A stretch of 64,000 nt of DNA from Umbilicaria muhlenbergii (Eukaryota; Ascomycota; Lecanoromycetes; Umbilicariales; Umbilicariaceae). Both the position numbers and the translations under genes were made by a program. Positions 1 through 64,000 of this stretch are shown one piece after another. Below the pieces are notes generated by a model, which saw only the letters and a program-made list of their open reading frames with translations, did not search any database and was not told the origin of the DNA. The first letter of the stretch is position 1. Each line of letters opens with the position of its first letter. The stretch spans positions 2,599,992 through 2,663,991 of the forward strand of contig KK106982.1 of NCBI GenBank assembly GCA_000611775.1, given 5' to 3'.

Positions 1-736
1 GGCGTTGGGGAAACTTCATCCGGGGGGCGTGGCGGTCGTGCATTTCGACGCGCATCTGGACACGTGGCACCCGAATAAATACCCCAGCGCGTGGACATCC
101 CCGCAATCGGACTTCAACCACGGCAGTATGTTCTGGATCGCCTCGAACGAGGGCCTGATCCTCAACGGCTCCTCCGTGCACGCCGGCCTGCGCACGCGCC
201 TCTCCGGCGACGACTGGGCCGACTACGCCGCCGACGACCGCCAGGGCTTCCTGCGCATCTCGGCGGACGATATCGACGAGTTGGGCACGCGGGGGGTCGT
301 CGACGCGGTGATGGAGCGCGTGGGGACGCGGGTGCCGGTTTATTTGTCCCTCGATATCGACGTTTTGGATCCGGGGGTTTGTCCGGGGACGGGCACGCCG
401 GAGCCGGGGGGGTGGACTAGTCGGGAGGTGGTGAGGATACTGAGGGGGCTGGAGGGGTTGAATGTGGTGGGGGCGGATATTGTGGAGGTCGCGCCGGCGT
501 ATGATGGCGTCGGGGAGCAGACGAGTTTGGTGGCGGCGCAGGTGGCGTTTGAGATTTTGACTAGTTGGGTGGGGAGGGGGTTGGAGGTTGAGGGGATGGG
601 GAGGGGGAAGGGGGAGGAGGGGAAGGAGGGGGATGGGGAGGAGGCGGAGAAAGCGGAGGAAGATGGGGGGATTGCGGGAGGGGAGGGGGAGCAGGTCGTT
701 GTGGGCAATCTGGGGAAGAAGAGAGATGAGTTGTAG
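1..736 (+). CDS. Agmatinase/arginase-family ureohydrolase, 3' part
   Basis: This is a manganese metallohydrolase of the arginase/agmatinase fold, which hydrolyses agmatine or a related guanidino compound to urea and an amine. The frame is open from base 2, so the 5' end lies outside the window and no true start is visible. The metal-binding motif HFDAHLDTW (about residues 14-22) and the second motif [10 protein letters not shown], followed by [10 protein letters not shown], are both intact and typical of agmatinases. The family domain ends near VGRG. The last 50 or so residues are a Gly/Glu/Lys low-complexity tail on a purine-only DNA stretch (about 560-735) that is not part of the family. 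Codon choice changes from C-ending to G-ending codons near base 285. The precise substrate cannot be told: arginase-like proteins in fungi include agmatinase and guanidinobutyrase. Confidence 0.85.
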
Positions 737-1704
737 TTGATGTGATGTCTTCCCTGAGGTACTGCATGTCAGTCATCGTGAACGAGGGCCGGCTTGGCCT
801 ATTACATATTGACACAAACCTATATCGTGCAACTTACAGTCACACTTGCGTTTCCCCATCGTATCTACTTGCCCCTCGTGTCAAGTCTTCTAGACCTTGC
901 TGTATAAGAGCTCCCTTCACGCTCCTAGATGTCAGTGCTTATCGCCCACCGCCTCACGCACTCTACCCTGCTGACCGAAGCTAGCGGCATTAACCCTAGA
1001 CTGGAGTCCTGCGCCAAGGACCCACGAACCATCACACTCGTGGGAATCGCCACTCCACCCACCTCATCCACATCAAGTTAGCTGACTAAACGCCTGCGCC
1101 AGTCAGCTTCTCCCCATTGTTGATGCAGCGCCGTAGACCTTTGTGAGGCTGCTTTACTGTATCCCGAGTCCGGTGCGTGTTGGTTTTCCGCAGTTCAGTT
1201 TTCCGCGACTGCAGCGTAACTGTATGTCACGTGTCCTACTTCTGTTTCATTACCTTTACGTGGCTGCAGCTCAATGATTTGTCATGTGTCCCGCTTCCAT
1301 TGCGTTACCTTACCTGGGAGACGTCCTGCAGCCGAGCAGTCTCTTGTCTGCTCTAAGCTCTCGTTCGAGTGTGGATACCAGCACATCACAGACACAGACC
1401 CACGAAACTGACGGCAGACGTGCGTAGAAACGTGTTTCAAACCAGCTATCCTATCGTAGGTAAGAATGCTCACAAGAACGTGCTTATGAATCAGCTATCC
1501 TATCCTACTGTCGGCAGCAGGCAGATAGCGGTACATTTCCCCATGAAATGAACAAACAAATCATTGGGGGTGACTCTTTCCGTTTCCGTAACTGACATGA
1601 GACAGACAAGACAGAGATTTCCCCTTACACCGATGCTCCTGAAGCCGAGGCTAACGAGGTTGGAAAAACCAGGATAGCTATGCGAAAAGCGCCCCTTGCC
1701 CGGG
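737..1704. other. Intergenic region, convergent 3' ends
   Basis: No gene is supported between the agmatinase stop and the CDC42 stop. An imperfect tandem duplication of about 57 bp is visible at 1206-1315; both copies contain a CTGCAG and a TCAYGTGTCC core. A shorter repeat, CAGCTATCCTATC, occurs at about 1443 and 1491. Confidence 0.5.
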
Positions 1705-2736
<1,032 letters not shown>

Positions 2737-4404
2737 TTTCGCCCCAGCTGCTACGCTCACGTAGGGGAATAGCCGCGGCGATGTGTCGTGTTCTCGCACC
2801 GGATGAAGGATTGCTGTCGGTGGTGAAGGATGGTGGTGGAGGTGAGGGGTGAAGTGTCGCGGTTGGATGATGATAAGTTGAACTTATCGTGGATGTTGGA
2901 CGCGGTAGGGTTTCAAAGGCGCGCACGTGAAACCGTGGCTCAGTGGTGTGCTAGAAGCCAATCCTCTGGATAAGCAATTCGCCACGTCCCTTGGCCGGAA
3001 GGACAATCACGTCTCTATCAAAGACAAGGTCAGATGCGTGTGCTCCAAACAGTGAGGGACTATGGGGCATCGCACTTGCGGATGGATGAGAGAAGTGAAG
3101 CGATCAAGTAGCACCGACAGGCTGAAGGCTCGAGTTGCAAGTGCCTGTTGACTGCGCCCTGGGCGGTAGCAGAGCGTGGACTCCGCTGAGGCCTCGAAGC
3201 AGTTGCGACGGTGCTCTGGGGGCAGCAGTACTCGGACGAATTGCAGGATGCAAGTCTTGTACGTTATCACTCGAGCGGAGAGTGGGCGGCTTTTACCACA
3301 CGGAGGCGTGGGAGGCTGCTGCGAAGGCGTGGAAGGTAAAACGACGCTTAGGCTTGTGCTTGACTGGCACGACTGGCGCCCCAAAGCGGCCAAGCTCGTC
3401 CCTAAGGTAGCCAGGCCTCACAGGCCTGCCACGCTCGCTAAGCTTGCTCGTCTAGAGGCAGTGCAGCAGGCAGGCGCCGGGTCGACATCTGTGCCAGCTC
3501 CCGGTAAAGGCTTCCAGGCCGCCCCAGCATCGAATCAACAGCAAAGGCCAATACCGACTATCGCGACATCACATCGGTGAGAATGACAGAGCTCAACCGC
3601 TTCTCAAGCGCGATGAAATTCATGTTCTTGAGGCCTGAGGTCGGTATCGGTGCTCTATTACGGTATAGAGTGGGTTCCCCCTGGTGCAGCTGCCATTTAT
3701 CTTGACCCTACGCCTGCAGGCAGATGCCGACTCTCGGCCCTACCACTGGGAGGAGGGCTGCGACGGTACGGTACAGCCGTGCTGGATCGGCTGGATCCTT
3801 AGGGAGGCACCTCTATTTTACACCAAAAAACAACATCCCTGGAATTCCTCGAGGCCCGCCTTGCACGGCGAGTCCGCAATGAGCAATTTGTACCCGTACC
3901 AGCGAACACCGCCGAGCAGCCTTCCCGTTTCTTCGGTTTCGACTATCTACAACGAGGCAAAGATTGACGGCGCAACGCCTTTCCAATCCAAGGGAAGAGT
4001 GTTGCGAAGGAAATCCAGTCACAATCTCAAGGTATTGTTATCTACGGCAATTAAACGTGTCGACGGAAAGTCAACGTGGCAGGAAGCGGTGTAACGCTGC
4101 TGTGCTTGTATGTTGCCGCCCCGCGGCATTACGGATGCAGAACCCAAGGTGCGGCCATGCGCGTCAATCACAGTTTATCTATTGGTAAGAGAATGCACAA
4201 AGTACTCGTACACCCTCGGAGACGGTGGGTGTCCTGTCCGCTGGCGAAGCAGCCATCAGTCAAAGCAGCTTTGTTGAGTCAGCAATATATTCAAAATACT
4301 CTCTACCAAATATATGTCCTATATATTACTCCGAGCATCTACAATAACACGACTTTCAATGCTATGTCCTTTTCTTTCCTAAAAACACTTCCTCTCGCAG
4401 GCGC
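2737..4404. other. Intergenic region with no convincing gene
   Basis: Several open frames exist (for example 3176-3580 and 3684-4094 on +), but none shows a recognisable domain, splice structure or biased codon use. It holds the CDC42 promoter side (pyrimidine-rich on the minus strand at about 2830-2880) and the 3' side of the siderophore transporter. It may contain an eroded gene that I cannot identify. Confidence 0.4.
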
Positions 4405-6562
4405 TCATCTGCGGAAACGACCGAATATAGATTTCTTCTCCGTTGCGAGACCGTCGTTCGTTGCTGTGTCTAATGCGTTTGTGATCGAGCCATGCCCTTC
4501 ACTGTGGCCAATGACTTTGCCTTTTACGCGCTGGTCCATCTGCATGGCAATGAGCATCCAAGCCCTAAGGATTGTCCGGGGTAGGGCTTACCTGGTTGAG
4601 CTTGTAATTCTTCATAAAGAGGCTCAGTGGGATCAAGGGTGCCGCAAGACAAACAGAAATGATAAGGAGTATGTTCAGGGTTTCCTGGTACGCTCTGTTG
4701 ATAGCTATTCGTTCCGGAGTCCCCATTTTATAGGATTGAGCAGTCACGATACTGCCAAAGATTGTAAGCGCATCGCCCTTTGCGCTCGCAGGAAGGTACG
4801 CCTCGAGCTTCTGGGGTAGGTTGGCGGTCCAGACAGCGCCTGATATCGCCGCGCCAACAGCACCGCCAATCTCGACGATTGTGAGATATATAGCCGTGGC
4901 AGCAGCGACATCCTGATGTCCGACGGCAGCTTGCACACCTAGTTGCGCTGGTACGTTGAGCATCCCACCTCCGATACCGACAGCAATCTGGGTTCCGACG
5001 ATGGAACCGGTCGAGCTTCCTTGGACGCGGTACCGAATCATGAGACCAATTCCCATGAGGTAGATGGCCGCTCCTGCGGTGATATAATACTTATAATGGC
5101 GAGTGTATTTGATGACCAGCGATATGCAGATGGAGGCCACAGTCGAGGTGAATGAGAAGGTCTGAGTGATGTGTCCAGCCGCAGTGATCGAATCACCATG
5201 GACCACTTGAAGGTAGGAGTAGAAGTACGGAAAGATGGAGGTATAGAAGACGGCTGTAATCTGTTAAGGCTATTCCTGCTACTGATAGACTTTCCAGGAC
5301 TTACCGAAATAAAAGAATCCAATGGCGCAGCCAGCGAGAACGTTTCGGTTGGTAAACATGCGAAGAGGTATAAATGGCCTTGGCGCCAACTTGCTGCTGC
5401 TTTCCCATAGGGGGAACACAACAAGACAGGCACATCCAATGACGATCATGGCAATGATACTAGCGTTGTGCCATCCATGCTTCGCCGTCGCGGCCAAGGT
5501 CAATGGGATTAGAATGAGAGAAATGGCAGCGGAGAGCAACAACAGGCCCATGACGTCCAGTTCGAACCAGAGGTGCTTCAACCCTCCTATGAAGGTGGTG
5601 CCTTTCCACGGTGATACCGGTAGGAGATGTTGCTTCTTCGCTTTCCTGAAGTTCAAGAACAACGATAGAGCGAGCGGCGAGAAAGCCACCGGAAGCACAA
5701 TGGCCCATAGCCCATAGCCCCACCGCCAAGTAGTATGCTTCAAAAGGTTTTGAGCAATTGGGGAACCAACCCAGACGGTGATAAGGAAGGGAATGTCTGG
5801 TAAGCTAGAGAAGAGCGCACGATTCAACAGATCGCTGGTATCGGCAATGAAGATCTGTTGCAAGATCTGGAGACCGGTGGACCCGGATGAATAGAAGATT
5901 TGCGCTGACGCAAAGGTCTTGACGTTATTCGACCCGGCCATCTGGATATAGCCAAGCGTATAGAGGAAGACACTTAGAGAGAAAGCTTCCAATCGACCGA
6001 ACACGTTGGCAATCTTCGCCATCGGTGGCTTAACCACGGCTGCAATTGTTCAGCGTGGAAGGGGATTCTGGAGAACTTGGATGGGCCTACCATTAACCAC
6101 GCTCTGCACCACGTATACAGTTGCCACCAATGAATGCTTAGCGAAAGCACTGGTAGCATAGACTGTCAAGTTGATCGTCGTCTGCCCTTCGAGGGAGGTA
6201 CAGAAGGCAAGAAGGAAGATGCTGTTTTGCGTTAGCGTCCTCGTCTAATAACGTTAGGGCAGATGGCATTGAAGGTTCTGAAGAGATCGGACGAATGGCG
6301 GTATCGACCAGAGACTCGGGACTGAGAAGGCGTATGAAGATGAAGTCTGGCACGTGACTGGATAGAGATGGATTATGTACCCAAGATATGCTGCGATCAA
6401 AGACCACTTTGTCCATGTCTGACTGATCGCTTCGATATTCTTGACGCCGGCTTGTGCCTCGTACGAGCTGAGCGAGGATTCATCATCGGCGTCACGCACG
6501 TACGCATGCTCTTTATCTCGAGGTCGCCCCGTAGCAGCACCACTTTGATCTACTTGGGCCAT
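4405..6562 (-). CDS. MFS siderophore-iron transporter (SIT family)
   Basis: This is a 14-TM major facilitator of the SIT/Mir type, which imports ferric siderophores by proton symport. Five exons assemble with GT-AG introns and consistent phase: 6381-6562, 6091-6221, 5305-6039, 4592-5253 and 4405-4539. They give 614 residues, normal for the family. Supporting segments are TSLEGQTT and YATSAF in TM1, VVKPPMAKIANVFGRLEAF after TM2, the P-rich loop RPFIPLRMFTNRNVL, and the SIT-type ending QRVKGKVIG in the last small exon. The cytosolic N-terminus is acidic and Ser-rich. The gene is divergent from the GFA-domain gene, and its upstream region carries two perfect siderophore-repressor GATA motifs. 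Which siderophore is carried cannot be told from sequence. Confidence 0.93.
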
Positions 6563-6645
6563 TGTAACGATAGCAATATTTACAGCGAAGGATGAGATAT
6601 GAGATGATGGTGTAGGTGCTCGATGAATGGGCGGAAGCAAAGATC

Positions 6646-6654
6646 TTATCTGAT
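6646..6654 (-). promoter_or_regulatory. ATCWGATAA iron-repressor (SreA/SRE/Fep1-type) site
   Basis: The minus strand reads ATCAGATAA, an exact match to the ATCWGATAA consensus reported for fungal siderophore-repressing GATA factors. It lies about 85-90 bp upstream of the siderophore transporter start. Confidence 0.65.
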
Positions 6655-6926
6655 CCGATTACAACGTACGACTAAGTTTTCTGAGACTAGAGGAATTCGT
6701 CATGGAGAGTTATCGACGAATAGGGAGCCTTTGACTTCTGGATAAAGTGGGGTTCTGAGGAATGCTGTCAACTTCTGCCCCAAGACTTGCGAAACAACGT
6801 CTAAAGGACAAACCGAGCTCCGTTATTGCGCGGCCAGTCACGATCAGATGGCATTTTTCGAGCAGACCAAGACCTCGGATTGCAAGAGAGTTGTTCAAAC
6901 CAAGAGGCATACCAAGCCCGAGTGCA

Positions 6927-6935
6927 TTATCAGAT
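6927..6935 (-). promoter_or_regulatory. Second ATCWGATAA iron-repressor site
   Basis: The minus strand reads ATCTGATAA, again an exact consensus match. It lies about 365 bp upstream of the transporter start, in the promoter shared with the divergent GFA-domain gene. Confidence 0.55.
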
Positions 6936-7191
6936 CCGCTCTCTAGCTTGGCTTGATTTCGGTCGCAAGCCGACATCGGAGGAAACATCTTCAGATGCCT
7001 CAAGTAGCCAAGGCGCCGCTTACATAACATACGCCTGGGATTGTGCCGAGAAAGAATGAGTCACATCTGAAGCAGGGTTGGGAGCTTCCCCGCATGCAGA
7101 GGGTATTTAGACTGGAGGCCTGAGAAAGTGGTTTGAATATAGCCACTTACTCCACAAAGCCCAATCGTACTCCATACAACCTCATCCAACC

Positions 7192-7709
7192 ATGTCCGCC
7201 GGCGAAGGAAAGGCCGAAAAGGTCTCGTACGACGCCAAATGCCACTGCGGCGCCACCACGTACACGGTGAAGATTCCTTCCCTCGAGCACCACGAAGTGA
7301 CCAACTGCAACTGCTCCATTTGCACCTCGCACGGCTACCTGCTGGTGTACCCGGACCCCAAAGACGTCGTCTTCCACTCCGGCTACGATCAGTTGAAAAC
7401 CTACTGTTTCGGCAGGCAGACGGTGGATCATAAGTTCTGTCCCACTTGCGGCTCCTCGCTGCTTATCAAATTCAAGGGGTCAGAGGATAAAGGGTCAGAG
7501 GATAAGGGGTCAGAGGATAAGGGGTCAGAGGATAAGGGGTCAGAGGATAAGGGGTCAGAGGATGCTGGGATCGCGATTAATGTATGTTGCTTGATAGGGG
7601 TGAAGTGATGGTGGTAGTGGTGCTGACTCTGTAGGTCCGTATGTTCAAGGATATTGATCCTGATAAGTTGAAATTGCAACACTTTGATGGCAAGACCGAA
7701 TTACCGTAG
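7192..7709 (+). CDS. GFA/CENP-V-domain zinc protein
   Basis: This is a small zinc-binding protein of the glutathione-dependent formaldehyde-activating (GFA, Mss4-like) superfamily; most fungal members have no proven reaction. Two exons, 7192-7581 and 7635-7709, with a GT-AG intron in phase 0 give 154 residues. Zinc ligands are visible in KCHCGATTY (C17, C19), NCNCSICTS (C39, C41, C44) and FCPTCGSSL (C83, C86). The second exon supplies the family's NVRMFKDID ending, which supports the splice. Between the last zinc motif and that ending, a 15-bp coding minisatellite inserts six GSEDK units (residues 96-125). The repeat probably lies on a surface loop and may vary between strains. The gene shares a 630-bp promoter with the siderophore transporter. 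Confidence 0.88.
7477..7563 (+). repeat. 15-bp coding minisatellite, about 6 copies
   Basis: The unit GGGTCAGAGGATAAG is repeated almost without change and encodes GSEDK in frame inside the GFA-domain gene. Confidence 0.95.
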
Positions 7710-9316
7710 GGCCGGCATGGGAAGCCGAAGGTAGTCCTCCCCGGCGGTAAGGCAGGGTGATGGATGTCGAACTCCGAGCGGTGTTTTATGTGGAATGGGA
7801 GTAACACTGTCACTACGATTGAACATGTCAAAGGTAGCACGAGAATTGGTATTGGTTTCTTCAAGAAAGAACAAGTCACAACTAAGAGAATCAGACATGA
7901 GTCATCCCAGGCAAATCTCCTAACGAGCTTTTGCGAATTTGTAGATACCGCTATAAGTGGCAATCTCCAGCTGAGGCCCCTCCTGATATCACAACAGCAT
8001 AAATGAGATATTTAAGTCCTTGAATTGTCAGTGAAAGAAATCCACAGCTTCTAGTATCATTGCATTATCATTACTGGTCTTGGATCTCTATCTTGATTGT
8101 TGAGTGGTTGAAGGCCCCTCTCAGCTGAGGTGTCTCTCTATGCATCTGATTCTCTTACGATGATTGAGCCTCACAAACGGGGAGTGAGGGAGTCGCAGCC
8201 TTGTCAAGAATGTCACGGCGGGTATTGCCGAGCTGTGGCTTGACCGTTCTATTATTGCAGCCGAGTGGGAAATTAAGCACTGGGAAAGCACGATGCAATT
8301 CGCAGATCCATCTCTGAATCAGCACTAGCAGGGAACGTAACAATGGAATTCTATTGACCGCTAAGAGCCCCCTGAGGAAAAACCGTGGAAGGGTAGTTCA
8401 AGGACAATATTGATTTTGACACTTGGACATATGGAACGCCATGCGGGAAGGGAAGCCGATGGCGCCCCTCGGAAACAGCCCCAGGGGGTCCTGTTCAAAG
8501 CATCACTGGAAGAGCTGAACTGGAGTAGGCGAACAAGGAAGGAAGCAGACCCATTGAATCCTTGTTGTGAGGTAAGGTAAATAATTAAAGATCATTGATT
8601 CTCGTAGGGCTGCTGTAGCTTGGAAATAGAGTTGTTTGCGAAAGGGGCTCAAGGGGCCGGCGAAAAGGCTTGGCGTGACTCGTTCATCTCCTGTCCTTGC
8701 GCGGCCATACCCTCTCTACTTCCCACTTTGCTGCCCTTCTTTTTGCATCTTCATTGTTACTACTCTTCTTTGCCTCTTCGTCACTCTTTCAACCTCATTC
8801 ATTGCAGCTTATCCACTTCTTAATTTCCACCTTCACTTTCCTGCGGATACTATCCCCTTTGTTTAAACAACAACGGCAACAATAACAACCACCTGTCTAC
8901 CCGACATTCCAACCGTATCACTGCGCTGAAAACAGCCCAATACCTTGCAACAACTAGATTGTCATAATATTGGAGGAAGGAATACTAGAGAGGATCTCTC
9001 GAGACCTCTATACGTGTGGGATAAAGGGAAGGTTTGGATAAAACACTTGGCTCTATGTTCAATCTACCGACATAGAATAATTTATTACCGTTCGACAAAG
9101 GTCTCCATTTTGATTCTGTCTCCTTTCCCGCTCTTGGAACGGTGCGGTACGTTCAGAATTACCTTCATGAAGGTGGCGCAATGTATGACGACTGCTAATA
9201 GTCTTCTCATTTCTAGATTGTGACTTCTCAGCAACCTCAGCTACGCTCTGTACCATAGACCTTCTTCAAGGCGCGAACAGCCCCTTCTGGGTCCGCTCTT
9301 TAATATCGATAGTACT
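7710..9316. other. Intergenic region and long leader of the RNA-binding protein gene
   Basis: No protein gene is supported. A strong pyrimidine tract at about 8685-8880 followed by A-rich sequence looks like a fungal core promoter and transcription start region for the gene at 9317. If so, that transcript has a leader of several hundred bases containing short upstream AUG frames (for example around 8945 and 9167), consistent with post-transcriptional control. The 7710-8600 part shows nothing recognisable. Confidence 0.45.
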
Positions 9317-12073
9317 TTGCTTCCACAGTTCGGCACCGACAAAGGCCGGACACACATCCCAGCAGCTACGGCTACATTAGCATCGAACCCACTGGACAGC
9401 TGTGTCCTTCCGCCTCATATGCTCGCTATGCAGCGTCAAGACCCAAACATGAACACTTCTGCCGTCTCCTCTGGAGGGCGCTTACCATATAACTTCTCAA
9501 AGATGTCGAATTTCAACAACGATCCTACTGGGTTTTCCCATGGCGCTTACACTTCGAACCAGCATTCCTTAGGCGGTTATGCTGACCGACACCAGCGCCG
9601 GACGAACCTATCATCGATCAACACAAACCCACTTGGGCAAACCAACCTCCAGAACAGTAACGATATCGGCAGTCCGGGAACGGCTTACGACATGAATTTC
9701 ACACCGCTTCTGCCATCACAACTACTCTTGGGTAGCCCTTTCCAGCCAGGGACACCGTCCGCATTTGCGTCGCCACAGTTTGGCAATTATGGCAGCTTTC
9801 AGCAGCACAGTTCTGCCGCTCACCAGCAGAACCAGCAGATAAGTACCGGCAGTCCTGTGCAGAGCCAACCAACTGCGCTTTCACCTCAGATGTACCAAAG
9901 CATGCTATCACCCACCGGCTATGGCGGACTTCAATATCTTGGTGCTCCGCAGTCTCCGACATTTGGAAACAGTGGAAGTCAAACTTTTGGTGGGGTGGGG
10001 TCGTCTTTGCAAGTCGGACCCGGCATGATCAATGGCACCAGTAGGACGGTATACCTTGGCAACATTCCCCCAGAGACATCTGCGGAGGAGATACTTGGTC
10101 ATGTTAGGAGCGGACAGATTGAGTCTGTTAGATTGCTACCGGACAAGAACTGCGCATTCATTTCCTTTCTTGACGGTAGCTCTGCTACGCACTTCCATTC
10201 CGATGCCATTCTGAAGAAGCTTTCCATTCGCGGTCAAGATATTAAAGTAGGATGGGGGAAGCCTTCACAGGTACCAACGTCAGTAGCTCTTGCAGTTCAG
10301 CAATCTGGGGCATCCAGGAATGTGTATCTGGGAAATATTCCTGAGGACGTCAACGAAGCGACCCTCCGGGAAGAGCTTAGCAAGTTTGGTCCCATCGACA
10401 CTGTCAAGATCGTTCGCGAGAAGGCGATTGGATTCGTTCACTTTCTGTCCATCGGTAATGCCATCAAGGCCGTGTCACAACTTCCTCAAGAAGCCAAATG
10501 GCAAGCACCCCGACGTGTATACTATGGCAAGGATAGGTGTGCATATGTTTCGAAGACGCAACAACAGAACGCAGCTCAGTACCTTGGTATTGCTCCCGGA
10601 TACGCCCATGTGCTCAATGGTGCCGACAGAGACCTGATCTCCAATGCGCTAGCTCAGCAATCCGTTGCGGCTGCCGCTGTCGCAACGACGGCAGGAGGAG
10701 TAAGCAACCTAGGCAATCGAACTGTGTATCTTGGCAACATCCACCCTGAGACCACCATCGAGGAAATCTGTAACGTTGTCCGTGGAGGTCTCCTGCACCA
10801 CATCCGGTATATTCCCGACAAGCACATCTGCTTTGTCACGTTCATCGATCCTACTTCTGCTGCATCATTCTATGCGCTGAGTAACTTGCAAGGTCTCATG
10901 ATCCATAACAGGCGTCTCAAGATCGGTTGGGGCAAGCATTCCGGTGCCCTCCCTCCTGCGATCGCTCTTGCTGTCAGTGGTGGTGCATCACGTAATGTCT
11001 ACATTGGCAACTTGGACGAGTCATGGACTGAAGAACGTCTTCGTGGGGATTTCTCCGAGTACGGCGAGATTGAGCTTGTTAACGCCCTGAGAGAGAAAAG
11101 TTGTGCATTCGTTAACTTTACTAATATCGCCAACGCGATCAAGGCTATCGAGGCCATGCGAGGCAGGGAGGAGTACCGGCGATTCAAGATCAACTTTGGC
11201 AAGGATCGTTGTGGGAACCCACCGCGTCAGAACAACAGTAATAATAATAATCAGCAGCAACAAAATCAGCAGCAGCAGCAGCAGCCGCCTCAGAACCAGC
11301 AGTATGGCATGCCAGGTCGAGATAGTATTTCACCAATGAACGGCAATCTCTCTCACGGATCATCTGTCAGCCCAACAAGAGTCGAGCTGTCACCAGCACC
11401 AGGTTCAACCGGGTCGACATCGCAAAGCGGCCTGCACTCGAACTTTCAAGCCCAGCAAGGGCCCACCCCTTCGGCGATTCTGAACGCTGGCAGCAACAAT
11501 CCATTGACCATGTACCTCAACCAAGTGTCCCAACAGGCTCAACACGAGCAAGACTCAAGGCAGGCGGACCCGTACTCGATAGCTGCTCTTCAGCAGCAAC
11601 AGCAGCAGGTCTTGTCGGCCCAGCAGGCAGCATTGTACGGCACCGCCAGCGGTGACCTGCTCAACGGCTCCATCCTCGAGCAGCCGCAACAGCAGCACAC
11701 CTCGTACAGTTCCGCTCTGAACGGCGTCTCCAGCGGCGCGACGACGATTGGGGGTCTGCTGGCTCCCATGAATGCGAGGAGCCAGCATGCGCGCGCGGTC
11801 AGCCTGCCCGTCTTCTCCCCGGAGGTCCTTGGGAACGGGTACACCCAGCATGGAGGGCAGCAGCAACAACAGTCGCAGCAACAGCAGTCGCAGGCACATT
11901 CGCAACAGCATCTGCAGCAACCGTCGCTGCTGAGCCACCGGCAGCAGCAGAGTAGCTTCTCTGGCCTGAGCTCTGGGTTCGGCGGGTTTGGAAATTCCGG
12001 GTATGGGCTGGCTCTCCAGCCGGTCCATGGAACGGGCCTGTCCGGCTGGGCGGAGGAGGAGGTGGCTCAGTGA
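9317..12073 (+). CDS. Four-RRM RNA-binding protein, Mrn1/Nrd1 (fission yeast) type
   Basis: This is a cytoplasmic or nuclear mRNA-binding regulator related to S. pombe Nrd1 and S. cerevisiae Mrn1, which act on translation and stability of target mRNAs. It is an intronless frame of 918 residues. Four RRMs are arranged as two tandem pairs: RTVYLGNIPPE (about 243-315), RNVYLGNIPED (about 334-410), RTVYLGNIHPE (about 468-540) and RNVYIGNLDES (about 558-630). Each pair repeats the IKVGWGK or RLKIGWGK motif and then FGKDRC or YGKDRC, as in this family. The N-terminus is Ser/Asn/Gln-rich. The C-terminus has several poly-Gln tracts (CAG/CAA runs at about 11250-11290, 11590-11610 and 11860-11910), suggesting a disordered, condensate-prone tail. 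Start uncertain: in-frame ATGs at 9419, 9428 and 9449 are alternatives. Confidence 0.9.
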   Translation: MLPQFGTDKGRTHIPAATATLASNPLDSCVLPPHMLAMQRQDPNMNTSAVSSGGRLPYNFSKMSNFNNDPTGFSHGAYTSNQHSLGGYADRHQRRTNLSSINTNPLGQTNLQNSNDIGSPGTAYDMNFTPLLPSQLLLGSPFQPGTPSAFASPQFGNYGSFQQHSSAAHQQNQQISTGSPVQSQPTALSPQMYQSMLSPTGYGGLQYLGAPQSPTFGNSGSQTFGGVGSSLQVGPGMINGTSRTVYLGNIPPETSAEEILGHVRSGQIESVRLLPDKNCAFISFLDGSSATHFHSDAILKKLSIRGQDIKVGWGKPSQVPTSVALAVQQSGASRNVYLGNIPEDVNEATLREELSKFGPIDTVKIVREKAIGFVHFLSIGNAIKAVSQLPQEAKWQAPRRVYYGKDRCAYVSKTQQQNAAQYLGIAPGYAHVLNGADRDLISNALAQQSVAAAAVATTAGGVSNLGNRTVYLGNIHPETTIEEICNVVRGGLLHHIRYIPDKHICFVTFIDPTSAASFYALSNLQGLMIHNRRLKIGWGKHSGALPPAIALAVSGGASRNVYIGNLDESWTEERLRGDFSEYGEIELVNALREKSCAFVNFTNIANAIKAIEAMRGREEYRRFKINFGKDRCGNPPRQNNSNNNNQQQQNQQQQQQPPQNQQYGMPGRDSISPMNGNLSHGSSVSPTRVELSPAPGSTGSTSQSGLHSNFQAQQGPTPSAILNAGSNNPLTMYLNQVSQQAQHEQDSRQADPYSIAALQQQQQQVLSAQQAALYGTASGDLLNGSILEQPQQQHTSYSSALNGVSSGATTIGGLLAPMNARSQHARAVSLPVFSPEVLGNGYTQHGGQQQQQSQQQQSQAHSQQHLQQPSLLSHRQQQSSFSGLSSGFGGFGNSGYGLALQPVHGTGLSGWAEEEVAQ

Positions 12074-12373
12074 TAATCTTTTGAGTTCCCTGTAATTGTG
12101 CATAGTTTGGAATTTGGGGGTCGCTCTGTTTGATTAGTGTATATGGATGGGTTTGTCTTTTGATAGAAGACTTTGTTGGCTACACCTAATATTGTGTTCT
12201 TATATTCCTTCTCTGTCGGCGTTGGTTCGTTTCTCGACCTGTCTTACTACCCTGTTTATTTGGGATCCATAATTGGAAGCGCCAGGCGGGCGGCTGTCTA
12301 TGTCAGATAACTGGTTGCTTCGTCTACAAGTTGGCTGCTAATATGTGTAAGACTCAATCTAATTTGAAAGTGT
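12074..12373. other. 3' untranslated/intergenic region
   Basis: This is T-rich sequence after the RNA-binding protein stop. It is probably its 3' UTR and terminator region; nothing else is seen. Confidence 0.4.
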
Positions 12374-12727
12374 TTATAACATGGTCGTAGAGCTCTGTGG
12401 ACTTTTGCGGCTTATACTCGTTGGAGTCATACGGATTATGGTCGGGGCTTTGGCGGGGCGCAAGGCCAAGTCGTCGTTCATCGTTCCTCGTTCATCGCGT
12501 GTTGTTTTAGTGCTGACAGCAACGTGCATGTCGCTTAACGGCCCTGTGGAGGATGGCGGTGAGTGCTCCGCCTTTTGATGTCTCGATGCGCTTCCAAGTC
12601 TGAGGAGTTGGAGAGTCTCCTCCAGCTCCTCCATTCTCAGCCGCAGCAGTGTGACTGCTCCACCACCATCACCCTCAACACCACCATGTAATGCCAATCT
12701 ACCTAGCATGTCACTGGAACGGCTCAT
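12374..12727 (-). CDS. Hypothetical small protein with short amphipathic helix
   Basis: I do not recognise this frame of 117 residues. It starts at ATG 12727 (MSRSSDMLGRLALHGG), contains one Leu/Glu-rich predicted helix (LLRLRMEELEETLQLLRL, about residues 27-44), and is otherwise Ser/Thr-rich and likely disordered. It is tail-to-tail with the RNA-binding protein gene. No splice structure or domain supports it, so it could be a chance frame. Confidence 0.25.
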   Translation of the reverse strand: MSRSSDMLGRLALHGGVEGDGGGAVTLLRLRMEELEETLQLLRLGSASRHQKAEHSPPSSTGPLSDMHVAVSTKTTRDERGTMNDDLALRPAKAPTIIRMTPTSISRKSPQSSTTML

Positions 12728-13260
12728 GTTCGGGAAGCCAGTGTAGCTCACCGACTGTACATGTATGTTGGCGGCATGGCCGAGCCTAGCATCTCACCTT
12801 ATAAGGCTGCTTACTTGCGTCTGCATCTGCATCGCTCCCGGCTGCCTGGTCTTATAGACGAGCTAACGACAACCGGCCGCACGGCTGTAACGCCGCAATT
12901 GCTGACACCCTACGCGATCTTATGCCCGTCCAACAGCGGGCTTTGTATCTTGCATCTGCGTCTGCTGCTCTCTGCTGTCGAATGTATCGCGTTGTACACC
13001 GCCTCGCTGACCACCGAATACTTGGCCCTCGTTTGCTCTCCCATCACGAGAAATGTGTGCATCCACGGGCCCGGGAGGATTCAGACTCAGTCAGATGATT
13101 GATCCCTTTAACATCATGCCAATCCCCACATCGACTCTGCCCTCCTTGCCCATATATCTCACTCTTCCTCCGATGCGGCGCGGTTGACCCATCATTCGTA
13201 TTTCCCTGGTTAGATCCTGCGTATTGTGTTACTGTTAACCGGGTGACCAATCAGCGCAAT
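12728..13260. other. Intergenic, promoter side of the rhodopsin-domain gene
   Basis: No gene is supported. Several tetrapyrimidine stretches precede the ATG at 13261. Confidence 0.4.
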
Positions 13261-14832
13261 ATGGCCTTTGAAGGCCCCCCCGATACTAAACCGCAGCCAT
13301 TGGGTGTCGCTGTCATTGTCATTTGTACTGTCTTTCCTTTTCTTGCCACTGTCGCCGTCTGTCTCCGCTTCTACACTCGACGCATCAATGCTATTCGACT
13401 GAAAGCTGACGACTGGATCATACTACCCGCTCTGGTACGTTATCAATCTTCTCCGCCTGTGACTACCTTCGAATGCTGAGTGGTGATCCTAGTTCTTCAC
13501 CATCAGCACATGTGTATGCGGTATAATCGGTACGTCTCTCCCTTCTACTTGCTCAAAGTCGAAGTCACTGACATTTCGCAGCCGCGGCAGGCGGGCACGT
13601 AGGCGGACATGATGACGAAACAACCCTTCCACAGATGATAATCTGGGCAAAGGTATCTATGTCCCCTCCCAGTCATACCCCCCCGGCCACCTCAGAGCTA
13701 ACGCTCTGCCGTAAACAGGCTGTCTACGCCCTCCAAGTCGTCTACATCTGCGCCCTACCCCTAATCAAATTCTCCATCCTCCTCTTCTACAACCGACTTT
13801 TCCCCGGCCGTCGCTTCCGCATCGTGTCCTACTGTATAGCTGCATTCGTCCTCTGCTGGTGGATTGTCTTTTTCCTTACGACTGTCTTCCAATGTACGCC
13901 TATCGCGGCCAATTGGTGGGCCAACAGCTATGCCTACTGTATCGATGAATACGCCATGTACGACGTCTACTCGTCGTTGAATCTTCTCACCGATATCGTC
14001 ATCTTGGCTATGCCGTGGCCACTGGTGCTGAAGTTGCAGTTGGCGACGAGGAAGAAGGTGCAGTTATTGGGGATTTTCTTGTTGGGCAGTTTGTGAGTTC
14101 TTCCCCTCCCCCGAATAGTAATTCGACCCGCACGCCGACTCCTCCGCTGACATTGGTTCCCAAAAACTCAGTATCTGCATCTCCGGCATCGTTCATCTCG
14201 TCTACGTCATCATGCTCGCATCGGCCTGGAGTATGAACGACGAAACTCGTAAGCCCACCCCCCTCTCCACCCCCTTGTCCCGTCCCTGCCTCTCTCACCG
14301 AACCCCCCCTCGCACTCCCCAAAGTCACACACTAAGACAACAAGCAGACTACCAAGCCTACATCGCCCTCTGGTTCTCCCTCGAACCCTGCACCGGCATC
14401 ATCTGCGCCTGCCTCCCAACCCTCGCCCCCCTCTTCAAATCCCCCGCCTCCTCCCCCCGCCTCTCCTTCGCCTCCAGCCCCCGCGCCACCCTCCTCGGCA
14501 GCAGCAGCAAAACCGGCCCCCACACCCACCACAGCAGCAGCACCAGCAGTACCGCCAGCGCCGGGCCCGCAGACCCTTGGTCCCGGGACCGGAAATGCAT
14601 GCTCCGGCAGGACAGCAGCGGGGACGACTATTCGGCGTTTGCGGGGTCGCCGGTGACGGGGAATTTGACGAGTATTGAGGCGGATGTGGAGGCGAGGGCG
14701 GGGGTGCGGGAGGGGGATGGCGGGGGGGTGGAGATGGAGATGCGGGGGAAGGGAGGGGAGATGGAGATGGGGAATCGGATTTTGGTCAGGACGGATGTGG
14801 TGGTTAAGAAGAATTGGTTGCGGAGGGGTTGA
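13261..14832 (+). CDS. Integral membrane protein, fungal rhodopsin-domain/Pth11-like
   Basis: This is a seven-helix plasma-membrane protein of the fungal rhodopsin-domain family that includes Pth11-like candidate receptors; ligands are mostly unknown. Six exons (13261-13434, 13493-13529, 13582-13652, 13719-14092, 14172-14248, 14348-14832) join in phase to give 405 residues. Family marks are RFYTRRINAIRLKADDWI after TM1, KFSILLFYNRLFPGR in the TM3 region, CIDEYAMYDVYSSLNLLTDIVILAMPWPL before TM5 shown in part here, and ALWFSLEPCTGIICACLPTL in TM7 also abbreviated by position. There is no CFEM domain. The long cytosolic C-terminus is Ser-rich, then Gly/Glu-rich. DNA composition on the coding strand flips from C-rich to G-rich near 14585 and ends in a poly-G tract after the stop. 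Confidence 0.88.
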
Positions 14833-15281
14833 AGGCGGGGAAAAGGAAGGGGGGGGGGGGGGGGNGGGGGGCAGGATTCTAGCGGGTGAGCGACGCAGCC
14901 CTGAGCTCGCGCGACCCGGGTGAAGGCCGGGTGAGTGCTGGTGGCTGCCGGGTGAGGCCAGGGTGATGCATGGGTGATACCTGGGTGTTGCATGGGTGAC
15001 GCTGGGGTGACCCTTCACCCGCGACGCACCCTGGCTTGGGGGCAGTGCCTTCCTGGCCAACTCTTCGAATAGTCCAATAACCGTTCTGCATTGCTGCGCC
15101 CCCCTACTGTAGTACTATACTACGTCGTAGTCACTTGCACATGCTGAGCCCGAACTGTCCGCCGTAGACGGTACCTAATGAACACTGCGCGATTTGCAAG
15201 TCATGTGCTTTAACCGTCCTCACACCACGTAGTCCGTTACCGTTTTGATTCTTTCTATCATAGATCCCAAGATTCTATACT
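14833..15281. repeat. Poly-G tract and GGGTGA-rich minisatellite
   Basis: Right after the membrane-protein stop is a G run containing one undetermined base (14865). A cluster of GGGTGA and GGGTGT units follows at about 14885-15015, with a TCGCGCGAC palindrome-like motif at about 14910. A similar but not identical cluster lies at about 46790-46910. No gene is seen. Confidence 0.7.
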
Positions 15282-15290
15282 CATTTTTGC

Positions 15291-15944
15291 CGGCGATTTG
15301 CTAATATATACCCCGAAAAGTTTTAAAATGTTACTTTCTCCCCCAAACTCAATTATTTTTTGTTCAATACCCCCACGATGTAATTAACGTTTAGAACCAT
15401 AGAATAGACCAATTAACAAGGTCTCAATAATCTCCACCTCGCCGGCGTCATACAAATCTAACTTTTTCTTGAAAAGCTTGAAGCCTGCCACGCGTAGTCC
15501 TCAAGCCACCCCCCCTTTTCTCAAGCACTTCCTCTTGCAATTGAGTCTCCCCCTTCTTGTCGGATGTTCCTTTGACACCTAAAAAGCTCCCTCAAACCTC
15601 TCATTGTCAGAACCGTTCTTCTAGCCTAATAAAATTCAAAGGGATACTACAGCTGATGCAGTCTATGGATCATTTTTTTGGCTGTTTGACCGCAGAGGGC
15701 GTGTTTGGGGGGAGGTGAGGGGGAGGTTGGGGGGGCGGGTGGAGGGTACTCCGTATTCGCTGCAAGAAAAGCAGCCAAGAACGGAGCTTCCAAGGACGTC
15801 TAAGCCTGAAACACATAAACTAAACGCCTAAGATCAGTCTATAGAACTCAATTCTAGGGAGGGGGTATAAACTAAAAGATAATTGAGTTTGGGGGAGAAA
15901 GTAACATTTTAGAACTTTTCGGGGTATATATTAGCAAATCGCCG
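15291..15944. mobile_element. Non-autonomous DNA transposon (MITE), Mutator-like by target duplication
   Basis: Terminal inverted repeats of about 80 bp run from 15291 inward (starting CGGCGATTTGCTAATATATA) and from 15944 inward on the other strand, with only a few mismatches. They are flanked by a perfect 9-bp direct repeat, CATTTTTGC, at 15282-15290 and 15945-15953. No transposase frame lies inside the 654 bp. A 9-bp duplication with long inverted repeats is typical of Mutator-like elements; hAT (8 bp) is the alternative if one base matches by chance. Confidence 0.85.
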
Positions 15945-16085
15945 CATTTTTGCTGCGTCTGTGACTATATAGAGCTTGCAACCCTGGGCTAAGCGCTCTG
16001 GATCCCCGATTCTCTCGTTCAACTTGAAGCTAACAACACGTAGATATTGAGACGGAATCTCATATGAGAGAGACAAACGCAGCCA

Positions 16086-16721
16086 ATGACCCCCCCGAAG
16101 CGGCTACCAACAGAGCAACTCTATCATGTTGCTCCAACGGGGGACGAGGCGTACATGCAGATGCTACTGGACAACGGGGCAGACCTCGAGGCAAGGAATA
16201 TGTGGGATGAGACCGCGCTGCACCGTGCAGCATACTACGGACACGAAGGTGTGCTGCGGCTGTTGGTTAACAACGGGGCGGACCTCGAGGCCAAGGATTT
16301 AGACGACGAGACAGCACTGCATCAAGCGGCCACGAACGGTCACCGTGCGGCAGTGCGGCTGTTAGTGGAGAAGGCCGACGTCGAGACGAAAAATTGTGGG
16401 GGATACACGGCACTACACCTGGCGGCTATGAATGGTCACCTTACGGTGGTGCGGCTGCTAGTAGAGACGGGGGCCGACGTAGAGGAAACGAATAACGAAG
16501 GAGAGACGGCACTGCATCAAGCGGCCAGGATTGGTCACGACACGGTGGTGCAGCTACTGCTGGAGAAAGGAGCCGGCGTCGAGGCAAAGACCAAGGAAGG
16601 AAAGACGGCGCTACAGCAGGCCGTCAGGAACGGGCATGAGGGGGTCGTGGGGCAGCTGCGCGAACACATGGGCAAGCACTCGAGCTCCGAAAGAGTGGAT
16701 GGCAACGGCGCAGCTATATGA
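16086..16721 (+). CDS. Ankyrin-repeat protein, probably truncated
   Basis: This is a cytosolic protein-interaction scaffold. The 211-residue frame contains about five ankyrin repeats, each with a TALHxAAxxGH core (for example ETALHRAAYYGHEGV, YTALHLAAMNGHLTV). Nothing but repeats is present, so the partner or role cannot be told. The last 20 residues (after LREHMGKHSS) do not fit a repeat. Ankyrin-like sequence resumes downstream in another frame at 16739-16870 (VVRLLLDDGPGVKAKNT, then a stop, then ALRRAAYYG). The gene therefore looks like the front part of a longer ankyrin array broken by frameshifts and a stop. It lies between the MITE and a zinc-finger gene at the edge of the transposon-rich island. 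Confidence 0.6.
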   Translation: MTPPKRLPTEQLYHVAPTGDEAYMQMLLDNGADLEARNMWDETALHRAAYYGHEGVLRLLVNNGADLEAKDLDDETALHQAATNGHRAAVRLLVEKADVETKNCGGYTALHLAAMNGHLTVVRLLVETGADVEETNNEGETALHQAARIGHDTVVQLLLEKGAGVEAKTKEGKTALQQAVRNGHEGVVGQLREHMGKHSSSERVDGNGAAI

Positions 16722-17219
16722 TGCGTCCGGGGGGCGAGGACTGGAGTGTGGTGCGATTGCTGCTGGATGACGGGCCAGGTGTCAAGGCGAAGAATACGTG
16801 AGAAACGACAGCGCTGCGGCGAGCAGCCTACTACGGACCCGGGGTAGTGGTGCGCCTGTTTCTTGGGGAAGGGGCCGGACGATGGTTACGACAGTAAGCG
16901 CACTCAACGGTCACAACGAGTTGAAGCTAAGGGAATCTAAGGAACGCCCCAGAGGCAGAGGAAGGAGTCTCCAAGGTGGTCTACCCGTGTCCGCCCGGGC
17001 AAGGAGAGCTGGAAATCTTCAGAATCACTGAGTGGCCCGTGCAAGGAAATTCAAAGCCTGTTCAATACAGCTCTAAGTTCGAGAAGCTAGTTCAAAGCGT
17101 TGACGACGCTGTTCCGGTATCACCCATGCCTGCCAGTGACTTCCGTCCAAAGTTCTACTCTGCGATGTCTACCTTCCCTTATTGTTAACGATAATCCCGC
17201 GTATAGTTTTCTGACTCGA
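16722..17219. pseudogene. Decayed continuation of the ankyrin array
   Basis: Two further ankyrin-like units can be read at about 16739-16870 in a frame shifted from the upstream gene and with an in-frame TGA. After about 16920 nothing recognisable is left. Confidence 0.5.
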
Positions 17220-17666
17220 TTACAGCATGCTAGGAGTATATTGGCTTCTGTGAGCAGGTGAGGCACGGTGCTGTTGCAGAGCCTGTTGACTGCCGAACGA
17301 GCGGTCGCAGTCATCACATTCGAACACGGGGGCGTGAGCTGGAGAGCTGAGATGCTGGTCCAAAGCCAGCTGACTGCCAAACGAGCGGTCGCAGTCATCA
17401 CATTCGAACACGGGGGCGTGAGCGGGAGAGCTGAGATGCTGGTCCAAAGCCAGCTGACTGCCAAACGAGCGGTCGCAGTCATCGCATTCGAACACGGGCG
17501 CATGAGCCAACGAATTCAAATGTTGGTGCAGGGCGTGTTCGCTGCTGAAAGAACGATCGTGGCCATGGCACCTATAAGTAGCTGCGTGAGCAGGGGAACT
17601 GAGGTGCCGCTGTAAAGAGCTTGATTGACTGAAGCGCCTGTCGCAGGCCACGCAATAGTATGACAT
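17220..17666 (-). CDS. Tandem C2H2 zinc-finger protein
   Basis: This is a predicted small nucleic-acid-binding protein made almost only of zinc fingers. From the ATG at 17666 (MSYYCVACDRRF) it has 148 residues and five units of 26-28 residues with spacing CX2CX12HX5H. Units 3-5 are nearly identical (FECDDCDRSFGSQ), from an 84-bp DNA repeat. Unit 2 has lost its second Cys (CHGH). The fingers are joined by SSPAHAPV rather than the usual TGEKP linker, and the H-X5-H spacing resembles RNA-binding or U1-like fingers more than classical DNA-binding ones. The frame extends upstream to 17804, but a TATATA sequence at about 17690 favours the shorter start. It is divergent from a tiny frame at 17826. 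Confidence 0.6.
   Translation of the reverse strand: MSYYCVACDRRFSQSSSLQRHLSSPAHAATYRCHGHDRSFSSEHALHQHLNSLAHAPVFECDDCDRSFGSQLALDQHLSSPAHAPVFECDDCDRSFGSQLALDQHLSSPAHAPVFECDDCDRSFGSQQALQQHRASPAHRSQYTPSML
17344..17511 (-). repeat. 84-bp tandem repeat inside the zinc-finger gene
   Basis: Two almost identical 84-bp copies (17344-17427 and 17428-17511) each encode one 28-residue zinc-finger unit. The flanking unit at 17270-17343 is a more diverged copy. Confidence 0.9.
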
Positions 17667-17825
17667 TTTGAGAGAGTTTGTCGTAGTTGTATATAGGACA
17701 ATTGTGGGTTGGGCGATACTCAATTCGATAGATATGGAGAACCTGCGAATCCTCTCAATCTCGTTCCCTATCTCTGCAACTTCATCAGATCCGTTTGATA
17801 CCAAGCGAACACCTCAAAAACCAAC

Positions 17826-17951
17826 ATGACCTCCAGTGGCGGCTTCGTCAAACTCCCCACCGATGATGAAGAGGACCGCATGCGCAAGGCAGCGGAGGAC
17901 TCTCAGAAGCGCCGAGAGGAGGCTAAAGGAAGCGGGAGATGGCGGAGCTGA
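17826..17951 (+). CDS. Very short charged frame, possible gene fragment
   Basis: ATG at 17826 opens a 41-residue frame with an acidic/basic helix (DDEEDRMRKAAEDSQKRREEA). The following sequence contains a second degenerate copy of the AEDSQKR-like segment in another frame, as if the gene had been longer and broke. The product is unknown and it may not be expressed. Confidence 0.25.
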   Translation: MTSSGGFVKLPTDDEEDRMRKAAEDSQKRREEAKGSGRWRS

Positions 17952-18650
17952 CGGAAAAGGCTGGAGAGGATTCTTAGAAGCGAAGGGGCGCCGGAGGCGG
18001 TGCCGCCGGGGCCGCGTGAGGTAGTAGAACCACTTTAAGACGCTGAGTTATGGCACCAGGTATGCTTCTGAAATTCTATCCATCTACGTAGGGTGGAAGC
18101 TTTAACAGGGACTCAGGGACGTTACGAGGGCCAGTACTGGGAGAACTCGCATGAAGGGACATCCTGTTCTTTAAGGATGTTTTCATTGGAGTTTATCTAG
18201 AGGAAGTTGGGGATTTGGGTCCCACCCATTTTTCGTAGTTGCCAATAACTGCAACTGCTCTGCTCCTCTGCATCTCCGTCTGTATGGTTGGTTGCATCCT
18301 TGCGTCCGTCCCATTATCAGCTTTGTTTCCATATTGCCAGTCACTCATTCTGGTTTTGGTGGCTGAAGAAACGAAGGATGTTTGCTCTAAGATGATATCC
18401 AGAAACTCTACTCATTAGCTACCTCGCTTAGAAAACCGAGTAGCGCACTCTTTGTATGCCTTCAACTGCTCCATCTTCATATATCTTATTCATGAGCTTG
18501 CTCATGTTAAATCTCCAGAGGGGTTCCAAATCGCGTTCGGCCGCTAGTGAAGTAGATTTTTCCGCTCCGGTGGTTTTTTTTCTGTTCAAGACTAGACTCG
18601 CTATGATCTTGGCGCTATGATCTTGGCACGAAATTCTGCGTTCTCGCTGC
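17952..18650. other. Non-coding sequence before the AT-rich island
   Basis: No gene is supported. Composition is still ordinary, with CpG present. The CpG-poor AT-rich island begins within about 18650-18900. Confidence 0.4.
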
Positions 18651-19298
18651 ATGACTATAGCTACTATGAATTGCCTTTTCTGTAGTTCTTGTAGGCGTTT
18701 GATGCCCGCAGCTGACTTTAGTCACAGAGGCTGCCAGAACCTGAAAACCTGTTCAGCTTGCAGAGCTGTGAGTTCAGGGCCCTCTTCCATGATCTTTTTA
18801 ACCAGTGTTTTAGAAGGACTCATGCTGATATGTTCATCAGCATGTTCCTACAGTACAGGATGAGTTGCATTCACTGTCAGCAAAATGCACCTGTGTAAGA
18901 CCGCCGCTCAGTGAATTGAGCCTGAACGTTCACTTTAATCATCTTGAGGTGGAAGCTGAGCAAGATAAACAAACACGTCATGTTGCTGAGGTGAAGGAAA
19001 AGAATGCACAGGCTCAACAGCATGTGCAGAATTGAGGTGATATCCTGACTTCAACACCACCTGAACAAGTTGAACAGTCTGAACAGCCTGAACAGCCTGA
19101 ACAGCTTTGTCCTCAGTGCCACTGCTCACGGTCACTCAATCAATTTCAATCATCGCAGCAGGAAAGCCCTGCTTCAAAGGTTTATGATAAGCTTTCACTT
19201 TTACCCTTTGAACTTAATGTAAGTTGTTCAGAACCTGTTCAGGTCATTTAAATTAATACTACAATTAACTTTACTTAGATTTTGCTGTTGAAACATCC
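18651..19298 (+). pseudogene. Left part of a Helitron-like element relic (Cys-rich N-terminus)
   Basis: A mutated plus-strand coding relic begins with a CX2C pair region (CLFCSSCRRLMPAADF, then KTCSACR). It continues with an open stretch carrying EQPEQ tandem units and a second CPQCHCSRSLNQF motif at about 19110. Paired C-x-x-C motifs ahead of an LPEDD-type domain are a layout I associate with fungal Helitron-like helicase proteins; this is recognition, not proof. It is interrupted at 19298 by LTR element C. The matching downstream part resumes at 39306. Confidence 0.45.
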
Positions 19299-19753
19299 TG
19301 TAAGCGTACTACCGTGAGGTAATATCTTAACTAAGGAATTATGAAGCTATGTGACAATAGTGACTTAAGCTTATAGTTGGTGGTTCGCAATAGTATGATA
19401 TTGCTAATAGGTAGAGAATTATTATTAAGAAAAAAAGTGAGACATGCTCTGACCTCATAATATATCCCTTCTGAAGTTAGCCTGCCTGAGGAAGGTTTCA
19501 TGAAGCAGTCACCTCAGTGAAGCTGCCTTCATGAGGTGTTCATTACTGAATCACATCTTCATGAGGTGTCATCAATGATGTCAACTTCTTTAATCACTTT
19601 CATGAAGTGTCAGAAGTGATGTTTATCAGCTGAGCTTCCTCATGAGATTGATTCATTAGTGAAAGTTATCTTCACAAGGCTGTGCTGTTGTTAAGCATAA
19701 TCTTTCCTATTCTGAACTAGCACCTGATGAGTTTCATACACTGAATGCTCACA
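19299..19753 (-). repeat. 3' LTR of element C
   Basis: This 455-bp copy is the same length as the right copy and differs by transitions only, as far as I compared. Confidence 0.9.
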
Positions 19754-21285
19754 TTGCCCCCCCCCTTCAAAGGCTCATGCCCTCATGAGTATGATGACAT
19801 TCACAGTTGCAAGCCTTCACTGAGAAGCGCTTCACAATGCATCAGTAACAGTTAAAAAAAAAATGACCCTGTAGGTCAGAAAAAAAAAAAATTAAAATCA
19901 TAAAAAAAATATGTTGTGAAGCTCATTAAAACTCAGTGAGAAAAAGAGTCTCCCTTCACAAGATGTTTGTGAAGTTATGATTAATTTATACACTGACTCA
20001 GTGTTCATGATGATTGTTACTCATTTAAGAGCCTGTTCAGCTGTTCATGAGGTTGTTCAGATTCACTTTACCAAGCCTCATGAATGATCTGTGCAGATCA
20101 TAAGGTCAGAGTTTTCACTGTCAGCAATCTTCACAACTTCAATCTTTCACCCCTCATCAGGTAAGTTCATGATCATGATTCTTGTGATGCTTCTTGTGAT
20201 GTTTTGCCTTCATGATGCTTGTCTTCATGATGCTTGTCTTCATGATGCTTGTCTTCATGATGCTTGCCTTCATGATGCTTGCCTTCATGATGCCTTTTCA
20301 TTAACAGTGATACAGCTCATCATGCTTCACATCAGTCACATCATCAACATTTTTAAGCAAATCATCTGTGATTCTCATTTGTTTCCTCTGTTCATGCAGG
20401 CCTCTGACTCAGCCCCTCATAATTAAACCTTTCATGAGGTAGCCCTTCATGAAGAGGCTCAGCTTCACAACTGCATCATCTCACAGCAGCTTGTTCAACT
20501 CACTGATCATGAGTAAAATCATGAGGTGATCTGTAAATGACCTTCATGATCATTCTTCATGAGAACACTTCATGACTGACCTTCATGATAATAATTGTGA
20601 AGACTGAGGACATCTCTTCTCAGGCCTGTAAATTGTGTATTGCTGTTGCTGCAGGTCATGATTTTAATCATTTTAAGAATTGTTTCCTCTCCCCTCACAT
20701 CATTAAGTGCATGAAGTGTCATTGACACATCAGCAAGATCTGCATCTTCTTTTGTATAACTTTATGATATGTTTTCATGAAGTGCTTTTGTTAACTGTTC
20801 ACAGCTTCATCTTCATCACTCTCAGCCTCATCATCTTTCTCACAGGAATTGAGTTCACCTCTGTCTTTGTTTCTGCCCCTGATCAACCCTGACCCTGAGG
20901 GTCACAAGGAGACGCGCAAGGCGCATAAGCAGAAGAAATGCTGAGTGAGCAAGGCTCATAAAGCTGCTGTGACTGCTGCTTAAGCTCAACACCTCTGTGA
21001 AGGTGAAGACTCATGAGCTTCACTGAAGGAAAATACTGCTGTGACAAACTGATAATGATTAAGATGTTTAAGTTCTTTCAGAGATAAATATCAGCTCCTG
21101 TGAGAATTTATTCTTTGTAGAACTTTAACTCTGAGTCAGACCTCTTCACAGTGTTAAAGATTAATAAGCCTCAATAAGTTGAAGTCAGTGTGACTTATTC
21201 CTTCATGAGTCTTCAGGCTTCATGAAGTGATTTCATTTTCAATTCTTCAGTAACTTAGTGCTCTGATGAGCAGAAGGAACCTTAA
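19754..21285. other. Long 3' tail of element C with 15-bp repeats
   Basis: About 1.5 kb lies between the last pol-like sequence of C and its 3' LTR. It contains about six tandem copies of CTTCATGATGCTTGT (20207-20295). A plus-strand patch around 20880-21000 keeps CpG (GACGCGCAAGGCGC at about 20911-20925) and reads as a Lys-rich peptide (KETRKAHKQKK). I cannot assign a function. It may be an extra antisense gene of C or a remnant of another insertion. Confidence 0.4.
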
Positions 21286-21492
21286 TGTTATGATTAATTA
21301 TTTCACTTCATAAGCAGATCTAGAACTGTTGCAAGAGGTGAGTTATTTGAACTTAAAAAAGTACAAAGAAGGAAGCAGTCTTGTGAGTGCAGTCATGACA
21401 TAAATGTCAAGGTGTCAAGACACACTAGTCTCAATTTAATTTAATGTCAGGTAGTTCAATATCTGTCAGTGTCAGTTGATCATGTCATAACA
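21286..21492 (-). repeat. 3' LTR of element A
   Basis: 207 bp. It differs from the right copy at about 14 positions by hand count, all transitions. Confidence 0.9.
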
Positions 21493-24400
21493 TCATTTCT
21501 CTTCAGACAGGAGGATTGTTCTTAATTTTCATCTTAAATCTTTTATTTTAACTGTCTCTTGAATCTTTTATTAATTGTCATGTTGTTTTTATTCATCAAG
21601 TTCAGCTCTTCACCTGACTTGTAAGCATTTAATTAAACTTGTAGCCTCCTCAGTGACCTCACTTTGTTTGAATAAGCATCATGATAATTCTTTACCTTTT
21701 GAGGTGACCTTATAAAGTCAACAGCATCATATTATTCTGAGTTTAAATTATATCCCTCTCAAGTCACTTGATATTGCAGGATGTTGTTGTGAATTCAGCA
21801 TTCAACTTGCTAAAAATTTTTTCACTGCATACTCAGGCTGATCATTAACTTCAGTCAGCAGCTTGAGGTTCTGAATTTGATTCAACATTAAGTCATTCAT
21901 CACTTTCCTTAAATGATCAGCATGAAAGATGTTGTTCATCTTCATGTGTTCAAGTAGCTTTAGAATGTAAAAGTGATCTTTCATGCTGAGGATCTGATAA
22001 AGGCCTGCCGCTTGATGATTTAACTTTAAGTTAAATCTTTCAGTGATTCAACTCTTTTAAGTAATGTAAACTCAGTCTCTGATGAAGAAGTTTAATTCTC
22101 TTCAGTGCTTATTTGCTTGATCTGTCATTTTATTTTAAGTCTGTTTCAGGTTTTTCTTTGCTCATTCAACTGTGTCATGAGTTTTAATAATGAAGGTCTG
22201 AGCTTCTTCTTTTATCAGTTGCTCTCTTACAGTGTTCAAGGATTATATTCACTCTCTTTAATGAAAGTGTAGATGAGGGGTCTGTCTCAGCTTCAACTCA
22301 TAAGATGACATGCCTGTGAACTCATGAATAAGAATCACTTGAGTGAAATTCATTATTGATAAAAGGTCTGATCAGTTGTTTTGAAAGTGATTCATGAAGA
22401 GGTGAAGTTATTGATTAATGTACTAATTCAGTATCTCAGTGCTTTCATTCATCTGTGAGTGATATGCTGTTGAAAGCTTTTGCTTTACCCTCACAAGCTT
22501 GCAGAGTTCACTTATGAATGTTGAGATGAACTGAGGCCCTCAGTCTGATGTTGCTGTCTCAGGTGTTTCATAGATTCTTCAGATGTATTTATAATACAAT
22601 TATGCAGCTTGAGCTGTCATAACTGTCTTCTGATATGACAGTGAGAAGGCCCTTTTTTTAAAATGATCAATAATGATAAATATGTTGTTAAAGCCTTTCT
22701 TGTTCTGTGAGAAGGATTTAAAGTTGAATGAGACATGCTGTCAGCACTTATCTTCAATTAATAAAGAGTGAAGTAGGCCTGAGGTCTTGTCTCAGGGTAT
22801 ATGCATTCAACAGTATGTTTAACAGTTCAAAATAAAAACTGAACAGTCATTTAACAGACCTGATCAGTAATATTGAACTGATAACAGCTTTGTCATCTTA
22901 ATCTTGCCTGAGTATGCTGTCATGAGCGTTGAATGAGCTTTATTAATTAAATGAGTTCACAAAGTGTCAACATCTGACATCATGAGTTTCTCAAATCATG
23001 TAAAAAGATTATCTTAAAGTTTTCAGCTTTGTTTCTCCTTTCTTGTCATCTGATGATACTGATTCAGTGATTCATGAGAGTGATTGACTTGCAGAATCTG
23101 ATTCATCAACTGATAAGAATTTTTCATCTGTTCAGTCTCATTCAGTGAATCACTTTTGATGTTTGTTGAACCCTCACCTATTGTGACTATTATGCAATTA
23201 GAATTCAGAAATAATTATGTTCATGCAGTGATGTTCTTTTCTTTCTGAGTGATCAACTCACTGTGTTTTCTTATCAGAGCATCAGCAACAACATTGACTG
23301 TTCTTGAGTGATAAGTAATCTTGAAGTTGTAGTCTGTCACAATATCAGCTCATTTAACTTGTCATGAATTAAGCAATCACTTAATGATAAAGTACTTTAA
23401 AGCATGATGATCTGTAATTGTGACAAAAGGAGCTGCTTGTAAGCTTAATAACATGTCACATCATTTTTAAAGAACTTTAACAACTGTTAACATCTCTCTG
23501 TCATGAATCTCATATCACATTTCCTCAGGTGACATTGTCTTTGAGAAGTAAATTGCAGATTTTCACTTGTCATCTTTCTGTTGCTGAGTGAGCACTTTTG
23601 TAACAACTTCATCACTGACATCTGTCTTCATTCAAGTTTTCAAATAAAGTGAGTAGTGAGCTCAGATAACATCTGATAACATCAGCTTTTTTGCCTTCTT
23701 AAAAGCTTGAATTTTCAGCTCTTCTAAGAGGTGCCAGGCCCCTTTTGCAGTCAGCTTTGTCAACAGATGTACAACTCAACCTCATTTTTTTAATGAGTAA
23801 TGATAAAAGTTGCAGAATCTCAGGAAGGATTGAATTTCCTTGATTAATTTTAATAATAATCAGTTCTTGATGACAGAAACTTTGTCTGAGTTCATTATAA
23901 TATCTTCAGTGCTGATGATGAAGCTTAAAAACTTAATAAATTGAATGTTAAACTCACTCTTCTTTATGTCTGCTTGTAGACTTGCTTTCTTAAGGTGTTG
24001 AAGCACCTTTTTAACTTAAGCATCATGTTTCAACAGATCCTCTGAGTAGATCAAAATATTATTCACATAAGTCATGCAGAAATCATTCAAGTAATTGAAT
24101 AAGATGTTGTTGATATATCTCTGAAAGGAGGCAGGTCTGTTGCAAAGGCTGAAAAATAAAATCTTATATTTATAAAATCTGTACCTCATCTGAAAGGTGA
24201 TTAAATTCTCAACAGATTTTCTCATCTGTATTCAGTAGAACACCTGCTTAACATTCAGCTTGATAAAAACCTTTGCTTTAATCAGTCATGTTAGAGTCTC
24301 TTTAATTAAAGATAAGAGGTACTTATCCTTCTTAATGATTGCATTAAGCTTTCAGTAGTCAATACAAAAACATCACCCCTCTTCAAGTTTCTTTGCAAAG

Positions 24401-27220
24401 AGAACTGATGATGTGTAAGAAGTGTCACTAAAGATTATGAAATCCTTTTTCAGATGATCTTCAAGATAAGTCTTGATTAACTTTAACTGCTTCAGTGACA
24501 TGCTGTACAAGAAGCTTGAGGTCAGGTTGTTTTCATCTTTCAAGATGATATCATGATTCACTTTTTCCTTATGTAGAGACAGCTGATCTGATGTCACCTT
24601 GCTGAAAATCTTCACAAACTTTTAATACTGATGAGGTAATTTTTTCTTTATTTTTTAATTCAGCTTCATTTTGTTCTGCAGCAGCAGACAGGGGTTTCTT
24701 TAATTCTTTATCAAGTGATCAACCTCATGAATGTTAATGATATTAATAATCACCTCTTCTTTTCTGACATTGTGTAGAAAGTTTCCTGCTTTTAAAAGTG
24801 TAATATTCACTCCTTGATAAAGAGGAGGTTTATGATCCTTTGATTTTTTTACATTCAATGAACTTTGATCTTTATTCATTAAATTACTCATGTGATTCAT
24901 TAAACCTTTCTTTTCATTCAGCTGTTTTTTCATCTCATTAATATTAATCTGCTGCTGAGCTCTTCATGTCTTTGATTGTGCCTGTAGCTGCAGGATTAAC
25001 TTTTTAAGCAGTTTAATGAATTTTTCCTTTCACTCATTTAACCTTGTTGAATGTTCAGTATCCTCAGGGTCAGCTTTGTTAAGCATCATTATGATTTCAT
25101 CTCTTTCTGCTTTCTTTAAAATCTGAGTCAGTGTTGCTGCTTCATGCAGATTATCACATTATTCAGCATCTGTTTAATGTTCTGATTTGACTTCTGATAG
25201 CTGTAATTCTCATCTTGATATCATCAAGTTTTTACTTGCCTGATATTGAGCCTCCTCAGGTCAAATCAGCTTTCAATTAAAGTAATCAATTAATACCTTA
25301 ATCTTCTCAAATCATTTTCTCTCAATCAGAACATCATGCCTGCTGATGTCACAAAATAAGAAGTGAGTAAGAATTCATTTTCTGTCAATCATTAAATTTG
25401 CTGTAAATGCTTTGAAGATCATCTCAACATTTTGATTATTATATTCTGTTAAGGAGATTAACCTCTGTGCTGTCTTAATGTATAACTGCAGATGTTTTTT
25501 CACAAATTCAAAGTGCTTCTTATGAATGAAAGTCTTTTCAGCAACATCAGTGTTTAACAGAGCTGCTACTCTTATGATTAAATCATTAACTGCAAGTTGA
25601 CAATCTCAGGTCAATAATGACTTTTTTAAAATGTTTAACATTTTCATCTTGCTTATCTTTGCTCCTTCTGTTGACTTTAGGGTGAAGACTTCACCTAGAG
25701 TAGCTTGTTTTCTGAATCTGAATGATCAAAGTTTACAGCCTTTGCCTCAGCTTTCTTTAACTTATCAGGATAATCCCTCATCAGGTGTTCTTTCTTATTG
25801 CAGATATAATAAATTATGTTAATTAACATTGATCTGATTGCTTCTCATGCAACAGCAGTGATTGTGATGATTATCTTCTTTTTAAATTTAAAAGTTGACT
25901 GTTTCCTCTGCAGCTCTTGCTGATTCTTTTATTTCTTGATTTTTTCACTCACTTTAACAAGATCTCTCATGAACTGTTGAGCCTTTTTATAATAAGCGTC
26001 AAATGACATGTCCTCATCAGTGACATAGATTTTCATTTAAACTTAAAGTGAGTTGTATAACTTGTCATGAATTTTCTCTTTTCACTGATCTGTTGACATC
26101 TTCACTGAGTTTATCAGTCATAGAAACTCTGACTGAAACATGTTAAAGTCCTCAAGATAAGACATCTTGAACTTTTTCAGTTGCTTTCATGTCTTCAAGT
26201 GATGATCTGAATTCTAAAAGATGTTCTTCAGGTAATGAATAATATAATAAACATAAATCTCTCTTCCTGACTGAGCCTTCAATCATGAATAAAGGTGTTC
26301 AGCAGCCTTGCTGTCAACTCACATCTTGATGTAAGTCACTTTAATGTGTTCAGCTTCATCTTGATCTGACTGATTGAATTAATCATCATTGATTAATAAC
26401 TTGCTCTTCATCTGATCATCTCATACCTGAAACATGAGCTTAAGATCATCATTCAGAATTGATGAATCTGAAAACTTCACTGAACACTTCTTTGTTGTGT
26501 CACTCATGTTCAATTTAAGTGTGCCTTCTCTTGACTGCTCTGCTTCAGAGTTGTTAAGTTGTTGAGTTAACTTCAACACATTCTGTTTCAGTTCTTGTTT
26601 CTCAGTTGTTAACTTCTTTATCTGAGAGTCTTTCTGATTATTTTGTTTTTTTAAATCTTGTATCTGTGCCTTGTATGAATCTCTCTGATTTAGTGTCTTC
26701 AACATTAAATAGCAAGTGTTCTTTGAATCATGTGCTGTTCATCACTGTAAGTTTTCAGAGGTCACTTTACCTCAAGAGTTCATCTTCATGATGTTTATTG
26801 TTTTTGATCTCTCATGATCATCTGGCTGTTCTTCAGTCAAGAATAATCTTTCAGATTAAAGAGAGATCCTTTTCTTTTAATGTGATTTAATCATGATTCC
26901 TTCAGTGCTTCAGACACTTACTCTTAATGTTGAGATTATTTAATTCAGAATCTTGCTCTTTTAACTGCCTTTACTGCAGTTGTCTGTGTTTACAAATAGA
27001 TCTTCAAGGGTGTTTACATGTTGCAGGACTTTTTATTTATTGTAACTGCTTCTCACAGTTATCTGTCACTGTGACAGAGTACTTCTTGATCATTTGTTGC
27101 TTACTTCTCACAGGACTTGAGAATTGATTGTTAATAATTAATTAATGAATTTAAGATGTTCTAGGAACCTCCTGATCACTTGATAAACTGTGAATTGAGA
27201 TGTTTGATGATGTTGAGGAA

Positions 27221-27570
27221 TGTTACACCTCTCACTAGATGATACTCAGTTGGTATGCATAGCAGGTGTACATGCAGTACTGCTCATGATGCTCAGAGCA
27301 TGAGCACCTTGAGCACTTAATCACTCATGATGCTCAGAGCATGAGCACCCTGAGCAGAGATGTTACACACATCAAGCAGTATAATCATACATGAGTCTTC
27401 TAAAGTTTTATATAATCACAGGTAGATTCATAGTTAGAAGCTCATGCTCAACTTATGTATCAAATACAATCTCATAAGTCTACAACCTTCTAGCTTATTC
27501 AAGTCTACATGTGATCAGTAGTTCATTGAATGATTATATTATCTTCATCACTATGACATCACCTGTTACA
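27221..27570 (+). repeat. 5' LTR of element B
   Basis: 350 bp, TGTTACA...TGTTACA. It contains a near-palindrome around TGCTCATGATGCTCAGAGC at about 27283-27310, repeated at about 27324-27350. Confidence 0.92.
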
Positions 27571-30500
27571 CTTTGAGCACTGTCATTAAAATATCAGTCA
27601 TGAAATAAACTGTGACTCATGAGTTCCTCAGAAGGATGGCAACCTTCAGTCATGACTCATTAATCATTAAGAGTCTGATGTCATCAGGGATGAAGATCAA
27701 GATCTCATCATCAGATAAGTTCTTAAAGAAATGAAGAATGTTGAGTTCATTCCTCACTCAACTTGATACTTATATTCATCTCAATCACATCATGTTCAAG
27801 AAGGAAGTTGATAAAGTATTATATGCATCTTCTTATTTGAGATCTGATGCTCTCAATTGATTTAAGCTGACCCTCTGAGACTGTGTGAAAAATGAGAAGA
27901 AGGATCATGATGATGAGATAAATAAAATCTTCATCAATTTAAAGAAGTTCAAGAAGCAGATAAGAATCATGTTTAAGATCATTAATCAGGAAAAGATCAT
28001 GAAGTGAGAAATCTACAATGTTGTGCAGAAAGAAGCTGTCATGATGTATGCAGTTAATTTTCAGAGACATATCATGTATACAAATTAAGATGACACTGCC
28101 TTGACTGTGCAGTACTACAAAGGCTTGAAGGACTTCATCAAAGATGAAATTTTCTGATCAAAACAATCAAGTATCTTAATTAAAATGATTGAAGAGTCAG
28201 TCATCATCAACAATCATGCATATGAAAGATCTATGAAAAAGAGCCAGAAGAATTATGTATCACTGAAGGTGAACAAGCCTCATAAAAGCACTCAATATAA
28301 TAATCAACCTTATTACAGTCCTCAGCTGATGAAAATCAATGCAACCTTCTAAAGGAATCAATTTCAGAGAGAGATCAAGCAGTTATCAGAGGGTATTAAA
28401 GTCAAAGGAAATTGTTATAGCTGCAGGAAGTTGAGACATTTTGCATGCAATTATTAAATCTCAATGAAAACCTTTTCATCAAAGAAGAAGACATATGCTG
28501 CTGTGTTAAAAGAGTCAGCATTAAAGCAATCAGTTCAGCACAATGTTATGTCTTGAACAGCTTGCTATGATGACAGCTGTATAATTCACTGAAGTGACAA
28601 AGATAGCTCTGAATGATTTTCATGTCAACTGAAGAAGGCAAGAGAGTATGCTGTAACCTCTCATCAAGACTCTGTCACAGACGCAGAGAGACATCAAGTT
28701 AAGCAAGAGCAGTTCAGTCAAGAAGATAATTACATTAACAGTGATGATATGATACCCTCATCTAGTGAGGAGGAAGACTTCATGAAAGTAATAAATTTCA
28801 AAGGCTCAGAAGAGCTTATGAAAGAAGACAACAATAAATGATTATCTGATCATGAAGAAAGGTGAATTCAAATATGTACTGAAATACTCAACACCCTCAG
28901 TAAGAAAGAGGAGTACATGAAGCAGATAGAAGAGATAAAAAATCAGATTTTTTACATTATTTAAGATGCATTTACACAAAGACAAGATCACAAAGAAATC
29001 AACTATTAAGATATAATCAGAGAGACATCACTGAAAGGTTCTCAGTTCATCATCAGAGGGAAATATGTTACCTTTAATGAAGCACACATCTCATGAGAAC
29101 TTTGTATGAAAGTATGAGAACTTTGAAATGAATACTTTAAAAGAGATCTGAATAAACATTCAGCTCAGAAGGTGAATCTGAAAGACTTTAAGTATGTAGA
29201 GAAGAACTTAAATTTCTCCTCTTTTAATTCAAAAAACTAAAAGACCCTTCAGGTCAGAGGCTCTCAGAGATGCTTATTTTAAAGTCTTCAAGCAGTGAAT
29301 GACAATGAGAGTTCATCACTGCAGCACAAGAAGACATGAGCAACTTTTATATTTAAGTTAAAGTCAATGATCAGTCAGCCTGACTGCTAATAAACAGTGA
29401 CTGCACAGGGAACTTCATGAACTCAGAATTTATTATGAAACATGTAATCTGAACACAGATGAAGCAGAATCCCTTTAAACTTCAAGAGTTCAATGAGACC
29501 TTTATGAAACATAATGATGAATGAGTAAACTGAGAGACGGTTCTCACGCTTATGCATTTAAGTCAACATTGAGAGAAGATTCAATTCAACATAAAAGAGC
29601 AATCAGGAAGTGATATAGTTTTAAGAATATCATGACTTTAAGCAGTCAATTCAATGATTGATTGAGCTGAAAATGAGATATACTTCATTAAGAGTGATAA
29701 TTTTAATAAGTTATATTCAGTCCTGAACTCACCTGAAGGTGTGAAGATCTTCACTATGTCAGCAAAAGAAACATGCAAGGAACTGAAGAATCCTAATGCA
29801 AAGATACTGTGAAGCAGATGAATTAAAGATGACTGAGACTCTGTTATCAAGTTATCTATCTTTAAAGAATATAAAGACTTCAAGGAATTGTTTACAGCTG
29901 TAAAGGATCAGGACATCTTACTGAAACATTAAAAATGAGATCATGAAATCAAGATCATGAAAGATTGCATGTTAATGAAGCAACTTATTTACTCATTATC
30001 ACCTCAGAAGTTAAACACTTTGTGAGAATACTTAAAGGAGAACTTATGAAAAAGATTCATACAAGAATCATAATCTTCAGCTGAATATTCAATACTGTTC
30101 ATGCCAAAATCAGATGATTCACTCAGGTTATGTGTTGATTATCAAGCATTGAACAACATTATCATCAAGAACAGTTACCCCTTGCTGTTTATTTCAGAAC
30201 TGCAGGATCAATTTCAGAGAATGTAATGATTCATTAAGTTTAATATTCTGAGAGCCTTCAATCAGATTCATATTAAAGAAGGAGATGAATAAAAAATCAC
30301 ATTCTGAACAAGGTTTAAACTTTATGAGTACCTAGCAATGCCTTTCAGATTGACAAATGCATCAGCAACATTTTAAACTTTCATTAATAATGTACTGTGA
30401 GAATATTTGAATCAGTTCATAATTATATACCTTGATGACATACTGATCTACTTCAAGATGAAGAAGCAACATGTTCAGCATGTCTGCAAAGTTCTACAAG

Positions 30501-32768
30501 CACTTCAGAATGCAGGATTGCAGATAAAGCTTAAGAAGAGTTTTTTTCATTTCAAGAAAGTACACTTTCTGAGTTTCATTGTAACATCAGAAGAGTTATG
30601 AATGAACTCTGAGAAAATATGATCTGTGATTGAATGATCAGTATTAAGGAACATTAAAGAAGTACAGTTCTTTCTTTAGTTCATGAACTTTTATAAGAAG
30701 TTTATTGAAAAGTATTCAAAAATCACATCACCTCTAATGAAGTTGATCAGAAAAGATCAGAAATTTGAGTGATCATCTGAAGCACAGGAAGTCTTCAATG
30801 AGTTGAAGAAGAAGTTCACTTCTCAACTGATTCTCATGAGTTTCAACTCTGAGAAACTTATTACGCTCAAGATGAACACGTCAGATGAAGTTATAAAAGC
30901 ATGCATTAATTAATCAGATGATAAGAGACATCTGTGCTCAGTAACTTTCTATTTAAGAAAGTTTGCAAGCGCTGAAATGAACTATGAGATACATGACAAG
31001 GAGCTGTTAATTATTGTTGATGCATTCAAGCAATGACATGTGTATCTGAAAGGATCTAAACATGAGGTTCAAGTATACTCAGATCATAAGAATCTGTTGT
31101 ATTTCATGACAATGAAAGTCTTAAATTGAAGACAAGTGTGTTGATCAGAAGAATTGTCACAGTACAATTTCAGAATTCATTATTAAAAAGAATTGAAGAA
31201 CATCAAAGTGAACACTCTCAGTCAACAAGCTGATTACTTACAAGATAAGTCAGTCATCAGTCATGTTATTCTTCAGAAGAATGAGCAAGAGAACATGTCT
31301 TTCAATAAACAGTTCAACCTCATCATACAGGTAGAGGACAACATTTTTAAAAATAAAATTCAAAAAGTGTTGAAGAATGATAAGTTAGCACAGTAAGTTC
31401 TTCAGAATATTAAGGATCATGAAAGCTTCAAAAAGGAGAAAGATTTATTACTTTTTTAAGACTTAATTTATGTTCCTGTTAATCTTCAACAGAAGCTAAT
31501 AGAGGAAAGTCATTTCAACAAGACACATGATCATCAGAGAATTAACAAAACAGTGAAATGACTCACAAGAACATATTACTTCTCACACATGAAGAAGAAA
31601 ATTGAAAAGATCATTCAAAAGTGCAACATCTGCTGAAGAAGTAAAGCAGATTAATATAAATTATACAATTTATTCAAGTCATCAAAGACATCATCAAGAT
31701 CATGAGCAAGTATCACATTAAACTTTGTGATTAAATTATCAAAGTCAAAAGAACCCCTGATGAAAGCAGTTTATGATTTGATATTAATTATCACTGACAG
31801 ACTTATGAAGTATGAATACTTCATACCTTATAATGAAGCATCATCAGCAGAAGAACTCACATATATGTTTTTAAAAGTTATAACAGTCAATCATGAACTG
31901 CTGAAAGAGATAATCTCTGATAGAGACAAACTCTTCACCTTTAAGTTCTGAAAGTCATTAATGAATCAGTTGAGGATTCATTACAAGTTATCAACATCAT
32001 ATCATCCTCAGATGGATGAACAGACTGAATGACTCAATCAGATTATAAAACAGTACCTACAGTGTTATGTTAATTATCAGCAAACTCATTGAGTAGAACT
32101 CTTACTGATAACTCAGTTAACATACAATTCAGCAGCAACAGAGACAACTAAAGTATCATCATTTTACATCAATTACAGTTTCAACCCAGCTATGAATGAG
32201 GTTAAGGGACTAATAATGATAACATAATAAGTAAGAATATAAGTGAACTGCCTCAAGAACCTGCATGAAATGTTGCAGAGGAACATCAAATTCACCTCAG
32301 AAAAGTTAATGATATATTATAATAAAAAGAGAGATAAGAGACTTACTCTTAAAAAGAAGAATAAAGTATACCTTCTGCATCATAATATCAAGACAAAGTG
32401 ACTTAGCAATAAATTGAATCACATGAAGTTGAGACCTTTTCAAATTGTTAAAACTAAGAGAAGTGTCAACTATGAGCTTGAGCTTTCACTCACTATGTGA
32501 ATACATTCAGTATTTCATGTATCACTACTCAAATCAGCAGACCTGAAAATGTCAATACAAGAAAGCTCATCAGAGATCAACCTGAAAAGTCAAGATGCTG
32601 AATTCAAGGTAGAAGAAATTCTAAATCAGCAAGATATAAATGATGAATCACACTATCTGATCAAATGAAAAGGATATGATAGTGAAGGAAACACATGAGA
32701 ATCAGAAGAGAATCTTACTCATTGTGTGATGAAACTGCATCAATTTCAGCAAAGAAATCTGCAGGAAG

Positions 32769-33254
32769 TCAGTTCACATCATTGAGATTAAAAACCTTAA
32801 GCATGAAGAAGTTGAGGGGAGGCCTGTTAAAAGAATCAGCAGTTACAGCAGTTGTATGCTTATTCATCTTCAGCTCTTCAGTGTTTTGAAGTTCAGTACA
32901 GATCAAGTCTGACTGCTTCTTTCTCAAAAAAGTAATTTGTTTGTGAAGTCTTTTTTTTTTTGCTCTTATTTCTCACTTCTGTGCTGTGACGGCATTCTTT
33001 TCCTTTTTCAAGTGATGAATCTTCACACTCACCTTGTTGATCTCCTCTGAAGATATGAACAAGTCACAAGAGATGCTCAGCTGAATGCAGATGTCACACT
33101 TATCATAATCATTTAACATCTTGTACTCCTTGTCATCAGTCAGGCAGTGATCACACGTTCACATAATAATTCATTCATTTTCAGTGATTGAATCAGTCAA
33201 ATGAGAACAATGAGAAGTAGATGACTTCTTCTTTCTGATATTAAATGAAGGCAT
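32769..33254 (-). pseudogene. Antisense Cys-motif/coiled-coil gene in the 3' part of element B
   Basis: Opposite to pol, an ATG at 33254 begins a frame of about 161 codons with only a few stops, each explained by Trp/Arg-to-TGA change. It has a CX2C pair (TCDHCLTD), a second KCDICIQLSISCDLF motif, and then a basic coiled coil (INKVSVKIHHLKKEKN ... HKQITFLRKKQSDL). A CxxC...CxxCxxxxxxC module followed by a coiled coil is a layout I recall from many fungal hypothetical proteins found within or beside gypsy elements. Role unknown; nucleic-acid binding is likely from the motifs. Confidence 0.6.
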
Positions 33255-33301
33255 GAGGGAGGTTGAGTTTTCAAGAATGAAAACATTGAGGAGGGAGCTA
33301 G

Positions 33302-33722
33302 TGTTACACCTTTCACTAGATGATACTCAGTTGATACATGTAGCAGGTGTACATGCAGTACTGCTCATGATGCTTAAAGCATGAGCACCCTGAGCACTTA
33401 ATTGATACATGCAGTAAGCGTACATGTGGTACTGCTCATGATACTCAGGGCGTGAGCACCTTGAGCACTTAATCACTCATGATGCTCAGAGCATGAGCAC
33501 CCTGAGCAGAGATGTTACACACATTAAACAGTACAGTCATACATGAGTCTTTTAAAGTTTTATATAATCACAGGTAGATTCATAGTTAGGAGCTCATGCT
33601 CAACTCATGTATTAAATGCAATCTCATAGATTTACAACCTTCTAGCTTATTCAAGTCTACATGTGATCAGTAGTTCATTGAATGATTGTATTATCTCTGT
33701 CACTATGACACCACCTGTTACA
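33302..33722 (+). repeat. 3' LTR of element B, 71 bp longer than the 5' LTR
   Basis: 421 bp. The excess is a tandem copy of a unit of about 70 bp (starting GATACATG) within 33340-33475; the 5' LTR has a single unit. Confidence 0.9.
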
Positions 33723-33811
33723 AGGAAGAATTTTCTCATCAACACATGTGTTTATCTCAGCTGATATTCTGTCACCTTCAGAGGTCAAAAAGAGTATAGG
33801 TACTTTTCTAA

Positions 33812-34018
33812 TGTTACAGTTAATTATTTCACTTCATAAGCAGGCTTAAAACTGTTGCAAGAGGTGAATTATTTGAACTTAAAAAAGTACAAAGAAGGAA
33901 GCAGTCTTGTGAGTGCAGTCACAACATAAATGTCAAAGTGTCAAGACACACTAGTCTCAATTTAATTTAACATCAGGTAGTTCAATATCTGTCAGTGTCA
34001 GTTGATCATGTTATAACA
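33812..34018 (-). repeat. 5' LTR of element A
   Basis: 207 bp, the same length as its partner at 21286-21492. It lies 84 bp beyond the B target duplication. Confidence 0.9.
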
Positions 34019-37000
34019 CTTAGCCCTTTGCTCAGTTTCCTCATGAATGTGTATCAGTATTGATTATGACTCACAGAGCCTCAGGAAAGTCCTCATAAAA
34101 CTTTTTAATTAATTTCTTAAAGTTGCAGGTGTTATCTGCAAACTTTTAAGTAATCTCTGAGAATTCCTTTCACACAATGTGATATTATAAAACAGGTTTA
34201 TCCTCAGAGCTGATCACAATTCATGAGGCTGTTATAACCTCAACTTTTCACTCTCTTTCAGCTGAGTTCTCTGTGAGATGAAGTAATTTAAGCTCTGATG
34301 TATCCTCACCTGCTCATGATTTATGATCATGAAGCAGGTTAACATGAAACACATTATGAATGCAAAGTTCCTTCAGTAGTTTCAGCTGATAAGCAATGTT
34401 CTTAATCTTTTTTATAATCTGAAAGAGTTCATAATGCTGTCAATTCAGCTTTCATAAGAGTCACTTCAGGGTTATGTTCTTGACCTTTAATCAGATCAAC
34501 TGTTCAACTCTATAAATCATGTCAAGGTGAAACTGATTGTAATGCTTAACTTGATACTCTTAAGACTTCACAAGAGCTCTGCAGACTTCTATTTAAATCT
34601 TGTGAAGATGCTTCATAAGCTGCTCAGCTTCAATGATAATTCCCTTAACTGCAAAGTACTTCATGAGTTCCTCTGCAGTGAGCATATCTGATCTAGGTAT
34701 GAAGTCATAGATGATCTTAAATGATGTCTTTTCAGTAGAAGAGTGTAAGCTCACATTGTACATGAACTCAGTTAATGTTAAAAGTGAGGCTCAATTGTCC
34801 TGTTGATAATTAACATAACTTCACAGGTACTGTTTCAACATGCTATTTTATTATTCAGTCTGCTCATCAGTTTGCAGATGAAAGGCAGTGCTCAATTAAT
34901 AATCAATCTTTAATGTGAACATTAAGTTGACTCAGAGTCATGAGGTAAAAACAGATTCATGATCTGAAATTAAAGCTTAAGTGACTTCATGCAGTTTAAC
35001 AATCTCTCTCACAAAGGTCTTTGTGAGTTGATCAGCAGTTCAGTCCTTTCTGGCTGAAATATAATGTGTCATCTTTAAGAATTTACACATCATCATCAGT
35101 ATGACATCATACACATCCTCATAAGCATGACTCTCTGAAAGGTTAATTATGAAGTTTAAAATGAGTACCTCTCAGGGTTCCTTCAAGATAAGTATGAGTT
35201 ATAATAATTCAAGTTATCTTTCATGAATGACTCTGACTCCCTGACAGACAAGACAAGAATTGCAGTATTTCTGAATTTGCTTTCACATGTTCAGTCAGTA
35301 GTACTTTGCATGTATCAGAGTAAAGATTTTCTCTGTTGTGAGGTGATCTGCAAGTGACTCATCATGATGCTTCTTAATAATCTCAAGTTGTAACAACTCT
35401 GCATGAGGTATATAAAGCATTAAGTTAAAGTATAAAAGGTCATTTCTTCATGATCAGAGTGAGTGAGAACCTGACATTCTTGAATTAACTTCATGAGCAG
35501 TAATCTGTTTCAGCATATGCTTCATGAGGGGATCAATCCGCAAGAACTCAGGTAACATTTTAATGAGAGAGATGTCAACCTCCTCATAAGATTCTTCATT
35601 CAAAACAGCCTCAGAGGTCTGTTTTTGTTGATTTCACTGCTGAGGACTTGTTGTGCCTGCAATTAATACCTCATGAAGGTGTACCTCCTGAGTCAATAAA
35701 TCATCTTTAAACTTAACTGAAATTAAAGTTACTGTCAGGAACAATATTTGTTGCAACATTAAAGCATTCTCAATCTGATCCTCTTGTTTCACTTCATGTT
35801 GATGATCAGGTCTTCATGAAGGACTGTCAACAAAATTCAGATTTCTCTTTTAATAAATGATAACAAAATCATAAATTGATAAAGTCAACACTCATCAAAC
35901 CTGTCTTCATGAGAGCTTATGAGTAATTATAAAACTTCACAAGCTTGAATGATCTGATAGCACCTCAACTGAATGAGTGAATCCTTTTAAATAATGCTAT
36001 CAATGATGAAAACTCTCAACTATTGTGAGCAGTTCTTCATCATGAGTTTCATACTTTCATTTCATGAGTATCATCTTTCATGAGAAATAGGCTGTAACTC
36101 TTCACTCATCAGAGTGCTTTTGTGAGAAAATATTTAAAATTGCATACCCTGAGGCATCTGTTTCAAGCTGTATTAATAGTGTGATGTTGAAATGCTGCAG
36201 GAACAGAGCAGTAGTGAAAGTTTACATAAGAATTTTAAAAGCAGTCTGTGTCTTCAAAGACAGAAAGCCTGCCCTTCATGAGATCAACTTCTTGTTTGAT
36301 TTTGCATTAAACCCTTTAATGATCTCTGTGAGAGGTGCAGTGATACATGAGAAGCCCTGTATGAACCTTTGATAAAAATTCATGAAGCTCAGAAATGTTT
36401 ACACTTCATGCACACTTTCTGACTCTGATCAGTTGACAATGATGAATATGTGATTCATCTTCATTTCAACCTCTGTATCTGTGATAACATATCTCAAGAA
36501 GGGCACACGCTTCATATTAAATAAGCATTTAAAAAGCTTTGTGAACAACTCTGTCATAAGCAGAGCTTTCAAGATAATCTGAACATGCTGTTCATGCTGA
36601 CTCTCTTTCATTGAGTAAATCAGTATATTATTCAAGAATACAATCATGAAGATGTTTAAATGTTCATGAAGAACTTCATGAATATAAGACTGAAAACTTG
36701 CAGGAGCATTGATAAGCTTAAAAGATATAATTAAGTATTCATACAGTCTGTACTTAGTATGAAAGGTTGTCTTTCACTCATCATCCTCATGTATGTGAAT
36801 GTGATAATAAGCATTTTTAACATCAATCTTCATAAAGATTTGAGTGTCACAGACATGATTCATGATCTCATTAATTAATGATAAAGGGTATCAGTTCTTT
36901 TAAGTAATAACATTTAACCTCTGATAATTCATGCAGAGCTGCAAGTCTTCATCATTTTTAAGTGCAAAAAGTACTGACACTCCTGCAGAAGATCATGATG

Positions 37001-38850
37001 ACTGAATAAACTCATTCATGAGATTAATATTTAAATACTCCTGTAGTACAGCCAACTCCTTCATGAAAAGATTGTATATAAAGTCAAAAGATGATGTTGT
37101 CCTCTTCAGCAGGTTAATTGAGTGATCTTCTTTGTAATGAAGAGGCAGAGTTTTCATCTGAATTTCTGAAAAGACCTTCATGAGGCTCTTGTAGACTTCA
37201 GAAATCAGGTTCATGAAGCTTTTCAATTCATTAAAATTTATCACCTGTAATCTCTGCATCTTGTAGTTCATCTTAAGGTCTCTGAGTTTTCTCATGAGGC
37301 CTTTTATGATGATCTCTTTCAGCAGTGAAGTCATTAAAGAGTTTCCTGCATCTGACCTTCATTATACTGTAAGATTGATGAAGTCAACCTTCAGATTATT
37401 TCATCATAATCATGATATTTTTAAGATTACTGACATCTTTAAGTCAGCAGAGGTAAAAGGTTCACAAGTTTATTTTCAGACTCTGAAAGAGTCCTGAACC
37501 TCTATTACTTCATGATAAATAAAATAAGTCTGCAAGGTATCTTCTTCAACATGATGAAGTGATAACATTTTAAAGACTGAAGATAAGCCCTTTGCAATAT
37601 TCTTGTGAAGAAGATTGAGGTCATTAACATTGTTAAAAACAGCTGAAAGTGATCTTCCTGCAAGGCATACTGTGAATCATAATCATGTCTTCATCTTAAA
37701 AGATACACTCTTCTCTGATCTTGACTTCATGATGATCTTCATAGTAGTCTCAGAGACTGCTGTGACATGATTACTGCTGTTAACTGAATCAGTTGACAGA
37801 GTTCTGCTCACAGTGTTGTCTGACTTCTTCTTAAAACAGTTCAGTTCTTTATGTTCACACTTATCACAGTAGTTGCAGTCTTCATCAAAGAACACTTCTC
37901 ATGAGGGTTCTGAATTGTGTGATGTAGTGATGATGAATGTTGTAGGTTTGTGATTCTTTCACTTCACAGTGTTCACAGAGATGCTCTTGCTGAAGTCACT
38001 GTTCACAGTTATTGTTCATGAGTGAGTTTCAGTCCTGATGCTGAGATGAAGTTTCTTCATGAGTGTAATTAAATCTTCATGAGAATTTGAAAACACAGAG
38101 TGTCTGTGAATCTTCTGCTTCATGACATGATTCAAGCTCTTGAAGAAGATCATTAACTGAATTTAATGATAATTCTTCACCTTATTTTTTATTTATGTCA
38201 GAAGTTCATCTGACCTGTGAAGATACTCATCATCAGATTCACTGCTCAGCTTGTGGTAATTTATTTAATTCATTCATGCATTATACACCTGATTATCATG
38301 ATCTTTTAAAAGAGACTTTAAAAAGTTCTTCTGACTTTCTCAGATATCTTTTAAGCTCTTTTCTTCATGATATGTGACTCATCATTTTATAATCTTGTAG
38401 TTCAGATATTGATCTGACTCTTCAAGGTGAAGCTTCACAGGAAGGTGCTTAATTTAATATACATACTGCTGAAAGTGAAGGTAGTCCTTCATATGATAAA
38501 GGTCTTCATCTTTGACTCACTTTTCATAGCAGGCGTGTTTCAGAGTTGAAGATAAATCTGATGTAAATCATTTATAAGTTTTAAGCTCAGTCTGCCTAAT
38601 ACATTCCTTTTCACTCATGAGTTGAATCTTTGCAAGTTGAATTTTGATATTCATCATGATGAACTCCTCAGAGAATGTAGAAGTGACGTGTTGTGACTGA
38701 GAGTTAAGAATGATAAAATCATCATTAACTGTTGCTTGTGAAGTTTCTGAAGTGATTTGTGAAACTGTTGCAGAGGCTGATTGAGGAGCTCATGAGTTTT
38801 CAGTCATTCTTGCTGAACAGCATCCTTACAATGAATTGAAGCAATAAAAC

Positions 38851-39305
38851 TGTAAGTGTATTATCATGAGGTAATATCTTAACTAAGAAATTATGAAGTT
38901 ATGTGACAATAGTGACTTAAACTTATAGTTGATGATTCACAATAATATGATATTGTTAGTAGGTAGAGAATTATTGTTAAGAAAAAAAGTGAGACATGCT
39001 CTGACCTCATAATATATCTCTTCTGAAGTTAGCCTGCCTGAGGAAGATCTCATGAAGCAGTCACCTCAGTGAAGCTGCCTTCATGAGATGTTCATTACTG
39101 AATTACACCTTCATGAGGTGTCATCAATGATGTTAACTTCTTTAATCACTTTCATGAAGTGTCAGGAGTGATGTTTATCAGCTGAGCTCCCTCATGAGGT
39201 TGATTCATTAATGAAAGTTACCTTCACAAGGCTGTGCTGTTGCTAAGCATAACCTTTCTTATTCTGAACTAGCACTTGATGAGTTTTGTACATCAGATGC
39301 TCACA
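38851..39305 (-). repeat. 5' LTR of element C
   Basis: 455 bp, partner of 19299-19753. The gag-like start at 38807 follows 44 bp inside. Confidence 0.9.
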
Positions 39306-39606
39306 CATCTTTCTGATCACTTCAACTGAGGCATTAAACAGCGGTTCAACTCATCAATGCATGTTTGAAGAAAGGTTGTTTTTGACTGATTGATGTTTTT
39401 GCAGGCCAATCACCCTGACTACAAGAATTTAAAAATTGATGAGGACAAACTGCTGACTCTGCCTGAAGATGACTCTATTACTGATCAGCTGCCTGCATGT
39501 GAGGTGAATGAGCCCTCTTTTTTTAATCTGAATGATATTCTGAATGATCAAGGTCTTCTGAACGCGGATCTGAACAGACTTGATGATGAAAATCACATGA
39601 TGTTTT
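39306..39606 (+). pseudogene. Right part of the Helitron-like relic, cut by the gap
   Basis: The plus-strand frame reads VVFD, TGA (for Trp), then LMFLQANHPDY and IDEDKLLTLPEDDSI. This is a segment I associate with the N-terminal region of fungal Helitron/PIF1-type proteins (DUF6570-like). It runs open into the gap. It continues the same strand as the Cys-rich relic left of element C, so C probably inserted into this gene. Confidence 0.45.
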
Positions 39607-39956
39607 NNNNNNNNNNNNNNNNNNNNNNNNNNNNNNNNNNNNNNNNNNNNNNNNNNNNNNNNNNNNNNNNNNNNNNNNNNNNNNNNNNNNNNNNNNNNNN
39701 NNNNNNNNNNNNNNNNNNNNNNNNNNNNNNNNNNNNNNNNNNNNNNNNNNNNNNNNNNNNNNNNNNNNNNNNNNNNNNNNNNNNNNNNNNNNNNNNNNNN
39801 NNNNNNNNNNNNNNNNNNNNNNNNNNNNNNNNNNNNNNNNNNNNNNNNNNNNNNNNNNNNNNNNNNNNNNNNNNNNNNNNNNNNNNNNNNNNNNNNNNNN
39901 NNNNNNNNNNNNNNNNNNNNNNNNNNNNNNNNNNNNNNNNNNNNNNNNNNNNNNNN
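39607..39956. other. Assembly gap (350 N)
   Basis: A run of undetermined bases, probably of estimated length. Frames that cross it are artefacts. Sequence to its right has ordinary composition, so the AT-rich island ends within or at the gap. Confidence 0.99.
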
Positions 39957-40656
39957 ATGAGGCTACAATCTACATATCTATCTAAAATCTCTATTGGGTA
40001 AACCTGAAACATATAAAATAAATGAAAATCAGCCCCCGAGGTTGGTATATAATGACGTTTAGCGGGAATAACATTAAAGCCGGTAGGGCTATGGCCTGCA
40101 CGTGATTAAAACTCGTCGTCCCGTCCGCTTATTTGCTTAGTCATGCAAGCTCATGCCTCAAGCGAGAGGTCCCCTCACGGTGGATCATTTTAAAGAAACA
40201 GTATATCTCTCCCGGACCTATTTGTGGTCTCTGGCGGGCGCATTTTAAATAGCTGCCAGTTACATTCAATCCTACCACAGTCCTTTCCATTATGGAATTG
40301 AGGCACCACTTCGTAAGAGAATGTGGTGATCATGCGGCAACCTGCAGCGATGCGGGTGGGCGTTTCTCAGCGCGATTGGGAAAGGTCACGTGCCCTTATA
40401 TAAGAACGACTTCTTCGCCAACACCGCAAGAATCTGTATCACACGGGGTCATTTGACCATTTCAAACCAGACAGCTCGCATTTATCAGCTCTACCTTTAT
40501 CCCCAAGTGGCACAGAGTATTGGGATACGGCCTGTGGGCTGAGGGATTTAAGAGACCTTAGGATTGAGAGATGCAAAAACGTGATTTTCTTCCTTCTATC
40601 TGCGAAGATCCCGAAGACTATGTACAAGAGTTTCATGCAATTCGCGATTCGCAAAG
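39957..40656. other. Intergenic region right of the gap
   Basis: No gene is supported. A TATATAAG box at about 40397 could serve a transcript starting near 40420-40650. Confidence 0.4.
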
Positions 40657-41704
40657 ATGTCTCCTCTTCCCCTTGTTGCCTTAGGACTCGGCCGCAATTC
40701 GGTTCAGAACTTCATCTCCGAACGACGCTACGCTTTCAGGGCAGAAGATCGCTGGTAAGTTTTTCAGCAGATGACGCTCTATCACCTGTCTACACACATT
40801 GTCGACAAATGTCTTCAAGGCCATCTAATTATGAGCTTAGAGCGGCTTGCATCTACCTTATAACAGGCTGTAAGCCCTGTTCAAGATATGCGACCTCTCA
40901 AAATCTCGAGGATTCTTTCACTGAAAGGATTGCGCACTGAATGCCCCACGTCTCGCTTGTTCCTCCATCTCTGACTCCCTGTTCCTCGCAGCGGTATGGA
41001 GGAGAAAAGTGTCGACAACTGTTGTCGGAGCATATTCTACAGAAATATACCTGGGAATTTCAGTGCCGCCCTTAGACGTACGCCTCATGCCGGGTCCGCA
41101 AGATCCTTACTTGTGGTCTCCTCTCCCTGAGAAGAGACATATGTTCAAGAAGCGTCTAAGCAAACACTGCATCCAAGCCTACAAAGAGATATACGTTGGA
41201 ATAGACGAGTCCTTTGAGGCACTTCCTGCCTACGCCTGCTTGAGCGATACTGGCTTCCCTGGAGTGAAAGTTTCGCCGGAGAGATTATGTGATTCTGAAG
41301 CAGCAACAACGCCTGCAATAAGCTTCACGGCTATGCTTGACGAACTGACGAGTCGCAATGCCGAACCGGAGGTGGAATTGGAGGAGTGGAAGTTGGCAGC
41401 TTCGCAGGCTCAGCTGCTGAATCGCGCCAATCCCCTGCGACTGGAGCATGAGGGGATTACGGAAAATTGCCGCCAGCTCGCTTCGGCTGCTGAATTTTAC
41501 CGGGTAAAGGCTTCACAGGCACCTGAAGTCATTAAAGAGATCTTCAGCTCTTTCCAATCAGCAAGAACTAAGACATCACTTTCAAGCCTGAAACCGCAGA
41601 ATCAGGTGATTCGTTGGTTATCTCTTCGGCCCACCGCATCCGTTGTCTGTTTCACGCTCCACGACCAAACCATGATTCCCTACTTCCATCGGAAATGCAA
41701 GTGA
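40657..41704 (+). CDS. Hypothetical protein, uncertain exon structure
   Basis: A plausible first exon (40657-40754, MSPLPLVALGLGRN) ends at a good GTAAGT donor. A longer downstream exon opens at an acceptor near 40991 and runs to 41704. It encodes about 237 residues with a Glu/Ala-rich helical stretch (about 41330-41560: LTSRNAEPEVELEEWK and following). The middle exons and phase are not resolved, and there is no in-frame ATG at the start of the large exon. I do not recognise a domain. It lies between the transposon nest and the DUF3435 gene and may be cargo or a decayed gene. Confidence 0.3.
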
Positions 41705-42152
41705 ATTCGCCTTCTACCCGGTTCTCAACCCAACGATGGCCCTGTCATCCCAAGATTCTAATTCTACCACCCATCTACCATAGCCCTCGATGTGATGGAT
41801 TTCCGTGAAGGATGAAGAGGCGAAGCGGTAAGGCTTTGCACCGGGCGTAGCAGGGTCCTGGACCGCGAAGCAAGAGCAAGGCTCCATACTTAGTCGCCAT
41901 AGGCGAAGAATACATGATGGCTTATTTACCCTACTCTCACTATTACGACCATCCTGCCTTGATTCAAATGGCAGCGGCTTTGGCATGTATACATTTCGAA
42001 AAGTAATAGAACTACCAGGTCCTAAATTCTTACAGCCATAAAAAAAAGGAAATATTACAGCGTCTCGGACAATCTGTGAGATTCATCAAAGGCAAGCTCG
42101 CCCTCCACCACCAAACTTCAGAAGTTGACGAGTCAGAGTCATAGAATAGGTC
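41705..42152. other. Intergenic, no feature seen
   Basis: Tail region between the hypothetical gene and the 3' end of the DUF3435 gene. Confidence 0.4.
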
Positions 42153-45100
42153 TCACTCCTCTCCGTGTAGCGTTTCCCCAAGACGCGCACTCTCCTGGAG
42201 AATTTGTCGCGCCCTCTCATCACACACCTTCATGTCCTCCTTGATCAGCATCACCGCCAGTTCTGGTACCAGAACCGTGATGACATAGTTAGCCACTCCG
42301 ACGGCCCTCAAGAGTCGATCCTTAACCGCCCATTGAGGAAGCTCGGATCTGAACTCGAATATGATGTGTTCGCCCCTGAGGATGTCAGCATTAGGCTAAA
42401 TGAAACGGCAGAGAAGGGACTGAAACGGTCGACCGATTCAAAGGGTTGGAAGAACAACTTACATGACCTCTTGTCCGCGAGGGCCATAATAGCCTGCCGT
42501 CGCATATTCCATGCCTCGGTATTTGGGGTTTGCACTGCTTGCCACGGCCGATTCTAATTCTGAGCAATAGAACGATGGTGAACCCCCGTTCAAGATCCCG
42601 CGAAGGGCAGGGAAAAATTTCGCCAACCGATTCTCGGATAGTCGCGTCGAGCCCATTCGGCTCCCGCATTTTTAGGCTTGTGGGCATTGCAAAAGGCCAT
42701 TTGCTGTCGCACGTTCATGCGCTTGTTCGAACGTTTCGACGGGCGAGGAACGTCGGTTCGGCATATTGGGCACTTGCTGGTAATGGGGTCGGTTTCTTTT
42801 GGAACCAGCACGTTACCTGAAGCCGACGCCGGCTCGTCATGGGCGAATTGCGTTGCAAGCAATTGCTCTTCCCTCGTGTCGTCCGTAATGGGAGCTTGGG
42901 ACTCGGGTTCATGATCAGACAGCTCCTGCAGAATAGGTTTTCCGTCGGGACCCGGAACCTCCACCCACCCTTGGATTTGTGTGGTCGACTCGGTTGGCTC
43001 TTTATGGCCCGGGGTGTTATAAGATTTGTAGGGGAGACGTGTACGACGTTGACTCAACAACGAATCGAGGCTGGGCAGATCGAGTCCGTCCTCCCCATCA
43101 CCCTGAGGCGTGTTAATGCCCTGAGAAGAATCAGATGTCGAAGGTTGAGATGTCGAGCCCACTGAGCAGAATAAGGCTGGATCCAGGAGATCCTCGAAAG
43201 AGCCAGAGCATGCGTCGGTGATGGGCGTAAATGCCGACGTCGGATCGGTGGTGCTGCCTTCTGCCCCACCGACGTCATCCATCCAGAAGGCATCGTCCAC
43301 GAAACCTCCTGTAGCACTATCATCGTACAGATCGCCACCATGCGGCGGCTGCTCCAGCAGTGCTTGGCCTTCAAGCTCCCGTCCCCCTACTTCTCCGTCG
43401 TCCTCACCGTCGACTAGGGTCACGCTTGAACTATGCCAATACGGTTCGGGGGAGCAGCTGCGGGATGATGGAATCGACATGGAGAGCTCCTTGGTAGTGT
43501 GGAGACCCTCATGCTGGCCGTTAGATGAATCGGGATGATCCAACCTGGTAGGTGGGGACCACTCGACGAAAATCGACCCAGCTAGTGCTTTCTTCGGACC
43601 CGGTTTCTTCCTGTTGGGCGGCTTCTTGCTGTTGGACCGCTTCGTCCTACCCGGTAATATCTGCCCCGGAACGGGCAGGTTCTTAGACCCCGAGTTGCCG
43701 AATGGGGAGCATTCGATGAACGTGGCACTTGCTTTCGCGGCTTTTCTCCTCTTGTGCGGTCTCGTCTCGTCGCCATCATCCACGCTGGGAATGGAAGTTA
43801 CATCACCAAGATCCTCGTCCTCTAGTGCCGGCTCCTTTACACTAAACCTCTTCCATTCGGCCTTCCAGAGGCCATAAGTATCGCTCAAATGGTAGCAGAG
43901 GGACTTCTTGTCTTTCGCCTCTGTGCCGCAGATGCAAGAGGTCGGCCAAGAGCGCACTGTGTTGATGTGGTCCTCCTCGACGTGGGTCATCAGAGTGCAG
44001 TTCCGGGTCCACTGCTTCAACCTCTTAGCGGCTGGAAGGCTTTCGTTACGCAGACACCAAGGACAGAAACCGGGACTGATCATAGTATGACAGTATATGC
44101 GTATTCCACACCAGGTGGGCGTGGTGCTGTCGAGGTGGCCGCGGCAATGTTCTTCCCAGGCGCCGTCGCCGTCAAACCACTTGAAGCAGAGGAAACAATA
44201 TTCTACCCGGACCGAGCCGGTACGGTCTGAGCCATTTCTCGCTTTTACGGTCGCTATGTAGTCTCTGCGGCGGCAGGCGTGGATGTGGTCGGCTCGGGTC
44301 CGCTTCGCTGCAGGCAATTCCGAACGACAAACGGGACAGGCTCCATCGACAGGCTCGTCGCCTGGCCGGTACATGACTTCGAAGTTCCTTGTGGAAAGGG
44401 ATAACAAATCTTCAACGGCCTGCAGCTTCTGGTTCCTGGTGCGAGGCTCCGTGGACTTGATCATGTTGGCGAGACGAACGCGCTCTGGCATTATGCGGAA
44501 GAGGGTCTGGGCCCTGCTGGCGGCAGGAGACCGGTCCGGCGATGTCTTCCCGCGGGACTGGATGATATTTTCATATCTGGCCTCCAGCCAGTCTGCCTTC
44601 CACTGTTCCAGCCTGCGGTTCATGAGCCAATGACGGTAGGTTGTGTATTTCCGCTCTGCTTCCTTGACGGCTTCAGGGGGCGCACCGCGTTGCCGGAGCT
44701 CGCGAACGTTTCCAAGCAGTGTACACGCCTTCGGGTTCTGGACGAATTCGGCCATTCTCTCTGCCGGCAGCTCTTGCGGAAGGCCTGGTGCTCGCTTGAC
44801 GCTGGTGCTGCGAAGCTTCTTTATGTGATCTGTGCGCTGCTCCATCCCGAGAAAAGCCTCCATTCCGTCGATGCCGCTGATCGGGTCTAGATATTTCTTA
44901 TTGCACACGTCAGACGAAGCCCAGCCCAGGAGCTTGTTTCTCTCCCCAGGAGTGGCAATTTCTACTCAGAGGTAAGCGACCACGCCAGACGGGGGAAGCG
45001 CAAGAACCTGCTAAGAACTTACTGTCGACCACGTTCGCGAGGGCACGCCGCAGAGCGTGAATGGTGAGCACGCCGTAATACCCCGCGTTCCGAACTATTT

Positions 45101-46429
45101 GCTGGAAATAGTATCTGAAGGTTGACTCGTCTAGCATTCTGTCAGAGAGACCTTCGTGTCTCGTGACGGTTCGCAATACCGGTAGGTCCAGCTTTGACGG
45201 GTCCTTGCGCAGCTCCAACAGTGGCTCGCCCTCCGGCACCCGTTGCTCCCACTGCTGAGCTGGCGTGGCAAAACCCGGTAATATGCCGTCTCTGAACGCC
45301 ATTTGAAGCAGGAACCCTGTGGAGTCAAACTTGAGTAGCGGGTGTTCGTACACAGCTACCTCGCTCCTGGAAAGAAATACGTCAGCTGACAAAAACCGCC
45401 CCTGGATTGTGGTTTGATTGGGATTGAAGAGGGTAAGGTACACCTGATTTTCCGGGTCCTTGTTGTTCTTGACCCAACGCTGTGTGAGCTTGAGAATGAC
45501 CTCTGCGGTACCGTCAGGCAGAGGGAAGAGGTAGATATGGACGTCCTGCAGGATCGTCAGCTTCCGCCGCGAAAGGGCGCCACAGCACTCAACGCCCCAA
45601 AAGGCTGGGGGCTTGCCTTCCATGTCAGTCCCCTAAACAAAACCTTCTCCATCTTCCCATCTTGCCCTTCCACCTCGCCTGTGAAGTTGTGGACAAAGGC
45701 CCCGATGCGGGCCCCCGAGTAGCAATAGGCCTGGGTAAGGAACGTTAATTGACTCCTCATTACTTCGTGGATGAATACGGGGTCGGGTTCGGTCCAAAGA
45801 GAAATGACGCAAGATTCAAGCTCGCCATTGTCAAACAGGTATTTTTCACGTGTCTTTGTGGTCGTGAAGCCCTCTTTAACCAGCCTAGTCCGGATGAACT
45901 AGTAGGACGATCGTTAACAGAGCTGGCGGCCCGGTTCAGATGTTTTCCATAGAGAATTCACAGTGTAGACATCTGTCCTTAATCCATCGGGTATCTTTGT
46001 TCTCGTGATCCTCTCAAATCCACTGAAAAACTTCTTTATAGTGTTTCTGACCGAAGTTTCGTTGGGCACCTCCTCGAGCCGGCCGCGACGGGATTTGCAA
46101 TGCCATCGGGCAAAGCCTTTAACGGCCACATTGCTGGGAAGGGGGCAATTTTCACGCAGGCACTCTGCGGCCGAGACGCCTTTACGAGACATGAAACTGT
46201 GTGGCTCTGTCAGTGGTTGTGAAGAGAGAAGGGAAAATTCCGCTCCTGGCAGCTGAACCTGTAGATCTCACATTGTCCATTGATCCAGGCCCTCCTGCTG
46301 ATTCAATTCGTATCTGTCAGAAGGCTCATCCTGCTCCAAGACAATAGAGTCCTCCTCGTGGGCGCCATCCTCCCAGCCATTAGCCTCGGCCATTTCAAAG
46401 TATTCTCTCGCCGTTCGTTTCTGGCCCAT
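42153..46429 (-). CDS. DUF3435 tyrosine-recombinase-like (Starship captain type) protein with RTC4-like C-terminus
   Basis: Exons on the minus strand are 46272-46429, 45962-46196, 45617-45898, 45023-45545, 42463-44964 and 42153-42348, in phase except for one base. The first 430 residues match DUF3435: GARIGAF (R about 195), LTQRWVKNNKDPEN, FLSADVFLSRSE, HALRRALANVVD (H388, R391), then LLGWASSD (W414) and NKKYL (Y424). These sit in the order of a tyrosine-recombinase R...HxxR...H/W...Y set. Then follow Cys/His clusters (about 609-760: CPVC, CFLC, CPWC, CICG), an acidic disordered region, and an RTC4-like end (CPICRTDV, MNVRQQMAFCNAHK, YPRIGW, VLVPELAVMLIKEDM). Intron 3 is GC-AG. An apparent 1-base deletion at AAATTTTTCCC (42610-42621) puts the last domain out of frame: sequencing error or a real lesion. 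The N-terminal exon (MGQKRTAREYFEMAEANGW) is the least certain. Confidence 0.85.
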
Positions 46430-47580
46430 GGAGCTAGGACTGGAGATGACAGGGGATGGCAGACGCTTGACAAAGGGAAGCTGGGCCCAGGACTGAAGAG
46501 AAGAGATCGAAAGTGAGGGAGAAAATTGGGAAATTGATCAAGCGAAGAAGCAGGCACCGACTTAGAAAGGCACCGAGAATGAGGTTCTCAGAAGGAAGAA
46601 AGAAAGAAGGAGAGGAAAGAGAAGAGAAGGGGAGAGGGACTCGAGGATAGAGGGAGCGCCTTGAGCGCCGTCTGGGGGGGGCCCGTTTGGGCCCTGCTGG
46701 CTCGGAGCCTGAAATAGGGCCCATGGCGCGGGTGGAGAGGGAGACAAAACGAAACGGGCGAATCGGACTGGTCGAGCAGGGCCAAGTGAGTGAGGACGGT
46801 GGGTGATGGTGAGGGAGGGAAGGGTGACGGCGGGTGAACGAGGGTGAGCAGCGTCACCCGGGGTGGGTGTTGGAACACCCAGGTCGCGCGACTTTTTGGG
46901 GTGAGGGCGGCGACGATTTTGATATTGCCCAAAACGGCAGATGCGCCGATTTACCTTAGATGGGGGGGGGTTGAAAGTTAAGAACGTGCGAATTGCTCCA
47001 ACTCTCTCAACGGAACGGGGCTTTTTCTGGGATGGGTGGATGTGGGACTGATGACCTAGCCGGAGAGGGAGAGGGAGAGGGAAACTGACTGCTGAGTCGG
47101 GTGACGGAATGTCGGGGGGGGGATAGAATCATTGGAGAGGAGAGGAGAGGAGAGGAGAGAAGAGGAGAGTAGAGTATGACATGAATCTCCGTAGTACAAG
47201 TCAGTCGTTGAATTGAAGCGGTGAGGATTAGAGTGGTTGGAAAGTGGGGTATCTGTATTCAAAAAATAATGCAGACGGAGACGTGTGTCTCGTGGCTGTC
47301 TATCTATGTGTAGCCAGCGCTTGAAGCAAATTGTAAATGCTGGTGCTCTAGCTCACGCTCATGCTCATGCTCAAGCTCATCATGCTCGTATCAAAGCCAT
47401 GTCGAGACCACGGTCACCACCAGACCACACCATAAATGCTGCTCAATTAATTCGTCCCTGGTAAGATACCAAACCACCAACGCCCGCGCCATGCAATCGC
47501 TCTGATCTGAGGATGCACTCCCTTTTTACCCCCCCCCTTTCTCCCCGTTCCGTACAACCCTCTTTAGAACTCTCCAAACC
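46430..47580. repeat. Gene-free, repeat-rich region upstream of the DUF3435 gene
   Basis: It contains a purine tract (46560-46650), a GGGTGA-rich cluster with TCGCGCGAC (about 46790-46910), a G10 run (46963), GGGAGA microsatellites (47062-47090), GGAGA repeats (47134-47170) and a GCTCATGCTCA repeat (47351-47388). No coding sequence is seen. If the DUF3435 gene is a mobile-element captain, the element edge should fall here. Confidence 0.6.
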
Positions 47581-49623
47581 TCAACGGGGTGGTCCTCCCA
47601 TCATCATCATCATCTTCTCCGTCGGACTGAACTTGCTCATGGCGCGAATCTTCTTCCCGTAAATGAAGAAAAGGACGGGCACGGGCACCATCGCCAAGGC
47701 GACAAAAGCCAGGAGACTCGTCGCCCACGCCACGCCGAGATTGTGGAACATGGGGCCCGCGAAGAGCGGGAAGCCGGCGCCGGCGAGCGATCGCACGAGC
47801 GTGTTGGCCGCGAGGGCCGAGTTGGCGAACATGAGGTAGACGTCGATGATGTAGTTGAGACCCCTTTGAGAATTGAATTAGTACGGTGTTCGAAGCGGAT
47901 GGTATCGGGTTGGAAGGGAGACATACTGCATGAAAATCAAAAAGACACCCGCTCCAATCGGGATCCCCGCCAACACCTGCGGCACCCACGTGATATGCGG
48001 GCTGCTCGTCCACGCGAACCAAAACAGACCGATGGGCAACATGACGGAACCGATCATCATAGCCACCAGACGTTCCTCCGGGGGTGACCTGCCATGCTTC
48101 TTCTGCTGCGCAACCGCCCGCGTCTTGGTGAGATAGATGATAATGGCGACGCCGAGGAGGACGCCGATGGTGATGCCGAGGAAGGGCAGCGCGCCCACGC
48201 CATCATTCCATTTGCGCTCTTCTTGGAACGAAATCGGGTAGGCTTCGAAGAAGAGATAGAGGGTGCCGTAGATGAGGGCCATGTAGATTGTCATGAGGAT
48301 GAGGATGGGCTCGACGATAAGCATGTGCATCGGCCGGAAGAGGTATTTGGTGAAGATTTGCCCCATGTCGATCTGCACCTCGTCCGCCTTGGCGTGGTAG
48401 GCCCAGTTCTTGGTTTCGTAGCGGAGTTTCTTGGCCCGTCGCTGCAGCAGGACCGGGGCATAGGTCTCGCGGATGAAGATGAGCCCAATGACCTGGAAGA
48501 GCGCCGCCATGATCATGGTGATCCATGCCGTCCATCTCCAGCCGAGAGAGCTCTGCGTGATGAACCCACCCATGATGGGGCCCGCTACCGGCCCGATGAA
48601 TGTGGCGGCGGCGAATATGGCCACGGCGATTCCACGGTCAACGGGGTTCCAAAAGTCCGCCAGAGCGCCGCCGACTACAGCGAGAGGCGCGCAGCCGAAC
48701 ATGCCCGCAAGGAAGCGAGTGACTAGAATGGTTGCCAGGTTTTGGGCCACCGCGGTGGGGATTTGAAAGATCATGAAGACGAAGAAGCCGCCGAAGAGGG
48801 GGAGAAGACGGCCGTAGAGTTCGGACATGGGCCCCCAGAAGGACGGACCGATTGCAAAGCCCTGACGTTGTTAGTGAGGACATCAACCAATGACGGGAGA
48901 GGGAGGATAGCGTACAAGAACAAAAAGACTGGTGCCCAGCGTCGTGACCTCGGTCGACACCCCATATTGTTCCGCCGTGACGACTGTCGCGGTGCTGAAA
49001 ACACTACTGGCAAAGGTGATGACAAAGGTCATCAAGGAGAAGGTGAAGGTGACGACCCATTTCTTGGATCTCGGCCAGTTCATCGGGTTCCCTGGGTCAT
49101 CCGGTCCGTTCCAGTCGACTATATTGGGATCTTTGGGTCCCTGTGGCGGGCCGGGAGGACCTGGTGGCCCCGGTGGCCCCGGTGGCCCCGGTGGCCCCGG
49201 TGGCCCCGGTGGTGCTGGAAACAGTCCTTGCGGCGCGCCTCGAGCCGCTGCCTTTTCCGACGTCACCGCATCTTTCTCCACATCCCGATCTCTGTCGTCG
49301 CCGAGCTCGACGTCGGACGCGTCATCCATGAAGGTGGGATTGATGTGTCTGCTCAGGTAATCGAAGCGGCGCTGCTCGAACTTTCGTTGTTCCTCCAGTT
49401 GGAGGGAGTCGTCTGATTCGCCGGGTAGGGTGTCGCTGTGTTGGAGATTCTCCATGGTGTGAAGGACTCGCGAATCGTAGACGGAGTCGGCGTCGTCGTA
49501 GATGAAAGTTTCGCCATTGCGCGGGAGCTCCGTCCTGGACGCGGATGCCATCATGTTGGACTGGCTGATTTGAGGAGTGACGACCTTGGTCCTCTCCGTG
49601 TCCACCGACGGTCGGAGAGACAT
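47581..49623 (-). CDS. MFS drug/polyamine-type transporter (DHA1) with collagen-like N-terminal tail
   Basis: This is a 12-TM proton antiporter of the fungal Tpo/Flu1-like DHA1 group, exporting drugs or polyamines at the plasma membrane. Exons 48916-49623, 47927-48861 and 47581-47863 join in phase to give 641 residues. Family marks are DPGNPMNWPRSKKW before TM1, FWGPMSELYGRLLPLF (motif A region), RFLAGMFGCAPLAVVGGALADFW shown here by its start, RETYAPVLLQRRAKKLR in the central loop, and LNYIIDVYLMFANSALAANT in TM10-11. The start at 49623 has a GCCGCCATG context; an in-frame ATG at 49758 is an alternative. The acidic N-tail contains seven or so GPP triplets (about residues 140-165) from a 9-bp DNA repeat, unlike normal family members. 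Confidence 0.9.
49153..49212 (-). repeat. 9-bp GGTGGCCCC repeat encoding GPP triplets
   Basis: About six exact copies on + (GGTGGCCCC) read as Gly-Pro-Pro in the transporter's N-terminal tail. Confidence 0.92.
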
Positions 49624-51673
49624 GGCGGCGGTGTTTGCGCGGTATGCACGACTGTGATCGGCAGGAATGTTTGTCGGGTAAGGTATGCACTTTCCCTGGC
49701 GGCCGGTGAATGATTTGCGAGCAGCGTCTGGGGTGCCGAAGAATGTCAAACACGGCAAGGCATCTCCCCTTTCTCGAGATTAAATACAAAGGAGCCTGGC
49801 GTGGTGAAGAGTGAAGTACGATTCGAATTGTGACTGGGGGGGCTCGAGGAGTATTAAGGGCGAGGCGGACGGATTCTAAGATTCTAAGGCCGAGTGCCAG
49901 GGCGCGGGTGGAAGCAAGCAGCGAGCGAGCCGGGGAAGGGCGGTGGGTGGAGTTAATGGGTGGAGTTAAGGAGCAGGGGCAGGACATCAGTAGGTGGCTC
50001 AGGGCGGCGCCCTTTGGACAGCAGCTGCCCTGTTGCAGCGTCAGAAAGGATGCATCTGTTCCGTCTGCATCAGGACCGTCCTGTCCTGTCTTCCATGTCT
50101 TCCATGTCTTCCATGTCATGTCATCGAGGGGAGGAGCTGCCCTCTCGCTAGCTGAGCCAGGCCAAGCTCGCACTCGCACTCGCACATCTGCAAAGGCCGA
50201 GACTCCGACGGTGCCGGGATGACGGATCCACGGACGAAAGACTGCGGCTGCCACGACCAAGCCGCCGGAGAGCGGGCTAAGCTCGTTAGTGCAAGTGCGA
50301 AGTGATCAAATCGAGTCAGCCCGGCCGCCTCGTTCGTTCGTCCATTACGCAGGCCACTCTGTCGGCGGCCAATTATCATTATTGATTCGTCGATGCAGCA
50401 GAGATGGAGTCTAGATGACAGCATCACGCGAAGTCGCACCCGCATGGCTGACAGGGACCCCATGGAAGCTGCGCTCATCTGATTGGTTCATCCGGTGTGA
50501 CGCACGCATATAGAGTTTCGGATTCGGTCTAACGGTGCCGTATTGCCGTGAAGGCATCCTTCAGGCGTCAGCCCAGATGCCCTGTCCAGGTCGACCAGCG
50601 GGAAGGACGAGTCACGAATAGATCGGCATCTGTCCACAATAATGAACAATGGCGATGGCAGATGGCAGATGGCGTACTCATCCCTTTACCGTTAGGCACG
50701 AAACCAGACAAAGACGTTGACAAGGGACCCTGCCTTTGTCCCGTTCATCTCATCGTAGAACAACCGCCCCCCACATGGCGATGCAGGACAAGACTCCAAT
50801 CGACATCGTAAAGCATGCCCATCAACCCATCAGCCCATCTGCCTGCCCCTGCGGCGGAAAGCGACCTCCTCCGGTATCACGCCGTAGCCATCCAACCAGT
50901 CCGGCCGCGTTTTTCGCCTTCCGCCTTGTCTCCGAGACATGTCCCGCGATTTGGGTCGTGGAGAGGAAAAATGCGGAGATGACTGTATGCGTCCTCTGGA
51001 TCTGATCTTATAAGGTAAGACGACCTGTCAATCTTATCCGGAGTCTTGCGTGGGGGCAATAGTTCTGCTGCGATGTGTGCGACCTGGGATGTAGCTTGTA
51101 CCTTCGGTCCCCGACTCGTGAAGTTTATGTGCCGACTCCGACGCCTGCATCTCTCTGTCTGTTACGTACAGGCATACAGGAATGCGATCTTTAATGATTC
51201 AAGTAGATACAAGTATTCTCGTGCGGTGGATTTACATGGGGATACAAGTCGTAATTGTTCAGATATCGCATAACCTGGCTATTGCTCAACTATCTGTGTT
51301 GGTAGCTCTGGGTCTGTTAATGCAACGCAAAGGGGTTCACCACTTTGGAGTCTCTACCGGCAGTCATGGGTAGTCATGCTGGGTTGTAGATGAAGCGTAG
51401 GGCTAGACACGAGACATGATTAGGTCTCCGTCCTCTGGTTGCATACCCATACCCAGCCGGCAAATCTCCTAGCCTTGTCGAAGCCGTTCGCATTCGTCAA
51501 TGTAAAACAAACTCCCAATAATCACTAAACCGCCAACGCAGAAACCCCTTGATATACTCATCACTCACCCAACCAACCACCAATCAATCCACAAGCCTCA
51601 CCTAACCACATCCCTCACCCCTTCACCCCCCAGACCAACCCACCAATCCACAAGCCTCACCTAACCACATCCC
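49624..51673. other. Two-kilobase intergenic region
   Basis: No gene is supported. It holds the transporter promoter (TTAAATAC at about 49780), a 9-bp TCTTCCATG tandem repeat (50090-50118), a GATGGCA repeat (50655-50672), and a perfect 40-bp direct repeat at 51586-51625 and 51645-51684 that overlaps the P450 stop codon. Confidence 0.5.
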
Positions 51674-53479
51674 TCACCCCTTCAACCCCCTAACCACCAC
51701 CCTCACCCCCGGACTCTCCAAACTCGGGAACGGATTCACAAAATCATACTTGACATCCACATCCCTCTCCCTCCTCGTCTCCCACAACTCCAATTCGAAC
51801 TTCCGAAAAACATTCGCCAACGTCGTATACATCTCCGCCAGCGCCAGATTCATCCCCAGACAAGCCCGCGAGCCTTTACTGAACGGCACCAGGTAGCGGT
51901 CGAGCCGCTTGTCCGATCCCGTACTGTTCGCGAGCCAGCGCTCGGGCATGAAGGCGTGCGGAGAGGGGAAGATGGAGGGGTCTTGGTGGATCAGGAGTGG
52001 TGTCATGGACACGGGCGTCCCTTGCGGGATGACCCATTCGTTGAAGTGGAGGGCGCGGTCTGGAGCGACGCGTTGGAGGCGGTGCGAGATGGCCGAGAAG
52101 CGTAGACCTTCGTTCACGACGGCGGAGAGGTAGGGGAGTTGCTCGAGCACGGGGAGGGGTGGTGGGTGGGATGGGTCGGGGATGGCGGTCGCTAATTCGG
52201 TGGTGAGATTTTGGAGGATGCTGGGGTTGTCGAGGAGGTGGAAGGAGATTACTTTGAGGGTGTTGGCGGTGGTGACGGTGCCGGCGCCGATGACAGTGCG
52301 CGCTTCTTCGATCAGTCGCGTCGTGGTACGTTCTTGGGGGTCGAGGTTGCTGTTGAGGATACTGTGGAAGACTGTTTTCTCGAAGGGGTTGTCGCCGACC
52401 TTCTCCTCGGTTCTGATCCTTTCGATCTGTTTGCCGTACACCTGTTGGGTACATTGAAGGTCAACGATCGAACTCGGAAAGGAGAACATTGTCAGCAACG
52501 AATAAGGTTACAAGACAAGTGGTTAGAACGAATGTGGACGATATTGTTCAGGGCACAGTGCGCGTATCTGTTTTAGATCGCGGGGCTGGCGATGGGGGTG
52601 AGGTGGATCTAACCTGGTCCAATTTAACCATCTCATACAGCGGAGGGTTTATCACTTTAACAGCCCATGCCTACCGCGAATAAGTATAAATTTGTTTATC
52701 GCGAACGGGCTGAAGTAGACTAACCGGTAACGTGTTCACCAATGGGACCAGCCATGGGAACTGCTCGACCGTATGAGCCGACTCAGAGATTGTCATCCAC
52801 ACATCCACCATGTGAGAATCAAGATCTTCCTTGCCGAGGCAATCATTGGAAGTTGCAAAGCAATACTCGGTGATGACATCCGTGGTAAGGGCCGAGTATA
52901 TGTGGTGCAAATTTATCGGCTGCTTCGTTTCATGGTTCTCGCGGAGTCGATCGCAAAGTTTGTCGACCAGTAGCTGTATATTGGGACACAGACGCGCTAC
53001 TGCTTGTTTGGAGAAGAAATGACTGAGGGCACCACGACGTATGCGGTGAAGCTCGTGTGGTATGGTTCCAAACATGCCGTCTGGAGTGGCAAACATTATA
53101 GCAGACCAGCTCCATTTGTCAGACTTCTTCGATGGGCCGGTGTAGACTTGGTCGTAGAATTCCGGGTCGATGACGTGAAGTTCGTAAGGGTTAATGCGTA
53201 TAATGGGACCTAGTAAGAGGGTCAGCCAGCACCCCTAAGCCACTGGGTTCCTCTACCATATTGCCGATGCAGGTCCTGTATCTTCCAGGTATATTGTCCG
53301 CGTTTGATGACATCGTAGTAGAACTCGTACCAAAACGTCAAAGCAGCCAATTTGGGACCAGGGAATTTTGCTACAGGACTTAGATAAAGACGATAGAAGG
53401 CGCCGTAGACAGTATAGAACAATAACAAGACACCTGCACACAGAAACAGGCTAATCGACAAGCCAACGTTGGAAGACAT
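51674..53479 (-). CDS. Cytochrome P450 monooxygenase
   Basis: This is a membrane-anchored haem-thiolate monooxygenase of the ER. Exons 53257-53479, 52725-53209, 52614-52670 and 51674-52441 join in phase to give 510 residues, typical for the family. An N-terminal anchor (about residues 5-28) is followed by the hinge [10 protein letters not shown]. Also visible are the I-helix GAGTVTTA (about 307), EGLR of the ExxR motif (366-369), PERW (about 422), and the haem loop [10 protein letters not shown] with Cys449. The sequence resembles fungal trichodiene-oxygenase-like P450s ([23 protein letters not shown]), but the substrate cannot be told. No polyketide, peptide or terpene synthase is nearby; the next gene is an MFS transporter. 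Coding-strand composition flips from C-rich to G-rich near 51910. Confidence 0.93.
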
Positions 53480-54619
53480 GTCTTATTCTTCGGCTGGTGC
53501 TTGTGTATCAAGGAATACTGACACCAAAGAAGCAGTGATCAAGACGTCAATCCACGCGGAGGGTAGCAAGACATATAGAGAGAGCGGCACCGCATGATAG
53601 AGCGATCTGACCCCGCTCTATACAGCACGCGGTCCATGCTAGACTCAAGAAATAGACAAGGTGTTCTGATGCAGCTCCCAATGCTTGATATTGATTCGAC
53701 GCATGAATTGATTGTAGGGGAGTCGGGTTTGCAAGATCTATGGCCACAGCGCATGGAGCAGGGCTCTACAAGAGGCAATACCACGGAGGAAATGACTTGT
53801 AATTGGAGCGCTTGAGCCTGATCATAAGTCGGTGTGGGCGCAAGTCAAGATGAGTGGCAGCTTCCATTGGGGCCCTTAGACATTGCAATGGTAATTCGTA
53901 ATGCTTAGGGGAAAGATTGGATATGGCAAGTAGGTAGCGCTGCGTTGATACGTCCAGATGTGTGGAGAAGCGAGCGGGCAGGGCGAGCCGTCTTAGCGTC
54001 GCATAGCGCCACTTAGCGCCACTGATAAGGCGATGCGGGAGCGATATCGAGTAGGGCTTGATCAGCGTCGGCATCTTATTCCTCCGTGCCTTCCCGCTGT
54101 TGGCGCTGCGATAATCGATGCACCTACCAGCGACGCGAGAGAGCGGGATCGCCCATGGAGTAATACGAGGCAGCTATCCTATCCTGCTGATGCTAAGGCA
54201 GGCATTTGACATCCACAGAGATAACTTTCCGCATCTAACCACAGAACCTGGCTCCACCTGCATCACTGTGATCTTCTGACAGCCGTTGAGGGAATCGGAA
54301 CGTACATCTCATCCAGGGCATCTACGGCTGAGTGAACAAACAGGAGAATGACCCGATTTCTCTACCATGTAGTAGGCCAATGGCTAACCTGGGATATGTA
54401 CTAAAGGAGTCGAAACGCTGAAATTGATGCCAGGACTTCCGTAGGCCATCGGGAGGGGTGGGGCAATACGTTGCCGTCGAGTTGGTGCAATGTTAGATTG
54501 AAACGCCCCACGTATCTGACGTACATCGTATAGCACGCTGTTGAATTCCGTAACACTTTGGGCCGGGCCCTTGAGTGAGGAGATGCTCGAATTGACTTAG
54601 TACCAGCTGCCTACCTCAC
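53480..54619. other. Intergenic region, nothing recognised
   Basis: No gene is supported; only short chance frames. It contains a direct repeat of TTAGCGCCAC near 54000-54020. Confidence 0.4.
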
Positions 54620-55290
54620 CTACCCACTATACTGAACAGCCCCAAAAGCGCCCGTCGCAACCTCATTCTCGCCATCGTGGACGACAAAAGTGACCGACCC
54701 CGGCAAGGCCGCATTGTTCCGCTGGAGCTCGTCAAAGTACTCCGTCAAGGCCGTCAATGCGGATCTCAACACCCCCCACGTCAGTTGGTGGTTGTTGGAG
54801 TCGTGAATAAACACTTCCATCCCGTACAGTTGGTATAAGAACGTTCCGCCCCGGATCGCTCCATCGCCCATCGCTTCCAAGTGCTTCTTTGCGTCGGCTT
54901 TGGCTCCGTCCATGAGATTCTGTACTGCCTTCCATGATTGTCCAGGCATGGGGCTGATGTAGGTCACTTTGACGTAGGTTGCGCAGTGACACTAGAGCTG
55001 GAGATTTGCGTTGTTCTTGGGCTGGCGGTAATGAAGGGGACTCTTGGCGATGAGGGTGCGGCGGTCGAGGAATCTGAGGGGTGTAATGGATATTAATGAT
55101 TGCAGGTGACGGACTGCTGAGCTAAAAAGACGACTTACGTTCCGGCTATTGTGGCAGGGGCGTTTTAGCAGACTTCCTTTCGTCGAGGAGTCAAGGAGGG
55201 CAACCTGTCTGAGATGGCTGGTGCAGCCAGGCCGAGGGTGACGAAGCTCGTCAAGATTGCCATCATGAACCATTGAGTGGAGACTCGCAT
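54620..55290 (-). pseudogene. Broken small secreted protein, paralogue of the gene at 55715-56476
   Basis: A first exon (55139-55290) encodes a signal peptide (MRVSTQWFMMAILTSF and LGLAAPA) and ends at a GTAAGT donor in the same phase as the intact paralogue. It has an in-frame TAA just after KEVC. The second exon (54620 to about 54980) keeps the family core SNNHQLTWGV ... GSVTFVVHDGENEVATG. The acceptor AG used by the paralogue is absent at the aligned place (CACTG instead of CAATAG). Two lesions suggest a pseudogene, unless another splice pattern rescues it. Confidence 0.6.
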
Positions 55291-55714
55291 ATCGATGGGT
55301 GACCTTCTAGTGAAGTAGGTGCTGGTAAGTCAAGTCCCAGACGGGTATCCGTTGACTGAGGATATTGGATAGAGATGCACAACCTCTTTATTGGGAGAGT
55401 AATGCATGGCCGGCAAGAGATGCGCATCAACTCTACAGAGAGACGGCTTACAGGTTTTAAGATCCGCGGGGAAGGCGCTTCGCCACAAATAATGAAACGT
55501 CTAAAAATCGCATAATGGGCACAAATGGATAAAGTGTCTCATGAAACAAGACATGGAGGAGCGCAAAAACGTGGAAAGTAAATCCATAAGTACGGCACAA
55601 GCTGCGGCTTAGCTTCTTGAAGACAGCCTTTTGGAGCCGTGATGCTAACAGTGATCTTGGCACCGCAACAGGATATGAAAATATCATGAACTCGCCCTCA
55701 AGAACGCTCGTCCA
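55291..55714. other. Intergenic region between the two secreted-protein paralogues
   Basis: Nothing recognised; it holds the promoter of the left copy. Confidence 0.4.
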
Positions 55715-56476
55715 CTACGTCTTGATTGCATCGATCGTCCCTCGACCTACCTCATTCCCTCCATCATAAATGGTGAACGTGGCCGTTCCAATGTTATTCT
55801 TATCCAGCATATAGCCCCATACGGCCCCTATAGCAGCATTGACGACACCCCATGTCTGTTGATGGTTATTCGAGTTGGCGCAGTAAATCTGACAGTCGTA
55901 TGGCCCGGTCTTCCAGTCAAACATGTAAATCCCATTGGGAACCAGCCCGTCGCCATTCTGCGCGATGCGAGCTTGCACATCTTCGGCTGCGTTCTTAAGC
56001 AAATACATGATGCCGGTTTGTGCAACATTGTAGACAAGGTTGATGACCACGTAGGTTCGACTATTGGGCGCAAATCATAACTTAGCAATCCCTCACACAG
56101 GGCGCCGTATGCCGTCCTGCCCTGGCGGCGCCCGGTGAGACCTGAAGGTTCAAGCGGGCTCCCCCTGCAAATCTTGATGACTGAAGGGAGAACTGCTAAC
56201 CTGTTGGGTGCACACCATAGCATAGTATCGGGGCCTCGAACTTCGAGACCGCTGGGTGCGAGATCGCGGCCCGATAAGAAGCTGGGCCAATGTCAGCGAG
56301 GTTGGATGGGTGCCAGAAGATTGGGACAAGTCCGCTTACGTTCCTGCTGTGGTCTTAGGATCATTGCCGCAGAACTGGGCCCTAGGCAAGAGCGTTGGAA
56401 CAGCGGCTGGCATTGCTAAGCTAAAGAGGACAAAATGCGTAAACGCAAAGACAGTTGAAATTCCAAAGACTCGCAT
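55715..56476 (-). CDS. Small secreted protein of unknown function
   Basis: Two exons (56340-56476 and 55715-56060) joined by a 279-nt GT-AG intron in matching phase give 160 residues. The N-terminus MRVFGISTVFAFTHFVLFSL then AMPA is a convincing signal peptide cut near residue 24. The mature part has few cysteines and a core SNNHQQTWGV ... ATFTIYDGGNEVGRGTI shared with the broken paralogue to its left (roughly one third identical by eye). I do not recognise the family. Size, secretion and local duplication would fit an effector-like or antimicrobial protein, but nothing in the sequence shows that. Confidence 0.65.
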
Positions 56477-56917
56477 AGTGATAGTAGGAGTGATAGTGGT
56501 TCATTTACATCGCTCGAAAGTAAAGGAAAGACCGATATTGCTCCTGAGCACCGGTGCTTGAGGTAGTCGCGAGAGATGATGGTCGAAATGTTGCACCTCC
56601 CGATATATATTATATTTCATTGAGGGACGGTGTTGTCAAAGATGGAAGATTCGTAATGCTGGACAGTGTGCAACGTCGCGTGTCGGTCGCCAAAGTTTCA
56701 AGCGATCAGGTCTCGGGCCGCAATGCACCGCCTCTATTGCTCTGCCGCGTCCGTCAAGCTTTGAACTCCCTCGTCAAACTTTGTAGCGCAGCGATGGTTT
56801 CTTCTTGACTCGTTTTGAACCACATTGAAACACCCGTCCTCGCCAGATCTCCAGACTGACACAACACGGCTTTTGTGGTTCGGGTTTCGAACCCTGATAG
56901 TAAAGTGCTAGGCTTGG
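56477..56917. other. Intergenic region
   Basis: No gene is supported. A GGGTTCGAAACCC inverted motif at about 56888-56903 is not part of a tRNA. Confidence 0.4.
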
Positions 56918-58573
56918 TTACAGCCAACCTGGTGGAGCCCGTGCACTTAAATTGTCCTCCAAAGGTTTGATGACCGCGCCGCACACCGCTGCGCGAAACC
57001 TTTCTGAGTCTAGGTCGTGCGTATCAAGATCAAACCCGTAGAAACAACGTCTTACCACAGCCGTGTAATCCGGCCCCATCTCGTAGACCAAGTCATTGTC
57101 AACGAGGCGGGCTGCTGTGTAGTAGTCAGTCAATGCTTCTGACCCACGTGCATCTAAATAACCCTGTTGGGTCCGTTTCTCTTTCAGCGGCACGTTGAAT
57201 GCTAGCTCCAACAAGACTAAGGACAAGGCGTGAAGCTCCCTGTTCCGCAGTCTCGGACCCGGTTGACTTGATGCAGGATCCATTCGGAGCGAAAGCTGGC
57301 TGCGATGAAGACTGAAATGTTCGGACGACGAAAGGCTGCCATCTGGAGGTAAGGCGCTCACCGGAGTCATCAGCTATGAGTTGTATGTCGACACTACCCC
57401 ACGATTTGCCCAGCCAAGGAGAATGGCTAAGTTGTAGTACCGCATAGGCCAACGTGAGAGCAACTTGAGCTCTATGCCATGTATACCAGCGTCTGGTTGA
57501 TTCCACCAACGGGCTTTTGGGTCGTCCGATGAATTGAGAGAGGCGAGTCGAGGACCTAGGCTCGGCCAAAGCCATGGGCTCAGCAGCAGCTTGAACCATG
57601 AAACATGCACTTCCAGTAATTAAAGGGTCACCGAAGGGTATCATTTGATTTATTAGGTGTATATGAGTGAATGTAGAACAAATGTCTTTCGCGTTTGGTT
57701 GAGCACAAGATGTTATCGTGGGACTCGTCCACAATAAGCGTATGTCCGTCTCTCGCGACTTCCAATGCGTATTCACATCGGCTTCGCAAGGCACTGGCAT
57801 GAGCTTAAACAACACTCGGAAATGTATCTCGCTTCCAAGAGGCTTGAGTTTTGTATTTCGCAGTGGCTTAAGCCGAATATTTGCCTCATGCGTGAGGCCT
57901 GATTTGCAGTTTAAGCCTTTCGCTATGACTTCATAGAGGTTCGAAGCTGCAAGACGCATCAGCTTGAGTTTCACCAGGTCCGGTTCTTGTGCAGGGAGTA
58001 AGGTTTCTGTCTTCTGTGAAAGTTGGGCAAAACTTTGTAAGTTGTTATTGTATCTCTGAAGGCTGTCGAGTAGTTTCTCACGTTTATTTCCTTGCGAAGC
58101 TGAATATTATCTACAACACAACGCTATCAGTTCAAAACATTGACTTCAACTTAAGATGTCACGAAGCAGCATATGATACTACTCACTCTATTTATGCGGA
58201 GCTCGTCCTGTAGCTGCGTAATGACTATGTTCATGTCTTCTAACACAATCAAGCAGCCATGATGCCTTGTCTCCAACTGCGCCTTCAAAACGGCAGCTGT
58301 CGCCGGGACGTGCCATGCTGGGCCGTTTGGGTCCTTGAACAATTCGTCGCACGCATTGGCGCTGATAGCAGGTGATAGAAGTTGAATTAAGGAGAGTTCG
58401 AGCAAGTCTCTCTGAGTGCAGATCTGCCGGGTCAGACGGTTCAATTCCCTTCTGTATTTACTGGGATAAAGAAGAGTTGTCAGCGGCTCAAGGCCTCTCT
58501 CGAAGTCCTGAACAGCGCGGATCAGGAGTGGAAAGACAGCCAAGACAACTCCGGCAATCTCAAAGCCGGTCAT
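56918..58573 (-). pseudogene. DUF7580-like (prion/NLR-associated N-terminal domain type) gene with frameshift
   Basis: Exon 1 (ATG at 58573) starts MTGFEIAGVVLAVFPLLI, a hydrophobic N-terminus seen in many fungal HET/NLR-associated proteins, followed by a helical region. The next exon (about 58100-57300) has REKLLDSLQRYNNNLQ, AQVALTLAYAVLQLSHSPWL and WGSVDIQLIA. The C-terminus (LRNRELHALSLVLLELAF, RCFYGFDLDTHDLD, KPLEDNL) continues in a different frame from about 57300 to 56918. The LAYAVLQL...PWL and LRNRELxALxxxLLEL motifs are those of the DUF7580 family. The join near 57300 has no usable intron, and the exon 1-2 junction is also unclear, so the copy is probably broken. Confidence 0.55.
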
Positions 58574-60227
58574 GATAAAGAGCCGAGTAGATTGAATTCA
58601 GTCAGATGGGATCTTCAAGGGATAAATATCATATGGTACTGCGGTCAACTACATCTGATGAAAGATATAGATTACCAAGGTTAAGCTGACTGTGGAAGGA
58701 TAAGATGGTGGGTCTGACATTATCAGCTGCAAACTCATCATTGGTGCGGTTAATTGAATCCTTTCGTTGTAACGTTTGGTCCCCCAAGCTGATGACGACA
58801 GGCAAAACTGAGGGCCCCGTTTATAAGACAGCCAGCGGCGTGCAAGCTACTCACTAGTCAGATTCAATTTATGGGAGTGGAAAGAGGTCAGAACGTCAAG
58901 CTGCCTGAGTGTTGACAGGCCTTATCAGTTGGCAGCTTATTCAAGCAACAATCAGATATGACAGAGGGTCTTCATGTCGTTGTCTAAACATTTTCTGTGA
59001 AACAATGAAATGAGGCATACGGAATATGAACACCACGTACGAGCGCACTGAATGGAACTGAGGCGCCCCTTGGCATCGTGAGCAAAGACATAAACTGAAA
59101 GCCGCTAGCGGCTAGTTTCTGTTAGCTTACACGCCGCTAGCTGTCTTCTAGACGGGGCCAAACATAATATATAATTTAGTTTTTGCGTTACTACATTTGC
59201 ACTAATCCAACACTACCAAGATCAAAGGGTGCTTACAGTCTGAGGGCCGCGGACAAAAGAGGTGGCACACTCCCTCCAAAGAACCGTGAAAATAGGCACA
59301 TGCGCAACAGCAATCACACAACAACAATTTACTCTCCATTTCTTAAAAATGTGAGATACATAGATTATATACTGAAGTTCTATCTGTAAAACTTCAACAT
59401 CTTCAAAGTAAATTTGTACAGTGCTGCAGCTGTTACCATTCAGGTCATCAATCATTTTGGAGAGTGTGGCAGATATTCTGTCCCCGGCCCTCAGTCTTAG
59501 CCGAACAGTGTTCTGAATAACCGTGGGCTAGCCCGCCTAATTAGACCAGCCTAAGGTAGACCGAACCCGGGGGCGGGCTAAGACCGGACTGTCAGTCGTC
59601 GGGCCGGGTGTCGCTAGCCCTGACACGTGCCTAGAGTATTTCATCAGTCTGAGGTGTGAAGGCCAGATGCGACATCACTTAGCTCATATTTGTCACATTC
59701 CCACTCTGCCGTTCCCTCAGACGCCTCGGTCTGGGCTCGCCTAGACTATGTATTCAGAACATTGCCCCGGCGCAGTGACGTTGGAAGCCACAGAAGTGAG
59801 AACGTGAAAGCCACAAAAGTGAGGAAATTAGCTGGTTTAGATTGTGGGATGCAAGCTGCTTCAAGGTAGCCTATGGCGGTTACGACACGTGATCTATGGT
59901 GCCAGAGTACTGCTTGACAGCGACTCATTGAAGGGCGAAGTGAAGATGTGATGGATGCACGCTTTACGGATAAGATGGATTAATTTGTTATATACGAATT
60001 TAAAAAAAGATAACCCACAACTAGTTTAGCAACCATATATCGAAACAAAATCCCCATAGCTCTCTATCTACAAACCCCATCTCAAACAAACCACCGCATC
60101 GACCTCACCCCCCAAATCAACTTCCCCCTCTCCACACTCTCTCTAACCTTTCCCTCTCTCTTCTTCTCTAACTTACTCCCCCTAGTCCCATCCCCTCCAC
60201 CCCCCTAGTCCCATCCCCTCCACCCCC
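58574..60227. other. Intergenic region without a recognised gene
   Basis: No gene is supported. There is a CCGCTAGCGG palindrome at about 59102, repeated as GCCGCTAGC at about 59132, and a GC-rich stretch with repeated CGGGCTA/TAGCCCG motifs at 59530-59625. 60179-60228 carries two copies of a 25-bp C-rich repeat running up to the stop of the next gene. Confidence 0.45.
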
Positions 60228-63069
60228 CTAATCCCACCCCCCATTATAACTCGCACACCTCCCACTCCCCACACTCACCCTCGCATTCACCTGCAAGCAA
60301 TCCTGATACTGACTCTGACACTTCCCCGTCGCACTCGCATAACTATCCTGCCCCACCCCCTGCTTCTTGTCCCGACAACTCTGCGCATACACCCCGACGC
60401 ACGAATTGTACTGCGCCTTGCACGCGTCCTGGCACCCCTGCGCCACAGAGCCGCGCGGGTAGGAGCTGCAGGACTTGCTGTCTTGGCTCGTGTATAATTT
60501 GAACGGGTTGAGCCGGAAGTCGGAGGCGAGGTCGTTGCAGGTTAGCACGGGGGGCGTGATGCCGCCGACGCATTGCCCGGCCGCGTAGCCGCTGCTGGGG
60601 CTGCCGGTGGGGAGTGCGCAGATGTTGGTGACGGTGGGGACGGGCACTTTGCTGGTGGTGGAGGGGCTGGACGAGCTGGTTGTGCTGCTGCTGCCGGCGG
60701 AGGGGGTGCAGACGCCCGCGGCCGCCGAGGTGGTGCTAGTGGAGGCGGAGCCGCCCACGGGCGGGTTCTTGGAGATGTAGTCGCTCTTGCTGCATCTGGT
60801 GCTGGGAGCGCTGCTGCAGTACGCGCTCACGGACGAGCACCAGGAGACGTAGTTGGCGCATTTGAGGGCGGCGGGCCAGCCGGCGATGCTCCAGCAGTCG
60901 GCGATTTGGAGGATACATTTCGAGGCGGCGGTCTGGCAGCCGCTGCTCTCGCTCCAGGTCGGGAGGGGCTGCGAACACCAGTTGCCGCATCCGTACTCGC
61001 AGGTTGGGGCTGGGGCGGTGGAGGTGCATTGGCTTGCTGATGATGTTGTCGATGTCTTTGAGGTTGTTGTCGTGGTCGTTGTCGTGGTCGTTGTGGTGGC
61101 GGCGGCTGGGGAGGAGGTCGATGTGGAAGTGGAGGTTGGGTGGGTTGGGGTTGGGGTTGTGGAGGTGGAAGTGGAAGTAGTGGAAGTGCTCGTGGGGGTT
61201 GTCGCCGTAGTAGACGTTGTGGAAGTGGTAGAGGTGCTCGTTGGGGTTGTCGCCGTAGTAGACGTTGTGGAAGTGGTAAAGGTGCTCGTGGGGGTTGTCG
61301 CCGTAAAGGACATGGTGGATGTGGTGGATGTGGTGGATGTGGTCGTGGGTGTTGTCAAAGTCGTCGATGTGGACGAAGTGGTGGAGGCAGTTGTCGATGT
61401 GGTCGAATCCGTGGTCGATGTGGTGGATGTGGTCGTGGGTGTTGTCAACGTCGTTGATGTGGACGAAGTGGTGGAGGCAGTTGTCGATGTGGTCGAATCC
61501 GAGGTCGATGTGGTGGATGTGGTGGATGTGGTCGTGGGTGTTGCTAACGTCGTCGACGTGGTCGAAGTGCTGGAGGGAGTAGTCGAAGTAGACGAATCCG
61601 TGGATGTAGTCGATGTGGCCGAAGTTGCCGATGTGGTCGAATCTGTGGATGTGGTGGAAGTGGTCGACTCAGTGGATGTAGTGGAAGTTGCCGATGTGGT
61701 CGAATCTGCAGAGGTAGTGGAAGTGGTCGACTCCGTGGTTGAAGTCGAAGTGGCTACCTGGGTCGATGTGGTGGGAGTGGTCGAAGTGGTTGAGTCAGTG
61801 CATGTAGTGGACGTGGTCGACTCGGTGGATGTTGTGGGAGTGGTCGAAGTGGTCGAATCGGTGCAGGTAGTGGAAGTGGTTGACTCGGTGGATGTTGAAG
61901 TGGTCGAGGGAGTGGGCGTGGTGGACGTGGTGGAGTCTGTTGTAGACGTGGAGTCTGTCGTCAAGGTCCTGTAATCGGTTGTCAACGTAGCGGAGTCAGT
62001 CGAAGATGTCGCGGAGTCGGTCGTAGACGTTGCCGAAACAGTCGACGTTGCAGAGCCAGTTGTGGACGTTGCCGAGTCTGTTGTAGACGTTTGCGAGTCG
62101 GTCGTGGACGCTGAGGAGGATGTAGTCGATGCTGCAGCGGAAGAGGAAGTCGAGGATGCAGCCGCAGAGGTGGTCGTAGACGTTACCACTGGCGGAGGTT
62201 GCATCTTAGGCCCGCACGGTTCCGAAGATTGCAAATCGGCAGCAACGTAGAGGTTCAGCGCCGCACGCCCACCGCAAATCTGGCTTGAGTTTCCAGAACA
62301 TGGCATATTGCAAGTGGAGCTCGAGATCGGTACGGATCCATTGCCAATCACAACACCACAGTAGCACCTGTAGGGACGTTAGTCAGGAAACATACGATAC
62401 GAGGAGGTGATATATGCATACTCTCCCGAATACTCTGTGCCAGCCAGAGGATAACCCTGGTTAAGACAAGCACTTAGACACAACTCTGTGGTGAGAGTGG
62501 TCTTGTTCAATTGGTTTTGGCGGTATATCAGCGCACGACCATTGGAGGAGCCGTCAGAGTAACAGCCTTGGGGTTCATAGTCGGAAATCTCGGCCGCGCT
62601 GGCAGGCGGGAAGGTAGGATCCATGTAGACCGAGAGAATGTCGTTGCCACCACAGGTTTGGGTCTTGTTGCCCGAGCAAGGGAAAGAGCAGCTGGTTTGG
62701 GGCAAGGCGGCTCCACTGACGGAATCGCCACAGAAGCATTCGCCGTAGTACTCGAGACCAGCGTAGCGGTAACCATTGGCTTTGTAATGTTAGCGAAAGC
62801 GTATCACCGAGGATTGGCTTTGACTGACCTTTGCACGAAGCGACACACAGCTCAACCGTCATGTTATGGGTGTCGAGCCCGGAACTGAAGGGCAAGGTCC
62901 GGGGAACAGATGTATCGGTGTAGCATCCGACATAGACAAAAGGAGTGAAAGGGTAGCTACACGGTGGAGCAGGAGGTCCACCGGTACGTTTGAACAGGTC
63001 GGTGGCACCAACGGCAGAAGTGAATGCGGACAGCGCCATTGAGGCGGCCAAAAGAGAGTTGAGAACCAT
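60228..63069 (-). CDS. Secreted WSC-domain protein with mucin-like Ser/Thr stalk
   Basis: This is an extracellular or cell-wall glycoprotein. Exons 62829-63069, 62422-62779 and 60228-62367 join in phase to give 912 residues. A signal peptide (about 1-22, MVLNSLLAASMALSAF) precedes two WSC carbohydrate-binding domains: about 42-134 (YVGCYTDTS ... CFCGDSVSG ... CSGNKTQTCGG) and about 148-232 (PQGCYSDGSSN ... CYCGVVIGNG ... CSGNSSQICGG). Then comes a TST/TTS stalk of about 390 residues (roughly 245-640), surely O-glycosylated, encoded by short imperfect repeats. A Cys-rich C-terminal part (about 640-912) has CGNWCSQPLPTW and repeated CxxxYxxC patterns. No transmembrane segment or obvious GPI signal is seen, so it is not a classical Wsc stress sensor. 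A wall or matrix polysaccharide-binding role is the best guess. Confidence 0.88.
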
Positions 63070-64000
63070 GTTAATGGTAGTAAAGAATGAAACCGCAACC
63101 GTATGAGCCTACAGTGCAGGGTGCAGGAAGACAAGACAGTTGAACGAACGTATCGAATTGATGGCTTGCTTCTCAGGGAAGCCTGAACAGTTATATACAG
63201 GAAGACAAGAAGGCATGCATGGCCGAGCCCACACTCAACCATGCAATGCCAATCCGCAGATGCGCCAACAAGAGGAAGCGATGACAAAAAGCATAGCGTG
63301 CGGAGCGGGTGCGTGGGAAGGTAATCGTGAGACAACCAAGCCAAATCATTGTCCATGGGTCTCCAAGACTTTGGGCCAGCAGCGGTCTGAAGGCCCGGAA
63401 GCAAAGCAACGAGAGTGTCACTGCAGCCAAGTCTGGCGGTGGCATAGGAATCCCGCCACGATGGGGCATCGGAACCCAAGAGAAGGGCTTGGAGACAGAT
63501 CTGGACCCTGCCCAACGCCCGAAGGAGCGAATCAACAACGTCGTGGACGCCGAGCGTGGCAGAAGAATGACTTTATTGACAACTTACAGACAAAGGCAGT
63601 CCAAGAAGACTCGGGGGCGGATATGCGGTCTCCTCGGTCCCCATTCGAGTTAAGCATTTTGAGGTTGCTGTCTCTCGCTAACGCCGTGCTGGTGCTCCCC
63701 GTTGTAGATCCGTAAGGTACCGTATAGATCCAAAGTGGGCCGAGTCTAAGCCTTGCCGAGATAGCCACGGACCGATGGGGCCAAACACTCACGTCTAGGG
63801 TCTCCCTAAAATTGCAGCGACAACCTGAGTACGGGGTAACCATGCGAGAAACCAGCTCTCTTGGCTTCGCCTGCAAAGTGGGTTTTCTTCCGATCAACTC
63901 TGAAGACTTTACACCTCGTGATCGAGACCATACTTTTCTCGTGCGCTCCTCGTGGAAGACACGAGGAACGGAGCGGAGCAGAACTTTATCCTCTCAGCTC
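63070..64000. other. Promoter side of the WSC gene and unassigned sequence
   Basis: No gene is supported in the last 930 bp. A TTATATAC sequence at about 63190 could be the TATA element of the WSC gene. Confidence 0.4.

Follow-up and report, generated by a model that had tools for sequence, protein, structure and literature searches.

The 64,000-nt stretch of Umbilicaria muhlenbergii DNA analyzed here (the window) carries a gene initially annotated as a fusion, in a single reading frame, of a Starship captain-type recombinase (DUF3435) to Cys/His clusters and a C-terminal RTC4-like domain. This raises the question of whether a recombinase of this family has truly acquired such a tail, and what the tail might do for the enzyme.

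Structure of the gene and its frame break

We confirmed a multi-exon gene on the minus strand, from 46429 to 42153, in this window, which spans 2599992-2663991 of contig C2 in the 34.8-Mb, seven-contig genome. Exons 1 to 4 listed below, followed by the fifth from 44961 onward, give a frame of 1189 amino acids, and the five accepted introns are 61-87 nt long. Peptides MNVRQQMAFCNAHK and VLVPELAVMLIKEDM, singled out at the outset, are present in the translation of the gene.

46272..46429, minus strand: exon 1, with the proposed start ATG (46429); donor GTGAGA
45962..46196, minus strand: exon 2, N-terminal part
45617..45898, minus strand: exon 3, with catalytic Arg195 at about 45707-45709
45546..45616, minus strand: intron 3, GC-AG type; donor GCAAGC, acceptor CTGCAG
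45023..45545, minus strand: exon 4, with His388/Arg391 at about 45048-45059
42463..44961, minus strand: exon 5, with the recombinase end (Trp413 and Tyr423 at about 44891-44923), Cys/His region and linker
Within 42463..44961, minus strand: 3' part of exon 5, with the RTC4 leader, frame break and first half of RTC4
43925..44386, minus strand: Cys/His-rich region, residues ~592-745; C2H2-like Pfam matches weak and below cut-off
42623..42772, minus strand: RTC4 leader in the recombinase frame (CPIC...FCNAHK...EWARRDYPRIGW)
42590..42592, minus strand: stop codon of the recombinase frame
42560..42627, minus strand: unproven candidate intron bridging the frame break
42463..42587, minus strand: first half of the PF14474 RTC4 domain, in the second frame
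42376..42462, minus strand: intron 5, inside RTC4; place and phase as in the genome's separate RTC4 gene
42153..42375, minus strand: exon 6, second half of RTC4 and stop

A profile search for the two domains, which the initial annotation had proposed as a check on itself, placed each above its Pfam cut-off. The DUF3435 domain (PF11917) matches residues 166-517 with 98.5 bits against a cut-off of 25.8, and the RTC4-like domain (PF14474) matches with 108.5 bits against 23.7 and is nearly complete, covering positions 2-120 of 121. Both scores are far beyond chance. The candidate catalytic residues follow one another in the right order, with R195 and H388/R391 as originally placed; the remaining two are W413 and Y423, each one lower than was first stated. 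The Arg, the H-x-x-R and the Tyr are invariant in every aligned row that has a letter there. The Cys/His clusters described after the recombinase likewise correspond to a Cys/His-rich region at that position.

A Pfam match to phage integrases is weak (residues 361-423, E 0.15, below cut-off), and comparing the DUF3435 set by sequence with solved structures gave no convincing match (best E 0.1). A Cre-like tyrosine recombinase (YR) fold is seen in the structure model of a relative. The locus is best read as coding for a tyrosine recombinase of the captain family (DUF3435). For RTC4, the same comparison with solved structures gave a designed repeat protein as its best match (E 0.024), which is not convincing, and a search of Rfam returned nothing at gathering score.

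The proposed direct link between the two domains did not hold for this copy. The stretch from 44961 to 42463 had been taken to run without a stop, but it is not open, and the recombinase frame ends at 42590-42592. This frame does reach CPICRTDV, as claimed, and continues to YPRIGW as part of the conserved EW...YPRIGW motif. The whole PF14474 match, however, lies in the other frame, which is read through intron 5 into exon 6. Under the five-intron model, DUF3435 and RTC4 are therefore not joined in one open frame in the window copy.

Alignment with 13 relatives across the break (P0001-P0003 and P0005-P0014) suggests how it arose. In these relatives, and also in the genome's separate RTC4 gene, 8 codons separate the Trp of GYPRIxW from the residue that aligns with the next Lys of the window. 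Because the window has only 2 nt where the relatives have those 8 codons, the break resembles a 22-nt deletion, and this shortfall shifts the frame. Judged from the alignment, a tail-truncating deletion is most likely the cause of the break. The window copy is probably tail-truncated, and its real transcript would presumably lack the tail.

RTC4 and chromodomain tails among relatives

A search with the recombinase frame retrieved one protein, P0001. This is a single open reading frame (ORF) that covers the recombinase's second half, reads through intron 4, and extends into RTC4, ending at the codon where intron 5 of the window gene begins. With P0001 as the query, 13 proteins including itself were recovered from a scored set of the 8000 candidates sharing most words. 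All of these continue through the RTC4 leader except P0004, which stops short. In several of the remaining 12, the first residue lies past the recombinase, within or close to the Cys/His region. Of the 12, 11 finish 0-7 residues from the position of the window's intron 5, as expected because they are unspliced ORFs. The twelfth, P0012 from Rhinocladiella similis, is a complete model, and its use as a query yielded 25 proteins.

Both Pfam domains score above cut-off in two NCBI proteins, P0012 and P0014 (Exophiala xenobiotica); P0015 (Exophiala dermatitidis), which is close to these two, has no RTC4 match. In the unspliced proteins P0005, P0007, and P0010, RTC4 matches of 15.0-18.1 bits stay below cut-off, since the sequence before the intron covers the domain only as far as position 50. 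The equivalent exon of the separate RTC4 gene reaches 31 bits. A local RTC4 profile was built from the same proteins and thus is not independent evidence. Several relatives may lack the tail only as an effect of gene prediction. With 12 of 13 proteins running into RTC4 and two NCBI proteins carrying both Pfam domains, the originally proposed domain pair proves to be real and a trait of the family, and on these sequences the DUF3435-RTC4 fusion is ancestral. No relative turned up in a single scan of viral contigs or in one of prokaryote genome contigs.

Clues to the origin of the tail come from the only two PF14474 loci in the genome, the window gene and the separate RTC4 gene at 666 kb of contig C3. 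Both have an intron after the second base of the Met codon behind GYYGxRG. Seven residues of the separate gene are missing from all aligned captain tails. In comparisons that used this one separate RTC4 gene, P0013 is 50% identical to P0012 versus 36% to the separate gene, and P0001 is 48% versus 39%; the window's piece in the second frame is 47% identical to P0012 and 48% to the separate gene over 126 positions. These patterns fit a tail acquired by capture of a host RTC4 gene at the level of genomic DNA, together with its intron. In a phylogeny of the Cys/His core built from 36 rows (P0013 and P0035 omitted as too short and P0036 for want of a match), the RTC4-tailed proteins fall in two clades. 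A topology that unites them along with P0004 and P0015 is not rejected (p-AU 0.27).

Other relatives carry a different module at the same position. Among the 25 proteins found with P0012, four from Fusarium and Monosporascus (P0028, P0032, P0033, and P0034) have C-terminal chromodomains, which a local profile resolves as two in tandem. Pfam confirms chromodomains in P0028 and P0034. In the U. muhlenbergii genome itself, 21 DUF3435 matches group into about 13 captain-like loci, part of which we examined, and RTC4 was not found in the eight captain-like stretches covered. In one of these stretches (L038:3176-5543), a chromodomain ORF (59.1 bits) lies on the same strand 3' of a Cys/His ORF related to the window gene; because the two ORFs are separate, their joining is only inferred. 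Another stretch (L040) has a partial chromodomain (24.3 bits against a cut-off of 25.1) in an ORF that overlaps a Cys/His ORF in another frame.

In published accounts, the Starships Sanctuary and Frontier carry a chromodomain as a separate gene at their far end (PMC12506042, PMC11857905). This hints, independently of the tails above, that the reading of chromatin may be important for Starships.

Genomic surroundings of the gene

An MFS transporter gene lies upstream of the recombinase gene, and an AT-rich block extends on its 3' side from about 18700 to 39600. Within this block GC content is ~0.31-0.42 in 2-kb bins and 0.345 overall, and the observed/expected ratio of CpG is ~0.10, compared with 0.88-0.93 around it. 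Repeat-induced point mutation (RIP) of the CpA type was considered as the cause and set aside, as the block shows no CpA-type signature; its C-to-T loss seems aimed at CpG. A 1-kb bin with CpG observed/expected below 0.35 occurs in seven of the nine captain-like stretches examined (L038, L039, L041, L043, L044, L045, and the window, not L040 or L046). No such bin occurs in L042, the stretch that contains the separate RTC4 gene.

Inside the AT-rich block, at 36432-36773, is a reverse transcriptase fragment (RVT_1, 36.2 bits), and an ankyrin-repeat ORF (16068-16718) lies near its left edge. A 350-base run of N (39607-39956) separates the block from the captain segment. It is followed at 40001-40192 by a repeat of ~190 bp that has 24 additional genomic matches, including 17 longer than 150 bp, and is possibly an LTR or the end of a MITE.

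A search for DNA copies of 42100-48000 elsewhere in the genome returned only the segment itself. To look for terminal repeats, 46430-47580 was compared with 7001-42150 for identical stretches of 12 nt or longer, a length below which a target duplication would escape. This gave two inverted and five direct matches, against a mean of 2.15 each in 20 shuffles, and the longest (12 nt inverted, 13 nt direct) compare with control maxima of 15 and 14. Because no terminal repeats stand out, the locus is not called a Starship; in this one assembly, no Starship boundary was found around the gene. A telomere-proximal location was also discarded, as the gene lies ~2.64 Mb into a 7.0-Mb contig.

What the tail may do

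The explanation we favor, at a probability of roughly 0.55, is that the gene specifies a captain recombinase with an exchangeable RTC4 tether, and that the tail of the window copy has been broken by a deletion of ~22 nt. The protein would comprise an N-terminal core-binding domain, a Cre-like catalytic domain (R, H-x-x-R, W, Y), the Cys/His region, a long linker, and the RTC4 tail. Its core is predicted to cut and join element ends via a 3'-phosphotyrosyl bond, and the Cys/His region probably aids DNA binding. The tail, taken from a host RTC4 gene as genomic DNA with its intron, would serve as an exchangeable tether to chromatin or to a chromatin-bound partner, biasing where the enzyme acts. 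The chromodomains at the same position in relatives may do likewise. In the single copy of this genome, the ~22-nt deletion would put RTC4 out of frame, with a recombinase of 1189 residues and a truncated tail as the likely product.

Two alternatives concern the gene itself. It is possible, though doubtful, that the frame is restored in the window copy, either by a sixth intron at 42627-42560 or because an error in assembly or base calling created the break. Of 18 GT/GC-AG introns between 42760 and 42470 that could rejoin the frames, this is the best: its 68 nt are typical in length, it joins the frames without a stop (donor GTTGGC, acceptor GCTCAG), and on a crude six-base scale its donor scores 5 of 6, like three of the five accepted donors, the other two scoring 6. 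The contig is, moreover, a scaffold with the N gap noted above. Yet the intron would delete the Trp and following residues that are conserved in the 13 aligned relatives, and it contains none of the four branch motifs counted (a lack shared by two of the five accepted introns), while a shortfall of 22 nt is unlike a one-base slip. That the captain and RTC4 are two neighboring genes misread as one, as their different frames in the window might suggest, is very improbable. The RTC4 leader, as far as the conserved Trp, is read in the recombinase frame, P0001 runs from the recombinase into RTC4 as one ORF, and the NCBI models P0012 and P0014 join both domains.

The other alternatives accept the fusion and differ over its use. 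The tail could be a dimerization, stability, or regulatory module with no role in target-site choice, which we regard as rather unlikely. The function of yeast Rtc4 is unclear, according to one report, and the protein is in the cytosol as well as the nucleus (PMC6162548); furthermore, in the structure model of P0012, RTC4 sits behind a low-confidence linker of ~240 residues. The chromodomains that occupy the same position in DUF3435 relatives nevertheless point to contact with chromatin. It is somewhat less likely still that this is a solo, domesticated DUF3435 gene, no longer mobile, whose tail is used in host chromatin biology. The single DNA-level match in the genome and flanking repeat pairs no longer than in shuffled controls would suit such a gene, and DUF3435 genes are more usually solo, as stated in one study (PMC12134995). 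However, relatives keep the catalytic residues, and the window copy looks broken, which is unexpected if the host needs the gene. Stops are also present in many of the genome's other DUF3435 matches, as in decaying mobile DNA.

For the tethered captain that we prefer, the initial suggestion of targeting to particular chromatin is plausible, and the same-position chromodomains of relatives support it better than the yeast phenotype does; targeting to telomeres found no support. The same account of yeast Rtc4 mentions a genetic link to telomere maintenance (PMC6162548), but its location and genetics do not show telomere binding. The RTC names derive from a cdc13-1 screen, and RTC4 is not named in the paper concerned (PMC5349225).

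The window gene resembles Starship captains (PF11917) in its DUF3435 domain and YR catalytic residues, with a Cre-like fold in a relative's model. It differs in its RTC4 tail, of which no description for captains was found in the papers searched, and no element boundary was found at the locus. It shares PF14474, the CxxC...CxxH leader, and the place and phase of the intron with RTC4 (restriction of telomere capping 4) proteins, which are, in contrast, encoded by a separate gene without a recombinase. Closest in order (YR, Cys/His region, linker, RTC4) are RBB50_012872 of R. similis and LTR96_010859 of E. xenobiotica, which differ from the window copy in having RTC4 in frame and are annotated as hypothetical proteins; P0012 shares ~25% identity with P0001, a member of the window family. 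DUF3435-RTC4 proteins are thus already public under that label. Among the open-licence PMC papers searched, none had DUF3435 or a tyrosine recombinase together with RTC4 or mentioned PF14474, and none of those examined for it used the term RTC4-like domain; an earlier description is possible.

A further parallel is provided by the integrases of chromodomain retrotransposons (chromoviruses), reportedly the subject of work by Gao and colleagues in 2008. These too have a C-terminal chromatin-binding module on a DNA-joining enzyme, with a chromodomain where the window gene carries RTC4. The chromovirus enzyme is a DDE integrase and not a tyrosine recombinase.

A tentative and rather speculative proposal is that the captain family has a C-terminal slot for exchangeable chromatin modules, either RTC4 or one or two chromodomains, that decides the landing site, with RTC4 itself binding chromatin. 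If true, this would be the first molecular function for the orphan RTC4 family. Related cores with different tails, RTC4 or chromodomain, would permit a direct test of target-site choice by tail exchange, and RTC4, which is known mainly from yeast telomere-capping genetics, would gain a tractable biochemical context.
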